Part shown: positions 1 through 45,104 of the stretch, one piece after another
Layout of the letters: every line of letters starts with the position of its first letter
Position numbering within the stretch: position 1 is the stretch's first letter
From: a virus
Reading direction: 5' to 3' (one strand)
Length of the DNA stretch: 45,104 bases
Virus record (IMG/VR): IMGVR_UViG_3300037171_000044
Span: 1 to 45,104 of that record
Notes under the pieces: generated by a model
Databases searched by the model: none
Told to the model about the DNA's origin: nothing
Seen by the model: the letters and a program-made list of their open reading frames with translations, nothing else
Position numbers and translations under genes: made by a program

Positions 1-267
1 TCTGGTGGCCTCGGACCCGCGGAATTCGTTAAAGAATCAGAATCGGCGCAACTTACTCACGGGGATAGAGTCATAGCTGATATGTTAATGCTCTTAGGGG
101 TCGAAGATGCCCCTACAGGAAAACCCGTGGAACCGCTTCCTCCGGGAAGGTCTATTGGGGAACGAAAAAGATTCGCCCTTGCGCATAGGAAGACTAATCG
201 GTTAGAATGGGGTGCGGTGGTGGATTTCTCATCCGGCCACCCTGAGTTTTATAAGAAGGGCAGATAA
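1..267 (+). CDS. terL: Large terminase subunit, C-terminal fragment (partial at window start)
   Basis: Open from base 1 in frame 1 to TAA at 265-267. It matches the last 88 residues of the complete terminase at 43118-45037, differing only at two residues (VEPL here, TEPM there). It carries the end of the nuclease domain, including the acidic stretch HGDRVIAD. It is the same gene seen again because the genome closes on itself, not a second terminase. The stop overlaps the ATG of the next gene (TAATG). Confidence 0.95.
   Translation, partial: SGGLGPAEFVKESESAQLTHGDRVIADMLMLLGVEDAPTGKPVEPLPPGRSIGERKRFALAHRKTNRLEWGAVVDFSSGHPEFYKKGR
1..267 (+). repeat. Terminal direct repeat, left copy (imperfect)
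   Basis: Aligns without gaps to 44771-45037, with 20 mismatches by hand count. Bases 1-122 are identical. Fourteen mismatches cluster in 123-156, 157-245 is identical, and six more fall in 246-266. After the repeat the two ends carry different HNH genes. This marks circular closure of a ~44.77-kb genome with two sequence variants rather than a clean terminal redundancy. Confidence 0.9.
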
Positions 268-722
268 TGCCAAAACGAGTCCGTGATCCTGAAAAGGTCC
301 AGTTGCAAGGACAGCGTTATTACGCGAAAGACCCCGCCAGAAGACTACGTTCGAGAGAACGAGCGAAGCGGTGGTATTACGAACATAAGGCGCAAGCCTT
401 GGCTGGAAGTAAGCGTAGACGTGAAGCCCGTTCTAACACCGACTACGATAGAGATAAGAATCTCTCCCGACTTTATGGTTTATCCGCGGCGCAGTATGAT
501 CGCATGTTTTTAGAACAAAACGGAAGGTGTTACATTTGTGGCCAGGAAGAAACAAGAACTCACGGAGGTAAACCTTCTCGTTTAGCGGTTGACCACAACC
601 ACGAAACCGGACAAGTGCGGCGTCTACTGTGTTGTGGGTGTAACACCCTTCTCGGCGGGGCTAGGGAAAACCCCATGACGCTTGAAAAGGCTGCCGCGTA
701 TTTGCGACAGTTCCAGGTATAG
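267..722 (+). CDS. Endonuclease VII-type HNH nuclease (free-standing, homing-like)
   Basis: A 151-residue protein. The N-terminal half is very basic and rich in Arg and Lys, suited to DNA binding. The C-terminal half has the T4 endonuclease VII (gp49) family pattern: YGLS (about 71-74), a zinc knuckle CYIC (about 88-91), LAVDHNHETG with the catalytic DHNH (about 107-116), then LLCCGCN and a short helical tail. The family cuts branched or specific DNA and in phages is often a homing endonuclease wedged between core genes. It overlaps the terminase stop by one base and ends two bases before the portal gene. The other end of the window shows a different HNH start at this same site. Confidence 0.85.
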   Translation: MPKRVRDPEKVQLQGQRYYAKDPARRLRSRERAKRWYYEHKAQALAGSKRRREARSNTDYDRDKNLSRLYGLSAAQYDRMFLEQNGRCYICGQEETRTHGGKPSRLAVDHNHETGQVRRLLCCGCNTLLGGARENPMTLEKAAAYLRQFQV

Positions 723-724
723 AT

Positions 725-2587
725 ATGCCTACACGGGAAGTGACCGTTAAGAAAATGTACCGGGCTATCGCGTTGGGCGAGGAACGTCTCCGAACTTTCC
801 GATCCTCCCGTCTTCTATTCTTGAGGGAGTTCGCCGGGCAGTATTACGATAAAGATTCTGCCACGATAGGTAACGAGCCGCTCAACATGATCTTCGGTGC
901 GATTGCAACTCTCGTGCCTAACCTCGTGACCAATTTCCCCAAGACCGTCGTGACTTCCAAGTTTCTGATGTACCGTGGCTACGCGGAACTTCTGGGTCTG
1001 GGCCTGGACTTTCTCGCCAAAGAGATGAATCTACGCGATGAACTACGCAGATGGATCGTAGACTCGCTCTTTGTACTCGGAATTATGAAGACCGGGATCG
1101 CCACGAGCGATGATCTGATAACCTTCGGGGACGACTTACGAATCGACGCGGGCCGTCCCTACGCAACCGTGGTGGACTTCGACGACTACATTCTGGACCC
1201 CGCGGCTCGCCGGTTAGAGGAAGCATCCTTCGTAGGGCACCGAGTTCGCGTTCCCCGGCAGATGCTGTTGGATTCAGGTCTCTATAAGAATGACCTCGTG
1301 GAACGTCTGATTTCCGCGGATCAGGACCCCTACGCCCGGCGCGAAGTCGATCAGATGTCGATGCACGATGTCACGCCGACCGAGATCAGTAGCTTTCAAG
1401 ACCTTGTGGATGTCCGGGAAGTCTGGGTTCCCGCGGCGCGGGCCATTGTCACGCTTCCCGCCAGTCGCAATGTGTTTGATGACTATCTCCGCGTCCAGGA
1501 CTACGACGGGCCTGATGAGGGACCTTACACATACCTATCCCTCACTCCCCCGCTTCCGAATAACCCAATGCCTATCGCGCCGGTGGGTATATGGTACGAC
1601 CTCCATGTGGCCTCTAACAAGATGGCCAAGAAGATCATGGAGCAAGCTGAACGTCAGAAGGACGTGTTGACATACAAGCCTTCGGCCGCGGATGATGCGC
1701 AGGAAATCATAGATGCGGGCGATGGCGAAGCAATTGGAGTGGCCGATGTACAGGGTGTCGCCGTGCAGCATTACGGCGGTCAGCAGAATTCCAATTCAGA
1801 ACATCTCCAGCAGTTGTCCTACTGGTTTAACCTCGCCTCGGGTAACACCGATCAACTCGGCGGCGTGAAGTCCAACGCGAATACCGCGACCCAAGCCAAT
1901 ATCCTCCAGAGCAATGCGGGTGTTCGTATCGAAGATATGCGGGATATTGTATACATCGGCACCAAGAACGTTCAACGCAAGTTGGCGTGGTATCTACACA
2001 CCGACCCCCTGATTTCGCTCCCCCTCATCAAGCGGACGCCGATCCCGGCTCAAACGGTGATGAGTCCTATGGGGCCGGTCATCATCCCGCCCAAGATGAT
2101 CCAGGAACAGACGATCCTCAGCCCGGATACTCGTCAGGGGGACTTCCTCGATTTCCACTTTGAGATCGAAGAAAAGTCCATGTCCCGGCTGGACCCCAAT
2201 CAGCGACTCCAGAAGGCGCTGCTATTCGCCGCGAAGGTTCTGCCGTCCGCGGCCCAAGCCGCAATGGTCTGCCAGCAGATGCAAGTTCCCTTCTCGTTCC
2301 CTGCTTTTGCTGTTCGTATGGCCAAGGAACTCGACCTGGAATGGATGGACGAAGTGTTCTATGATCCGAATTTCCAGGCGCAGATGCTACAGCAGATGAA
2401 TGCCGGGCCGAAGCCCGACAACCAAAAACCGATGTCCGCACCGGGTGGCGGTATGGCGGCGATCCAGCAGAACGGTCAAGCTGGCAATACAATGAACTCA
2501 GCCGACCTCAAGATGCCAATGGGAGCGGGCGGTGGTGGGACGATGGAGTCCGACGCCCAACCTAACCAGTCGGTGAACACACTTTAG
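725..2587 (+). CDS. Portal protein (head-to-tail connector)
   Basis: A 620-residue protein directly after the terminase and HNH genes, where portals usually lie. The N-terminal third is helical (MNLRDELRRWIVDSLFVLG, about 100-118). The middle has a segment rich in Asn, Gln and Ala (QQNSNSEHLQQLSYWFNLA, then GGVKSNANTATQANILQSNA, about 355-400), the usual clip and stem helix region of podoviral-type portals. The C-terminus is disordered, rich in Gly, Met and Gln. The role is the dodecameric DNA entry port and terminase docking ring. The spacing AGG-N8-ATG is weak, so coupling to the upstream gene is likely. The call rests on length, position and composition. Confidence 0.82.
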   Translation: MPTREVTVKKMYRAIALGEERLRTFRSSRLLFLREFAGQYYDKDSATIGNEPLNMIFGAIATLVPNLVTNFPKTVVTSKFLMYRGYAELLGLGLDFLAKEMNLRDELRRWIVDSLFVLGIMKTGIATSDDLITFGDDLRIDAGRPYATVVDFDDYILDPAARRLEEASFVGHRVRVPRQMLLDSGLYKNDLVERLISADQDPYARREVDQMSMHDVTPTEISSFQDLVDVREVWVPAARAIVTLPASRNVFDDYLRVQDYDGPDEGPYTYLSLTPPLPNNPMPIAPVGIWYDLHVASNKMAKKIMEQAERQKDVLTYKPSAADDAQEIIDAGDGEAIGVADVQGVAVQHYGGQQNSNSEHLQQLSYWFNLASGNTDQLGGVKSNANTATQANILQSNAGVRIEDMRDIVYIGTKNVQRKLAWYLHTDPLISLPLIKRTPIPAQTVMSPMGPVIIPPKMIQEQTILSPDTRQGDFLDFHFEIEEKSMSRLDPNQRLQKALLFAAKVLPSAAQAAMVCQQMQVPFSFPAFAVRMAKELDLEWMDEVFYDPNFQAQMLQQMNAGPKPDNQKPMSAPGGGMAAIQQNGQAGNTMNSADLKMPMGAGGGGTMESDAQPNQSVNTL

Positions 2588-2596
2588 GAGAATATG

Positions 2597-2833
2597 ATGG
2601 CTACGGCGAAACTAGGTGGCGCGACGGCGGATACCCCGGATGACTTCCAGGCAGAAGATGACGCCCGGCACTTGACCGAAGCGCAGAATATCCGGTTGGA
2701 TGAGAAGCGGCACCAAGCCGCGCTCAAGCATATGAAGAAGAAGGCCGGGTCGATACAAGGCGCGGTCGATATGGAAACTAAGGTCAAGGAAGGGCTTGCC
2801 AAGGCATTCCCCGCCACGAAGGATGGTGCATAA
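2597..2833 (+). CDS. Small charged protein of unknown function
   Basis: A 78-residue protein. Two adjacent ATGs occur (2594 and 2597). AGGAG at 2586-2590 lies 6 nt before the second and only 3 nt before the first, so 2597 is the better start. The protein is rich in Lys, Asp, Glu and Ala, probably helical (DEKRHQAALKHMKKKAG), with no signal peptide or membrane segment. It sits between portal and scaffold and overlaps the next ATG by one base, so it is probably a minor head-assembly protein. I do not recognise a family. Confidence 0.7.
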   Translation: MATAKLGGATADTPDDFQAEDDARHLTEAQNIRLDEKRHQAALKHMKKKAGSIQGAVDMETKVKEGLAKAFPATKDGA

Positions 2834-3318
2834 TGCCCGATCCCATGAGTGACATTCAACAGCCCGGCGCCCCCCAAATGCAATCCGAAGTAGAAGCCAT
2901 GAGCAGTCCTTCCAAGGCGGCAATGGTTCAGGCAACTCGCGCTGCCGCAGTTGAGGCCCAAGCCAAGCAAGGACTCCAGGCGGCGACGGGGGGTGGTGGT
3001 CAAGTGCCCCCTCCTCTCAATGACCAGATCGCGATGCACTTGATGAGGGATACGGAAGTTGACCCTGAACACCCGGAAAAGTACATCCAGGCCGTCAAAG
3101 GGAGAATCGCTGAAACGACCAAGTTAGCGTCGGATGCAAAAACAGCAGGGAAGACGGATGCCTACAATACCTATTCCCAGGTAGCAAGTATCATGCAGCA
3201 GCATTTCAACACCCTGCTTGATAAGCACACGGCCCACATCAAGGCGATTGCCGCCGAAGCCATTGCAAAACAGAATGCTCAAGTTCAGGCACAGAATGAA
3301 GCGTTGGGGTACAAGTAA
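2833..3318 (+). CDS. Helical Ala/Gln-rich protein of unknown function in the head operon
   Basis: A 161-residue protein with an N-terminal third rich in Pro, Gln and Ala and a central Gly run. A long helical C-terminal half follows (KYIQAVKGRIAETTKLASD, then a Gln/Ala helix ending in ALGYK), which could form a coiled coil. It overlaps both neighbours by one base (TAATG), so it is translationally coupled in the portal-to-scaffold operon. A minor virion or assembly role is inferred from position only. Confidence 0.7.
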   Translation: MPDPMSDIQQPGAPQMQSEVEAMSSPSKAAMVQATRAAAVEAQAKQGLQAATGGGGQVPPPLNDQIAMHLMRDTEVDPEHPEKYIQAVKGRIAETTKLASDAKTAGKTDAYNTYSQVASIMQQHFNTLLDKHTAHIKAIAAEAIAKQNAQVQAQNEALGYK

Positions 3319-3659
3319 TGCCAGTGTATGACCATGAATGCGAGTGCGGCGAGGTACTAGCCGAATATCGTGCGATTGCCAACTGGAATCGGCTTCCAAC
3401 GTGCCCCAAGTGCGGGAGGCTAATGCCTATTTCCATAGCCCTCCAGAACTCGGCCGTTCGTGCCAACTATAAGAAGCCGATCCGCCTGGAGTCAATGGGC
3501 TTCCTTGCGGACCCCGAAGACGTGGCCGAACACCGAAAGAGGTTCCCCGATGTCGATCTTGAAATGCACGAAGGATCAGCCGTCCCGGTTCTCAAAAGTC
3601 TCGGGCAAAAGCGCGCCTATTTCAAAGCCGCGGGCCTCGCAGATATGCGGAGTTACTAA
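3318..3659 (+). CDS. Zinc-ribbon protein with FmdB-like N-terminus
   Basis: A 113-residue protein. It begins MPVYDHECECG, followed by CPKCGRLMP about 20 residues later. These two cysteine pairs (C8/C10 and C32/C35) form a zinc ribbon like the short FmdB-type putative regulators. The remainder is charged, with no further motif. It is coupled to both neighbours by TAATG overlaps. Proteins of this kind are common as small phage accessory genes, and the target (DNA, RNA or protein) is unknown. A function in head assembly would be inference from location alone. Confidence 0.65.
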   Translation: MPVYDHECECGEVLAEYRAIANWNRLPTCPKCGRLMPISIALQNSAVRANYKKPIRLESMGFLADPEDVAEHRKRFPDVDLEMHEGSAVPVLKSLGQKRAYFKAAGLADMRSY

Positions 3660-4144
3660 TGCGATACCTGATGAACCTTATGAGCCTGATTCTTTTGGTT
3701 CTCGCTTCTGGCATCACCTACGGGATTCTGGAGGCGAAGTACATCCCGACTGACACGGCGGGGTTCGCAACGATCCCTTGGCTGGGGAATCACTTTGCAT
3801 ACTACCATCTGTGCCTGCTCTCTCTGATGACAGTCGCTTCATTTTCTTTGGCGATCTTGCACCTTCGGGATATGGCGGAACACCGAAAAAAGTATATGCT
3901 TCTTATGGGGTTCGCCATGCTTCCGCTCTCCCTCTTGATCGAGGATATCACATGGTTCTGCACTCGTTGGACGCCTATTCACCGCAACGAATGGACGGTC
4001 TTTCCGGCTGGGTGGGCGCTGAACCTTGGGGTTACGTATATCCCTCTTTGGTATCTGGCAGTCTTGATCTTTTCGACATTGTGCCTGTGGCTGGCGGATC
4101 ACTATGCGAAAATCGGCTCAAAGAAGTTCTTGACATCTCGCTAA
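3659..4144 (+). CDS. Four-helix membrane protein of unknown function
   Basis: A 161-residue protein with four hydrophobic segments: about 3-24 (LMNLMSLILLVLASGITYG), 46-68 (YYHLCLLSLMTVASFSLAIL), 80-95 (LLMGFAMLPLSLLIEDI) and 122-148 (WALNLGVTYIPLWYLAVLIF). Charged loops and a Lys-rich C-terminus follow. Aromatic residues sit at the helix ends, typical of an inner-membrane protein. It lies between the zinc-ribbon gene and the scaffold gene, an odd place for a membrane protein. It could be a host-modifying extra gene or have a lysis-related role. I do not recognise the family. Confidence 0.7.
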   Translation: MRYLMNLMSLILLVLASGITYGILEAKYIPTDTAGFATIPWLGNHFAYYHLCLLSLMTVASFSLAILHLRDMAEHRKKYMLLMGFAMLPLSLLIEDITWFCTRWTPIHRNEWTVFPAGWALNLGVTYIPLWYLAVLIFSTLCLWLADHYAKIGSKKFLTSR

Positions 4145-4159
4145 GGTAGCGGATACAGT
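4130..4159 (+). promoter_or_regulatory. Candidate sigma70 promoter for scaffold and capsid genes
   Basis: TTGACA at 4130-4135 and TACAGT at 4154-4159 with an 18-bp spacer. The -35 lies in the last codons of the membrane-protein gene. Downstream, a TCCC-TTCG-GGGA hairpin (4179-4190) lies in the leader of the scaffold gene. The -35 is perfect and the -10 matches at 4 of 6 positions. Confidence 0.4.
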
Positions 4160-4210
4160 GGATAGATAGTCTCCTACCTCCCTTCGGGGACAGCAGACAA
4201 GGAAACAAAA

Positions 4211-5290
4211 ATGGTCGATGTAGCAGAACAACCGGCGTCAACAGCAATATCCCAAGGACCGGCCCCGCGTCTCTCTGATAACCCGGAAGTCGTCGCAGCG
4301 GTGACAGCACACCTGGCGGCGTTCGACGATATCGAGACCACGGACACCCCGGCCGTTGAGGAGCCTGTTGTTGCCGCACCAGTCGAAGAAGTCGTCGAGG
4401 CACCTGTTGCAGAAACCGTTACGACGGAAGTGCCGGAGAAGGTCTCAGACTTGATCCCCGGCCAAAAGTCAGAGGAAGCAGTGGCACCTGCCTCTACCCT
4501 TCCCGCGGCGTATGTCCGAACGGCAAAGGCGCGCGGCTGGACTGATGACGAGATCGCCAACTTTTCGAAGACCGATCCCGCCATAGCAATGAAGACGTTC
4601 GAGAGGATGCACGAATCTCGGACGAAGGAGATTCAGGAATGGGCAGAGATAGGCCGCAAAGTGAGAACTGCCCCGGCTGCTTCTTCCCCAGCCCCCGCCG
4701 TCTCATCTCCTGCATTGCCTGTTGCATCTGCGCCCCTCGCGCCGATCAACGTGCAGGAAATGGTCGAGAAGTACGGGAACAAGGACTTGATCGAAGCGCT
4801 GGCCGGGCCGGTCAACGCGGCGATTAGCGCCCTCGGCCCCATCGTGCAAGGCGCTCAGGCTGCGCGGGAACAATCCACCAAGGATGCCCAAGCAGGCTTG
4901 GCGAAGTCGGTTGGGGACTTCTTCGGCGACAAGACCATGAAGGGCTACGAATCCTTCTATGGCCCGGCGAACTTTACCGAGAAGACCCCGGCCCAAGTAG
5001 ATGCGTTCAAGAAGGTTCTGGATACGGCCGACGCCCTTCGCGCCGGTGCCGCGTACCAGGGCCGGGAGTTGTCCGTTCAGGAAGCACTTACACTGGCGCA
5101 CGATTCCGTCGCCAGTGGCGTCAAAGAAACCGCAATACGGAGCCAGCTTCAAACGAAGGTTCAAAAGCGAAACGCGAATATCACCCTCCGACCGACCGCT
5201 CAAGGACGGCGATCAGCGGGTGGCCCTCCTCAGAATCGGCAAGAATTAATGGGCCGAACCGAGGACCGTCTCGCCAAGGCTTTCGGATAA
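4211..5290 (+). CDS. Scaffolding protein
   Basis: A 359-residue protein immediately before the major capsid gene. The first ~100 residues are acidic and rich in Pro, Ala, Val and Glu. A middle section holds charged helices, a Pro/Ala/Ser linker lies near 150-170, and a helical segment (YGNKDLIEALAGPVNAAIS) follows. The C-terminus is basic (QTKVQKRNANITLRP and the tail RTEDRLAKAFG), as in scaffolds that bind capsid through a basic C-terminal helix. It would nucleate the procapsid and exit before DNA packaging. Start support: AAGGA about 7 nt before ATG. No protease is visible nearby. The call rests on position, composition and length. Confidence 0.75.
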   Translation: MVDVAEQPASTAISQGPAPRLSDNPEVVAAVTAHLAAFDDIETTDTPAVEEPVVAAPVEEVVEAPVAETVTTEVPEKVSDLIPGQKSEEAVAPASTLPAAYVRTAKARGWTDDEIANFSKTDPAIAMKTFERMHESRTKEIQEWAEIGRKVRTAPAASSPAPAVSSPALPVASAPLAPINVQEMVEKYGNKDLIEALAGPVNAAISALGPIVQGAQAAREQSTKDAQAGLAKSVGDFFGDKTMKGYESFYGPANFTEKTPAQVDAFKKVLDTADALRAGAAYQGRELSVQEALTLAHDSVASGVKETAIRSQLQTKVQKRNANITLRPTAQGRRSAGGPPQNRQELMGRTEDRLAKAFG

Positions 5291-5320
5291 CTGGTTCACA
5301 ACAACATATGGAGATAAGAC

Positions 5321-6403
5321 ATGGGCATAGATAACGATAAATTGGTTGACCTCATAGCCACGACCCTCAAAGACCTGCCCAAGCAGACCTTCGAAGTCGC
5401 GTGGACCAACCAGAATTACGAGTTCTGCCGTATCTACCAGGAAGACCGCACCCAGATCGACGGCGGCACCAGCATCCAGCGCAACGTGATGCTGGATCAA
5501 TCGGGCAATGCTTCGTACCGCAAGCTGTTCGACGTGGACCAGCCTACGGTCCTGAATCAACAGCGCCAGATCGACGTGCCGTGGACGCAGATCGGCACGA
5601 ACTATTCCTGGGACATCGTGGAAATCCTGCGTAACAAGAACACGGCCAAGGGCTACATTAACCTCATGGAATCCCGTCGAACGGATGGCCTGTGGTCCCT
5701 TGCCGACCTGATCGAAGATCGCGGTTGGAAGACCCCGACCAATGCGACGGACAAGTTGTTCCCCTACGGCATCCCGTACTATTTGAACATGCTCAATTCC
5801 GGCGTCACCGCGGCCGGGTTCAGCGGCCAGACTATCCGGTATCAGGACGGCAGCACTGGGACGGTCTGCGCGGGTATCGACGGTTCCGTGGAAGCCAAGT
5901 GGCGTAACTACGCTGCGACCTATACCAAGGTTGACAACGCCCTCCTGCGTACCATGCGCCGGGCGATCCTGGCGACTCGGTTCAAGCCGCCTTTGTTCAT
6001 CACCTCGCCGGGCAACGATGAGGTCGGTACTCGGCGTATGTACGCGAACCTGGACGTGAATACCGAGTTGCAGGACTTGGCCGACAAGCGCGACGACGCG
6101 ACCCAGCCGAAGGACCTGGCGGGCAAGAGCCTGATCGACGTTGAGGGCACCTGCTATTTCAATCGCATCCCGATTCAGTACATCCCGAATCTGGATAACG
6201 TGCCCAACAATCCGATCTACACCGTGGACTTCAAGAAGTTCATTCCATTCGTCCAGGACGGTTTCTGGATGGAGGAATCGAAACCCATGACGGATCGCCT
6301 CCAGCACACGACCGTCACGGTCTACCTGGATGGTTCGCACAACAACCTGTGCATCAACCGGCGCACTGCGGGCTTCGTGGTTCACAACGTCACCACCAGC
6401 TAA
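5321..6403 (+). CDS. Major capsid protein
   Basis: A 360-residue protein following the scaffold gene, with a strong ribosome site (GGAG, 8 nt before ATG). Features fitting an HK97-fold shell protein include the N-arm LIATTLKDLPKQTFEVAW and the spine-like segment WDIVEILRNKNTAKGYINLM. A conserved RRAILATRFKPPLFITSP lies near 207-224, and the C-terminal part is rich in beta-strand (FDFK-type strands, HTTVTVYLDG, FVVHNVTTS). A strong stem-loop terminator follows at 6423-6449, usual after a highly expressed capsid gene. It would form the icosahedral shell. Confidence 0.85.
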   Translation: MGIDNDKLVDLIATTLKDLPKQTFEVAWTNQNYEFCRIYQEDRTQIDGGTSIQRNVMLDQSGNASYRKLFDVDQPTVLNQQRQIDVPWTQIGTNYSWDIVEILRNKNTAKGYINLMESRRTDGLWSLADLIEDRGWKTPTNATDKLFPYGIPYYLNMLNSGVTAAGFSGQTIRYQDGSTGTVCAGIDGSVEAKWRNYAATYTKVDNALLRTMRRAILATRFKPPLFITSPGNDEVGTRRMYANLDVNTELQDLADKRDDATQPKDLAGKSLIDVEGTCYFNRIPIQYIPNLDNVPNNPIYTVDFKKFIPFVQDGFWMEESKPMTDRLQHTTVTVYLDGSHNNLCINRRTAGFVVHNVTTS

Positions 6404-6422
6404 GGATAACATTTGAGTCGTC

Positions 6423-6449
6423 GCCCCCAAGGATCGACTCCTTGGGGGC
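6423..6449 (+). terminator. Stem-loop terminator after the capsid gene
   Basis: Perfect 11-bp inverted repeat GCCCCCAAGGA / TCCTTGGGGGC with a 5-nt loop, 19 bases after the capsid stop. No T-run follows (AAGCTCTTAACC). It may act as a partial terminator or an mRNA 3' stabiliser separating capsid from the next gene. Confidence 0.7.
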
Positions 6450-6491
6450 AAGCTCTTAACCCCAAGGGGTCAATCCCCCCGGAGAAACGCA

Positions 6492-7418
6492 ATGAGTGAT
6501 TCACAAGTAACGACTGGATTTTCTGAGAAGGTTTCGATCAAGCGGGTATATTTCACGGGCACGGATTTGCTGGCTGTTGGTTACGCCCTGTGCTACGACG
6601 CAGCGACGAACTTCTCGTGGGCGCAGAAGTCGGGCGCTCTCAATGCCTTCGGTGTGGCTTCGTATCCCAGCAGCCTGCATGATACCTCGGCGGGTTCGAC
6701 GGCACTGGCAGGCACCGATCTCGTATCGGCATCCGATCAGAACGTGACACGAGTTATCAACGTCATCAAACCCACCACGGCAACTCTGAACTTCTTCGCA
6801 GGCGTCGTGAAGGATTCCCCGCAAGGTAGCCTCCTGGGTCCGTGCTGGGTGAATATCTACGTCCCGACCGCCAATGGTCAGGGTGTCCCGGTCTTCACTA
6901 GCGCCAACTGCACCATCGACGTGACGGGTCTGACCGTGGTCAACGGTAGCTACGCGATGGCCGCAGTCACCGGCTCCCAGGTCGCCTTGGCGACTGCGCT
7001 CGCCACTTGGGATCGTTCCACCACCAACGGTCAGATTTTCGCCCGTCTCGGCGGGGCAATTGCGACTGCTGGGGCCACGACTTCCAGTGGCATTGCTGCG
7101 GTTGTGACGATCACGACCACGGCACCCTTGGCGATTCCGCTGTCGAGCCGGGTTGTCCAGTACCTTGATACGACCACGGTTGCGGGTGCCCTGACTTTGG
7201 CCGATGGCTTTGAAGGCCAGACCTTGAGCATCCAGATCGTCGTGCCTTCGGGCACCGGCGGGTCCGTGACGATCACCCCGGCCGATCCGGGTAACTTCGC
7301 CACCCTCATCGCGCCGGTGAATGCGAAGACCGAGTTCTCCATCACGTTCCGCTCCGGCAAGTGGTGGTTGGAAGGCGCGGCCACGAGTTCCTCGACCTAC
7401 GCTGTGTTGCTCAGCTAG
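6492..7418 (+). CDS. Capsid-associated (decoration- or head-fibre-like) structural protein
   Basis: A 308-residue protein directly after the capsid gene, with GGAG 7 nt before ATG. It is rich in Thr, Ser, Ala, Gly and Val with many predicted beta-strands. The N-terminal ~170 residues resemble a beta-sandwich. A low-complexity Ala/Thr hinge follows near 190-215, and a C-terminal beta-domain ends KWWLEGAATSSSTYAVLLS, a pattern seen in trimeric phage appendages. No enzyme motif is visible. It probably coats the capsid or forms a head fibre. Position and composition are the only evidence. Confidence 0.6.
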   Translation: MSDSQVTTGFSEKVSIKRVYFTGTDLLAVGYALCYDAATNFSWAQKSGALNAFGVASYPSSLHDTSAGSTALAGTDLVSASDQNVTRVINVIKPTTATLNFFAGVVKDSPQGSLLGPCWVNIYVPTANGQGVPVFTSANCTIDVTGLTVVNGSYAMAAVTGSQVALATALATWDRSTTNGQIFARLGGAIATAGATTSSGIAAVVTITTTAPLAIPLSSRVVQYLDTTTVAGALTLADGFEGQTLSIQIVVPSGTGGSVTITPADPGNFATLIAPVNAKTEFSITFRSGKWWLEGAATSSSTYAVLLS

Positions 7419-7430
7419 CTCCTCCGTCCT

Positions 7431-7564
7431 CCCCATCGGGGTCGGCTACCCCCATACTGTGAAGGTGTGAGCCGACTTCGGTGGGCGGATCAAGCGGGCG
7501 TAGGGAAAGTGTAAGCCCCTAAGGGGCCGAGAATCCCAAGTATGACGCCCGCTTGACCCGCCCA
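7431..7564 (+). other. Highly structured intergenic RNA or DNA element
   Basis: Nested and consecutive inverted repeats fill the gap between two genes. These are CCCC-ATC-GGGG (7431-7441), GTCGGCT/AGCCGAC (7441-7447 with 7470-7476), and a 20-bp pair with one mismatch (7482-7501 with 7545-7564, starting TGGGCGG). A small GCCCC-TAA-GGGGC hairpin sits inside its loop (7515-7527). The next ribosome site begins only 10 bases later. The density of pairing exceeds what a plain terminator needs. It could be a terminator, an RNase processing site or a structured leader. Confidence 0.6.
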
Positions 7565-7583
7565 TGCGGGATTGGAGATTAAC

Positions 7584-7793
7584 ATGAGTATTGTCGAGAA
7601 GGCGATAGAGCGCGCAAAACTTACTGCCAACGGGAAGCCAGTCACCGAGGCGATCCTGAATGAAGCACTGAAGATTGAGAACGCCTACGCCGCGGCCTCG
7701 GCTAACCCGCCCGCGGTCGCTCCTCTGGTTCCGGCTCCATCCTTGGCCCAGAAGATCGAAACCGCCGTGGAAACAGCCCTGGGGATTAAGTAA
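7584..7793 (+). CDS. Small Ala-rich protein of unknown function
   Basis: A 69-residue protein. ATG at 7584 has GGAG 6 nt upstream at 7574-7577. A TTG at 7572 would overlap that ribosome site and is unlikely. The sequence is helical at both ends (SIVEKAIERAKLTANG and LAQKIETAVETALGIK) with a Pro/Ala linker between. It overlaps the next ATG by one base. I do not recognise a family. It sits between head and connector genes. Confidence 0.65.
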   Translation: MSIVEKAIERAKLTANGKPVTEAILNEALKIENAYAAASANPPAVAPLVPAPSLAQKIETAVETALGIK

Positions 7794-7948
7794 TGCCCGC
7801 CAAGAGTCAGGCACAACGCGGCTACCTCTATGCCACTAAAGGGGAATCGTGGGTGAAGGAACACCACTTCGACAACAAGGGCAAACTCCCGGCGCATAAG
7901 GCCAAGGCTGAAGCGAATGCCAAGAAGAACTTGAAGAAGGCTTTTTGA
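7793..7948 (+). CDS. Small basic DUF3008-like protein
   Basis: A 51-residue protein beginning MPAKSQAQRGYLYA, close to the MPAKSKAQQ start of the DUF3008 family of small phage and bacterial proteins. It ends in a Lys-rich helix (KAEANAKKNLKKAF). It is coupled to the preceding gene (TAATG), and its TGA abuts the next ATG. It is basic and probably binds nucleic acid or a virion component. The function of the family is not known to me. Confidence 0.6.
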   Translation: MPAKSQAQRGYLYATKGESWVKEHHFDNKGKLPAHKAKAEANAKKNLKKAF

Positions 7949-8314
7949 ATGAAATCTTCGATGAATATCCGTTGGGCTTATTATTTCGGGTGTTTTCACC
8001 CGCAATGGTTCGTTCAGTCTCGTCAGGATAAATTGGCGGCAATTCGTCAGTTTATTGCTCTGGATACTCATGGCGTAGTGCCCGCTAACCCCCACCCACT
8101 TTTGGAATGGATTAAGTCGGGTAAACAATGGTTTACTAGCTCGCAGAATGCCGTCAGGAAAACATGGTGTACTGACAAATGGGAGGGCTTGGCTCACGAT
8201 TTTTATTCGATGCCTGTTTGGGTATTTGACGGATTCTACGCTTGGATGAAAAACCTCGGCGATTTGAAGGACCAAATGAATGATGTTCTCCCGTCATGCG
8301 ATAGGCGGATTTAA
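7949..8314 (+). CDS. Hypothetical Trp/Phe-rich protein
   Basis: A 121-residue protein whose ATG directly follows the preceding TGA. It is unusually rich in aromatics (10 Trp) with segments such as WAYYFGCFHPQWF and PVWVFDGFYAWMKN. There is no clear signal peptide. Base composition is visibly more AT-rich than its neighbours, suggesting later acquisition. I do not recognise it. It could be a minor connector or a morphogenesis accessory protein. Confidence 0.55.
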   Translation: MKSSMNIRWAYYFGCFHPQWFVQSRQDKLAAIRQFIALDTHGVVPANPHPLLEWIKSGKQWFTSSQNAVRKTWCTDKWEGLAHDFYSMPVWVFDGFYAWMKNLGDLKDQMNDVLPSCDRRI

Positions 8315-8317
8315 CTA

Positions 8318-9628
8318 ATGGCCTACGATTCATATGTCGCTCCGGTTCCCGGACCACAAGCCGTTGGAGAACCCAACTCGGCGCTGACGTATAACGACCT
8401 GATCCTCAATGTGGCCGAACAATTGGGTGTGGCCTACTACGGTCCCAATGGGGATCAAGCTGCCCAGGTGCCCATCGACCCGTTCACACTCGACAAGTGC
8501 CAGCGATATGTGGCCGATGGGATGCGCATGTTCATCGCCGATGGTCCTCCGAATGGCTGGCGATGGCAGCGTCCGATTGCCGAAATTGACATTTGGCAGG
8601 ACGTGGGTATCCAGATGCCGCCGGGTTCGGCCGGGCCGACTCTCCTGAGTTCAACCACGATTGCCGGGACGACGCATGTGTACGCTTCCAATTCTGGCGC
8701 GTTCAGTCTATCTAACGTCGGGCAGATTCTTTCTGTAAGAAATATCGGTGTGTTTACCATAGCGGGCTTTGTATCCGACATGGAAATTACACTGACGCCT
8801 GGCACCGACTACCAGTGGGTCGGGGCCGCGACGTACATGTTCACGGTGCCTCCGACCGTGGCCCCCTTCCTACCGACGTTGACCGCGACGTATGATGCAG
8901 GAAGCAATACGACTACCATCGTCAGCCCATCGCTGATCTTTTATCCATCGGCTACAGGTACTAGCCTCTTTGTACTGGATATCGCCGGACCGATTCCGCT
9001 GAACAACTTCTCCAGCAATACTCAAATGACTGTGGTGGGCAACTATGCTTGGATCGGGGCGAAGGAATTCTCGCTCGTTTCCAACGGCATATACATGTTG
9101 CCAAATAGTTTTGGCGGTGAGGTTTGCGGCGAAATCACATACCAGGCTGGATCAAACCGCGGTGTGCCGATCAATTGGATCAGCGAACTTGAGATCAGGC
9201 GGTTGCGTGAAAATTGGAATTCAGTCAGTGGCAACCCTTACTACGCCGCCGTCCGGCGCGATCAATCGAATTCCCGCGCGTGGAACTTGATGATCTACCC
9301 GAACACAGGCGGCACGTATCGCGTCGAGTTTCCATATCTGGTTTACTTCGACAAGATGGTGAATCCCACAGATGCACATATCGCCGGGTTCGCCCATGAT
9401 GAAACTGTTAAAGCCGCATCCTTGGCCCAGGCCGAACTCCAAGGCGAGGACGTGTTGGCCAACCGAATGAGTTACTACCGGCAGATCGCTTTGCCGAACA
9501 GCTTACGGGTTGACGGCCGCGCCGCCGCAAGACGGCTCGGCTATTGCGGGAATCCTAGAAGCACGACGGTCGCGCTCCGGGACTTCCGGCAGTATTTCAG
9601 AAGGCCCACTGTTAATTATAGGCAGTAG
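8318..9628 (+). CDS. Head-tail adaptor (connector) protein
   Basis: A 436-residue protein. The N-terminus is helical (TYNDLILNVAEQLGVAYYG, KCQRYVADGMRMFI), followed by the GPPNGWRWQRP motif typical of podoviral adaptor and tail-tubular-A-type proteins. A beta-rich insertion follows (about 120-290). A helical C-terminal region (HIAGFAHDETVKAASLAQAE) and a basic tail complete it. It would bind the portal and extend the DNA channel. It is placed between capsid-associated genes and the nozzle-like protein, as expected. The inserted beta domain makes it longer than simple adaptors (~200 residues). Confidence 0.6.
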   Translation: MAYDSYVAPVPGPQAVGEPNSALTYNDLILNVAEQLGVAYYGPNGDQAAQVPIDPFTLDKCQRYVADGMRMFIADGPPNGWRWQRPIAEIDIWQDVGIQMPPGSAGPTLLSSTTIAGTTHVYASNSGAFSLSNVGQILSVRNIGVFTIAGFVSDMEITLTPGTDYQWVGAATYMFTVPPTVAPFLPTLTATYDAGSNTTTIVSPSLIFYPSATGTSLFVLDIAGPIPLNNFSSNTQMTVVGNYAWIGAKEFSLVSNGIYMLPNSFGGEVCGEITYQAGSNRGVPINWISELEIRRLRENWNSVSGNPYYAAVRRDQSNSRAWNLMIYPNTGGTYRVEFPYLVYFDKMVNPTDAHIAGFAHDETVKAASLAQAELQGEDVLANRMSYYRQIALPNSLRVDGRAAARRLGYCGNPRSTTVALRDFRQYFRRPTVNYRQ

Positions 9629-9730
9629 GTCGCTGGCAGAAGCCAGAGAAAGTGTTGGTGTCCCATTAACGAGTCAAATTTCCTTCGGCGCGTTTCTTAC
9701 CTCACTCCAGGTGACGGGTTCCGTAAGGCC

Positions 9731-10357
9731 ATGAGTATCCCCGTCAGCACCGTGCGGAGCAGCACGGGGGTGGTCGTCGGCGCGGGAACGGTTCCCGTGG
9801 TTGCCGCATTGGAAACTAACTTCTATGGTCTCCAGGTCGCCCAGGGCCAGACATTCGCTGGCAAGGTGACTCTCACGGTGCCCCCGGACTACGACAGCAG
9901 CATAGACGAATTGCGTATCCGTATCGCGGCTAATCGTGGGGACGATACCGCAGGCGATGCGACGAAGACCCTCAAGGCAACCATCTACCGCAAGCGGCCA
10001 GTGCCTAGCATCATCCCGGATGATGCCCAAGGCATTCTGCCTGCGGGGTTGGCTTTGTCCGCTGATCTCGGTGTGGTCAGCACATCGGCGGTTATTCCGG
10101 GCTTGGGGTCCAATCTGGCTACGACTTGGCTGGAGATCAACGCAGATGCCTTCACAGGCACCGTCGCGCCGGAACTTGGTCAGGGCACGTCCAACCGATC
10201 CCTGTCGGCTACGGCCGACGCTTCGATTCATCCGGGCGATTGTCTGGATATCAACTTGGCCCTGAATTCGGCTACGGGCACTGACGCCGTGAACATCTAC
10301 GGCATCGAAATTTGGTATCGGTCGAATCTCGCATTTAGTGATATAAATTCCCGCTAG
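9731..10357 (+). CDS. Structural protein, beta-rich (tail or head accessory)
   Basis: A 208-residue protein with AAGG close to the ATG. It has alternating beta-strand pattern (FAGKVTLTVPPDYDSSIDELRI, ATIYRKRP) and the C-terminal strands DAVNIYGIEIWYR, resembling a jelly-roll virion protein. No catalytic motif is visible. It lies between the adaptor and the nozzle-like gene and is followed by a rho-independent terminator at 10384-10421. A minor tail or decoration function is inferred. Confidence 0.6.
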   Translation: MSIPVSTVRSSTGVVVGAGTVPVVAALETNFYGLQVAQGQTFAGKVTLTVPPDYDSSIDELRIRIAANRGDDTAGDATKTLKATIYRKRPVPSIIPDDAQGILPAGLALSADLGVVSTSAVIPGLGSNLATTWLEINADAFTGTVAPELGQGTSNRSLSATADASIHPGDCLDINLALNSATGTDAVNIYGIEIWYRSNLAFSDINSR

Positions 10358-10383
10358 CGTTCGCTGTTCGGAAACAGTAATAC

Positions 10384-10421
10384 ATAGGCCCGCTCATTTT
10401 CTCGGGCGGGCCTATTTTCTT
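10384..10421 (+). terminator. Rho-independent terminator
   Basis: 10-bp inverted repeat ATAGGCCCGC (10384-10393) / GCGGGCCTAT (10406-10415) with a 12-nt loop, followed by TTTCTT. It lies 27 bases after the stop of the preceding gene and just before the nozzle-like gene, so that gene probably depends on read-through or a separate start. Confidence 0.8.
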
Positions 10422-10431
10422 GGATAAGAAA

Positions 10432-12933
10432 ATGCCCCTACCAACAGATAGACGACCGGAAGAAGCCAAGCAAAAGGCTCCGATGGATAAAGACTTCCCC
10501 GTGAAGGGGCTGGATGAAAATTGGGCATACAAGGCCCAGCCCGAAGGGACGACTCCGGCCTGTCTCAACGTGCGTCCCTACGACGCGACCGGCCAGCGGC
10601 TCCGAGGTGGGCAACGAGCCGGGCTGTCCAAGTGGATCGCCACCCAGCCCAACGGCACGAACCCTATTCAGCGCATGGGTTACTTGCCGCCACAGTCGGT
10701 GGGGGTAGCTTCGCAGACGGTGCCGGTGCCTGTGACTTATGGAAGCAGCCTGACGGGGACGCCGGGGAGCGTTCTTAACGCACAACCCGATTTCAACAAC
10801 GGTATCCTAGTTTCTTCCCCCTCTGCCCTGATGCAGTCGAGTACGACGCAGCCTCTAACAGGGGCGACAGGCATGTACCCTACAGGTACGACTAGTAGTG
10901 GGGTGATTCTAAACCACAATTTGACGGGGGCGAGTTTTTCCTTGTCGGCGAATACAGCCATGACTCAACCCCCGAATGGTGGTGTGGGGATGGCTATGGC
11001 TACTTCCACCATTGAGACTTCCATATTTGCTTCCTTGATAAACGATACGTTGCCTGTTCCGTATACCGGACCAACGTTTAGTGTATCGCTTGTCACCCGT
11101 AATCTGTCATCCGGGTGGTCGGGACTTTTTCCGCCGAAAACGCCGGGGTCGTCATACTACATGATTCAAGCCCAAGTACCGGGAGGTTCGCCTATCGGGG
11201 CCACTATCGAAATTCCTTTTGGAAACACGTTGTCTACATCCATGAAATTTGTGTACAACCAACCTACGGGAAGTGTGAAAGTGTACGTCGGGGGTGTTCT
11301 TATAGGAACCACTTCAACGACCACATACGAATATGCGATACACCCAGGAGTTGCCCTCATCACGTCACCTTCTACCGACCCTGGTACTGGTGCAACAGTT
11401 GCAGCCAGTAATTTGCAAATCACAGATGAAGGGGCCGTTCCTGGTGGGGGAAGCTCTAGTGGCTACCCAGGCTACCACGATGACGGATCGGGGAACTTGG
11501 TCTACACCCCTTATTCGACTAACGGCCTTCTTCTCGCCGTTTCGGGGGGTAGCGTCTATTCGGGGTACGCGGGTAATCCCTGGTCGGCGATTAGCGGCGG
11601 GTCGGGCGTCTTATCTACAAAGTTGAATGTAGTCCGCATGGCTTCCAATTTTGGCAAGATGTATTTCGTGGACGGCACTAATGCGGGGTACAGTATCTAC
11701 GATCCCGTGGCCAACACGGTGTCATCCTGGACCGCGGCGGTAGCGGCGCGCGGTGCCGGAACTTTGCCGACAAACAATCCAGCCGGACCTCTGGCACCCG
11801 TCAATACCTTGGGGGCTACGATCATCGCGCGATGGCGGGGGCGCATTGTCCTATCAGGATTGGCCAGCGACCCGCAGGATTGGTTCATGTCCGCGGCCGC
11901 GGCGGAAACCCCAACTTCTGGTCCGGCGCAACCTGACCCGTCCCTCAACTGGAACTACGGCGAACTTCCTCTCAGCGCCACTTCCCCCGTGGCAGGTAAC
12001 AATTCGGACGCCGGGCTTGTGGGCGATGTCGTTACTTGTCTTGCGCCGTACAATGACGACATCATGCTGATGGGCGGCATCCAGTCAATATGGCTCATGC
12101 GGGGCGATCCCGCGAACAATGGTCAGATCGACAACGTGACACACGAGGTTGGGATCATCGGGCCGGACGCCTGGTGCCTGGATCAGCAAGGCACGATGTA
12201 TTTCTTCGGGGGCGGGACATTCTTCCGCATGGCCCCGTTTGGTATGAGCAGCATGTACCAGAAGACTCTCGGTGGGATGCCAGAAGCACTAAGCCAAGGG
12301 CGGTTGGATAAGGTCTTCGGACAGGTGGACGCCACAACCCACGAAGTCTTACTCCTCTGGGATGAACTTCTCAAAGGGGTGCATATTTACATAACTCCCT
12401 TGGACAATAGTCCTACGATCCATTATTGGTGGGACCAGCGCACCGACAGTTTTTGGCCGGAACAGTACCCCACAAATTGTGACCCGACTTCCGTTCTAAA
12501 TTTTAAGTCGTCGAATTCTGTCGCCCGTGCTGATCTTCTCGGTGGATTTGACGGCTATGTTCGCCAAGTGGACGGCGCGTCTAAATCGGATGACGGGACA
12601 GCGATTCCCAGTATGGTTCGCCTTGCGCCCATGACAGCAGGTAGCACCCACCAGAATAGCCGTATTAACCGGATCACGACGGTTCTAGATTCTGTCAGCG
12701 ATCCGGTGACGGTGAATGTTTACGCGGCACAATCGCCAGAGGAAGTGGTCAACGCGACGACACCCGCTTGGTCCTACACGGCGTCACCCGTGAACCGCTA
12801 CGGTGTTCCCCGTATCCAGGGCAATTCTATCCTGCTGGAAATCACACAGAATGCCAACAATACTTCCTGGGGCTTGGAAAGCCTTAACGTCGTTTCGGCG
12901 ATCACGGGTCGTACCCGGCACGGGAGAATCTAG
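10432..12933 (+). CDS. Tail nozzle-like beta-propeller protein with inserted lectin-like domain
   Basis: An 833-residue protein. ATG at 10432 is preferred over a TTG at 10420 that lies in the terminator tail. The start region (NWAYKAQPEGTTPACLNVRP) and the long C-terminal half with repeated aromatic/Gly motifs (GTMYFFGGGTFFRMAPFG, HYWWDQRTDSFWPEQ, LLGGFDGYVRQVDG) resemble the beta-propeller nozzle or tail tubular B proteins of short-tailed phages. An inserted segment at about 155-330 has the strand pattern of a concanavalin/LamG-like jelly roll (MKFVYNQPTGSVKVYVGG). It would form the distal tail tube and may touch the cell surface. The stop overlaps the GTG of the fibre gene. Confidence 0.62.
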   Translation: MPLPTDRRPEEAKQKAPMDKDFPVKGLDENWAYKAQPEGTTPACLNVRPYDATGQRLRGGQRAGLSKWIATQPNGTNPIQRMGYLPPQSVGVASQTVPVPVTYGSSLTGTPGSVLNAQPDFNNGILVSSPSALMQSSTTQPLTGATGMYPTGTTSSGVILNHNLTGASFSLSANTAMTQPPNGGVGMAMATSTIETSIFASLINDTLPVPYTGPTFSVSLVTRNLSSGWSGLFPPKTPGSSYYMIQAQVPGGSPIGATIEIPFGNTLSTSMKFVYNQPTGSVKVYVGGVLIGTTSTTTYEYAIHPGVALITSPSTDPGTGATVAASNLQITDEGAVPGGGSSSGYPGYHDDGSGNLVYTPYSTNGLLLAVSGGSVYSGYAGNPWSAISGGSGVLSTKLNVVRMASNFGKMYFVDGTNAGYSIYDPVANTVSSWTAAVAARGAGTLPTNNPAGPLAPVNTLGATIIARWRGRIVLSGLASDPQDWFMSAAAAETPTSGPAQPDPSLNWNYGELPLSATSPVAGNNSDAGLVGDVVTCLAPYNDDIMLMGGIQSIWLMRGDPANNGQIDNVTHEVGIIGPDAWCLDQQGTMYFFGGGTFFRMAPFGMSSMYQKTLGGMPEALSQGRLDKVFGQVDATTHEVLLLWDELLKGVHIYITPLDNSPTIHYWWDQRTDSFWPEQYPTNCDPTSVLNFKSSNSVARADLLGGFDGYVRQVDGASKSDDGTAIPSMVRLAPMTAGSTHQNSRINRITTVLDSVSDPVTVNVYAAQSPEEVVNATTPAWSYTASPVNRYGVPRIQGNSILLEITQNANNTSWGLESLNVVSAITGRTRHGRI

Positions 12934-14171
12934 TGAGCAACACACTGACAACCCTGGATCGCTTTCCGCAGTCCGATGTCCGTCTACGCCGGGCGTTACA
13001 AAATCTTGAAGTCAAAATTGGCGCTCTTGGTGGTTTGGGGATAACAGCGGGGGGAATTTCCGTCGTAGCCCAATCGCCCCTCTTTGTAAACGGAAGCGGG
13101 GTAGGACTGCACTACGGCGCGGGCTTGTCAGTGGTTGCCGGGGCATTAACAGCGACAGCGGGAACCACCCTTGCCGGATTGACCGATGTCCTGATATCCA
13201 GTCCTACGAATGGCCAAGTGTTGACGTACAACACCGTGGCGATGAAATGGGAAAATGCCACCCCTACGAGCGGATCGACTACGCTTGCTTCCCTTACGGA
13301 TGTTCTCCTATCGTCACCCACAAACGGGCAGGTGCTTACATACAATACCGGGGCGGGTAAGTGGGAGAATGCCACCCCAGCCAGCGGGGGAGGCACCGTC
13401 ACCGCGGTCACGGGCACTTCGCCGGTGATTTCCAGCGGTAGCAGCACAACGCCCGCTATCAGTCTTGCCGGGCTGACAGGTCTGGGGACGGCTAGCTACT
13501 TAGTCGCTATGAATGCGGGCGGAACGGGCTGGACGTATGTGAATCCTACCAGTGTCGGGAATGTGGGCACGGTGACATCCGTGACCGGCACGGCCCCGAT
13601 AAATGTAGCTACCGGCACAAGCACCCCGGTCGTCAGCATCGGCGGGCTGACAGGTCTAGGGACGGCCAATTATGTCGTAGCCATGAATGCCGGGGGGACA
13701 GGATGGACGTATGTTAATCCATCCTCTTTTGGAGGGGGTGGAAGCATCGCCAGCTACGGCCAGATGTATGTGAATAACGGTTCCACGACGATGACAATAT
13801 CGGTAACGGGAACCTACGTCCGCGTGTCGGGGGGCATGACCGCGGGCACCTTGTCGGGTGTCACCTTTCAGAATGCACGAGAACTCGTGGTTCCCAACAC
13901 CGGCAAGTATTTCATCCAATGGAATATGTCCCTATCCTGTGCGACCGCGGGTGCGCAACCCGCGGGCACCATCATGCTGAACGGCACGGCTAATACAACT
14001 TGCACCGCTCAGTCCTCTACGGCTTTTTCGAACACCGGATCACAGGTGTCTGGTTCGATTATTTTGTCGTTATCGGCTTCCGACGTGATCGCCCTGGCCG
14101 TGACCAACGATGGCGGTACCCAAAGCATAAAGGTACTAAATGCTAGCCTTTCGATCTTGCAGATCGGCTAG
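12933..14171 (+). CDS. Tail fibre protein with internal sequence repeats
   Basis: A 412-residue protein; the GTG start overlaps the preceding TAG. After a short N-terminal helix it holds two tandem repeat types. One is LTDVL-SSPTNGQVLTYN-KWENATP (twice, ~38 residues apart). The other is LAGLTGLGTA-Y-VAMNAGGTGWTYVNP preceded by a TVT-VTGT stretch (twice, ~58 residues apart). Both resemble phage fibre shaft repeats. The last ~140 residues form a Ser/Thr/Gly-rich beta domain ending ALAVTNDGGTQSIKVLNASLSILQIG, similar in pattern to C1q/TNF-like trimeric heads. It probably binds the host receptor. Confidence 0.7.
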   Translation: MSNTLTTLDRFPQSDVRLRRALQNLEVKIGALGGLGITAGGISVVAQSPLFVNGSGVGLHYGAGLSVVAGALTATAGTTLAGLTDVLISSPTNGQVLTYNTVAMKWENATPTSGSTTLASLTDVLLSSPTNGQVLTYNTGAGKWENATPASGGGTVTAVTGTSPVISSGSSTTPAISLAGLTGLGTASYLVAMNAGGTGWTYVNPTSVGNVGTVTSVTGTAPINVATGTSTPVVSIGGLTGLGTANYVVAMNAGGTGWTYVNPSSFGGGGSIASYGQMYVNNGSTTMTISVTGTYVRVSGGMTAGTLSGVTFQNARELVVPNTGKYFIQWNMSLSCATAGAQPAGTIMLNGTANTTCTAQSSTAFSNTGSQVSGSIILSLSASDVIALAVTNDGGTQSIKVLNASLSILQIG

Positions 14172-14185
14172 AATCAGGTTACAAT
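14157..14185 (+). promoter_or_regulatory. Weak candidate promoter upstream of ejection-protein genes
   Basis: TTGCAG (14157-14162) and TACAAT (14180-14185) with a 17-bp spacer, in the gap before the ejection-protein genes. The -10 matches at 5 of 6 positions but the -35 at only 3 of 6. Confidence 0.3.
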
Positions 14186-14205
14186 AGATTGACTGGAGAA
14201 TGGCT

Positions 14206-14796
14206 ATGTCATCACTGCCAACTATGAGTCCTCAGAATAATCAGTATCTATCGCAACAGATGAATTCTCAGGCTCCCAGCGCCCCGAACTTGAGCGGGCT
14301 GTTCCCCGGTAATTCAGGGCTACAGGGTGTCCTACAGCAATTACAGAATTCCCAGAATCAGGCGAATCAGGCGAATCAAACCCGCTACCAAGACATCCTT
14401 GGGATGTACTCGAATCTAGGGCAATCCGGGGCACAGCAGATTCAGCAACAGACCCAGCAGATGCAGGGTCAGAATACTCAGAGCATGACTTCTCGCGGGT
14501 TGGGAAATACGACCGTGAGTGGGGCGATGAATAATCAGATCGCTTCACTCGGCCAGCAAAACCTGCTCAACCTCCAGGATACCCTTACAGGCCAAGAGGC
14601 TGGGGCCATGATGCAGATGAACCAGAATGGCCCCAATCTCGGCCAGTACGCCGGACTTCTCCAGCAGGCCGGGATGGGTCAGCCTGGATCAAACGCTGCA
14701 CAAATGCAGCAGAGCCAGATGCAATCCGCCTTCAATAATGCCGGTATGGGCGGCGGGGGTTGGGTTTCTTCCGATAAAAATTTTGACCAGCAATAG
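14206..14796 (+). CDS. Gln/Asn/Met-rich internal virion protein (putative ejection protein)
   Basis: A 196-residue protein. GGAG at 14195-14198 is 7 nt before ATG 14206 but 1 nt before ATG 14200, so 14206 is the likely start. It is extremely rich in Gln, Asn, Met, Gly and Ser (for example QQLQNSQNQANQANQTRYQ). Middle segments could form coiled coils. The last residues read GGGGWVSSDKNFDQQ. Low-complexity Gln-rich proteins in this position are commonly internal ejection proteins of short-tailed phages. No enzymatic motif is visible. Confidence 0.6.
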   Translation: MSSLPTMSPQNNQYLSQQMNSQAPSAPNLSGLFPGNSGLQGVLQQLQNSQNQANQANQTRYQDILGMYSNLGQSGAQQIQQQTQQMQGQNTQSMTSRGLGNTTVSGAMNNQIASLGQQNLLNLQDTLTGQEAGAMMQMNQNGPNLGQYAGLLQQAGMGQPGSNAAQMQQSQMQSAFNNAGMGGGGWVSSDKNFDQQ

Positions 14797-14805
14797 AGGC
14801 CGAAT

Positions 14806-15828
14806 ATGTCGCTTGAAGTCAATTACGGCCCGGTTGGGCTACTCGGTGCGATTGCGGCCCAGGCGGGTCAGAATGAAGGCAAGTGGCGTCAGGCTGGGCT
14901 TGATATGCAAGCCGCCCGGATGTCGATGGAGAACCAACAGCAAGCCAACCAGATTGCCGCCCAGGATCGCGCCCATCAACTTCAAGCGTCGATGGAGGGC
15001 CAACGTATCGCCCTAGCGAAGCAGCAAGCTGCCGATCAGAAGATGACCCCCGCAGCCGATCATGTCGCTCAACATCTTGCCGCGACACAAGCGGCAGAGA
15101 AGGCCCAGACGGACGCCATTACCGCGCATCTTAATAGTATGCTACAAAAGGGCCAACTCACCCCGCTTCAACACCAGCAAGCGATGGCCGGAGTATTGTC
15201 TGGGGCAAAGGGTTTGATTGATTCGGCGCTCACGGGCCACGATAAAACCGATCCGATGCAAAAAACGGTTTTTGAAACCCGCGCTCGAATGCTGAGGGAC
15301 GATACTACTTCGGCACGAGAGGAATTGCGGGAAGTTCAAAAAGCCCGTATGGATGCCACGATGACGGTTCCGGCTAGTACCGAACCTGACCCCGCCACGG
15401 GTAAAGTATTTCCCACGAAGGAAGCCGAATTGCTGGCCCGGATTAAGAAAAATTCTGCTGATGAACTTGACCTTCTATCAAAGGCCGGGGGTTCCGCGGG
15501 CGCGCCGCAGACCCAGACTGTACCTCCTCTGGTACAGGTGTCCCTACAAAGTGCTAATCCCGCCGATCAAGCGCCGTCCACGCCTCAGGGACATGGATAT
15601 ATCGCCGCTCCGATACCGGGGGCAAATTCGACCGAGAACCATATCATGGGCCTTATAAATCAGCAAGTCGGCCCCGGTGTTGTAGGACTACGGGGGCAAT
15701 ACCAAAACATCACGCGCATGGGGGGGTCAAAAGTTACCCCGGATATCGCGCAACAACTATTGCAAGAAGCCGGGGGTGATAAGGATCGCGCCCGACAATT
15801 GGCCCAACAGCGGGGGTACAGCTTCTAA
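14806..15828 (+). CDS. Internal virion / ejection protein (coiled-coil)
   Basis: A 340-residue protein with GAGG before ATG. Residues 10-130 are rich in Ala and Gln with heptad-like helices (QQANQIAAQDRAHQLQASM, AKQQAADQ), typical of podoviral internal proteins that assemble a trans-envelope channel. The C-terminal part contains Pro/Ser linkers and a helical end (AQQLLQEAGGDKDRARQLA). It overlaps the ATG of the 1455-residue protein by one base. With its two neighbours it makes up a three-protein ejection set. Confidence 0.6.
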   Translation: MSLEVNYGPVGLLGAIAAQAGQNEGKWRQAGLDMQAARMSMENQQQANQIAAQDRAHQLQASMEGQRIALAKQQAADQKMTPAADHVAQHLAATQAAEKAQTDAITAHLNSMLQKGQLTPLQHQQAMAGVLSGAKGLIDSALTGHDKTDPMQKTVFETRARMLRDDTTSAREELREVQKARMDATMTVPASTEPDPATGKVFPTKEAELLARIKKNSADELDLLSKAGGSAGAPQTQTVPPLVQVSLQSANPADQAPSTPQGHGYIAAPIPGANSTENHIMGLINQQVGPGVVGLRGQYQNITRMGGSKVTPDIAQQLLQEAGGDKDRARQLAQQRGYSF

Positions 15829-18800
15829 TGCCGGATATCTTCGACCAAATTACTGGGGCCTCCCAACCTGCTCCGCCTAGCGATGTGTTCGACCAGACTC
15901 ACGCGGCGCTTGCTCCGAAAGACGCCTTCGATCAAGTCAGCCCCCCGGCGACAAATGAAGACGCAATGCATCGCGCTGGAACCGAAGTCATACGGCAAAA
16001 TGCAGTACGTCGGCAGGCGGGTATACGTGATCTCACCACGGACGAGACCGGCGCGATCATGGATGCCTATAAGATGCTGGCGAAGCAAGCTCCCGATCAA
16101 CTCCGAGGGCAGATTGCAGCGAACGTCGCGAAGAACACCCAGGTCGCTCGTGGCATCATGGGGGACGTTAGGGCGGCTTCCTTTGAGGCTTTGACAAACT
16201 ACGTACCGTCTATCGCTACTCTGATCGACCCTGAAACTGGTCTAGGACTCAAGCAGGGTCAACAGGCGATGGCGAATGTCAATCGGGATAGTACAGCGGG
16301 GAAGGTCGCGGGATTCGCCGTGGGGATGGGGATGTTCGCCGCTGAGGGGGTGACTGCGCCTTTTATCGCCGCAGCGGAAGGGGCTGGAGAACAACGGGGT
16401 ACGATCTTCGAGGCACGAGCCAAGGGGCAGGATATCAGTGGTGGGGCAGAGGCGTTAGAAACTACCGCTCGGGGAGTAGTGGATGGCGTGCTGACCAAAC
16501 TCATGCTAAAATCTGGCGGTCAAGCGTCCAAGGTCGTCTCATCCTTTATCCTACCGTCCGTCAAAGAGGCGCTGGCAAAGGAAGGGTTGGATACCGCGGG
16601 CAAACTGGCCCGAACATGGGCGATGGATACGATTAAATCCGGGGCGATTTCCGAAACCAACTACCTAGCCGATGTCGGTCTGGGACACCTCGCTGATCCA
16701 AATGTTCGGCCTACTTGGGACGAAGCGGAAAAAGCCGCTGCTTTCGGTATGGTTCTACCTTCCGCGATGGGCATAATTCACGGCGCTGTCGGAAAATTTC
16801 GCGAAGGTAATCCTGTGCAACAGGGCGCGGCTCCTGATCCAGATTTGCATCCGATGGGTCGGGAACCGGCTATCGTTGGCGGGGTTGAGGTGCCCGACAC
16901 AGCGGGAACAGGGGCCGACCCCGAAAAGGTGTACATTAGTAAGGACATCCCCCAGACGTTGGATATCGACGGTAAGCCGGTGGATATCCACCGGACACTT
17001 GCTCTGCATGAAACAACTGAACGGGCGCTAGAGGACAAGGGAATGTCGGATGACGAGGCCCACGCCCATGCGACCGCTGCGGAGCATGACTCCCTCCGTC
17101 GTAACGGCGTAGACCCCCAGCACTACGAAGATGCCCTGGCCCCCCACGAAGAGATCGCGGCTAAGAATGATCTCGCCAAGGCCCCGGACGACCTGGATCG
17201 GACCCCATATAAGAAACCCCCATTGCGGCTTACCCAGGAGCGCGATATAGAACAATACCCCGTGGGTAGCGTAACCGCTATCCCCCATTCCACGTATAAC
17301 ATTGCCCGCCAAATGTCGCCAGAGATGGCAAAGGACTTTGGATCGGGATACACCGAATCTAAGGGTGAGAATCTCTGGGTGCGGCCTTCGGGAGATAAGA
17401 CCAATGCCGACCGGCATCTTCTAGTAGTGCCCTCAGATAAACTGTCTGACCCCACAAAGACGAATGATTTTTCTGCCGACCCTTCTTGGGCGAAGGCCGC
17501 GGCCAAGCAACTCCCTAACGCGGATACCTACGTGGTGCGCAATGCAGATGAAGCCGCAAAGTTCGTAGCCGATGCAAAGTACGGTACTATGTCGATTGAT
17601 CCCGCGATGCCTAAGGACACGGCGGCATCGCTGGTTGCGCAACACGCCGGGAAACTAGATACCCAAGTCTTCGACCCGGCGAAAGGGACGGATGCCCGGC
17701 ACTTCCGAATTCCTACTCCCGCATTGGAAGCCGCGCCGACGACTTTGGGGAAAGTCGCTACTGCTTTAGGCAAGGAAGACATCTTGACGGCGGGGAAAGC
17801 AGCTACGGATATCTTGACTAGTGCGGCTGGCGATCTGCATCGAACCTTTTCACCCGGCACACGGGGAGAAAACGCCCGACAAACCGTAGCATCCATGCGT
17901 CAAGAAAATTCTCGCGCCGCCCGAAAAGCAGATATACGATACGCCGCTCTGGATCAAGCCCGGCGCGCCTTCGATGTTTTTATCAAGGAGTATGGTCAGA
18001 CTGCCGCCGATGACTTTATGGATCGGATCAATCGCGGTGAGAAGCAGCGATATCCCGAACTCCAGGATATAGCAGATACCTTGGACACGGAACGCCGTGC
18101 TAAAGTCGAAGAAATGAAGAGTCTCGGCGTGGGGGCGGGAGAGAAGTTTGATGCAGATTGGTTTGGGAGACAATGGCAAGATACGGATAAGGCCCGTGGG
18201 CTATTTCTCGGACGCAGACCCCTCACCGGTCCGAAGTCGTTTCTTAAAAGTAGAAGCCTCGAATCCGTGGCAGAAGGTCGCGAGATGGGCCTTAAGCTCG
18301 TTACGGATAACCCTATCGAGATGCATGTGATGAAGATGGGAGAAATGGACAAGTACATCCACGGGGTTCGCGTTCTTCAAGCTGGGGAAAGTAACGGCAC
18401 CATCAGCCGCGTCCAGTCGGGGGAAGTAGTTCCGAGTGGTTGGTCCCGAATCCATGACCAGATAGGATTGTACAAAGCTCTGAATCCTACTACGGGCAAA
18501 GTCGAAACGGGATCATTCTATGCACCGGAAGAAGTTGCTACGCTCATCAATAATCATCTGTCTCCCGGCCTCCGGGGAAAGGATTGGTTCAAGGCGTACC
18601 TAGGCGCAGGGAACATGCTCAATCAATTTCAACTTGGTATGAGCGGGTTTCACCTCATGTTTACTTCTGCCGATGCCATTGTATCGAAGAATGCCCTTGC
18701 CCTTCGGGAACTATCCACAGGCGATCTTTCGGGGGCTATAACAAGTATGCTCGGTTCCCCTCTGGCCCCTGTCACGAATGCAATGTTGGGGCATAAGGGG

Positions 18801-20195
18801 CTGATGGAGTGGTATCATCCAGGTAGTCAGGGTAGCGACATCGGGCATTTGGTCGGTATTCTAGAAGACGCCGGGGCACGAGTTGCGGGCGATCCCATCT
18901 ATCGTACCCATGTGACTGATAAAATGATGTCGGCCTTCCGACAGGGGAATGTTCTCGGTGGCTTGGGGCGGGCGCTACTCCTCCCATGTGAGCTACCTAC
19001 CCGATTCATCATGGAAACAGTAGTGCCTCGCCAGAAGCTAGGCGTGGCAATGGACCTAGTGCGAATGGAAATGATGCGTAATCCGGGGATATCCCGCGCA
19101 GAACTCGTTGCCAAGGCCCGATCTGCATGGGACTCTGCCGATAACCGCATGGGCCAGTTGGTCTATGACAACCTTTTTTGGAATCGGGCCGTCAAAGACA
19201 TTGCGATGGCGACTACCCGATCAGTCGGTTGGAATCTCGGAACTTTCCGGGAAATCGTGGGCGGGGCCTACGATCTTGCCAAGGCACCCACGGATATTCT
19301 CCGAGGCAAGCCCGCGGAATTGACGAACCGGGCGGCGTATCTCTTGGCCCTCCCCGTCACCCATGCTATGTGCGGATCGTTGCTAAACTACATGTTCACC
19401 GGTCAACCCCCGCAGAATCTCACGGACGCTTTTTTCCCCCGAACCGGCGGCTTAGACGAAAATGGAAATCCTAAGCGGGTCTCCCTCCCAACCTATTGCA
19501 AGGATATCTACGGATGGGCATCTAATCCGGCACAGACCCTTAAGAATAAGGTCCATCCTCTTCTGACCAACATCTACGATATGCTGACAAATAAGGACTT
19601 TTACGGGGATAAGATTCGCAATGAAGATGACTCCTTTATGCAGCAGGTCAAACAAGAAGCCCTCTACGCTGCGAAGCAGTTTGAACCCCTGTCAATCCGC
19701 AACCTACAACGGGGTCTCGCCACAGGAGAATCCCCGGCACAAGCAGCGGGGTCATTCGTGGGAGTCACCCCCGCCCCTCTGCGCATTAACCAATCTCCCG
19801 CGGAGCGCCTCGCATCTGATATGGCCGCAGAGGGCGGGCATGGTGGCCCTCGTACTCAGGAACAGGTTGTGAAGTCCCAACTAGAACACGATCTAGAACA
19901 GCAAGTACGAAGGGGAGACACGGAAGCCCTTCGGACGGCCTTAACCAACCATCAAATCACCCATGATACTGCTAGGCTGATCCAGCGGCGAAGTCAACAG
20001 ACACCCCTAGCCGGTCAAGTAGGGCGTCTTTCCCCGTCCCAAGGGTTGAAGATTTGGGACACTGCATCGCCCCAAGAACAAGCGGCGATCAAGCGCGAAT
20101 TGATTCTGAAACTCCGCCATGCCAAAGGTAGCACCTTGCCAGACGAATACAAGAGCCTTATCGACCAATTTAGACTTCGAGGTATCATACAATGA
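15828..20195 (+). CDS. Very large internal virion / ejection-type protein (1455 residues)
   Basis: By far the largest gene. The N-terminus carries three spaced copies of a short motif (DIFDQ, DVFDQ, DAFDQ within the first ~36 residues). Hydrophobic Gly/Ala-rich segments follow near 160-190. Around residue 392 lies LALHETTERALEDKG, and the next stretch is rich in His and Asp, which resembles zincin-like pieces seen in phage polyvalent proteins. A helical C-terminal half (about 900-1200) includes several moderately hydrophobic stretches (NMLNQFQLGMSGFHLMF). Size and position fit the gp16-like ejection protein of short-tailed phages or a polyvalent protein delivered with DNA. No lysozyme motif was recognised. 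The stop overlaps the next ATG (ATGA). Confidence 0.65.
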   Translation: MPDIFDQITGASQPAPPSDVFDQTHAALAPKDAFDQVSPPATNEDAMHRAGTEVIRQNAVRRQAGIRDLTTDETGAIMDAYKMLAKQAPDQLRGQIAANVAKNTQVARGIMGDVRAASFEALTNYVPSIATLIDPETGLGLKQGQQAMANVNRDSTAGKVAGFAVGMGMFAAEGVTAPFIAAAEGAGEQRGTIFEARAKGQDISGGAEALETTARGVVDGVLTKLMLKSGGQASKVVSSFILPSVKEALAKEGLDTAGKLARTWAMDTIKSGAISETNYLADVGLGHLADPNVRPTWDEAEKAAAFGMVLPSAMGIIHGAVGKFREGNPVQQGAAPDPDLHPMGREPAIVGGVEVPDTAGTGADPEKVYISKDIPQTLDIDGKPVDIHRTLALHETTERALEDKGMSDDEAHAHATAAEHDSLRRNGVDPQHYEDALAPHEEIAAKNDLAKAPDDLDRTPYKKPPLRLTQERDIEQYPVGSVTAIPHSTYNIARQMSPEMAKDFGSGYTESKGENLWVRPSGDKTNADRHLLVVPSDKLSDPTKTNDFSADPSWAKAAAKQLPNADTYVVRNADEAAKFVADAKYGTMSIDPAMPKDTAASLVAQHAGKLDTQVFDPAKGTDARHFRIPTPALEAAPTTLGKVATALGKEDILTAGKAATDILTSAAGDLHRTFSPGTRGENARQTVASMRQENSRAARKADIRYAALDQARRAFDVFIKEYGQTAADDFMDRINRGEKQRYPELQDIADTLDTERRAKVEEMKSLGVGAGEKFDADWFGRQWQDTDKARGLFLGRRPLTGPKSFLKSRSLESVAEGREMGLKLVTDNPIEMHVMKMGEMDKYIHGVRVLQAGESNGTISRVQSGEVVPSGWSRIHDQIGLYKALNPTTGKVETGSFYAPEEVATLINNHLSPGLRGKDWFKAYLGAGNMLNQFQLGMSGFHLMFTSADAIVSKNALALRELSTGDLSGAITSMLGSPLAPVTNAMLGHKGLMEWYHPGSQGSDIGHLVGILEDAGARVAGDPIYRTHVTDKMMSAFRQGNVLGGLGRALLLPCELPTRFIMETVVPRQKLGVAMDLVRMEMMRNPGISRAELVAKARSAWDSADNRMGQLVYDNLFWNRAVKDIAMATTRSVGWNLGTFREIVGGAYDLAKAPTDILRGKPAELTNRAAYLLALPVTHAMCGSLLNYMFTGQPPQNLTDAFFPRTGGLDENGNPKRVSLPTYCKDIYGWASNPAQTLKNKVHPLLTNIYDMLTNKDFYGDKIRNEDDSFMQQVKQEALYAAKQFEPLSIRNLQRGLATGESPAQAAGSFVGVTPAPLRINQSPAERLASDMAAEGGHGGPRTQEQVVKSQLEHDLEQQVRRGDTEALRTALTNHQITHDTARLIQRRSQQTPLAGQVGRLSPSQGLKIWDTASPQEQAAIKRELILKLRHAKGSTLPDEYKSLIDQFRLRGIIQ

Positions 20196-20479
20196 CTCCC
20201 GCCGAACACCAAGAAATAATGGACATCGCAGAAGTGCAAGTCAACAGGTACTTCGATCACTACCTATCGGAAGTCTTTCCGGCGCAGTTGGATCGTATGT
20301 TCGCTTCCCACAATGAAAGCACCGAAGCTCATCCCAAGGCGTTCAAGGCGGTAGCCGAAGTGACGAAGAAAGTGAATCGCTTGTTCTGGATGGGTGCCGG
20401 AATTGCTTTTCTTGTTACTGCGGCGGGGGCGGTTGGATCGGTAGTGTACTACTGGTATCAGGCGATTCCTCGTCCATAG
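20192..20479 (+). CDS. Holin-like small membrane protein
   Basis: A 95-residue protein. A charged N-terminal helix is followed by one hydrophobic segment at about 66-91 (LFWMGAGIAFLVTAAGAVGSVVYYW) and a short tail. The layout (soluble helix, KKVNRLFW, single membrane segment) resembles XhlA-type holin or lysis accessory proteins. It is coupled to the ejection gene (ATGA) and is the last rightward gene. Its final 65 bases overlap the end of the opposing gene. Lysis function is inferred; no endolysin is adjacent. Confidence 0.55.
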   Translation: MTPAEHQEIMDIAEVQVNRYFDHYLSEVFPAQLDRMFASHNESTEAHPKAFKAVAEVTKKVNRLFWMGAGIAFLVTAAGAVGSVVYYWYQAIPRP

Positions 20480-20768
20480 GAAGCGTGATCCCAAAGGTCG
20501 CCTGCTGGCGCGTGAAGCCATAGCACGAGACGGCTTCCGCCGCCCGGCCAAGGCGGGCAAGTTCGATGTACCCTGACACGATCCTCCAGGCATCGGCGAC
20601 GACGTGCCCCGGAATGTACTTAGTCTCGCCCCGCATCGTCCACCGGATCGGCGCGCCGTCTTGTGCGGCCTGGCCGAGAAGTTCCCACGGTATGTTGAAG
20701 CGCTTGTCGGGGCCAACGGACAAGAAGGGTTCATCATGTTCGATCTGGACACAGGCGGTGGGGTTCAT
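20415..20768 (-). CDS. Hypothetical protein, last gene of the leftward module
   Basis: A 117-residue protein; the start overlaps the upstream gene's stop (ATGA). It has a mixed alpha/beta N-terminal part (FNIPWELLGQAAQDGAPIRW, GETKYIPGHVVADAWRIV) and a Pro-rich tail (SSTLPIQPPPPQ). I do not recognise it. It is the 3' end of a four-gene leftward operon and converges with the holin-like gene with a 65-base overlap, leaving no room for a terminator between them. Confidence 0.6.
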   Translation of the reverse strand: MNPTACVQIEHDEPFLSVGPDKRFNIPWELLGQAAQDGAPIRWTMRGETKYIPGHVVADAWRIVSGYIELARLGRAAEAVSCYGFTRQQATFGITLPMDEESPDTSSTLPIQPPPPQ

Positions 20769-21145
20769 AGCAGCACACTTCTCCGGGCTTCCCGGCGTTC
20801 AATGGCGAGGTCGCGCAAGACATCATACGATGCCGGATGATCGCCCGCGTAGACGGAATAGCGTTCCCGACTGATCCGGGTACCGACCCAGGTGTGCCAG
20901 GGGATTTCGTCGATGATCCCCACACAATAGTCATGGAGATTGTCATACGGCACCACGGCGACAAGGTACTCGGTGCCATGCTTGGCCGTGATCTTGATAA
21001 TCCAGCAGGGGTCGCCTTGGAAGCAGACTTCCGAGAAGCCGCCCAGCACTTCGACCCGGCCCGTAAGACAAGCCCGCCTTACAGCAGGCAGGTCTGTCTT
21101 ACGAGCTACCAGGTCGATCAGACCTGTTCGATCTAGAAGGTTCAC
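20765..21145 (-). CDS. Hypothetical protein
   Basis: A 126-residue protein starting with GTG that overlaps the stop of the lipoprotein gene (GTGA), so translation is coupled. The N-terminus looks like a helical DNA-binding lead (LDRTGLIDLVARKTDLPAVRRAC), followed by beta segments (GTEYLVAVVPYDNLHDYCVGII) and a basic helical end (LRDLAIERREARRSV). No recognised family. It is probably co-expressed with the lipoprotein. Confidence 0.6.
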   Translation of the reverse strand: MNLLDRTGLIDLVARKTDLPAVRRACLTGRVEVLGGFSEVCFQGDPCWIIKITAKHGTEYLVAVVPYDNLHDYCVGIIDEIPWHTWVGTRISRERYSVYAGDHPASYDVLRDLAIERREARRSVLL

Positions 21146-22125
21146 TTAAGGGTGCTCACTACATCAGCGACAGGTGCGGGGGTAGCAACAGGCGGATGGG
21201 CTACAACCGCCGAATCCTGGACAGTCACTTGGGCAGGGGTCGCTGCCGGGGAGGATGCGGGTGACGTAGGGGAAACGGGGGTAGACGGCGTGATCGACGC
21301 CGGTGCTGGGGTCGATGCCGACGCCGTAGGGCTTGTCGTCTTTATATGGACTGTCTTGAGCCATGCGATTAGCTTCCCAATCTCGCCGGTGATGTAAGTC
21401 CATGCCCCGTGGAACGCCCCAGCGATAGAAGCGAACAGAGGAGCCAGAGCGGGCACGAGGATCGGCAGGATGAAGAATGCTGCGACCGCGATCCCGATGA
21501 CCACGATCCACCAGACCCAACCCTTGAGCGTGTCAGAAAACCAGACGCACAGACGTTGCCACCAGGATTCACCGGCTTGTTCCGTCTTGCTACCGCCACC
21601 CGCAGCCGCATGGATGCCAGTCTCGTCCACCGTGACAGCGGGGAGCGGGTTGTGGGTACGGGCAATCTTCTGGGTGGCGACCTTTTCAACCACGGTGCCG
21701 GGAGCTTCGCCTGCCCACGTCACCATACGACTCGCGCCGAGCTTGTCACCCTTCTGGGATTCCGGGGTGATCGTGTAGGAAAAGCTTTTGCCCGGCGTCG
21801 GCTGAATCACGGTAACAGCCACGACCGGAGAAGGTTTAGGGGCCGATACCCCGCTCACGGAGGGTGCCGGTGCCGGTGCCGCGACTAGAGGGAGAGTCGC
21901 GGTAGGAACCGGAGCAAGGGGTATCGGCTGTACAGTTACGGTGCCGTCCTCGTGCGTGGACACGACGGCCCCTGGAGTCGCAGGGATATCGGCGGTCGCC
22001 CTGAGACCTTGGCCCACGTAGTCGCCTTCCAAATACGCGGCTGATTGGCAACCGGGTAGAAAAGCTAAGGCACAAAAGGTAGCCGCGATAGCCGCGCACA
22101 GTAGGGTGTACTTAAAAGGGGTCAT
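21142..22125 (-). CDS. Lipoprotein with a central membrane segment (role unknown)
   Basis: A 327-residue protein. The N-terminus is a lipoprotein signal (KYTLLCAAIAATFCALAFLPGC, lipobox LPGC with C26). A Pro/Ala/Thr-rich stretch follows, then a hydrophobic segment at about 205-235 (WWIVVIGIAVAAFFILP) and a long Pro/Thr/Ser/Ala-rich C-terminal tail. It would be anchored in the envelope. It has its own strong promoter at 22146-22174, giving a leader of about 15 nt with GGAG. The possibilities are superinfection exclusion, a spanin-like or other lysis role, or host-surface modification. None is proven by sequence. Confidence 0.7.
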   Translation of the reverse strand: MTPFKYTLLCAAIAATFCALAFLPGCQSAAYLEGDYVGQGLRATADIPATPGAVVSTHEDGTVTVQPIPLAPVPTATLPLVAAPAPAPSVSGVSAPKPSPVVAVTVIQPTPGKSFSYTITPESQKGDKLGASRMVTWAGEAPGTVVEKVATQKIARTHNPLPAVTVDETGIHAAAGGGSKTEQAGESWWQRLCVWFSDTLKGWVWWIVVIGIAVAAFFILPILVPALAPLFASIAGAFHGAWTYITGEIGKLIAWLKTVHIKTTSPTASASTPAPASITPSTPVSPTSPASSPAATPAQVTVQDSAVVAHPPVATPAPVADVVSTLK

Positions 22126-22145
22126 AGTGAATCTCCAGTGGAACT

Positions 22146-22174
22146 AGTGTACCACAACACGAACAATCTGTCAA
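22146..22174 (-). promoter_or_regulatory. Sigma70 extended -10 promoter for the lipoprotein operon
   Basis: On the minus strand TTGACA (22174-22169) and TACACT (22151-22146) lie 17 bp apart, with TGG directly before the -10. The predicted start lies about 14 nt before the ATG at 22125. It belongs to the family of eight leftward sites described in the findings. Confidence 0.75.
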
Positions 22175-22238
22175 GTCTAAACACGTCCAGCATCCGTTAG
22201 GCTGCACGCGATAGTGGTATCCATTTATGAACATACGT

Positions 22239-23117
22239 TCACACTCTCCCCCACATCTCGCGAGTGGCGGGCTTGACCTTCACCCAAGCGGCACCGAGAG
22301 TTACAGGCTCATATCCCTTCTGTTCACCATAACTCGTGACACCTTGAGCGTAGGTCTTGAGGTATGAACCGGAGATCACGCCCAGGCGGGTTCGGTTCCT
22401 GATCTTGGTACAGTCTTCGTTGGCGCAGAGGGGCGTCAGCCGGGCACCCATCTGGTCATGTACATGGCCCATGAAGAATACGTCAGCCTCAAAATTCCGC
22501 ATGAAGCTGACGAGGCGGTTGATCTTACCGCCCTTGGTCTGGGCACCTCCCGCTCCATGATGACACCAGACACGGAAGGAATTCTGCTCGTTGTACCGGA
22601 CAGGCCCACGACGAGGGGGGAATGTTGCCCGGAGTTCGGGCGTCTTGATGCCCGTAGTTCGGCAGAACACTACGTCCATAAAGCAAGAATAGCCCAGGTC
22701 GGCGACACCGAGTTCGGTGCAGAGCCAGCCGTGGAGGTCTTCCTGCTGCTGTCGCCGCATGTACTGTTTCTCGTGGTTGCCAACGATCAGACCCAGGCAC
22801 TTGTGGGTGATGGGCCGAAACAAGTCCCTGATCTGCGTGTACGTCACCTTGCCCAGCCGGGCCAAGTCCTGCACCGTTACGTGCTCGGCTACAGCATCCG
22901 GGTCGAACCGTTTGGCGTCACCGAATCCGATGAACTCGCCATAGTCACCGCCGCCGATCCAGAAGGTGAAGGGGTCCGCGAGTATCTCCGCGATCTGCTT
23001 GCGGACTTCCTTCTCGGCACAGGCTTTTGCCAACCAATGTATATCCGAAAAGTAGACCAGTTTGAATTCGTCGTTCCTCGACGAATGCCAGATGTATCGT
23101 TTTCCCGCGGCTTGCAT
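22239..23117 (-). CDS. Calcineurin-like metallophosphoesterase
   Basis: A 292-residue protein with the full metal-site set of the family: FSDIHW (D25, H27), WIGGGDYGE (D58), IVGNHEKQY (N114, H115), WCHHG (H186-187) and FMGHVHD (H218, H220). The enzyme would cleave phosphoester bonds. Phage members include DNA-repair phosphatases and nucleases of the SbcD/Mre11 type, but no capping domain or partner ATPase gene is visible here. It is coupled to the upstream small gene (TAATG). A 113-base gap with a promoter separates it from the lipoprotein gene. The substrate is unknown. Confidence 0.85.
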   Translation of the reverse strand: MQAAGKRYIWHSSRNDEFKLVYFSDIHWLAKACAEKEVRKQIAEILADPFTFWIGGGDYGEFIGFGDAKRFDPDAVAEHVTVQDLARLGKVTYTQIRDLFRPITHKCLGLIVGNHEKQYMRRQQQEDLHGWLCTELGVADLGYSCFMDVVFCRTTGIKTPELRATFPPRRGPVRYNEQNSFRVWCHHGAGGAQTKGGKINRLVSFMRNFEADVFFMGHVHDQMGARLTPLCANEDCTKIRNRTRLGVISGSYLKTYAQGVTSYGEQKGYEPVTLGAAWVKVKPATREMWGRV

Positions 23118-23293
23118 TATGCACCTCTCAATTCAAATTGTGCCCGGAGCGTTGCCAATTCTGCCAATTCACAATCCGTGAAGGGTATGTCTCCGGGCAT
23201 CTTTCGACGGTGTTCAAGAACTGTTCGACGCCGATCTTCGATATTGTACAATTCCCGCTTGAGCATCTTCTCAATGAGGGCCTGTTCGAGCAT
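23117..23293 (-). CDS. Small charged helical protein
   Basis: A 58-residue protein translated from ATG at 23293 with GGAGG-type sequence (AGGAAAGGTA) just upstream. Its start overlaps the stop of the diphosphohydrolase fusion (TAATG) and its stop overlaps the metallophosphoesterase ATG, so three genes are coupled in a row. It is almost wholly helical and charged (LIEKMLKRELYNIEDRRRTV), and the end is Glu/Leu rich. It may be an accessory subunit of a neighbour. I do not recognise it. Confidence 0.7.
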   Translation of the reverse strand: MLEQALIEKMLKRELYNIEDRRRTVLEHRRKMPGDIPFTDCELAELATLRAQFELRGA

Positions 23294-24303
23294 TACCTTT
23301 CCTCCTGTGCTACTTGGGCCAGAGCCACGACGCGAAGGATCGCCTGATCGAAATTCGGTTCCAACGTGCAGAAGTTCCGGCAGAATAGATGCTCGTTAAA
23401 GACACGCGGACTGGCGCAGAGGATCACGGGCTTCTTGAAACCGATTGCCGCGGCACCCATTTCCATGAGAGAGCCGATGGACTGACGGAATGGTTCGTAG
23501 GGGAAATGGGCGAGAACGCAATCGGATACTTTGATGTCCATTTCGTCCCTGCTGGCGATCTCCGGGGCGGCAAGCTGGCCCTTGTAGCTCAGACCTTGAT
23601 TACTGACATCACTTCGAGTCTTGCCACGGAGGGGATTCAAAGTTCGTATACCATACCGGGCGAAGTTGGCGGTCGCTATCTCCCGCCATTCGTAGTCGAT
23701 CTCCTGACCAGTGATCGGCCCGCAGAGATAGACGGTGAAGGGCTTGCCGGTCAGGGGCATCGGTCCCTGTGTACCTTCGGGCACCCGGATCAAATGAATT
23801 AAGCCGCCAGGCCCGTATTGCACGGGGCCAGGAACCATCTTGATCGGTGCCCCGGCCGGGATATCTTCGGCGGCGAAAGCGCCAGTGCCATTGAAGGCGT
23901 CAAGGTCGGCCTTGATCTTGGCTTCTACCGACGCAGAACGGGCGACGTACTTGGGCATGTCGTCCAGCGAGGCAGGCAGGCGACCAGCCTTGATCTCCTC
24001 CTCGTAGTGGAGGATGAATCCGGCGTTAGTGCGGATCGCGGCCATGTGATCCTCGTCGGCTTTGCCCAACTTATAGGCTTCAAGATGCCGGGCAAGGGAT
24101 GCCACACATTCAGATATGGGCATACCTGCTTCCCAGTTCCGGGGCCGGTACTTCTTGGCACCAAGGGCTAACCACGCGCCTTCACGGGTGTTAGCATGAG
24201 GGGAAATCAAGTCGGGTCGGGGCTTGAAGTCGCCCCGGTCTCTGACGGTCCCTGTTTCAAACTGTCGTCGTTCGCCACTGTCTTGCATGGTTGGTTCTTC
24301 CAT
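23293..24303 (-). CDS. Fusion: dATP/dGTP diphosphohydrolase-type domain plus nucleoside deoxyribosyltransferase-like domain
   Basis: A 336-residue protein. Residues ~14-105 match the N-terminal domain family of dATP/dGTP diphosphohydrolases (FETGTVRDRGDFKPRPDLI, ALGAKKYRPRNWEAG, SLARHLEAYK, DHMAAIRTNAGFILHYEEE), with His and Glu residues spaced as in MazG-like all-alpha NTP hydrolases. Residues ~190-310 form a Rossmann-like domain of the nucleoside 2-deoxyribosyltransferase type (VYLCGPITG, RTLNP, SRDEMDIKVSDCVLAHF, GSLMEMGAA with a candidate catalytic Glu). It would act on deoxynucleotides, adjusting pools or a modified base. No PurZ-like gene is in the window, so diaminopurine synthesis is not supported. 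Confidence 0.75.
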   Translation of the reverse strand: MEEPTMQDSGERRQFETGTVRDRGDFKPRPDLISPHANTREGAWLALGAKKYRPRNWEAGMPISECVASLARHLEAYKLGKADEDHMAAIRTNAGFILHYEEEIKAGRLPASLDDMPKYVARSASVEAKIKADLDAFNGTGAFAAEDIPAGAPIKMVPGPVQYGPGGLIHLIRVPEGTQGPMPLTGKPFTVYLCGPITGQEIDYEWREIATANFARYGIRTLNPLRGKTRSDVSNQGLSYKGQLAAPEIASRDEMDIKVSDCVLAHFPYEPFRQSIGSLMEMGAAAIGFKKPVILCASPRVFNEHLFCRNFCTLEPNFDQAILRVVALAQVAQEER

Positions 24304-24388
24304 TGTATCCTACTCCAGTTAGATTCCCACTTCTTTCTATCAACCGGCCGGGGACGATCCCCTTTGCCGTATGATGACGGTCCGTGCA

Positions 24389-26635
24389 TTATCGTCTCCC
24401 CACCAGGTAGCGGTCCACCGCGTCCTGGGTCAGCTTCACACCTTGGAAACATCGGGCTTGTTTGCCCTGAAATATCAAGCGATCTGCAATGATGCCAGGA
24501 TGGGCCATGCAGAACCGCTGGCTGAACTTCGTGATTGTACCCGCGAATATGCCCTGATCCTTGCACCAGCGAGCGTAAGCATCGTAGATTGTGGACACCG
24601 GCACCTGGGCTTCGGACCCAAACTCACAATATTCATCGGCGAACTCACTCACCGGCGAAGACTGTTTACGGAATTCTTCGATCACTGACTGTGAAGAAGC
24701 CGGTGCAGTGAAGCCTCCCCGCCGTAGTCTAAGCAATCCCTGGAGTGCCCAGACTGCGATGCCTGGCGCTTCCTTGACGATCCTATCTTTGAGCCGCGTA
24801 TCTTCTCGGCCGTAGAAGGATTCGCCGAAATGCAGGAGAAGCAGGCGTCGATCAAGACTGCGTTCGTGGTCCGGTAGATCGGGCATCGAGTTGACGGAGA
24901 TTGTAAACCGACACGACAGTTTGTGGTCCGAGAGGAACTCTTTGTTTTTGCGATTGATACCGACTCCGTCCCGGCCTGAGATTTCTTTGAGGACTTGGAG
25001 GGCTTTCGAGGGGTCGCCCCGCTTGGTAATGTGAGCGTCAGGCAGGATAGCTGCGAGTTTTCCGAGGAGAGGCTGTAAGCCGAAATCCCCGACGAGCGTA
25101 TCAAAACTTGTAGAAGCAACTTGAGGACTCCCGAGCATGGCCCGTAGAGCTTCAAGGACGGTTCCCTTTCCAGCCCCTGGCCGACCGATAAAGAACATGA
25201 GTTTTTCTTGGCTTGTGTCTGCAACCAAGTTGTATCCAAACCACTCTTGGAGAAGGGCAATTTTTTCTGGGTCATTCGGGAATACCTCTTGTAATAACTT
25301 CGTCCAGGTCGGGCACGTCGCCGCCGCGTGATATTCATAGGGCATCGCTGTCATTGAAAAGAACTTCGGTGTCACCGGCTCTGGCGTCAAGTCCGGCAGC
25401 GTCAACCAACCATTCTTGAACACCACCATATCTTGAGGCTGGGCGTGTTCATCGTCGTCCAACCAGCAGGGAGCATCTTTGTAGATCGGGCAGGTCATCG
25501 TCAGGGCGTCGATGATATCACTTACCTCGTGGGAGTTAGCCTCGAACGGCGTGATCGTGACTTCGCCTTTACTGTTGAACTTCTTAACCGTCTTGCCTTT
25601 GAGGAAGGCGTAGAGATCACCACGTAGGAAAGTTTGCCCATCCACCCGGTTATACTTTGCCCCGTCGAATCGGTAATAGTTACCCGCGTATTGACGGAGT
25701 ATAGGGAGGCCAGCGAGGTAATGGCGTTCCCTAAGCCAACGATCTGCGATATCAAGAGGGGCGGCGGATTCAAGAAGGTCAGATGCACTTGTTGTGACAC
25801 CCGCCATCTTGATCGCTTCTTCAAGGCCCGTTCGGTCAAGGCCAGATCGCACCCAGGCCCGGAGGTCTTTGATCCCGTCCGGGGGCAGGAGCTTAACGAC
25901 GCTCTTGCATTTAGATTTGAGGGTTTCATACGTCTTCTCCATGCCGAGGCGACCAGTCCCGGCGTCATTCTCACCGATGACTACGACATCCCGACCGACT
26001 AGAAGATCGGCGAGGAAGGACATGCCTCCCGTCGCGGAGGGCTTTCCGACTCCTCCAAACCCCAGATCGTGAGCGGCGGCTGTGTCGGACTGCCCCTCAA
26101 CGACAAGCACCGGCAGAGTGGAGGAGGCGAGAATTCCACCCCCAACTTTCGACACGCGACCAGATGACTTACGTATATGCAGATAGCCTGCGTCACCCAT
26201 TGGTCGAACTGCCCCTTCCGGGGTCCGTCCACATAGCACCGCTTGAGGATCGCTCGGGCACTCAGATGAGACCATACACCAATGGGTGCGTCCGCAGATT
26301 GGACAGGGATAGTCCTCCGAACATCGCGTCCAGTTGTGCGAGCCGGGGATGTACTTTTCCGAGTCCGGGTTGTAGTCTTGCGAGATCGCATACGTGAGTC
26401 CTCTCTTGCCGCCTTTGATGTCGTATTTCTTACCATTCGGATAGCGTCGGACTAGTCCAATGACCCGACCTTCGGCGTCCCGCTCGGGGAATACCCAGCA
26501 CTCGTCAAGCGGAATCCAGCCGATCCCGATGGAATACAGGGCATCAGATGACACACCCAAGTCTTTCGCAAGGTGGGCGACCATCGCGGGCCACGCATTC
26601 TTCTGATAACTTATAAGGTCTTCGGTGAAGTCCAT
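24389..26635 (-). CDS. Primase-helicase (TOPRIM plus SF3/D5-type helicase)
   Basis: A 748-residue protein. The start at 26635 is chosen because an upstream start at 26674 would run through the tRNA-like element. Domains in order: N-terminal region with a cysteine cluster (CPICGRTHWC and later cysteines, about 111-136), TOPRIM (VLVVEGQSD about 176-184, VVIGENDAGTG about 218-228), then a D5-type helicase with Walker A IGRPGAGKGT (about 483-492). The conserved TISVNSMPDLPDHERSLDRR lies near 575-595, and a winged-helix C-terminus follows. It would prime and unwind DNA at the fork with the family A polymerase at 32239-34257. Confidence 0.9.
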   Translation of the reverse strand: MDFTEDLISYQKNAWPAMVAHLAKDLGVSSDALYSIGIGWIPLDECWVFPERDAEGRVIGLVRRYPNGKKYDIKGGKRGLTYAISQDYNPDSEKYIPGSHNWTRCSEDYPCPICGRTHWCMVSSECPSDPQAVLCGRTPEGAVRPMGDAGYLHIRKSSGRVSKVGGGILASSTLPVLVVEGQSDTAAAHDLGFGGVGKPSATGGMSFLADLLVGRDVVVIGENDAGTGRLGMEKTYETLKSKCKSVVKLLPPDGIKDLRAWVRSGLDRTGLEEAIKMAGVTTSASDLLESAAPLDIADRWLRERHYLAGLPILRQYAGNYYRFDGAKYNRVDGQTFLRGDLYAFLKGKTVKKFNSKGEVTITPFEANSHEVSDIIDALTMTCPIYKDAPCWLDDDEHAQPQDMVVFKNGWLTLPDLTPEPVTPKFFSMTAMPYEYHAAATCPTWTKLLQEVFPNDPEKIALLQEWFGYNLVADTSQEKLMFFIGRPGAGKGTVLEALRAMLGSPQVASTSFDTLVGDFGLQPLLGKLAAILPDAHITKRGDPSKALQVLKEISGRDGVGINRKNKEFLSDHKLSCRFTISVNSMPDLPDHERSLDRRLLLLHFGESFYGREDTRLKDRIVKEAPGIAVWALQGLLRLRRGGFTAPASSQSVIEEFRKQSSPVSEFADEYCEFGSEAQVPVSTIYDAYARWCKDQGIFAGTITKFSQRFCMAHPGIIADRLIFQGKQARCFQGVKLTQDAVDRYLVGRR

Positions 26636-26647
26636 CGTATTCTCTAC

Positions 26648-26719
26648 GCTGCCATGCAGGACTCGAACCTGCATCTAGTTCCGAACGGGAACCATCCTAC
26701 CAATTGGACGAATGGCAGC
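26648..26719 (-). tRNA. tRNA-like element with abnormal anticodon arm (isotype undetermined)
   Basis: On the minus strand the acceptor CTGCCAT pairs with ATGGCAG (8 bp if the outer G-C is counted). The D stem GTCC/GGAT encloses AATTGGTA, and the T arm GCAGG-TTCGAGT-CCTGC is canonical. The anticodon arm is odd: GGTTC/GAACT leaves loop CCGTTCG, giving GTT (Asn) but with C at position 33 and no base 26. The alternative GTTCC/GGAAC leaves only a 5-nt loop. No CCA is encoded. It lies in the gap between the HTH and primase-helicase genes. It may be a decayed tRNA or a tRNA mimic. Confidence 0.6.
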
Positions 26720-26734
26720 AAGGCGAAGGGCTAA

Positions 26735-26914
26735 CTACTTGAGCGGCCGACCAACCTTGCGGATCGTCTTGCCATGCTCAATGAGCACACGACGGATCAC
26801 GACGACGTTGAAACCGTGGACATCGCCGATGATCTTCATGCCTACCCCGGCGTCGTATCGTTCGCATATCTTGCGAACCTGGGCCGGGGAAACTTCTCTA
26901 CGTTGTCGTGACAT
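26735..26914 (-). CDS. Small HTH resolvase-like DNA-binding protein
   Basis: A 59-residue protein from ATG 26914 with GGAG upstream; a longer start at 26959 lacks a ribosome site. It reads as one helix-turn-helix unit (SPAQVRKICERYDAGVGMK, then IIGDVHGFNVVVIRRVLIE) ending in basic KTIRKVGRPLK, like the C-terminal HTH of resolvases and Hin-type recombinases but without a catalytic domain. It probably binds DNA as a small regulator. It lies between the ssDNA-binding gene and the tRNA-like element. Confidence 0.7.
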   Translation of the reverse strand: MSRQRREVSPAQVRKICERYDAGVGMKIIGDVHGFNVVVIRRVLIEHGKTIRKVGRPLK

Positions 26915-26995
26915 TGGATTCTCCAAAGAGTCCCGGCGACCCGGGCCGCCAGCACACACCGCTGGGCATTCGGGCCGGGGTTGGCCGGGCGCAGG

Positions 26996-27847
26996 CTAGA
27001 ACACGCTGACCTGGGCAAGCACGGCATTCTTGACCGTGAGCCAATCGGCCGACGTGAATGCGTCCTCGGCCTTGCCGATCTTCGTTGCTTCGGCGATCCA
27101 CACCTCGGCGAGCTTCTCGTCCGTGATATCCTTCTGCTTCAACTCGCTGACGCTGGCCCAGGCCGAGTCCTTGGTTTCAATCGTAGCCGGGGCAGGCGGT
27201 GGGGTAGCCGGGGCACCCGTCGATGGAGAGGTAATGCTCACAGCGGGAACGGCGGTAGCCAATGCCGGGGCAGGGGTAGGGTTTGTCGCCGGTGCCTTGG
27301 CCTTCTGACTCTTGGGTGGGGCCTTGACCTTGGCCGAAGTCGGGGCCTTGGCGGGGGCCGCTGTTGGAGCCGAACCTTGGAGAGCGCCGCCCAGCTTGGC
27401 AGTCAAGCCCTGGAGCTTGCTGGCGTCGAACTTGGGCAACTGCTTAACGGGATTCGCGTCGGCGGTGTCGATCCACGAAACCTGGAAGGACTTGACGCCG
27501 TTATACTCGTGATCTTCCACGCGGAACAGGATCAAGGTCTCGTCCACCTTGAGATTGGCGAGGCTCTCGAAGTCCTTGCCCGGCCACCCGAAGACCTTCT
27601 TGAGCTGTTTGGCGTTCAGGAGTTCCTTCCAGCCGGTAGCCGACTGCTGATCCGGCGTGTAGAGGACGAGGTACGCCGTCATGCCCTGGTCGTACTCAGC
27701 CCAGTTAGTGTACTCACCCTTTTCTCCATCATAGTATTCAAGGGCTTGAACTTGGGCCACCCATTGAGGGAAGCCGTTTCTGGTTTCGGATACCCCGTGG
27801 TCAGTCACCTTCCCACGGAATGTCCCCGCTCTGTCAATCGCGTTCAT
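26996..27847 (-). CDS. Probable ssDNA-binding protein (OB-fold-like) with long disordered linker
   Basis: A 283-residue protein. Residues 1-130 have beta-rich OB-like pattern (RAGTFRGKVTDHGVSET, NGFPQWVAQVQALEYYDG, GMTAYLVLYT, DETLILFRVED). Residues ~155-235 are a Pro/Ala/Lys/Thr-rich linker, and the last ~45 residues are helical (DSAWASVSELKQKDITDEKLAEVW). Phage ssDNA-binding proteins commonly sit beside Sak4-like ATPases as here, but the acidic tip typical of SSB is absent. It has its own promoter at 27890-27917. Identity is inferred from context. Confidence 0.5.
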   Translation of the reverse strand: MNAIDRAGTFRGKVTDHGVSETRNGFPQWVAQVQALEYYDGEKGEYTNWAEYDQGMTAYLVLYTPDQQSATGWKELLNAKQLKKVFGWPGKDFESLANLKVDETLILFRVEDHEYNGVKSFQVSWIDTADANPVKQLPKFDASKLQGLTAKLGGALQGSAPTAAPAKAPTSAKVKAPPKSQKAKAPATNPTPAPALATAVPAVSITSPSTGAPATPPPAPATIETKDSAWASVSELKQKDITDEKLAEVWIAEATKIGKAEDAFTSADWLTVKNAVLAQVSVF

Positions 27848-27889
27848 AGTTCTCTCCGTCCATTTAGGACTTGTACAAGGTAGATGTAC

Positions 27890-27917
27890 ATCTTACCACA
27901 ATTGTTCGGATTGTCAA
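27890..27917 (-). promoter_or_regulatory. Sigma70 extended -10 promoter upstream of the ssDNA-binding gene
   Basis: TTGACA (27917-27912) and TAAGAT (27895-27890) on the minus strand, 16 bp apart, with TGG before the -10. It sits in the 73-base gap between the GroES and ssDNA-binding genes. Confidence 0.7.
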
Positions 27918-27920
27918 GAC

Positions 27921-28238
27921 CTAATCGCGAATAATTCCGATGATATCGGTGATATCGCACAAGGCACACGGCGTGCCATCATCCAGCACTACGGGATAGG
28001 GTGTCACCCGCGATCCTTGTTGGGTCTGTTGCTGGTGTTGGGCCAGCATCACGCGATCTCCTGGCTTGACATCCGGGGTGATCTGCTTGCCGCCGTCCCA
28101 CCGGCCGGGGCCGACAGCCCGGACGACGCCGGTAATAAAGATGTCGCCGAAGCCATCAGGCAAGACCAGCCCGCCCGGTGTCTTCTTGTTCTTGGGGTCC
28201 AGTACGACGGTGACGAACGCATGAATCGGTTGGAACAC
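27921..28238 (-). CDS. Co-chaperonin GroES homologue (Cpn10)
   Basis: A 105-residue protein, close to the ~95-105 usual length. It has the GroES mobile-loop motif (KKTPGGLVLPDGFG, about 18-31, with LVL in place of the IVL tripeptide that docks on GroEL). The core strand VRAVGPGRWDGGK (about 39-51), the VKPGDRVML turn (57-65) and the C-terminal ITDIIGIIRD follow. It would cap host GroEL with an altered cage, as T4 gp31 does for its capsid protein. No GroEL gene is present. It lies between the Sak4-like ATPase and ssDNA-binding genes in the early operon. Confidence 0.85.
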   Translation of the reverse strand: MFQPIHAFVTVVLDPKNKKTPGGLVLPDGFGDIFITGVVRAVGPGRWDGGKQITPDVKPGDRVMLAQHQQQTQQGSRVTPYPVVLDDGTPCALCDITDIIGIIRD

Positions 28239-29159
28239 TTATTTCTCCTCGGTTGGGAACAATATCTGCCACAGAGAATCATCGGCCGGGGTCTCGAACG
28301 AGATCACGGCGTCGGTTAGGGTCCGGGTCTTGGCGAAGTACGACGGGTCGGACGGCATGGTGAAGATCGCCCTAGTTGTGGCACCGCTGATCTTCCCGGC
28401 GTGATCCTTGACGTGCCCTTTGTTGTCCACTTCCGACCGGGCACCCGTCACCTGCTGGCTTATGTAGTCAATTTTGAATACATGGTCGGCCCACTCGCAG
28501 GCAAAGCCCCGCGTTGTGAAGGACTGCTTACTGTCCGGGCCGGGCGAGTAAAGCTTCGGCCCGTCCTGGAGATAGTTGCCGCCGCTGGCGTTGGCGATCA
28601 CGACAGGGCATTGCTGGCAAAGCACCACAACGTTTTTGCCCTGCCGCACGAGGCCGTCCAGGTCCGAGAATACCAGCCGCATCACGTCGAACATGTGCTG
28701 GTAGCCCTTGCCGTAACCGTAGTCTTCGATCCGCTGGACGCGGCTGCCCTTCTCGTGGGGGATCGTGTCGATGACATTCTGCATGGCAAGAAGCTCCAGC
28801 ATGGTGCCGGTGTCGATCACGACTGTCTTGGCGTCGGCGAATAGGCCGGGCTGGTGCAGGGCATCGCGGACATCCTGGAACGTTTCGACGCCGGGGATGC
28901 GGCGGATCGGTTCGCCTGTCTTGGGGTTGCGAACCATTCGGCCGCCGTCGTCAAGCCCGATGAATACCGGGGCCGGGGCCATAGACGCCAGCGTGGTCTT
29001 GCCCTTGCCACTGGCCGCGTAGATGATGAACTTCTGGCCTTCACCAGCGCCATCCCAGGTCTCGACCTTGAAGGTTTTAGCGGGCTGCTTCTGGACCTGG
29101 GGTGCAGTCGGAGCCTTGGGGGGTAACTTCGTTTTGATCGATGGGGGTAGCGGGGGCAT
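28239..29159 (-). CDS. Sak4-like RecA-fold ATPase (AAA_24 type)
   Basis: A 306-residue protein. After a Pro/Lys-rich N-terminus it carries Walker A AASGKGKTTLAS (about 48-59), the aspartate-rich LDDGGRMV next to it, Walker B KTVVIDTGTM (about 111-120) and an arginine-rich middle. This is the layout of phage Sak4/AAA_24 recombinases that load on ssDNA and promote annealing. GGAGAAAACTA-ATG gives a strong start. It partners by position with the ssDNA-binding protein downstream and the Cas4-like nuclease upstream. It overlaps the preceding gene by 83 bases in another frame. Confidence 0.75.
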   Translation of the reverse strand: MPPLPPSIKTKLPPKAPTAPQVQKQPAKTFKVETWDGAGEGQKFIIYAASGKGKTTLASMAPAPVFIGLDDGGRMVRNPKTGEPIRRIPGVETFQDVRDALHQPGLFADAKTVVIDTGTMLELLAMQNVIDTIPHEKGSRVQRIEDYGYGKGYQHMFDVMRLVFSDLDGLVRQGKNVVVLCQQCPVVIANASGGNYLQDGPKLYSPGPDSKQSFTTRGFACEWADHVFKIDYISQQVTGARSEVDNKGHVKDHAGKISGATTRAIFTMPSDPSYFAKTRTLTDAVISFETPADDSLWQILFPTEEK

Positions 29160-29409
29160 TAGTTTTCTCCGGTTGGGTTATCGCACGTAAACTATGGTAC
29201 AAGGTATCCACAGAACGAGACCAGGGTTCTTGATCGTTCTCCAATTCCGATATAATGGTACGACATAGAAATAGTAGCCAACCACCCTCTAACGCACTAT
29301 CCATATTACGAATAAGGTAGCCGAATTCTTCCGGTGTGATCTGTGGAAGATCAACACTAAACGAAGAAGTCGTATCGTCGCATTCGATTCTAAATTCCAT
29401 ATGTTCCAT
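29077..29409 (-). CDS. Hypothetical protein
   Basis: A 110-residue protein from ATG 29409 with GAGGAATAATC upstream. It is acidic with predicted beta then alpha content (FRIECDDTTSSFSVDLP, EEFGYLIRNMDSALEGGW) and a hydrophilic tail. The tail (29077-29159) overlaps the start of the ATPase gene in a second frame. It fills what would otherwise be a 250-base gap. I do not recognise it. Confidence 0.6.
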   Translation of the reverse strand: MEHMEFRIECDDTTSSFSVDLPQITPEEFGYLIRNMDSALEGGWLLFLCRTIISELENDQEPWSRSVDTLYHSLRAITQPEKTNAPATPIDQNEVTPQGSDCTPGPEAAR

Positions 29410-29411
29410 GA

Positions 29412-30680
29412 TTATTCCTCGGTTGTTTCGGGTTGGGTTAGGACGACCGTAGCGTTTAAACGCTTGTATCCTGGGGGCACGGTCACGCCGTCGCAACAAG
29501 CGACGTTGTTGTAACAGATCGGACAGTACGAGCACTTGAATGTAGCTTCACACTGGTTGCCGTTCTCGTACCAAAATCCGGTGCGTTCCATTTCAGCCAT
29601 CATCTTCTGGAGTGCCCATATCTGGTACTCAAAGTTCTTGAGTTCGGCATCGGTAAAGGACACTTCGCGGACGGCAAAGTAAAACTCCGGGCGGGTCGTC
29701 ATGTCCTGGAGGAGCCGGGCACCGAACATGCCGGGCGTTTCACGAATCGAATAGGGCACTGGACCCGAACTTCCGTCTTTGCGGGGTTTCGGTACGGCCC
29801 CAAACTCGAATTTGACGTTGAATCCGTCAACGGCTATCTCGCAGGGACCATAACCCGGAACGCCGTTAGACCCCATTGAAACAGTCGTAGCCACTAATTG
29901 TTCTATCTTGAACTTTTGCCCGCAGTAGTCACCAGTCCTGACAAATTCCGCGGATTCGGCCATCGTCAACTTGCTCGGTTTGATCGTCGGCTTGTGCCAT
30001 ACGTCGTGCAGGAGGCCAGACGGCTGGCCCTGGGGCAAGTTAAGATCACGGCAGGCCAGGATGTAATACTTGCTCTGCACATCTTTGCGAAGTCGGTCCC
30101 AATAGCTGGAGCCGGAGTCGATGGACTTCGAGCTTGACTTGTGTTCGCCGATGAACAAGCGACCGCTGCCTTTGTGCCGCATGAGCCGGTCGATCTTGCC
30201 GATCCGGACAAAGGTCGGAGTCTTGTGCCCCGTCTCCGGGTTCACCAGAGGCAACTCGAACTTCATCTCCGTCGCCACAGTCTCGTATTCACTGGAGCCA
30301 GCCGGGTGCAGCCAGTGGTAGGCGGCGAGGGAGTTGGCGATGATCTCCCGCTCGACGGCCCAATCAGTCGGGTCGGCGTAGTCGGGGATGGTCTGGTATA
30401 CCATCGTCGCCATGTCTACCGCTATTTCCAACCGGTTATCGTCGGTAATTACGATTGCTTCCGATACCCCGGCGTCATCAATTTGCGTAGCGATAGTTGA
30501 TCCGGCGGGTTTCTCTAGCACTTCCAACCCGATATGCCAGGCGGTGCCCATGCGGGGTGCCGTGTCATCGACGGCCTTGCTAAGCCCTTCCACGTAATGC
30601 AGGCGGTACCGGGTCGGGCAGGCAAGGAAGGCGGCGATGCTGGATGCTGATACGAACTTCTTTGTGCATGTTGTTTCCAT
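29412..30680 (-). CDS. Cas4/RecB-like PD-(D/E)XK nuclease with cysteine cluster
   Basis: A 422-residue protein from ATG 30680; an earlier start would overlap the upstream gene. N-terminal FVSASSIAAFLACPTRYRL (C21) and GTAWHIGLE are the helicase-nuclease family entry motifs. The catalytic core is D164 (KIDRLMR) and E179/K181 (FIGEHKSS). The C-terminal cysteines CEATFKCSYCPICYNNVACC (377, 383, 386, 389, 395, 396) are those that ligate an Fe-S cluster in Cas4/AddB-type nucleases. It would process DNA ends for the adjacent recombination genes. Confidence 0.85.
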   Translation of the reverse strand: METTCTKKFVSASSIAAFLACPTRYRLHYVEGLSKAVDDTAPRMGTAWHIGLEVLEKPAGSTIATQIDDAGVSEAIVITDDNRLEIAVDMATMVYQTIPDYADPTDWAVEREIIANSLAAYHWLHPAGSSEYETVATEMKFELPLVNPETGHKTPTFVRIGKIDRLMRHKGSGRLFIGEHKSSSKSIDSGSSYWDRLRKDVQSKYYILACRDLNLPQGQPSGLLHDVWHKPTIKPSKLTMAESAEFVRTGDYCGQKFKIEQLVATTVSMGSNGVPGYGPCEIAVDGFNVKFEFGAVPKPRKDGSSGPVPYSIRETPGMFGARLLQDMTTRPEFYFAVREVSFTDAELKNFEYQIWALQKMMAEMERTGFWYENGNQCEATFKCSYCPICYNNVACCDGVTVPPGYKRLNATVVLTQPETTEE

Positions 30681-30681
30681 A

Positions 30682-30900
30682 TTATTCCCATTCCAAGGAC
30701 AGGGTAAAGTTAGCAGCTTGTTGGGCACACAATAGACGCACGAGGGCGAGGAGGTCTTCCCGGTCAAATTCTGTGATTTCCATAGTTCGCCAAGTAACTT
30801 CAGAGGGAACTCCAGAAATCATGGGGGGCACCCTGAATTTATCCAGGGCCTTCTTTAGTACTTCCTTATATGTCAATGCGCCACAATGCGGGCAACTCAT
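30682..30900 (-). CDS. Small protein with CPHC motif
   Basis: A 72-residue protein with GTGAGG 4 nt before ATG. It starts MSCPHCGALTYKEVLKK; only one cysteine pair is visible, so a full zinc ribbon is not assured. The rest is acidic and helical (EFDREDLLALVRLLCAQQAANF). Its stop lies one base before the nuclease ATG. It is the first gene after the promoter at 30922-30949. Function unknown. Confidence 0.6.
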   Translation of the reverse strand: MSCPHCGALTYKEVLKKALDKFRVPPMISGVPSEVTWRTMEITEFDREDLLALVRLLCAQQAANFTLSLEWE

Positions 30901-30921
30901 AAAACCTCACTTGTTAAAACC

Positions 30922-30949
30922 AGTATACCAGAATTGTTTTATTTGTCAA
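30922..30949 (-). promoter_or_regulatory. Sigma70 extended -10 promoter before the nuclease / Sak4 operon
   Basis: TTGACA (30949-30944) and TATACT (30927-30922) on the minus strand, 16 bp apart, with TGG before the -10. A dyad ATTTGT-CAATC-ACAAAT (30941-30957) spans the -35. It is the strongest -10 of the set. It begins 22 bases before the CPHC gene. Confidence 0.8.
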
Positions 30950-31324
30950 TCACAAATTCAAATATTGATCGACAAAATCCGCTAATGAATCCGTCAGGAT
31001 ATACCAGCCCCCGGCATCCTGAATCTTCCGCTGCATCTGTACTTGGTCGTCGCGCTGCCGCCCACCCGGAGCCTTGCATTCGACCCCCAGGAATCGCCCA
31101 CCGGGGATCAAACATGTCAGGTCGGGCCATCCAGCCGGGATGCCGCAGCCCATACCCAGTCCCATGCGATTCAGGATACCAGCATCGGTGACTGCCAAGA
31201 CGACGCCACGACTAATCAGCCATACCGCGATAGCCTTCTGGACCGCCTTCTCTGGTGCCTTGCGACGACGGCGGGGGGCGTTGCCCTTAATCGCCTTGTT
31301 GTAGAGTTCATCTTCGAGGGTCAT
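30950..31324 (-). CDS. VRR-NUC family nuclease
   Basis: A 124-residue protein with AGGAG before ATG. A basic N-terminus (RRRRKAPEKAVQKAIAVW) leads to the VRR-NUC core: GWPDLTCLIPGGRFLGVE then CKAPGGRQ, with D68, E82 and K84 as the PD-(D/E)XK catalytic triad, and GGWYILTDSLADF. Phage members act as structure-specific nucleases or resolvases. It would belong with the nearby replication and recombination genes. It overlaps the next leftward gene start. Confidence 0.85.
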   Translation of the reverse strand: MTLEDELYNKAIKGNAPRRRRKAPEKAVQKAIAVWLISRGVVLAVTDAGILNRMGLGMGCGIPAGWPDLTCLIPGGRFLGVECKAPGGRQRDDQVQMQRKIQDAGGWYILTDSLADFVDQYLNL

Positions 31325-31542
31325 AGAAATCTCCTATCGTATCCCGCCAGCCAGCCCATGTGCCACGACACCCATTCAGGTTCGCCTAAGACGTACGGAT
31401 TGTTAACTGGCGACAGCCCGGCGTCGAACGCCTTGCGACCTTGGAGGGCACTGTGCCAGCGTTCGCCGTGCCGACCGGCGTCACGGGCATCGGCCATCTT
31501 CTTGCGGAGCTTGGCGGCTATTGAAAACGCAGGGCGTCCCAT
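31321..31542 (-). CDS. Ribosome-modulation-factor-like small protein
   Basis: A 73-residue protein. The stretch GRKAFDAGLSPVNNPYVLG, then EWVSWHMGWLAGYD, has the spacing of the RMF/CrpP family (G..AF..G...NPY....W..GW). A basic N-terminus precedes it (RPAFSIAAKLRKKMADARD). RMF itself dimerises 70S ribosomes, and phage relatives may alter host translation. Function here is inferred from weak similarity. It overlaps neighbours at both ends. Confidence 0.5.
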   Translation of the reverse strand: MGRPAFSIAAKLRKKMADARDAGRHGERWHSALQGRKAFDAGLSPVNNPYVLGEPEWVSWHMGWLAGYDRRFL

Positions 31543-31769
31543 CGTCTCAATCCTCGGCCCGTCCAGGAGCCGTCTAACCGACCAATAAGCGTTTCGATCT
31601 CGTCCAGGGTCATCGGAGGATGATCCTTGAACCGGGCCTGCACGAGTGGATTCATGTGAGGCAGAATCTCGTCTCGGGCGACTGCGTTTTCCAGCCAGCG
31701 GCCCCAGGTACGGAGGGCGGCACAGACCTGGGCGGTCTCGCGGGGCGTGAGTTTATGCTTTTGGGCCAC
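31518..31769 (-). CDS. Hypothetical protein
   Basis: An 83-residue protein if the GTG at 31769 is used. The only earlier ATG (31901) would make it run 149 bases inside the next gene. The sequence is helical (KLTPRETAQVCAALRTWGRW) with MTLDEIETLIGRLDGSWTG near the end. No recognised family. Overlaps with neighbours (17 and 25 bases) suggest tight coupling. Confidence 0.5.
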   Translation of the reverse strand: MAQKHKLTPRETAQVCAALRTWGRWLENAVARDEILPHMNPLVQARFKDHPPMTLDEIETLIGRLDGSWTGRGLRRWDALRFQ

Positions 31770-31971
31770 AGTCCACCAAGCCTTCCCGGGCAACGATTCG
31801 GCGGCGGAGTTCTTCCTGCTTCTCCGCGAGGGTGCCAGAAATTTCGGGGCACTGAATGCGCCCGTGGTGCGTCGGCGAACTATCCACCCGCCACTCCACA
31901 TAATATGTAGGATCAGTACCGGGCCGCAATTTGTCGTACATAGGTTGTGTCGCGTATTCGAGTATTATCAT
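31753..31971 (-). CDS. Hypothetical protein
   Basis: A 72-residue protein from ATG 31971 preceded by GAGGATCGAAC. The start overlaps the preceding stop (ATGA). The body is mixed beta and helix (MIILEYATQPMYDKLRPG, AEKQEELRRRIVAREG). No recognised family; co-transcribed with the polymerase gene. Confidence 0.6.
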   Translation of the reverse strand: MIILEYATQPMYDKLRPGTDPTYYVEWRVDSSPTHHGRIQCPEISGTLAEKQEELRRRIVAREGLVDCGPKA

Positions 31972-32246
31972 GTTCGATCCTCGCGAACCGATGCCACCAG
32001 TAGGCCGACATAGGAGAACCACTTCTCTTGCTCCACATCTTCGCCGCGATGAATGGCGAACGCAGTTAAATACGCCAAAGCATAGTGGTCTAACAAATGG
32101 GCGTCGTCCACGTAAACTCGCTTGGGGGTCCTGTGAACTTCTTCGTCCATCATCCCATGTATATACCCGGAGAGGAACCGGGGTGTCCAGTGTGGGTGTG
32201 CCAACTTTAACTTCTGGTACGCCGCCTCTTGCTCAACATTAGTCAT
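31968..32246 (-). CDS. Hypothetical protein
   Basis: A 92-residue protein that starts 8 bases inside the end of the polymerase gene and stops on the next ATG. Motifs such as HPHWTPRFLSGYIHGMMDEE and HYALAYLTAFAIHRGED suggest a helical, histidine-rich fold. It is coupled to the polymerase gene. Function unknown. Confidence 0.6.
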   Translation of the reverse strand: MTNVEQEAAYQKLKLAHPHWTPRFLSGYIHGMMDEEVHRTPKRVYVDDAHLLDHYALAYLTAFAIHRGEDVEQEKWFSYVGLLVASVREDRT

Positions 32247-34257
32247 ATCTTGATCCTATGGTTGCATCCACGTTAAGGGGCCAGCCTGTTGCCCACGCGG
32301 GCACGGTCTTCAAGGCGTCCGTCACACAAGCAAACGCCAATGTCTGTTGTTCGGTTGGCGTTGCTACTACTATACTATCATGCACGTGGAATGCAACCCT
32401 AAATCCGTGATCTTCGCAAAATAAAATCGCGTCGGCTAGGATATCGCGGGACATCGCTTGTACACAATTTTCGGTTAGGGTGCCGCCGTAGAGTTTTCCC
32501 CACTGGTAGCCAAGCTGGTTGTCTCGGTCGATGCCAGCGTGGGGGTAGAATAGTGCCCGACCAGAGGGCAATCGGAGCACGACAGTTGATCCGTCCTTAG
32601 ACAGCGATAAGCCCCGCAGGGTTTTGGGTTGACCATAACGCACCACGTATCTGAATGTATTTTCAATATCGGTCCAGAACTTAGGAACCATCCGATATGT
32701 GTTCCGGTAAATATCCACATACCGCTTGCACTCAGTTAAGTTTACTTGACCGGAGATCACAAAGGGCCGACCGTCCGGGTCTTCTTCTATAGATTCCAGC
32801 AGCCGATTGTGCCCCATACCATATCCTAGACCGAGAATACACTTTTTGCCGATGAACCGTCGCCCATATAAAAGCTTGTGGACCGGAGGTGGGTCATCTT
32901 TTTTGGGTTTTCGGCATGGGGCGGCGAAGGCTATTTCGGCAAAGGCCGAATATATATCGCGGTCGTCGCGGAACGCTTGGAGCAAGTCTTCTTGCCCCGC
33001 AATCCACGCCACGCCACGAGCCTCGATTTGCGCAGCGTCCGCGAGGATCAGAACATGACCCTCCGGGGCGACCAGGCAGTGTTTGATCTCTACTTGCAAG
33101 CCCTTACCCCGTGTAGGTAAATTCTGGAGATTCATGCCCTCGCCGCCCGACCAGCGACCCGTACTGGCACCGTAATAATTCAAGGGTATGGGCAATCGCC
33201 CACCGTTGGCCTTGGCCTGGGCAGACATCGACTTGATACGCTTGATATGGAGCGGGGTTGATTTCACGGTCTGCCGAGCAGCAATCAGGGCACGGACGCG
33301 GGGGTTGCGGTGTCTCTTGAGTTCTGCCAACGCGGAATCATCTTTTGCGAGTGCGGCGATCAGTTCCTTCTTACCCTGTTTCATCGGGACAACTTCGCCC
33401 GTCTCCGCAAGGGCAGCACCAAGTAAGGCGCAATAGCTTTTGTCGCCGCTGATCTCCTTGACGGCGATTCCTACAGGCATATCCTTGGCGACCTGGGCCT
33501 CCATCCTGGCGGCTAGGTCGGCGGCAAGTTTGGAATCAAATTCCAAATCAGAATCCCAGAACAGCCGAAGGGTATGAGCGGCCAGCCGAAGTTCGACTTC
33601 AGGCCGCGTCAGGCGGGGCAGGAGAAGGGCAACCAAATCCATCGTGCGTTCTGCATCATTCGTCGCGTACTGGCACATAGCAAGCCGCTGGTCGTCCGTC
33701 ATGGTCTTCCAGTGACAGCCCTCAAACTGCAAAGTTTCCCCCTTAGGGGGCAAGCCGTACTTCTCGCAGAGATGTTTGAGATCGTGCCGATCACGAGCAT
33801 CCACGTGTCGGGACAGGGCAAGGGTGTCCAGGATATAGGGCGGCGTGATGCCGTGCCGCTTGACCAGAATACAACTGTCAAATCTTGCGTTGTGCATTAC
33901 AATGGTGCATCGTTCCAAGTTCTTGCCATACTTCGATTGGAGGTAGCACAACTGTTCCTCCACGCCGGGCCAGAAGACCGCGGACTCTCGCCGCTCCGGG
34001 GTGGCAATAAGGCAAGCCACACCGAGTTCTTCATATCTGGCATCTTGGATATATTCGATTGTTGAAAGCGATCCCTTAGACCGGCCCATGTGATAGGTCT
34101 TCGAAAAGTAGCACTCGAAATCGAGCACGACGATCTCGGTCGGCCAACCCGCGTCCTTCAATACGGAAGACCAGCCTGCCCCGACGTTGACCGGCCCAGG
34201 TGGAGGTTGTACCTGGGAGGGAGGTATGGTCGGAAGGTTCGGGGCAGGCATGGTCAC
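32239..34257 (-). CDS. Family A DNA polymerase with 3'-5' exonuclease
   Basis: A 672-residue protein. A GTG at 34257 directly follows the upstream stop; ATG at 34251 is the alternative. Exonuclease: VVLDFECYF (D46, E48), MHNARFDSC (N123, D127) and QYATNDAERT (Y197, D201). Polymerase: YYGASTGRWSG (about 361-371), motif A LILADAAQIEARG (D407), motif B KKCILGLGYGMG (about 471-482) and motif C HVHDSIVV (H626, D627). Motif B has LGYGMG in place of NFG-Y, as in several phage family A enzymes. The N-terminal ~40 residues are a Pro-rich lead. It is the replicative polymerase, working with the primase-helicase at 24389-26635. Confidence 0.92.
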   Translation of the reverse strand: MTMPAPNLPTIPPSQVQPPPGPVNVGAGWSSVLKDAGWPTEIVVLDFECYFSKTYHMGRSKGSLSTIEYIQDARYEELGVACLIATPERRESAVFWPGVEEQLCYLQSKYGKNLERCTIVMHNARFDSCILVKRHGITPPYILDTLALSRHVDARDRHDLKHLCEKYGLPPKGETLQFEGCHWKTMTDDQRLAMCQYATNDAERTMDLVALLLPRLTRPEVELRLAAHTLRLFWDSDLEFDSKLAADLAARMEAQVAKDMPVGIAVKEISGDKSYCALLGAALAETGEVVPMKQGKKELIAALAKDDSALAELKRHRNPRVRALIAARQTVKSTPLHIKRIKSMSAQAKANGGRLPIPLNYYGASTGRWSGGEGMNLQNLPTRGKGLQVEIKHCLVAPEGHVLILADAAQIEARGVAWIAGQEDLLQAFRDDRDIYSAFAEIAFAAPCRKPKKDDPPPVHKLLYGRRFIGKKCILGLGYGMGHNRLLESIEEDPDGRPFVISGQVNLTECKRYVDIYRNTYRMVPKFWTDIENTFRYVVRYGQPKTLRGLSLSKDGSTVVLRLPSGRALFYPHAGIDRDNQLGYQWGKLYGGTLTENCVQAMSRDILADAILFCEDHGFRVAFHVHDSIVVATPTEQQTLAFACVTDALKTVPAWATGWPLNVDATIGSRYD

Positions 34258-34258
34258 G

Positions 34259-34531
34259 TTATTTCTTTTCCAATTTATCGGCTTGCAAAGCTACAAGGCG
34301 TTCAAATTGCCTTAGAAGATTGACGACTTGTGCCTGTAGTTCTCCGCACCTTTGCTCCGCAGTGTGACTCCGATTGTTAGCGGCGTCGGTATCGGCAGAA
34401 CACCGAGCGAGTTCCCTTACAGCCTGATTCCACTTTGTTTCAAGTTGGGCATTTTCCGCCCGTAGAGTAGTGTTGATCTGCCGGTATCTTGCCAAGGCAA
34501 GCTCATGCTGATTCTTGATAGAGAGTTTCAT
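34259..34531 (-). CDS. Coiled-coil small protein
   Basis: A 90-residue protein from ATG 34531 with GAGGAAAAGAA upstream; the start overlaps the preceding stop (ATGA). Heptad-like charged helices dominate (INTTLRAENAQLETKWNQ and AQVVNLLRQFERLVALQADK). A coiled-coil oligomer, possibly a polymerase or DNA-metabolism accessory protein; no recognised family. Confidence 0.6.
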   Translation of the reverse strand: MKLSIKNQHELALARYRQINTTLRAENAQLETKWNQAVRELARCSADTDAANNRSHTAEQRCGELQAQVVNLLRQFERLVALQADKLEKK

Positions 34532-34917
34532 TTCTTTTCCTCGAAATCGGCAACCCAACCGACGCCGGGTTCGCCCACGATGCGATAGTCCCGCCCAACC
34601 AGCCGCTCGGCCTCGGCCACTACCGGCTCCAGGTCTTTGACGACGGCGTGGACGCGGATCATGCTGATCGCCTGTACGACCTTCGCCACGAGAATGCTCG
34701 TGCAGGTCGGGTGGTCGGCCCGACCCGTCAGTCCGATTTGCGGCAGGTCTTTGTGCTCGTTGTTCAGGCAGTCCAGCAGGACCGAAAACTTCTGTCGTGC
34801 AGCGGGGTCCGCTGAGGTCTGCATCTGGCCGCAGATGATCGTTCTTAGCCGCTGGACATATTTGCTTGGCTTGCCATCATCTTTGCGATCCGGCAATGCC
34901 GGGGGTGCTTCTACCAT
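34528..34917 (-). CDS. Hypothetical protein, first gene of the polymerase operon
   Basis: A 129-residue protein. ATG at 34917 is preceded by GGAGA; a longer start at 34971 would lie inside the promoter at 34954-34981 and is rejected. The protein is helical (VQRLRTIICGQMQTSAD; ISMIRVHAVVKDLEPVV) and ends DFEEKK. It is transcribed from its own strong promoter ahead of the coiled-coil gene and the polymerase. Function unknown. Confidence 0.65.
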   Translation of the reverse strand: MVEAPPALPDRKDDGKPSKYVQRLRTIICGQMQTSADPAARQKFSVLLDCLNNEHKDLPQIGLTGRADHPTCTSILVAKVVQAISMIRVHAVVKDLEPVVAEAERLVGRDYRIVGEPGVGWVADFEEKK

Positions 34918-34953
34918 TGTATTCTCCAATAAAGTTCGATGCGTTACGCAGTT

Positions 34954-34981
34954 ATTGTACCAAAAGTTCATCCAGTGTCAA
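34954..34981 (-). promoter_or_regulatory. Sigma70 extended -10 promoter for the polymerase operon
   Basis: TTGACA (34981-34976) and TACAAT (34959-34954) on the minus strand, 16 bp apart, with TGG before the -10. Predicted start about 30 nt before ATG 34917. Confidence 0.8.
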
Positions 34982-34982
34982 G

Positions 34983-35285
34983 TTAAATCCGTCCGGGGAA
35001 TGCGATTTCAACTTGGAGTTTTCGTCCGTCCGACAGGATCAGGAACGCGGAATAGTTGCCTCCTGAATCCTTGCAACAATCACGGGCTTCCTTGAGATCG
35101 GTGATAAACTTGTGAAGTGCCTGGGGAGCATTGCACCGCACCCGCAGAAATTTAGGCTTGGCCGGGCCGTCTACTTTTTGCCCACAGCATAAGACCGGGG
35201 CAGGCATAGAAGGCATCGAAACGCCGGGGGTGGTGAACTTGCCAGTCTTTACGTTGAACGGTGCGAGGGTCGGGGGGTTACTCAT
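34983..35285 (-). CDS. Hypothetical protein
   Basis: A 100-residue protein from ATG 35285, with GGAGG at 35293-35297. It has a Pro-rich N-terminal half (NPPTLAPFNVKTGKFTTPG) and a beta/alpha C-terminal half (ALHKFITDLKEARDCCK, FLILSDGRKLQVEIAFPG). It abuts the alanine-rich gene. No recognised family. Confidence 0.6.
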   Translation of the reverse strand: MSNPPTLAPFNVKTGKFTTPGVSMPSMPAPVLCCGQKVDGPAKPKFLRVRCNAPQALHKFITDLKEARDCCKDSGGNYSAFLILSDGRKLQVEIAFPGRI

Positions 35286-35893
35286 TTGCAAGCCTCCTTC
35301 GCTATCGCGATCAAGTCAAATTTAGCCGCCCCAGCCGCCCAAGCCGCCGCCTCAGCCGCCGCCTCAGCCGCCCAAGCCGCCGCCCCAGCCGCCTCAGCCG
35401 CCGCCTCAGCCGCCCAAGCCGCCGCCTCAGCCGCCCAAGCCGCCCGCGCCGCCCCAGCCGCCGCCTCAGCCGCCGCCTCAGCCGCCTCGGGTGAACGGTC
35501 TTCACCAGATAGCCAAGCATCGGCCCACTTATTCCAAAGAGGGTTCGCACAGATTTTTTTGCCACAGAGTATCGCGAACCTCGCGACTTGCTCTGGCGTG
35601 ATTTGGGGCATAGGAATACGATGGAGCGTCCTACCGTTTCGACACCCTACTTTCGAACCGCAATCATTTTTCTCTACGGTGCCTCGCCCCTCCCACAGAT
35701 GAGCGGTTGCGAGATCAAAGTTACAATGTAGCGGGTTTAGGAGCACCGCAAGTAGTGGATGAGTATACCAGTGCGTGAATCCCGGTCCGCACAATTCGCC
35801 CTCGCCGGATGTATTATGGGTCACACCTGGACCCCATTGACATTTGTTGTACGTTTGGTCGTTTTGATCCGTTAGTTTGTATAGCTTATTCAC
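35282..35893 (-). CDS. DUF7666-like protein with C-terminal alanine/tryptophan repeats
   Basis: A 203-residue protein. GTG at 35893 has GGAGG 6 nt before it. The N-terminal ~100 residues match what I remember of a phage family of unknown function (CQWGPGVTHNTSGEGELCG, HWYTHPLLAVLLNPLHC, LHRIPMPQITPEQVARF, WADAWLSGEDRS). The C-terminal ~70 residues are low-complexity repeats of EAAAEAAAWAAEAA type, then KFDLIAIAKEACK. The repeat DNA (about 35316-35496) is a slippage-prone GCC/CCG tract, so copy number may vary between isolates. Function unknown. Confidence 0.7.
   Translation of the reverse strand: MNKLYKLTDQNDQTYNKCQWGPGVTHNTSGEGELCGPGFTHWYTHPLLAVLLNPLHCNFDLATAHLWEGRGTVEKNDCGSKVGCRNGRTLHRIPMPQITPEQVARFAILCGKKICANPLWNKWADAWLSGEDRSPEAAEAAAEAAAGAARAAWAAEAAAWAAEAAAEAAGAAAWAAEAAAEAAAWAAGAAKFDLIAIAKEACK
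35316..35496 (-). repeat. Ala-coding microsatellite-like tract
   Basis: Imperfect tandem repetition of GCCGCC, CAGCC and CAAGCC units inside the DUF7666-like gene. The plus-strand shadow frame reads as Ala/Ser-rich too. It is likely variable by slippage. Confidence 0.75.
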
Positions 35894-36071
35894 TGTCCAC
35901 CTCCAAGTCGTCGCCGGGTCGTCGGACCGAGGCAACAGCGATCTTGAGCCGGATGTGGGCACCGCAGCCGGTCCACTTGCCTGCCGCGTCCCATCGGTTG
36001 GCGACCCACACGATCCGCCCGCCTGTCAATTCACGACGGCGGATTTCGGGGTGTACGATTATGCTACCCAT
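35886..36071 (-). CDS. Small basic beta-rich protein
   Basis: A 61-residue protein from ATG 36071 with GGAG 8 nt upstream. Sequence features include HPEIRRRELTGGRIVWVANRW and ASVRRPGDDLEVDSE. It has an acidic tail and basic middle. Its stop overlaps the GTG of the DUF7666-like gene by 8 bases. No recognised family. Confidence 0.6.
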   Translation of the reverse strand: MGSIIVHPEIRRRELTGGRIVWVANRWDAAGKWTGCGAHIRLKIAVASVRRPGDDLEVDSE

Positions 36072-36240
36072 TGTAATACTCCGCACAAAGGCCATCGCAG
36101 AATTGCTGGTCCGGAGCTTCCGGCACGAATTCACGGCCGCATTCCGGGCATTCCCGCGTGTGGTCTTTCCAGGCGTCGGGGCACCCGTGCTCGTGACACA
36201 TAACGCCGTTAATCATCAACGCTCGACAATGCTTGCACAT
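36064..36240 (-). CDS. Small multi-cysteine zinc-binding protein
   Basis: A 58-residue protein from ATG 36240 with GGAGGTGC before it. Cysteines occur as CKHC, MCHEHGC, CPECG and FCDGLC, enough for two zinc ribbons or knuckles. Such small proteins often bind nucleic acid or host factors. It overlaps the next gene by 8 bases. Confidence 0.65.
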   Translation of the reverse strand: MCKHCRALMINGVMCHEHGCPDAWKDHTRECPECGREFVPEAPDQQFCDGLCAEYYNG

Positions 36241-36348
36241 TTTTGCACCTCCAGGGCACCATGCCCAAAGGGACTCCGAGGAGTTACACCCCGGAATGGC
36301 CGACTGAAAGGAGCGAAAGATCGGCCTCTGCGCTGGCATCCCTAAGAA

Positions 36349-36903
36349 TTATCCGAGGTCTTTGGCGTTGCCGAAGACCCTGGCGTTGCCGGAGACCCCG
36401 GCGTTGCCGAAGACCTTGGCGTTGCCGAAGACCTCGGCGTTGCCGGAGACCCCGGCGTTGCCGAAGACCCTGGCGTTGCCGGAGACCCCGGCGTTGCCGA
36501 AGACCTTGGCGTTGCCGAAGACCTCGGCGTTGCCGAAGACCCTGGCGTTGCCGGAGACCCCGGCGTTGCCGAAGACCTCGGCGTTGTCGAAGACCCTGGC
36601 GTTGCCGGAGACCTCGGCGTTGCCGAAGACCCTGGCGTTGCCGGAGACCCCGGCGTTGCCGAAGACCTCGGCGTTGTCGAAGACCCTGGCGTTGCCGAAG
36701 ACCTCGGCGTTGCCGGAGACCCTGGCGTTGCCGAAGACCTTGGCGAAAAAACCCACAAAAACAGTTTTGTCCACTATCGCGGTGTCAGCTACTAAACCAC
36801 CACCGTTACAATGACGATGGTATTTAACGCCGTCAATTGTAATGGCAGTGCCCTTGACTATTATTCCCATATCTTCGGGCCATCTTGCATACTTGATTTT
36901 CAT
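36349..36903 (-). CDS. Hexapeptide-repeat left-handed beta-helix protein
   Basis: A 184-residue protein with GGAGGTGCAAGC before ATG. Residues 1-54 are a non-repetitive lead (GIIVKGTAITIDGVKYHRH). From there 21 consecutive hexads of the form V[FS][GD]NAx fill residues ~55-180, the signature of left-handed beta-helices used by acyltransferases and YdcK-like proteins. Eighteen bases per repeat with near-identical codons suggest recent tandem expansion. There is no acyltransferase catalytic histidine visible. A structural or binding role is the safe reading. Function unknown. Confidence 0.8.
   Translation of the reverse strand: MKIKYARWPEDMGIIVKGTAITIDGVKYHRHCNGGGLVADTAIVDKTVFVGFFAKVFGNARVSGNAEVFGNARVFDNAEVFGNAGVSGNARVFGNAEVSGNARVFDNAEVFGNAGVSGNARVFGNAEVFGNAKVFGNAGVSGNARVFGNAGVSGNAEVFGNAKVFGNAGVSGNARVFGNAKDLG
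36361..36738 (-). repeat. 21 tandem 18-bp repeats
   Basis: Array of 21 copies of an 18-bp unit inside the beta-helix gene, differing mainly at the codons for residues 2, 3 and 6 of each hexad. It is long enough for recombination-driven copy-number change. It also leaves long open frames on the opposite strand that are shadows. Confidence 0.9.
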
Positions 36904-36938
36904 GCTTGCACCTCCAAGCCACTATCGGCTAATCCTAC

Positions 36939-36959
36939 GGCGGGGGGTTGCACCCCGCC
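36939..36959 (-). promoter_or_regulatory. Stem-loop between small genes
   Basis: GGCGGGG/CCCCGCC 7-bp stem with a 7-nt loop in the 94-base gap upstream of the beta-helix gene. No U-tract follows on either strand. It may be an mRNA processing or attenuation point. Confidence 0.45.
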
Positions 36960-36997
36960 TCACGGCGTAACCCGTGTAGGACACATATCGGCCCGCG

Positions 36998-37195
36998 TTA
37001 GCGGACCGGAGCATCAACCAGCTTGCCGCCGCGTAGCACTTGAGCCTTGACAGGCGGCAGGTCCACCGGATCGGTTTTTGAATAGGTCTTGAATGGGGCT
37101 TTAACGCCCGCGTCAAGACACGCGGCATGATACTCGAATTGAAGATTCGTTTCATCCGCTTCTTGAATCGCATGATTGTAAATTCCGACTTTCAT
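36998..37195 (-). CDS. Hypothetical small protein
   Basis: A 65-residue protein with GGAGGTAGC before ATG, first gene after the promoter at 37248-37276. Helical N-terminus (YNHAIQEADETNLQFEYHA) then a Pro/Val/Lys-rich end (DPVDLPPVKAQVLRGGKLV). No recognised family. Confidence 0.6.
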   Translation of the reverse strand: MKVGIYNHAIQEADETNLQFEYHAACLDAGVKAPFKTYSKTDPVDLPPVKAQVLRGGKLVDAPVR

Positions 37196-37247
37196 CTTTG
37201 CTACCTCCAGTTAAAGTTCTGTTCGGTCACAATTGAAGCATAAGCGT

Positions 37248-37276
37248 AGTTTACCACGAAAGCAAATAATTGTCAA
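37248..37276 (-). promoter_or_regulatory. Sigma70 extended -10 promoter with operator dyad
   Basis: TTGACA (37276-37271) and TAAACT (37253-37248), 17 bp apart, TGG before the -10. A perfect 12-bp inverted repeat with a 2-bp centre (37263-37288) covers the -35: arms read CAAATAATTGTC and GACAATTATTTG. This geometry fits repressor binding blocking polymerase. Confidence 0.75.
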
Positions 37277-37281
37277 GACAA

Positions 37282-37608
37282 TTATTTGGCATCATGGATT
37301 AGGTGGGTACCACCCCAATGATCGGCAAGCCATTGTTCTGCCTGGGGTTGTGCCGCAACGAAATCCTTGCCCGCAACCACAAGCCATGCCTTGTGCATAC
37401 AGCAATTGCCCGAGGGTGTAGCTTTGAACCGGCATCGAATCTTGTAGTAATCCCGCAAGTAATCACGCAACTCTATCAACTCCCGTTTCGCTAAGCTTGC
37501 CGGAGCCGGGCCTTCCTCATCGGTCACAGAACACCCCGCAACCGCGTATTGGGGGATGCGGTATGAATCGCGTCCCCAACCGTCATTACCCTTATGAAAA
37601 CGTGCCAT
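37282..37608 (-). CDS. Hypothetical protein
   Basis: A 108-residue protein. ATG 37608 has GGAGGTCGTATC upstream; a longer start at 37644 lies in the promoter and is rejected. The protein has a helical middle (KRELIELRDYLRDYYKIRC), several cysteines (CRFKATPSGNCCMHK) and a His/Trp-rich end (QWLADHWGGTHLIHD). No recognised family. Its stop lies inside the operator dyad of the next promoter. Confidence 0.6.
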   Translation of the reverse strand: MARFHKGNDGWGRDSYRIPQYAVAGCSVTDEEGPAPASLAKRELIELRDYLRDYYKIRCRFKATPSGNCCMHKAWLVVAGKDFVAAQPQAEQWLADHWGGTHLIHDAK

Positions 37609-37630
37609 GATACGACCTCCAATTCTTCCG

Positions 37631-37660
37631 GTTTTACCGGACAAAGCAAATAATTGTCAA
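37631..37660 (-). promoter_or_regulatory. Sigma70-like promoter with copy of the operator dyad
   Basis: TTGACA (37660-37655) and TAAAAC (37636-37631), 18 bp apart. The dyad at 37647-37672 has the same arms as that at 37263-37288 with one mismatch (GAG for GAC). About 28 of 29 bases around the -35 agree between the two sites. Confidence 0.6.
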
Positions 37661-37665
37661 GAGAA

Positions 37666-37824
37666 TTATTTGACTAGCAGACATATCGCCACGATCACGC
37701 CTGCCATGAGCACCGCCCACCCGCCTATGCACCATAGCAGGGTGCGGGTATCGCGGTGCATGAGTCTCGGACGGCCTAGCGGCGGAGTTACGTTCATACA
37801 CCAGTGTTCAGGATACCTTGGCAT
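37666..37824 (-). CDS. Small single-span membrane protein
   Basis: A 52-residue protein from ATG 37824 with GGAGGTCCGCA upstream. After ~28 polar residues rich in Arg and Pro, residues ~29-50 are hydrophobic (LLWCIGGWAVLMAGVIVAIC), ending LLVK. It would insert in the inner membrane. Its stop overlaps the second operator. Function unknown; anti-host or membrane-disturbing small proteins have this look. Confidence 0.65.
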   Translation of the reverse strand: MPRYPEHWCMNVTPPLGRPRLMHRDTRTLLWCIGGWAVLMAGVIVAICLLVK

Positions 37825-38035
37825 TGCGGACCTCCGCTAACGGTGTAAGAAGGTAGACATCATACCACGATCCGCCGACGATCCAGCCGACGTGCCTTGC
37901 TGATCCATCGGCATTGTCGCGATAGCTGTTCCTAGCCGACTTCTTGCCGACACGTTCGAGCAGGGTTTTCCGGGGCGTCTCAGACTCATAAACGACGCGA
38001 TTGCCATACTGGTCGATTGCTAACCATTTACGCAT
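37808..38035 (-). CDS. Hypothetical small protein
   Basis: A 75-residue protein with AAGGAACAAGAC before ATG. It is basic in the middle (RVGKKSARNSYRDNADGSARH) and ends with a beta-like stretch (VGGSWYDVYLLTPLAEV). No recognised family. Its tail overlaps the start of the small membrane protein by 17 bases. Confidence 0.6.
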   Translation of the reverse strand: MRKWLAIDQYGNRVVYESETPRKTLLERVGKKSARNSYRDNADGSARHVGWIVGGSWYDVYLLTPLAEVRNAKVS

Positions 38036-38059
38036 GTCTTGTTCCTTTCTATAGTAAGT

Positions 38060-38125
38060 CTACATTGTCAAAAGGACGTAGGCAAATCCAACACGAACCG
38101 CCCAACTAAAAACTTTAGCAAACAT
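38060..38125 (-). CDS. Putative 21-residue hydrophobic peptide
   Basis: ATG 38125 with a near-perfect ribosome site GGGAGGTCCACC, followed by 21 codons and TAG. The product is mostly hydrophobic with basic residues (FAKVFSWAVRVGFAYVLLT), resembling a membrane-acting micropeptide. The strong ribosome site is the main support. It could also be a leader peptide coupled to the gene at 37808. Confidence 0.4.
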   Translation of the reverse strand: MFAKVFSWAVRVGFAYVLLTM

Positions 38126-38170
38126 GGTGGACCTCCCAGTGATGTTGTAAGCACAGCCACTGCACTTGGA

Positions 38171-38872
38171 TCAGAATGGCGCAATGGAGTCTCCAGTCTC
38201 GGAATAGACTTCCGTCTTGTGCGTAGGCCGTGAACCATCCCATTGTTCCGCATCGGCAGTCATTTGGATACATATCCATACTGCCGCTTGCAATTGGCAG
38301 GGTTGCAAGGCAAGGCGAATAGCGGCCTCGCGGAACAATTCTTCCAGCTTGCGGTACAGGCAGACATAGCGATTGCCCGCGCCTCTGGCGAATTGTTCCA
38401 GGTCGAGGCCACGAAATACCCATCGGTCTAAAGTAACACGATAGGATGATTCGGGATTCAGAATGTTGGAATAGAATGCCTGAGTCTTAGGACCATACCG
38501 CGTAGCTACCATGCTGGCGATATCGGCTTGTGGTTTGGCCTTGAGTATCGCGATTGCCTTACGCTTTTGGCCGTCATAGGTTACGACGATAACGCCGTCA
38601 AGGTCAAGGCCGTCATAATTGGCCCTACAGAGATTTTCCGCGTCCCGTTTGTTCACGTCCCATCGGTTTTGAACCGATAGACAAGCTATGACGCCCACGG
38701 CTTGTTCCAAGGTCACATTGTACCGTGTGGATAATTCCTGAGCAAACATATGGGTGTTATGATACCATACCTTGCCCTGTGCCAATTGACTGGCAGTCAA
38801 CAAGTTGCCCCATGCGTCTAATCGCTTGCGTACGGTAGTTAGGTTGTAAGGTTTAATCGCCATAGGTTTCAT
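38171..38872 (-). CDS. DUF7178-like protein
   Basis: A 233-residue protein. Segments LEQAVGVIACLSVQNRWDV, AIAILKAKPQADIASMV, KTQAFYSNILNPESSY and VTLDRWVFRG recall a phage family of unknown function that looks like a helix-hairpin-helix, glycosylase-type fold. It is the longest gene of the small-gene region. Two in-frame ATGs (38872, 38863) are possible. Its start overlaps the upstream gene by 20 bases. Enzyme activity is not shown. Confidence 0.65.
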   Translation of the reverse strand: MKPMAIKPYNLTTVRKRLDAWGNLLTASQLAQGKVWYHNTHMFAQELSTRYNVTLEQAVGVIACLSVQNRWDVNKRDAENLCRANYDGLDLDGVIVVTYDGQKRKAIAILKAKPQADIASMVATRYGPKTQAFYSNILNPESSYRVTLDRWVFRGLDLEQFARGAGNRYVCLYRKLEELFREAAIRLALQPCQLQAAVWICIQMTADAEQWDGSRPTHKTEVYSETGDSIAPF

Positions 38873-39149
38873 CGGTTAGAGGATCGTAGTTAGAGGATGA
38901 TGGATCGGTATTGACGTTGACCGGAGCTGCTCCATACATTGCGTTAACACATGAATGTACGAAGGCCGCTTTTTCTATGCTAGATAGTGTCTTTACCCGG
39001 ATAGTCAATTGGGCACAGTCCAACGTCCCATGCCAACACTCTGAACATAGCGGGCCAGAAATCACGTGCCCACCTAAGAATTCAGGAAGAATGATATCGC
39101 CGTATGGATGCGACGTGTACTTGTGACAAGATGTGCAAATAATCGCCAT
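38853..39149 (-). CDS. Small protein with two cysteine pairs
   Basis: A 98-residue protein with GAGGTG before ATG. CTSCHKYTSH and PLCSECWHG give a C4 zinc site. The second half is helical (TIRVKTLSSIEKAAFVHSC) with a hydrophilic end. It is read from the leftward promoter at 39479-39507. No recognised family. Confidence 0.6.
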   Translation of the reverse strand: MAIICTSCHKYTSHPYGDIILPEFLGGHVISGPLCSECWHGTLDCAQLTIRVKTLSSIEKAAFVHSCVNAMYGAAPVNVNTDPSSSNYDPLTDETYGD

Positions 39150-39174
39150 AATTCACCTCTAATTGAAGTATACG

Positions 39175-39456
39175 TTACAAAACCGGCGGAAGCAAATTGG
39201 GTTTGGCCCCATTGGGTTTGGCCCGCTTGCCCTGGCACTCCGCCGTTAAGGTCTCCAATTGGGCTTTGAGCTTTGGACCCAACACAGGATCATCGTAGTA
39301 TTGATCGTAAAGCTCTGTAAGCCGATTGATTTCTTTGCGATTGTCAAGATACTTGTGCCAGCACCGCTTGCAATAGGCTTGGCTTCCGTAATCCCGACGA
39401 TGAATGGTTTGGCCGCACTTAGGGCACTCGCGATATTCTGTGAATTCTTTAGCCAT
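39175..39456 (-). CDS. Zinc-ribbon protein
   Basis: A 93-residue protein with GGAG before ATG, first gene after the promoter at 39479-39507. CPKCGQTIHRRDYG and YCKRCWHK form a zinc ribbon (about residues 11-33). A charged helical segment follows (NRKEINRLTELYDQYYDD) and a Lys/Pro-rich tail. It probably binds nucleic acid. As an early first gene next to the GGGTAA cluster it is a candidate regulator or origin-binding protein (inference). Confidence 0.65.
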   Translation of the reverse strand: MAKEFTEYRECPKCGQTIHRRDYGSQAYCKRCWHKYLDNRKEINRLTELYDQYYDDPVLGPKLKAQLETLTAECQGKRAKPNGAKPNLLPPVL

Positions 39457-39478
39457 TGGCTAATCTCCTATGACGATC

Positions 39479-39507
39479 AATGTAGCATATTACTGTAAGG
39501 CTGTCAA
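39479..39507 (-). promoter_or_regulatory. Sigma70 promoter for the zinc-ribbon gene
   Basis: TTGACA (39507-39502) and TACATT (39484-39479), 17 bp apart, with TGC before the -10 (extended -10). The first GGGTAA motif begins one base beyond the -35. Confidence 0.75.
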
Positions 39508-39863
39508 GGGTAAACCTTACGGGTAAGGAAAATAACATGGGGTAAGGTCGAATGAGCAAACCCCTTGAAACAAGCTATTTACTGTTATTATCTCTGTTAT
39601 CTATTCTAATAAAGGAGTAGGACTATAGAGAAGGCATTACCCCCTTACGGGTAATACTTATTCTACGGACGGAGACAGCAAATTGGGGGGGGGTAATAGT
39701 GATAATATCGGGTAAAGTAGGGGCAAAAGTGCCAAATATGGGGGGTTTTTGCATAAATGAGTATTACCCTAATAAGGGGGGGTAATACCGCTTTTTGGGC
39801 TTACCGTAATATTAGGGTAATACAGGCTGCACAAAAACTGCGCAACTGCACAAAGATTGTGCA
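39508..39863. other. Non-coding region with GGGTAA cluster (candidate origin or regulatory array)
   Basis: No gene is visible between 39457 and 40011. GGGTAA or its complement occurs ten times: 39508, 39521, 39540, 39637 (reverse), 39649, 39691, 39710, 39764 (reverse), 39780 and 39815. The region also has G-runs (nine G at 39685-39693, six at 39740-39745, seven at 39776-39782), AT-rich stretches, two CTGCACAAA copies (39827, 39846) and a dyad TGCACAA-AGA-TTGTGCA (39847-39863). Clustered short repeats beside AT-rich DNA fit an iteron-type origin or a multi-site operator. Confidence 0.6.
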
Positions 39864-39910
39864 ACTAGGTCGGTTTGACGCCCGTTTGACCGGTGTCCCC
39901 CGCTCGCGAG

Positions 39911-39954
39911 CATAAAATAAAACCCCCGACATGCTTCTTACACCATGTCGGGGG
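39911..39954 (-). terminator. Rho-independent terminator (leftward)
   Basis: 11-bp stem CCCCCGACATG/CATGTCGGGGG (39923-39933 with 39944-39954) and a 10-nt loop. On the minus strand it is followed by TTTTATTTTATG. It lies 58 bases past the stop of the gene at 40012-40326 and insulates the repeat region from that transcript. Confidence 0.88.
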
Positions 39955-40011
39955 CACGTAGACCACAAGGTCTGCGATTAGTTATGGCCGATGGGCCTAG
40001 GGCTTGTCCCC

Positions 40012-40326
40012 TTACGGGGTAACGTATTCGACGACGCCATCTATCTCCAGATATACGCATGTCTGAAATAGTTCACGGGCGATTTGCTTGGCAAGGTTGT
40101 GCATATCTGATTCGACAAGCGTAGGGAATGTTGCATGTGGCCTATCCATTGCGGCGATATCGAACACCGTCACGGGTTCCACGATCAATTGGCCTTGATC
40201 GTCCTTCCACCCGCCGACAGCCTGCGTGGCCGTGAACCCTCCAGCAATGTCTGCGATAAGTGAACCGTATGCAACTATCGGGGAAGTATTCCTGTTATAA
40301 TTTGGTACGATCAATCGAATCTTCAT
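40012..40326 (-). CDS. Hypothetical phage protein, first leftward gene
   Basis: A 104-residue protein with AAGGAG 6 nt before ATG. Sequence includes AGGFTATQAVGGWKDDQG, ESDMHNLAKQIARELFQ and VYLEIDGVVEYV, a pattern common in small phage and plasmid proteins of unknown function. It forms a single-gene transcription unit between its own promoter (40361-40388) and a strong terminator, so it may be a highly expressed early protein. Confidence 0.65.
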   Translation of the reverse strand: MKIRLIVPNYNRNTSPIVAYGSLIADIAGGFTATQAVGGWKDDQGQLIVEPVTVFDIAAMDRPHATFPTLVESDMHNLAKQIARELFQTCVYLEIDGVVEYVTP

Positions 40327-40360
40327 ATCTTACTCCTTCAATGGCGTTATTGCCACTGGG

Positions 40361-40388
40361 AATATACGACACGCTAGACAGATAGCAA
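40361..40388 (-). promoter_or_regulatory. Sigma70-like leftward promoter
   Basis: TTGCTA (40388-40383) and TATATT (40366-40361), 16 bp apart, 35 bases upstream of ATG 40326. The -10 matches at 5 of 6 positions and the -35 at 4 of 6. It lacks the TGn extension. Confidence 0.55.
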
Positions 40389-40446
40389 GAGAATAATAAA
40401 TTTTATTGTGATGCAACATATAAGGATTACATGTCGCTACATGGTA

Positions 40447-40470
40447 TAGGTCTATGCGTAGGTCTATGCG
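40447..40470 (+). repeat. Two tandem 12-bp repeats
   Basis: TAGGTCTATGCG twice in a row plus TAGG of a third copy, between the divergent promoters. A small operator or iteron is plausible. Confidence 0.7.
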
Positions 40471-40520
40471 TAGGGGACGGGGTATGGCCTCCCGGATCGT
40501 CTTCCCCAAATGGGACTCTA

Positions 40521-40619
40521 GATTACCGGAACCCATCGACACGAAATTCCATTGCAAACAATATGGGAGGGCAAGCCACGATTACCGGCACCCATCGACT
40601 TAAACTTTCAATGCAAACA
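40521..40619 (+). repeat. Two 40-bp direct repeats 59 bp apart
   Basis: Units 40521-40560 and 40580-40619 agree at 33 of 40 positions. Conserved blocks are GATTACCGG, ACCCATCGAC and TGCAAACA. They lie just ahead of the rightward late genes and have no coding potential. They may be binding sites for a late activator or part of an origin. Confidence 0.8.
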
Positions 40620-40628
40620 TTAAATAGC

Positions 40629-40671
40629 CCTTGACCGGCTTCGCCCTACCGGGTAGGATGAAGGGTCAAGG
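40629..40671 (+). promoter_or_regulatory. Candidate rightward promoter inside an inverted repeat
   Basis: TTGACC (40631-40636) and TAGGAT (40654-40659) with a 17-bp spacer. The same stretch forms an 8-bp dyad CCTTGACC (40629-40636) / GGTCAAGG (40664-40671) enclosing a second CCTACC/GGTAGG pairing. Transcription would begin near 40666, just before the ATG at 40682. Confidence 0.45.
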
Positions 40672-40681
40672 AATAAGAACT

Positions 40682-40708
40682 ATGGCTGGCTATATCTGCG
40701 AAAGGTAG
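40682..40708 (+). other. Short leader reading frame or frameshifted 5' end of the next gene
   Basis: ATG at 40682 has AAGGA 7 nt upstream, but codes only MAGYICER before TAG at 40706. The next gene lacks an ATG and would start at TTG 40716. A +1 shift at AGG-TAG would join the two frames exactly. Leader peptide, programmed frameshift or a one-base assembly error are all possible. Confidence 0.4.
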
Positions 40709-40715
40709 GTGCCTC

Positions 40716-41111
40716 TTGGGTTGGACATCAATCGGCGATCCTGTACATGGCGAAGTCATCAGCACCGACGCCAGCTCGGGCTTAGCTGCGATCCTCTATC
40801 CGGCCGGGGCGCAGGTTATTGCGGGCGTCGTCCAAACCCGTGTTCAGACAGCCACCGAATTTGCCGTAGTCACGGACATCGAACTCTTGATGCCCGCGGG
40901 CGGCAACTACGAAATCCTGTTCTACCCCATTGGTGGTGCGATAGCCTCGACTGCGGGCACCCGGATTGTCAAGGGGAAGGCTTCGGTAACGGGCGGCGTG
41001 GCCCATCACTTCGACACCCCCCGCACCGGCCCCAAGGGGTACGGCGTGGCGGTTATAGCGGACGCCGGGGCGCTGGACGTGGTTATCACTGGCGGAATAA
41101 CGGAGGTCTAG
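40716..41111 (+). CDS. Beta-rich structural protein, first gene of the late module
   Basis: A 131-residue protein if TTG 40716 is the start; AGG lies 6 nt upstream. It is rich in Gly, Ala, Val and Thr with beta pattern (GWTSIGDPVHGEVISTD, ATEFAVVTDIELLMPAGG, YEILFYPIGG, YGVAVIADAGALDVVITGG). It looks like a virion decoration or appendage domain. No catalytic motif. Confidence 0.55.
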   Translation: MGWTSIGDPVHGEVISTDASSGLAAILYPAGAQVIAGVVQTRVQTATEFAVVTDIELLMPAGGNYEILFYPIGGAIASTAGTRIVKGKASVTGGVAHHFDTPRTGPKGYGVAVIADAGALDVVITGGITEV

Positions 41112-41113
41112 AT

Positions 41114-41347
41114 ATGGCTATTAGTATATCCAAGGGCGTACTCCTGGAGGGCGAGGACGAAGAAGCCTTCAATAGCTTGACATCGGCCGCCGACCAGACT
41201 ACCTTTATGGTAGCTAAACTATCCGCGGGTCTGGCACCTCAGCTTATGGCTACCCTTTCAACTGGCGCAAACATATTGGCATTGCTTTCATCGAGTGACC
41301 AGAAAGCCCTATCGTCATTGATTAGCGCGGTTAAAGGGATGCCGTAA
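41114..41347 (+). CDS. Small Ala/Ser/Leu-rich protein
   Basis: A 77-residue protein with GGAGG 7 nt before ATG. The acidic N-terminal part (LLEGEDEEAFNSLTSAADQ) is followed by helical stretches (TTFMVAKLSAGLAPQLMA, ILALLSSSDQKALSSLI). No recognised family. The final A of its stop is the first base of the next ATG (TAATG). Confidence 0.6.
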   Translation: MAISISKGVLLEGEDEEAFNSLTSAADQTTFMVAKLSAGLAPQLMATLSTGANILALLSSSDQKALSSLISAVKGMP

Positions 41348-42243
41348 TGGGAACCATATCTAACACTCCGACGTGGTATAATACTACGGGGTCGTTCAAA
41401 GGCTATTCGGCCAATAATGGCATTGTCTATACATACTGGTTTACAGATGGGACATTCGCTGTTAATGTGCCAATCTCTCAAGGAGCGCCTGTGGTTTCGG
41501 GAGACACCGTTACTTGGGCGGCATCGGCATCTAACGGCGCGTCCCTTACCACCAATGTTGCATGGACTAACGTAACCCTAGCCGCGGCGCAGCAAGTGTA
41601 TATGAATGCAGGGAGTACCTATAATTTTAGTGCGGGGACAACCTGCACTTTTGGGGCGGGGTCGTCTTTCAATTCCGCGGTCACGTTAAACCTAACCTAT
41701 CTACTCGGTGGGAATTGGCTGGGGGACGTAATCTTTGGTTGCTTGTCGGGAGTGGCGTCATTTAATCTAACGACGGGGTGGAAAGCAAATAACGGGGCTG
41801 GGGGGGCCAATATTTCGTTCCCCCTAGGAAATGCTGTTTCTGCCCTGACTATCAGCGCCCCTGATGCAAGTCAGGTCAAGACGTTTGGGGATATCAATCT
41901 TGAAGGGGCGGGAGGATCGTTAGTCATTACCAATTTTGCTACAAGCGGCAGCCCTATTAAAATTACAGGCACGTTTTCGTTTAATACCAATGCCTTTTTA
42001 AGTTTTTCCACCGGGATTTGGTGCTTACTGGATTCGTCGGCAGCGGTGGCGAATGGCGCGGGGATCGTTCAGCCGGTTCCCACTACCGCTCAAATTCTAA
42101 CGTCAGCTAGTATATTCGGCGCGACTGGGACTGTTATCCTCCCAACTGCGGCACAAGTCCAGAATGGCGTAGCCTTCGGTCCTGGTGGTGGAACAACAGG
42201 AACACTAGTTTCAACGCCAGTTGGGATCGTGGTCGGTGGCTAA
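41347..42243 (+). CDS. Tail fibre or appendage-like protein
   Basis: A 298-residue protein. It is rich in Ser, Thr, Gly, Asn and Ala with repeated beta patterns (WAASASNGASLTTNVAWTN, YNFSAGTTCTFGAG, FSFNTNAFLSFSTG), as in parallel beta-helix or fibre proteins. The last ~50 residues read VPTTAQILTSASIFGATG, then AAQVQNGVAFGPGGGTTG, a pattern often found near the ends of phage virion proteins. Base composition is more AT-rich than neighbours. Confidence 0.6.
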   Translation: MGTISNTPTWYNTTGSFKGYSANNGIVYTYWFTDGTFAVNVPISQGAPVVSGDTVTWAASASNGASLTTNVAWTNVTLAAAQQVYMNAGSTYNFSAGTTCTFGAGSSFNSAVTLNLTYLLGGNWLGDVIFGCLSGVASFNLTTGWKANNGAGGANISFPLGNAVSALTISAPDASQVKTFGDINLEGAGGSLVITNFATSGSPIKITGTFSFNTNAFLSFSTGIWCLLDSSAAVANGAGIVQPVPTTAQILTSASIFGATGTVILPTAAQVQNGVAFGPGGGTTGTLVSTPVGIVVGG

Positions 42244-42622
42244 CAAGAAAGAAATCAAGGTTCCAACAGGCGCGATCCTGTCGAAGTATCTCAGAAGTTT
42301 GGCGCTGGACATCGAGACCCAGGACGACCACGGTGATCCCATTACCAAGGCAGCGGCGTTGGCCCAACTCGTTTGGAAGTCGGCGCTCGGCTTCAAGGAA
42401 CTTGATCCCAAGACCGGCAAGGAAACTCGGTTTCCTCCCGACTGGCGCGCGATAGACATACTCTACAATCGTATCGAAGGCAAGATTCCTCTGGCCGTCG
42501 TGGAGGATCAAGGCCGGTCGTTAACGGAGAAGGTCACGGACTTAGGCAAGGCCCGGATCAATTCGATGGCCAAGGCCGCGGCCGAGAAGTCTGAGGATGA
42601 CGCCGAACCCGGCGAGGAGTAG
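42236..42622 (+). CDS. Putative small terminase subunit
   Basis: A 128-residue protein from GTG 42236, overlapping the previous stop by 8 bases. It is helical and charged (ILSKYLRSLALDIETQDD, AAALAQLVWKSALGF, DWRAIDILYNRIEGK, LTEKVTDLGKARINSMAK), ends acidic (SEDDAEPGEE), and lies upstream of the large terminase with one HNH gene between. The DWRAIDILYNRIEGK motif resembles that in other phage small terminase-like proteins. It would bind the packaging site. Position is the main evidence. Confidence 0.5.
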   Translation: MANKKEIKVPTGAILSKYLRSLALDIETQDDHGDPITKAAALAQLVWKSALGFKELDPKTGKETRFPPDWRAIDILYNRIEGKIPLAVVEDQGRSLTEKVTDLGKARINSMAKAAAEKSEDDAEPGEE

Positions 42623-42627
42623 GCCCA

Positions 42628-43125
42628 TTGGCGAAGGCGAAATCCACGACGATAGAGATACCGACTATCTCTACGATCCAGCCGAATCTGGCACCAGTCC
42701 TGGTGCCCCATTCCCGCGGGGGTAAAAAATGCCCGCGGTGTGGAGTATCGAAGCCCTGGTCGGAGTTCTACATCAGTCGTACCCGGAATAAGAAATATAC
42801 TTCGTACTGCAAGAAGTGTTGCTGTGATCCGGCTCGTCAGAAGGATAGGGTATACCGGGAAAACCCAAATAGTAGAAGGAAGCGTTTGTTTGAACGGTAT
42901 GGGCTGTCAATTGAGAAATACGACGCCATGAATTCCGAGCAAGGCGGCGTCTGTGCAATTTGCCATAAGAAGACCCTCAAACGATTGTCTGTGGACCACA
43001 ATCATATAACTGGTAAGATACGGGGTCTGCTTTGTGCTGAGTGTAATTATGGTCTTGGTATGTTTCAGGATAATGCCGACAATTTGAGACGGGCCTCCCG
43101 GTATTTGGATGAGGCCAATGGTTGA
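42628..43125 (+). CDS. Endonuclease VII-type HNH nuclease with N-terminal zinc ribbon
   Basis: A 165-residue protein starting at TTG 42628 with GGAG 8 nt upstream. Residues ~35-70 hold a zinc ribbon (CPRCGVSKPWSEFY, YCKKCCCD). The C-terminal part repeats the family pattern YGLSIEKYDAM, CAICHKK, LSVDHNHITGKIRG and LLCAECNYGLG. Catalytic DHNH lies near residue 125. It sits between the two terminase genes, a classic place for homing nucleases, and overlaps the large subunit start. Confidence 0.82.
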   Translation: MAKAKSTTIEIPTISTIQPNLAPVLVPHSRGGKKCPRCGVSKPWSEFYISRTRNKKYTSYCKKCCCDPARQKDRVYRENPNSRRKRLFERYGLSIEKYDAMNSEQGGVCAICHKKTLKRLSVDHNHITGKIRGLLCAECNYGLGMFQDNADNLRRASRYLDEANG

Positions 43126-45037
43126 CACCAACAAACCCGAATTGGCGCACCCTTTCCCTAACCAACCTGTTATATGGACGTGCCCCAAGACCGGTCTCAA
43201 GGTGCCTAAAGCGATCCATGAGAATCTGGAGTACCGGGCGCGGCTTTTGCGCGATGCCGATAGTGATCCCCAATTTCAGAATGACCTCTGGGCCGCTTGC
43301 CGGGATTCACTTCTATTCTGGGTGAATGCCTTTGTCTATACATTAAAGCTTCGAGAGATCAACGATGAGGGCCAACAAAGGCTGAGGGAAGATGGATCGA
43401 ATGCGCCCTTTGTAACTTGGGAAATACAGGACCGGCACTTGCTTGCCATAGAGGGGGCGATCCGCGATCAGCATGACTTGTTGACGGACAAATCACGCGA
43501 CATGGGGGCATCTTGGGATCACATCCTGGTTTTTGAACACCAGTTTCTTTTCCGCACCGACCCCGTGTTCTTCCTTGAGATGTCCCGCACGGAGGAATAC
43601 GTAGATGGGAGGGACAACCCCAAGTCGTTATTCTATAAACACAGGTACATACGAAAATGGCTTCCTACTTGGATGGTTCCCCCCATCAAAGATGTAACGA
43701 TGTCCTTCACCAATTTGGCGACTAATAGCCGGATTGACGGTGAATCCACGAACCAGAACGCGGCATCCGGTGACAGGCGGGATGCCCTTCTTCTTGATGA
43801 ATTCGCTAAAGTAGATGCGGGCCAGATGATTCGCAAGAGTACCGGAGATGTGGCGCAATGCCGCCTCGTTAATTCCACGCCCGCAGGGCCGGGAACAGAA
43901 TACACCAAGTGGAAGAAGTCGGGTAAGATCAAAGTCTTCACTATGCCGTGGTGGGAACACCCAGAGAAGGGGAAGGGCCGGTATGTCGTCCAAGATGAAG
44001 TCACCCACGCATGGAAGATCAGGTCTAAGTGGTATGATTTTGAATCCGAGCGCCGGTCGCCCCAGGAAATGGCCCAAGAGTTGGACATGGACGATATCGG
44101 TTCTGGGTCCACCTTCTTCGACGCGCATCCCATCGAGCAGCACCGGGCGCTATTTGCCAAGCCTGCGACGTTTACACGCGGCTTTGACTTCCTTCGGAAT
44201 GTGGCCCAGGATGCCATGCCTGGGATAATCGCACGTAAGCAGATAGATCAGATCAACATCGCTAAGACTGGAAGCTGGCGCTTCTGGTCGGCCAACGTAG
44301 GAGGACGCCCCGATCAAACCAAGAACTACATCTTCGGCGTCGATATTTCCAAGGGGCAGGGAGCTTCTAACTCGGTGGTATCTGTCCTTTGTGCCGAAAC
44401 CCGTGAGAAGATCGCGGAGTTTGCTGATGCTAATGTACCTCCTTACGATCTCGCTCGAATTGTTTCTGCTGCTGCTATATGGTTTGGCGGTGCTCGTTCC
44501 GGTGGGCATCCACTGGTTATCTGGGAAGCTAACGGCCCCGGCTGGGATTTTGGCCGCGTGTTTGTCAAGACTTTGCAATATCCAAATTACTATGTTGATA
44601 AAGCTGCGGGCACGGTGACGGAGAAGACTGGTAAACGATACGGCTGGCACAGCACTAAGGAAAAGAAAGAACAGACCCTCGGCATCTTGCGCCGAGCTTA
44701 CGCCCATGCGGGAATCATTAACCATTCGGCTGAGGCGCTTGACGAGGCTCTTACCTACGTCTACTACGATTCTGGTGGCCTCGGACCCGCGGAATTCGTT
44801 AAAGAATCAGAATCGGCGCAACTTACTCACGGGGATAGAGTCATAGCTGATATGTTAATGCTCTTAGGGGTCGAAGATGCCCCTACAGGAAAGCCGACTG
44901 AACCCATGCCCCCCGGCCGGTCAATCGGGGAACGAAAAAGATTCGCCCTTGCGCATAGGAAGACTAATCGGTTAGAATGGGGTGCGGTGGTGGATTTCTC
45001 ATCCGGCCACCCTGAATTCTATAAGAAGGGTCGCTGA
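43118..45037 (+). CDS. terL: Terminase large subunit (packaging ATPase and nuclease)
   Basis: A 639-residue protein. ATG 43118 has GAGG nearby; ATG 43109 is an alternative three codons earlier. ATPase: Walker A-like DKSRDMGASW (about 122-131) and Walker B ALLLDEFAKVD (about 223-233). Nuclease: FGVDISKGQG (about 406), WEANGPGWDFG (about 469-479) and THGDRVIADML (about 569-579) supply the acidic metal ligands. It would cut the concatemer and pump DNA through the portal. Its 3' end is repeated at 1-267. It is flanked on both sides by HNH nuclease genes. Confidence 0.93.
   Translation: MVDTNKPELAHPFPNQPVIWTCPKTGLKVPKAIHENLEYRARLLRDADSDPQFQNDLWAACRDSLLFWVNAFVYTLKLREINDEGQQRLREDGSNAPFVTWEIQDRHLLAIEGAIRDQHDLLTDKSRDMGASWDHILVFEHQFLFRTDPVFFLEMSRTEEYVDGRDNPKSLFYKHRYIRKWLPTWMVPPIKDVTMSFTNLATNSRIDGESTNQNAASGDRRDALLLDEFAKVDAGQMIRKSTGDVAQCRLVNSTPAGPGTEYTKWKKSGKIKVFTMPWWEHPEKGKGRYVVQDEVTHAWKIRSKWYDFESERRSPQEMAQELDMDDIGSGSTFFDAHPIEQHRALFAKPATFTRGFDFLRNVAQDAMPGIIARKQIDQINIAKTGSWRFWSANVGGRPDQTKNYIFGVDISKGQGASNSVVSVLCAETREKIAEFADANVPPYDLARIVSAAAIWFGGARSGGHPLVIWEANGPGWDFGRVFVKTLQYPNYYVDKAAGTVTEKTGKRYGWHSTKEKKEQTLGILRRAYAHAGIINHSAEALDEALTYVYYDSGGLGPAEFVKESESAQLTHGDRVIADMLMLLGVEDAPTGKPTEPMPPGRSIGERKRFALAHRKTNRLEWGAVVDFSSGHPEFYKKGR
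44771..45037 (+). repeat. Terminal direct repeat, right copy (imperfect)
   Basis: Counterpart of 1-267; see that entry. It ends exactly where the terminase stop overlaps the ATG of an HNH-like gene. The two copies imply that the true genome carries either version at this junction. Confidence 0.9.
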
Positions 45038-45104
45038 TGCCCGGTAAGCAGTACCAAGATGAATGGCGGAAGAAGAACCCGGAAAAGGTTCGGGAGCATC
45101 GCCG
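45037..45104 (+). CDS. HNH-like nuclease, N-terminal fragment (cut by window end)
   Basis: ATG at 45037 overlaps the terminase TGA. The 22 visible residues (QYQDEWRKKNPEKVREHR near the end) match the basic, NPEKVRER-like lead of many Endo VII/HNH homing nucleases, but differ from the protein at 267-722 that occupies the same site in the other copy. Only the start is visible, so family assignment is inference. Confidence 0.5.
   Translation, partial: MPGKQYQDEWRKKNPEKVREHR

Follow-up and report, generated by a model that had tools for sequence, protein, structure and literature searches.

Positions 39508–39820 of the window, the 45,104-bp phage record from IMG/VR that we analyzed over its full length, very probably serve as the origin of replication for a phage of about 45 kb with a circular map. 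This reading is drawn from a cluster of short repeats, their two-set layout, conservation, and spacing, a nearby minimum of GC skew, an initiator of the right family, and published precedents. The repeats are likely to be iterons, which are probably read by the winged helix of the phage's primase-helicase, Rep. Counting against an origin, the skew signal is confounded, the array is distant from rep, and some of the relatives' arrays are weak or not significant (L006, L059, and L066).

The ends of the contig (1–255 and 44771–45025), which both lie inside the terminase gene, overlap imperfectly with 239 of 255 bp identical (94%), and the map therefore closes; the mismatches reflect strain variation or two variants assembled together. 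In the near-twin genome G002, the terminase gene, an HNH gene, and the portal gene run uninterrupted across the window's join. A DNA-level search against named phages gave no match, and a protein search against them gave only matches below 60% identity. Relatives were gathered via the terminase, yielding 80 viral loci and four contigs from genome bins; terminase identity to the window is 47–79% for the lineages L023, L025, L011/L009, L007, L029, L070, L066, L040, and L136. Related phage contigs occur in both Planctomycetota and Pseudomonadota bins, which makes the bins mixed as evidence for a host.

Layout and conservation of the repeat array

Ten exact copies of GGGTAA, or TTACCC on the opposite strand, lie within 39508–39820, all of them non-coding, and the stretch that holds them is gene-free and flanked by leftward genes at 39175–39456 and 40012–40326. 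When the 555-bp intergenic region was dinucleotide-shuffled 2000 times, GGGTAA appeared on average 1.0 times and at most 5 times, and no 6-mer whatever exceeded 7 copies, compared to the 10 observed. These counts bear out the ten motifs in ~310 bp of non-coding DNA that had been noticed in an earlier, sequence-only reading. Enrichment over the whole window is modest (28 versus 20), so the real signal is the clustering. The genome has five GGGTAATA octamers, and every one falls inside this region. A P4-like second cis region was dropped as a candidate because the genome has no second GGGTAA cluster elsewhere.

The sites form two sets of three and seven. The left set (39508–39545, plus strand) has GGGTAA at 39508, 39521, and 39540, and the right set (39637–39820) has sites at 39637 (minus strand), 39649, 39691, 39710, 39764 (minus strand), 39780, and 39815, with the fuller consensus GGGTAATA (GGGTAAtA). 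Between them lies a 91-bp gap (39546–39636), the proposed melting element, with an AT content of 64%, compared to 52% for the remainder of the region and 45% genome-wide. The array is nearly identical in the near-twins L003 and L004: the gap is identical except at its right edge, the second and third left-set sites are retained, and the first reads AGAGTAA. Where the window has GTGATAA, between 39691 and 39710, L003 carries an additional site.

The same array architecture recurs at the same place, approximately 3–5 kb before the terminase gene, in relatives found in IMG/VR and in genome bins, with a motif that differs from lineage to lineage. The nearest lineage, L023, has ten copies of GGTAACA and is about one base off the window's motif (GGGTAACA versus GGGTAATA). 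The others use CAAGACA (L025), CTAGACA (L011/L009), GGTTAGA (L007), GTTAGAA (L029), TAGGGACA (L070), GGAACA (L136), and TAGAACA (L139). The array of L040 has few chance equals in shuffles, that of L066 is weaker, and those of L006 and L059 do not stand out clearly from shuffles; a search of G028 and G025 gave no convincing array. Position and layout are conserved, and the motif sequence turns over among lineages.

We derived layout statistics from nine arrays, counting near-twins once. In all nine, an internal gap of 91–138 bp (mean 114, s.d. 15) separates two sets of sites. The gap is AT-richer than the remainder in eight of the nine, by 9 points on average, with no gain in L139 and one of two points in L025. 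Of 26 pairs of adjacent same-strand sites, 12 are spaced 9–11 bp, versus 2.2 expected from random placement, and none of 5000 random placements matches this bias. The window's own array is looser, with steps of 13, 19, 42, 19, and 35 bp, and L003 has steps of 9 and 10 bp. A spacing of about one helical turn suggests that proteins bind next to each other along the same face of the DNA. Each lineage's motif was picked as the most clustered word in its region, which makes the site counts a selected quantity; no such selection acted on the statistics for layout, gap, and spacing. The iteron-like origin proposed in the sequence-only reading thus gains support from the array, its place, its two-set layout, and the one-turn spacing in relatives; as to conservation, these features hold (the spacing approximately), while the motif sequence does not. 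In three relatives, (CA)n or (TC)n microsatellites occur in or beside the inter-set gap: L029 (6165–6190), L006 (828–850), and L025 (3367–3413), possibly from slippage where the DNA opens repeatedly.

Other elements of the region were considered and set aside. The earlier reading had pointed to G-runs able to form quadruplexes and to a TGCACAA dyad (39828–39865). A canonical four-run G-quadruplex is absent from the window's region and from the lineages with other motifs, and is present only in the near-twin G002; a G-quadruplex origin was dropped because the window lacks the canonical form and the motifs of the other lineages have no G-runs. The dyad is rearranged even in L003 and L004, where the repeats are kept, and was likewise dropped as part of the origin. 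Both features are incidental. A T7-like promoter in the AT-rich gap (GACTATAGAGA, resembling CACTATAGGGAGA) was rejected since we saw no phage RNA polymerase in the set of proteins predicted for the window.

The cumulative GC-skew minimum lies 42–2162 bp from the cluster in all ten genomes, with a combined P of 3e-8 versus uniform placement. It is sharpest in G030, G031, G029, and G023, and lies 42–600 bp from the cluster in most relatives with strong skew; the window's own minimum is weak (range 242), at a distance of 1.4 kb. The sequence-only reading had asked for a skew switch near the cluster; the minimum does lie close by, but it coincides with divergent transcription, so skew is not independent proof of an origin. 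The minimum is compatible with an origin and tied to gene orientation.

A P4-family primase-helicase as candidate initiator

The proposed initiator is encoded by rep (24389–26674, minus strand), which specifies a 761-residue primase–SF3 helicase. Rep passes the profile TIGR01613 ("phage/plasmid primase, P4 family") with 176.8 bits against a cut-off of 108.7, and its closest solved structure is the SaPI5 primase-helicase 7ola (profile 2e-28, fold 4.4e-18, target TM 0.68–0.74). The AlphaFold2 model has a mean pLDDT of 82.5. Its C-terminus, at about residues 674–749 (24428–24655, minus strand), is modeled as strand-helix-helix-strand-strand, a winged helix that matches the RFX and Pox_D5 families and is the proposed iteron reader. 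A tRNA-Asn (GTT) gene at 26647–26719 (minus strand) overlaps the start of the annotated rep reading frame, so the true start of rep may be slightly downstream. At 23293–24303 (minus strand) lies a fusion of dATP/dGTP diphosphohydrolase-like and nucleoside deoxyribosyltransferase-like domains, a possible sign of modified nucleotides.

The winged helix is the most divergent domain of Rep. Where the motif changes, it is 52–58% identical, compared to 83–87% for the helicase domain; between the window and G006 or G021 the two figures are 55–58% and 85–87%, and between the window and G002, which share a motif, the winged helix is 100% identical. The winged helices of G006 and G021, whose motifs are similar, are 52% identical to each other, versus 55–58% for either against the window. 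Since these two are not specially alike despite their similar motifs, and the pairs are too few for a test, the co-variation is only suggestive of a winged helix that changes together with its site.

We consider it unlikely that the region is an origin with a different reader, such as the zinc-ribbon protein or a host factor, and that the primase-helicase is recruited later. Such a reader would fit the 13 kb between the array and rep and the loose co-variation of winged helix and motif. It would also fit the zinc-ribbon gene (39175–39456, minus strand), which is the first gene of the window's leftward operon, adjoins the array, and encodes a protein that is variable among relatives (34–43% identity). 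However, tblastn found no zinc-ribbon gene beside the arrays of L025, L011, and L023, and we dropped this protein as a general iteron reader. Host factors would not be expected to switch motif so fast. A Rep relative, by comparison, is encoded in every near-complete genome; the replication genes common to all those compared are Rep, a single-strand-binding candidate, an AAA protein, a nuclease, and PolA, and among their products only Rep has a recognized DNA-binding winged helix.

With Rep as the reader, we infer the following course of initiation. Copies of Rep would bind the GGGTAAtA iterons through their C-terminal winged helices and assemble on both sets flanking the AT-rich gap. After melting the gap, Rep would load as SF3 helicase rings, unwinding the duplex and priming synthesis, and the phage's own family-A polymerase would probably extend the primers in both directions, producing bidirectional forks. 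Binding at the left set, which adjoins the promoter of the leftward operon, probably also controls that promoter and throttles rep expression by feedback.

Promoter, terminator, and neighboring genes

The first iteron of the window adjoins a leftward, sigma-70-like promoter (39479–39507, minus strand) with the sequence TTGACA-17-TACATT and an extended −10 element; it matches the consensus at 10 of 12 positions. This promoter would drive the leftward operon, where the replication genes are located. On the other side of the array, a hairpin with a T-run (39918–39950, minus strand) ends a leftward 104-residue gene and separates that gene from the array, in agreement with the strong terminator reported from sequence alone. 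The terminator is kept in L003 and L004, and comparable hairpins, read by eye, occur at the matching place in L006, L023, L027, and L029. The 104-residue gene itself (40012–40326, minus strand; phrog_3543) adjoins the array, and its product has a predicted fold like that of a phage SAM lyase (6zm9, E 6.4e-5, query TM 0.69), by which it may be an early-expressed, anti-restriction SAM-degrading enzyme. Elsewhere in the window, two further minus-strand genes encode a GroES-like co-chaperonin (27921–28238; Cpn10 E 1.3e-11) and a protein of six-residue repeats (VFGNAR...) of the YdcK β-solenoid family (36349–36903).

The proximity of the left set to the promoter, the motif copies that L007 and L029 have inside their best promoter at the same place, and the general suitability of short, repeated, lineage-specific sites as repressor operators would all agree with a multi-site operator, at which a phage regulator represses or activates the leftward early promoter while replication starts elsewhere. 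As the sole function of the region, we regard this as quite improbable. The sites extend 300 bp upstream of the promoter and are split into two sets by an AT-rich gap whose length varies little; no helix-turn-helix regulator was recognized among the window proteins scanned; the rightward late promoter has no array; and the neighboring zinc-ribbon gene was not found beside the three arrays named above. The operator that the sequence-only reading had allowed for may thus persist as a second role of the left set, but the reach and the two-set layout disfavor it as the only one. Chance, or a low-complexity by-product of G-runs, would suit the modest whole-window count and the several sites that lie within G-runs, but is refuted, to the point of being negligible, by shuffles that never reach the observed count, by the layout and spacing statistics, and by relatives whose arrays at the same place use motifs free of G-runs.

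Relation to known origins

The closest parallel to the proposed origin is found in the phage-inducible chromosomal islands (PICIs), including the SaPIs. Two sets of iterons invariably flank an AT-rich region in the origins of PICIs, and Pri-Rep together with the origin replicates a plasmid (PMC6092414). As here, the iterons are short and element-specific; the AT-rich region between them is a melting region, the role we propose for the window's gap, and the initiator is a primase-helicase, as Rep would be, the SaPI5 Pri-Rep being the best profile and structural match to Rep. The PICI/SaPI origin lies immediately 3′ of rep, whereas the window has no GGGTAA near the 3′ end of rep and its array is 13 kb off, in the early control region; and those elements are satellites, whereas this is a tailed phage of full size that encodes PolA itself.

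P4 alpha shares with Rep a zinc/primase-like N-terminus, an SF3 helicase, and a C-terminal winged helix, through which it binds its origin repeats (PMC4234260). As in the window, the P4 repeats are distant from the initiator gene. P4 has a second cis region, in contrast to the single array found here, and depends on host polymerase, whereas this phage has its own PolA. We take the GGGTAA motif to be unrelated to the origin motif of P4. The lambda origin with its O protein and the iteron plasmids likewise have iterons beside an AT-rich melting element and a nearby promoter that controls the initiator. Unlike in those systems, the sites here occupy both strands and both sides of the AT-rich gap, and the initiator is a primase-helicase unrelated to either lambda O or plasmid RepA.

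In 2018, the PICI origin plan was described as shared with no other known replicon (PMC6092414), and our search of the open-access literature found no report of it in other phages. We offer as a tentative and still doubtful proposal that a family of tailed phages uses this supposedly satellite-only plan, detached from rep, and that each lineage has rewritten both its iteron code and the winged helix of Rep; such phages may be where satellites acquired their replicon, and by switching its code a phage may be protected from satellites or rival phages that would use its replication protein. If true, the presence of a PICI-type plan in phages of full size that encode a DNA polymerase of their own would locate its source, or its spread, among ordinary phages. 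The array gives an uncultivated phage family a testable origin. The family's lineages would also supply initiators and iterons that vary naturally as matched pairs, and comparing them could reveal the recognition code of P4/SaPI-type winged helices.
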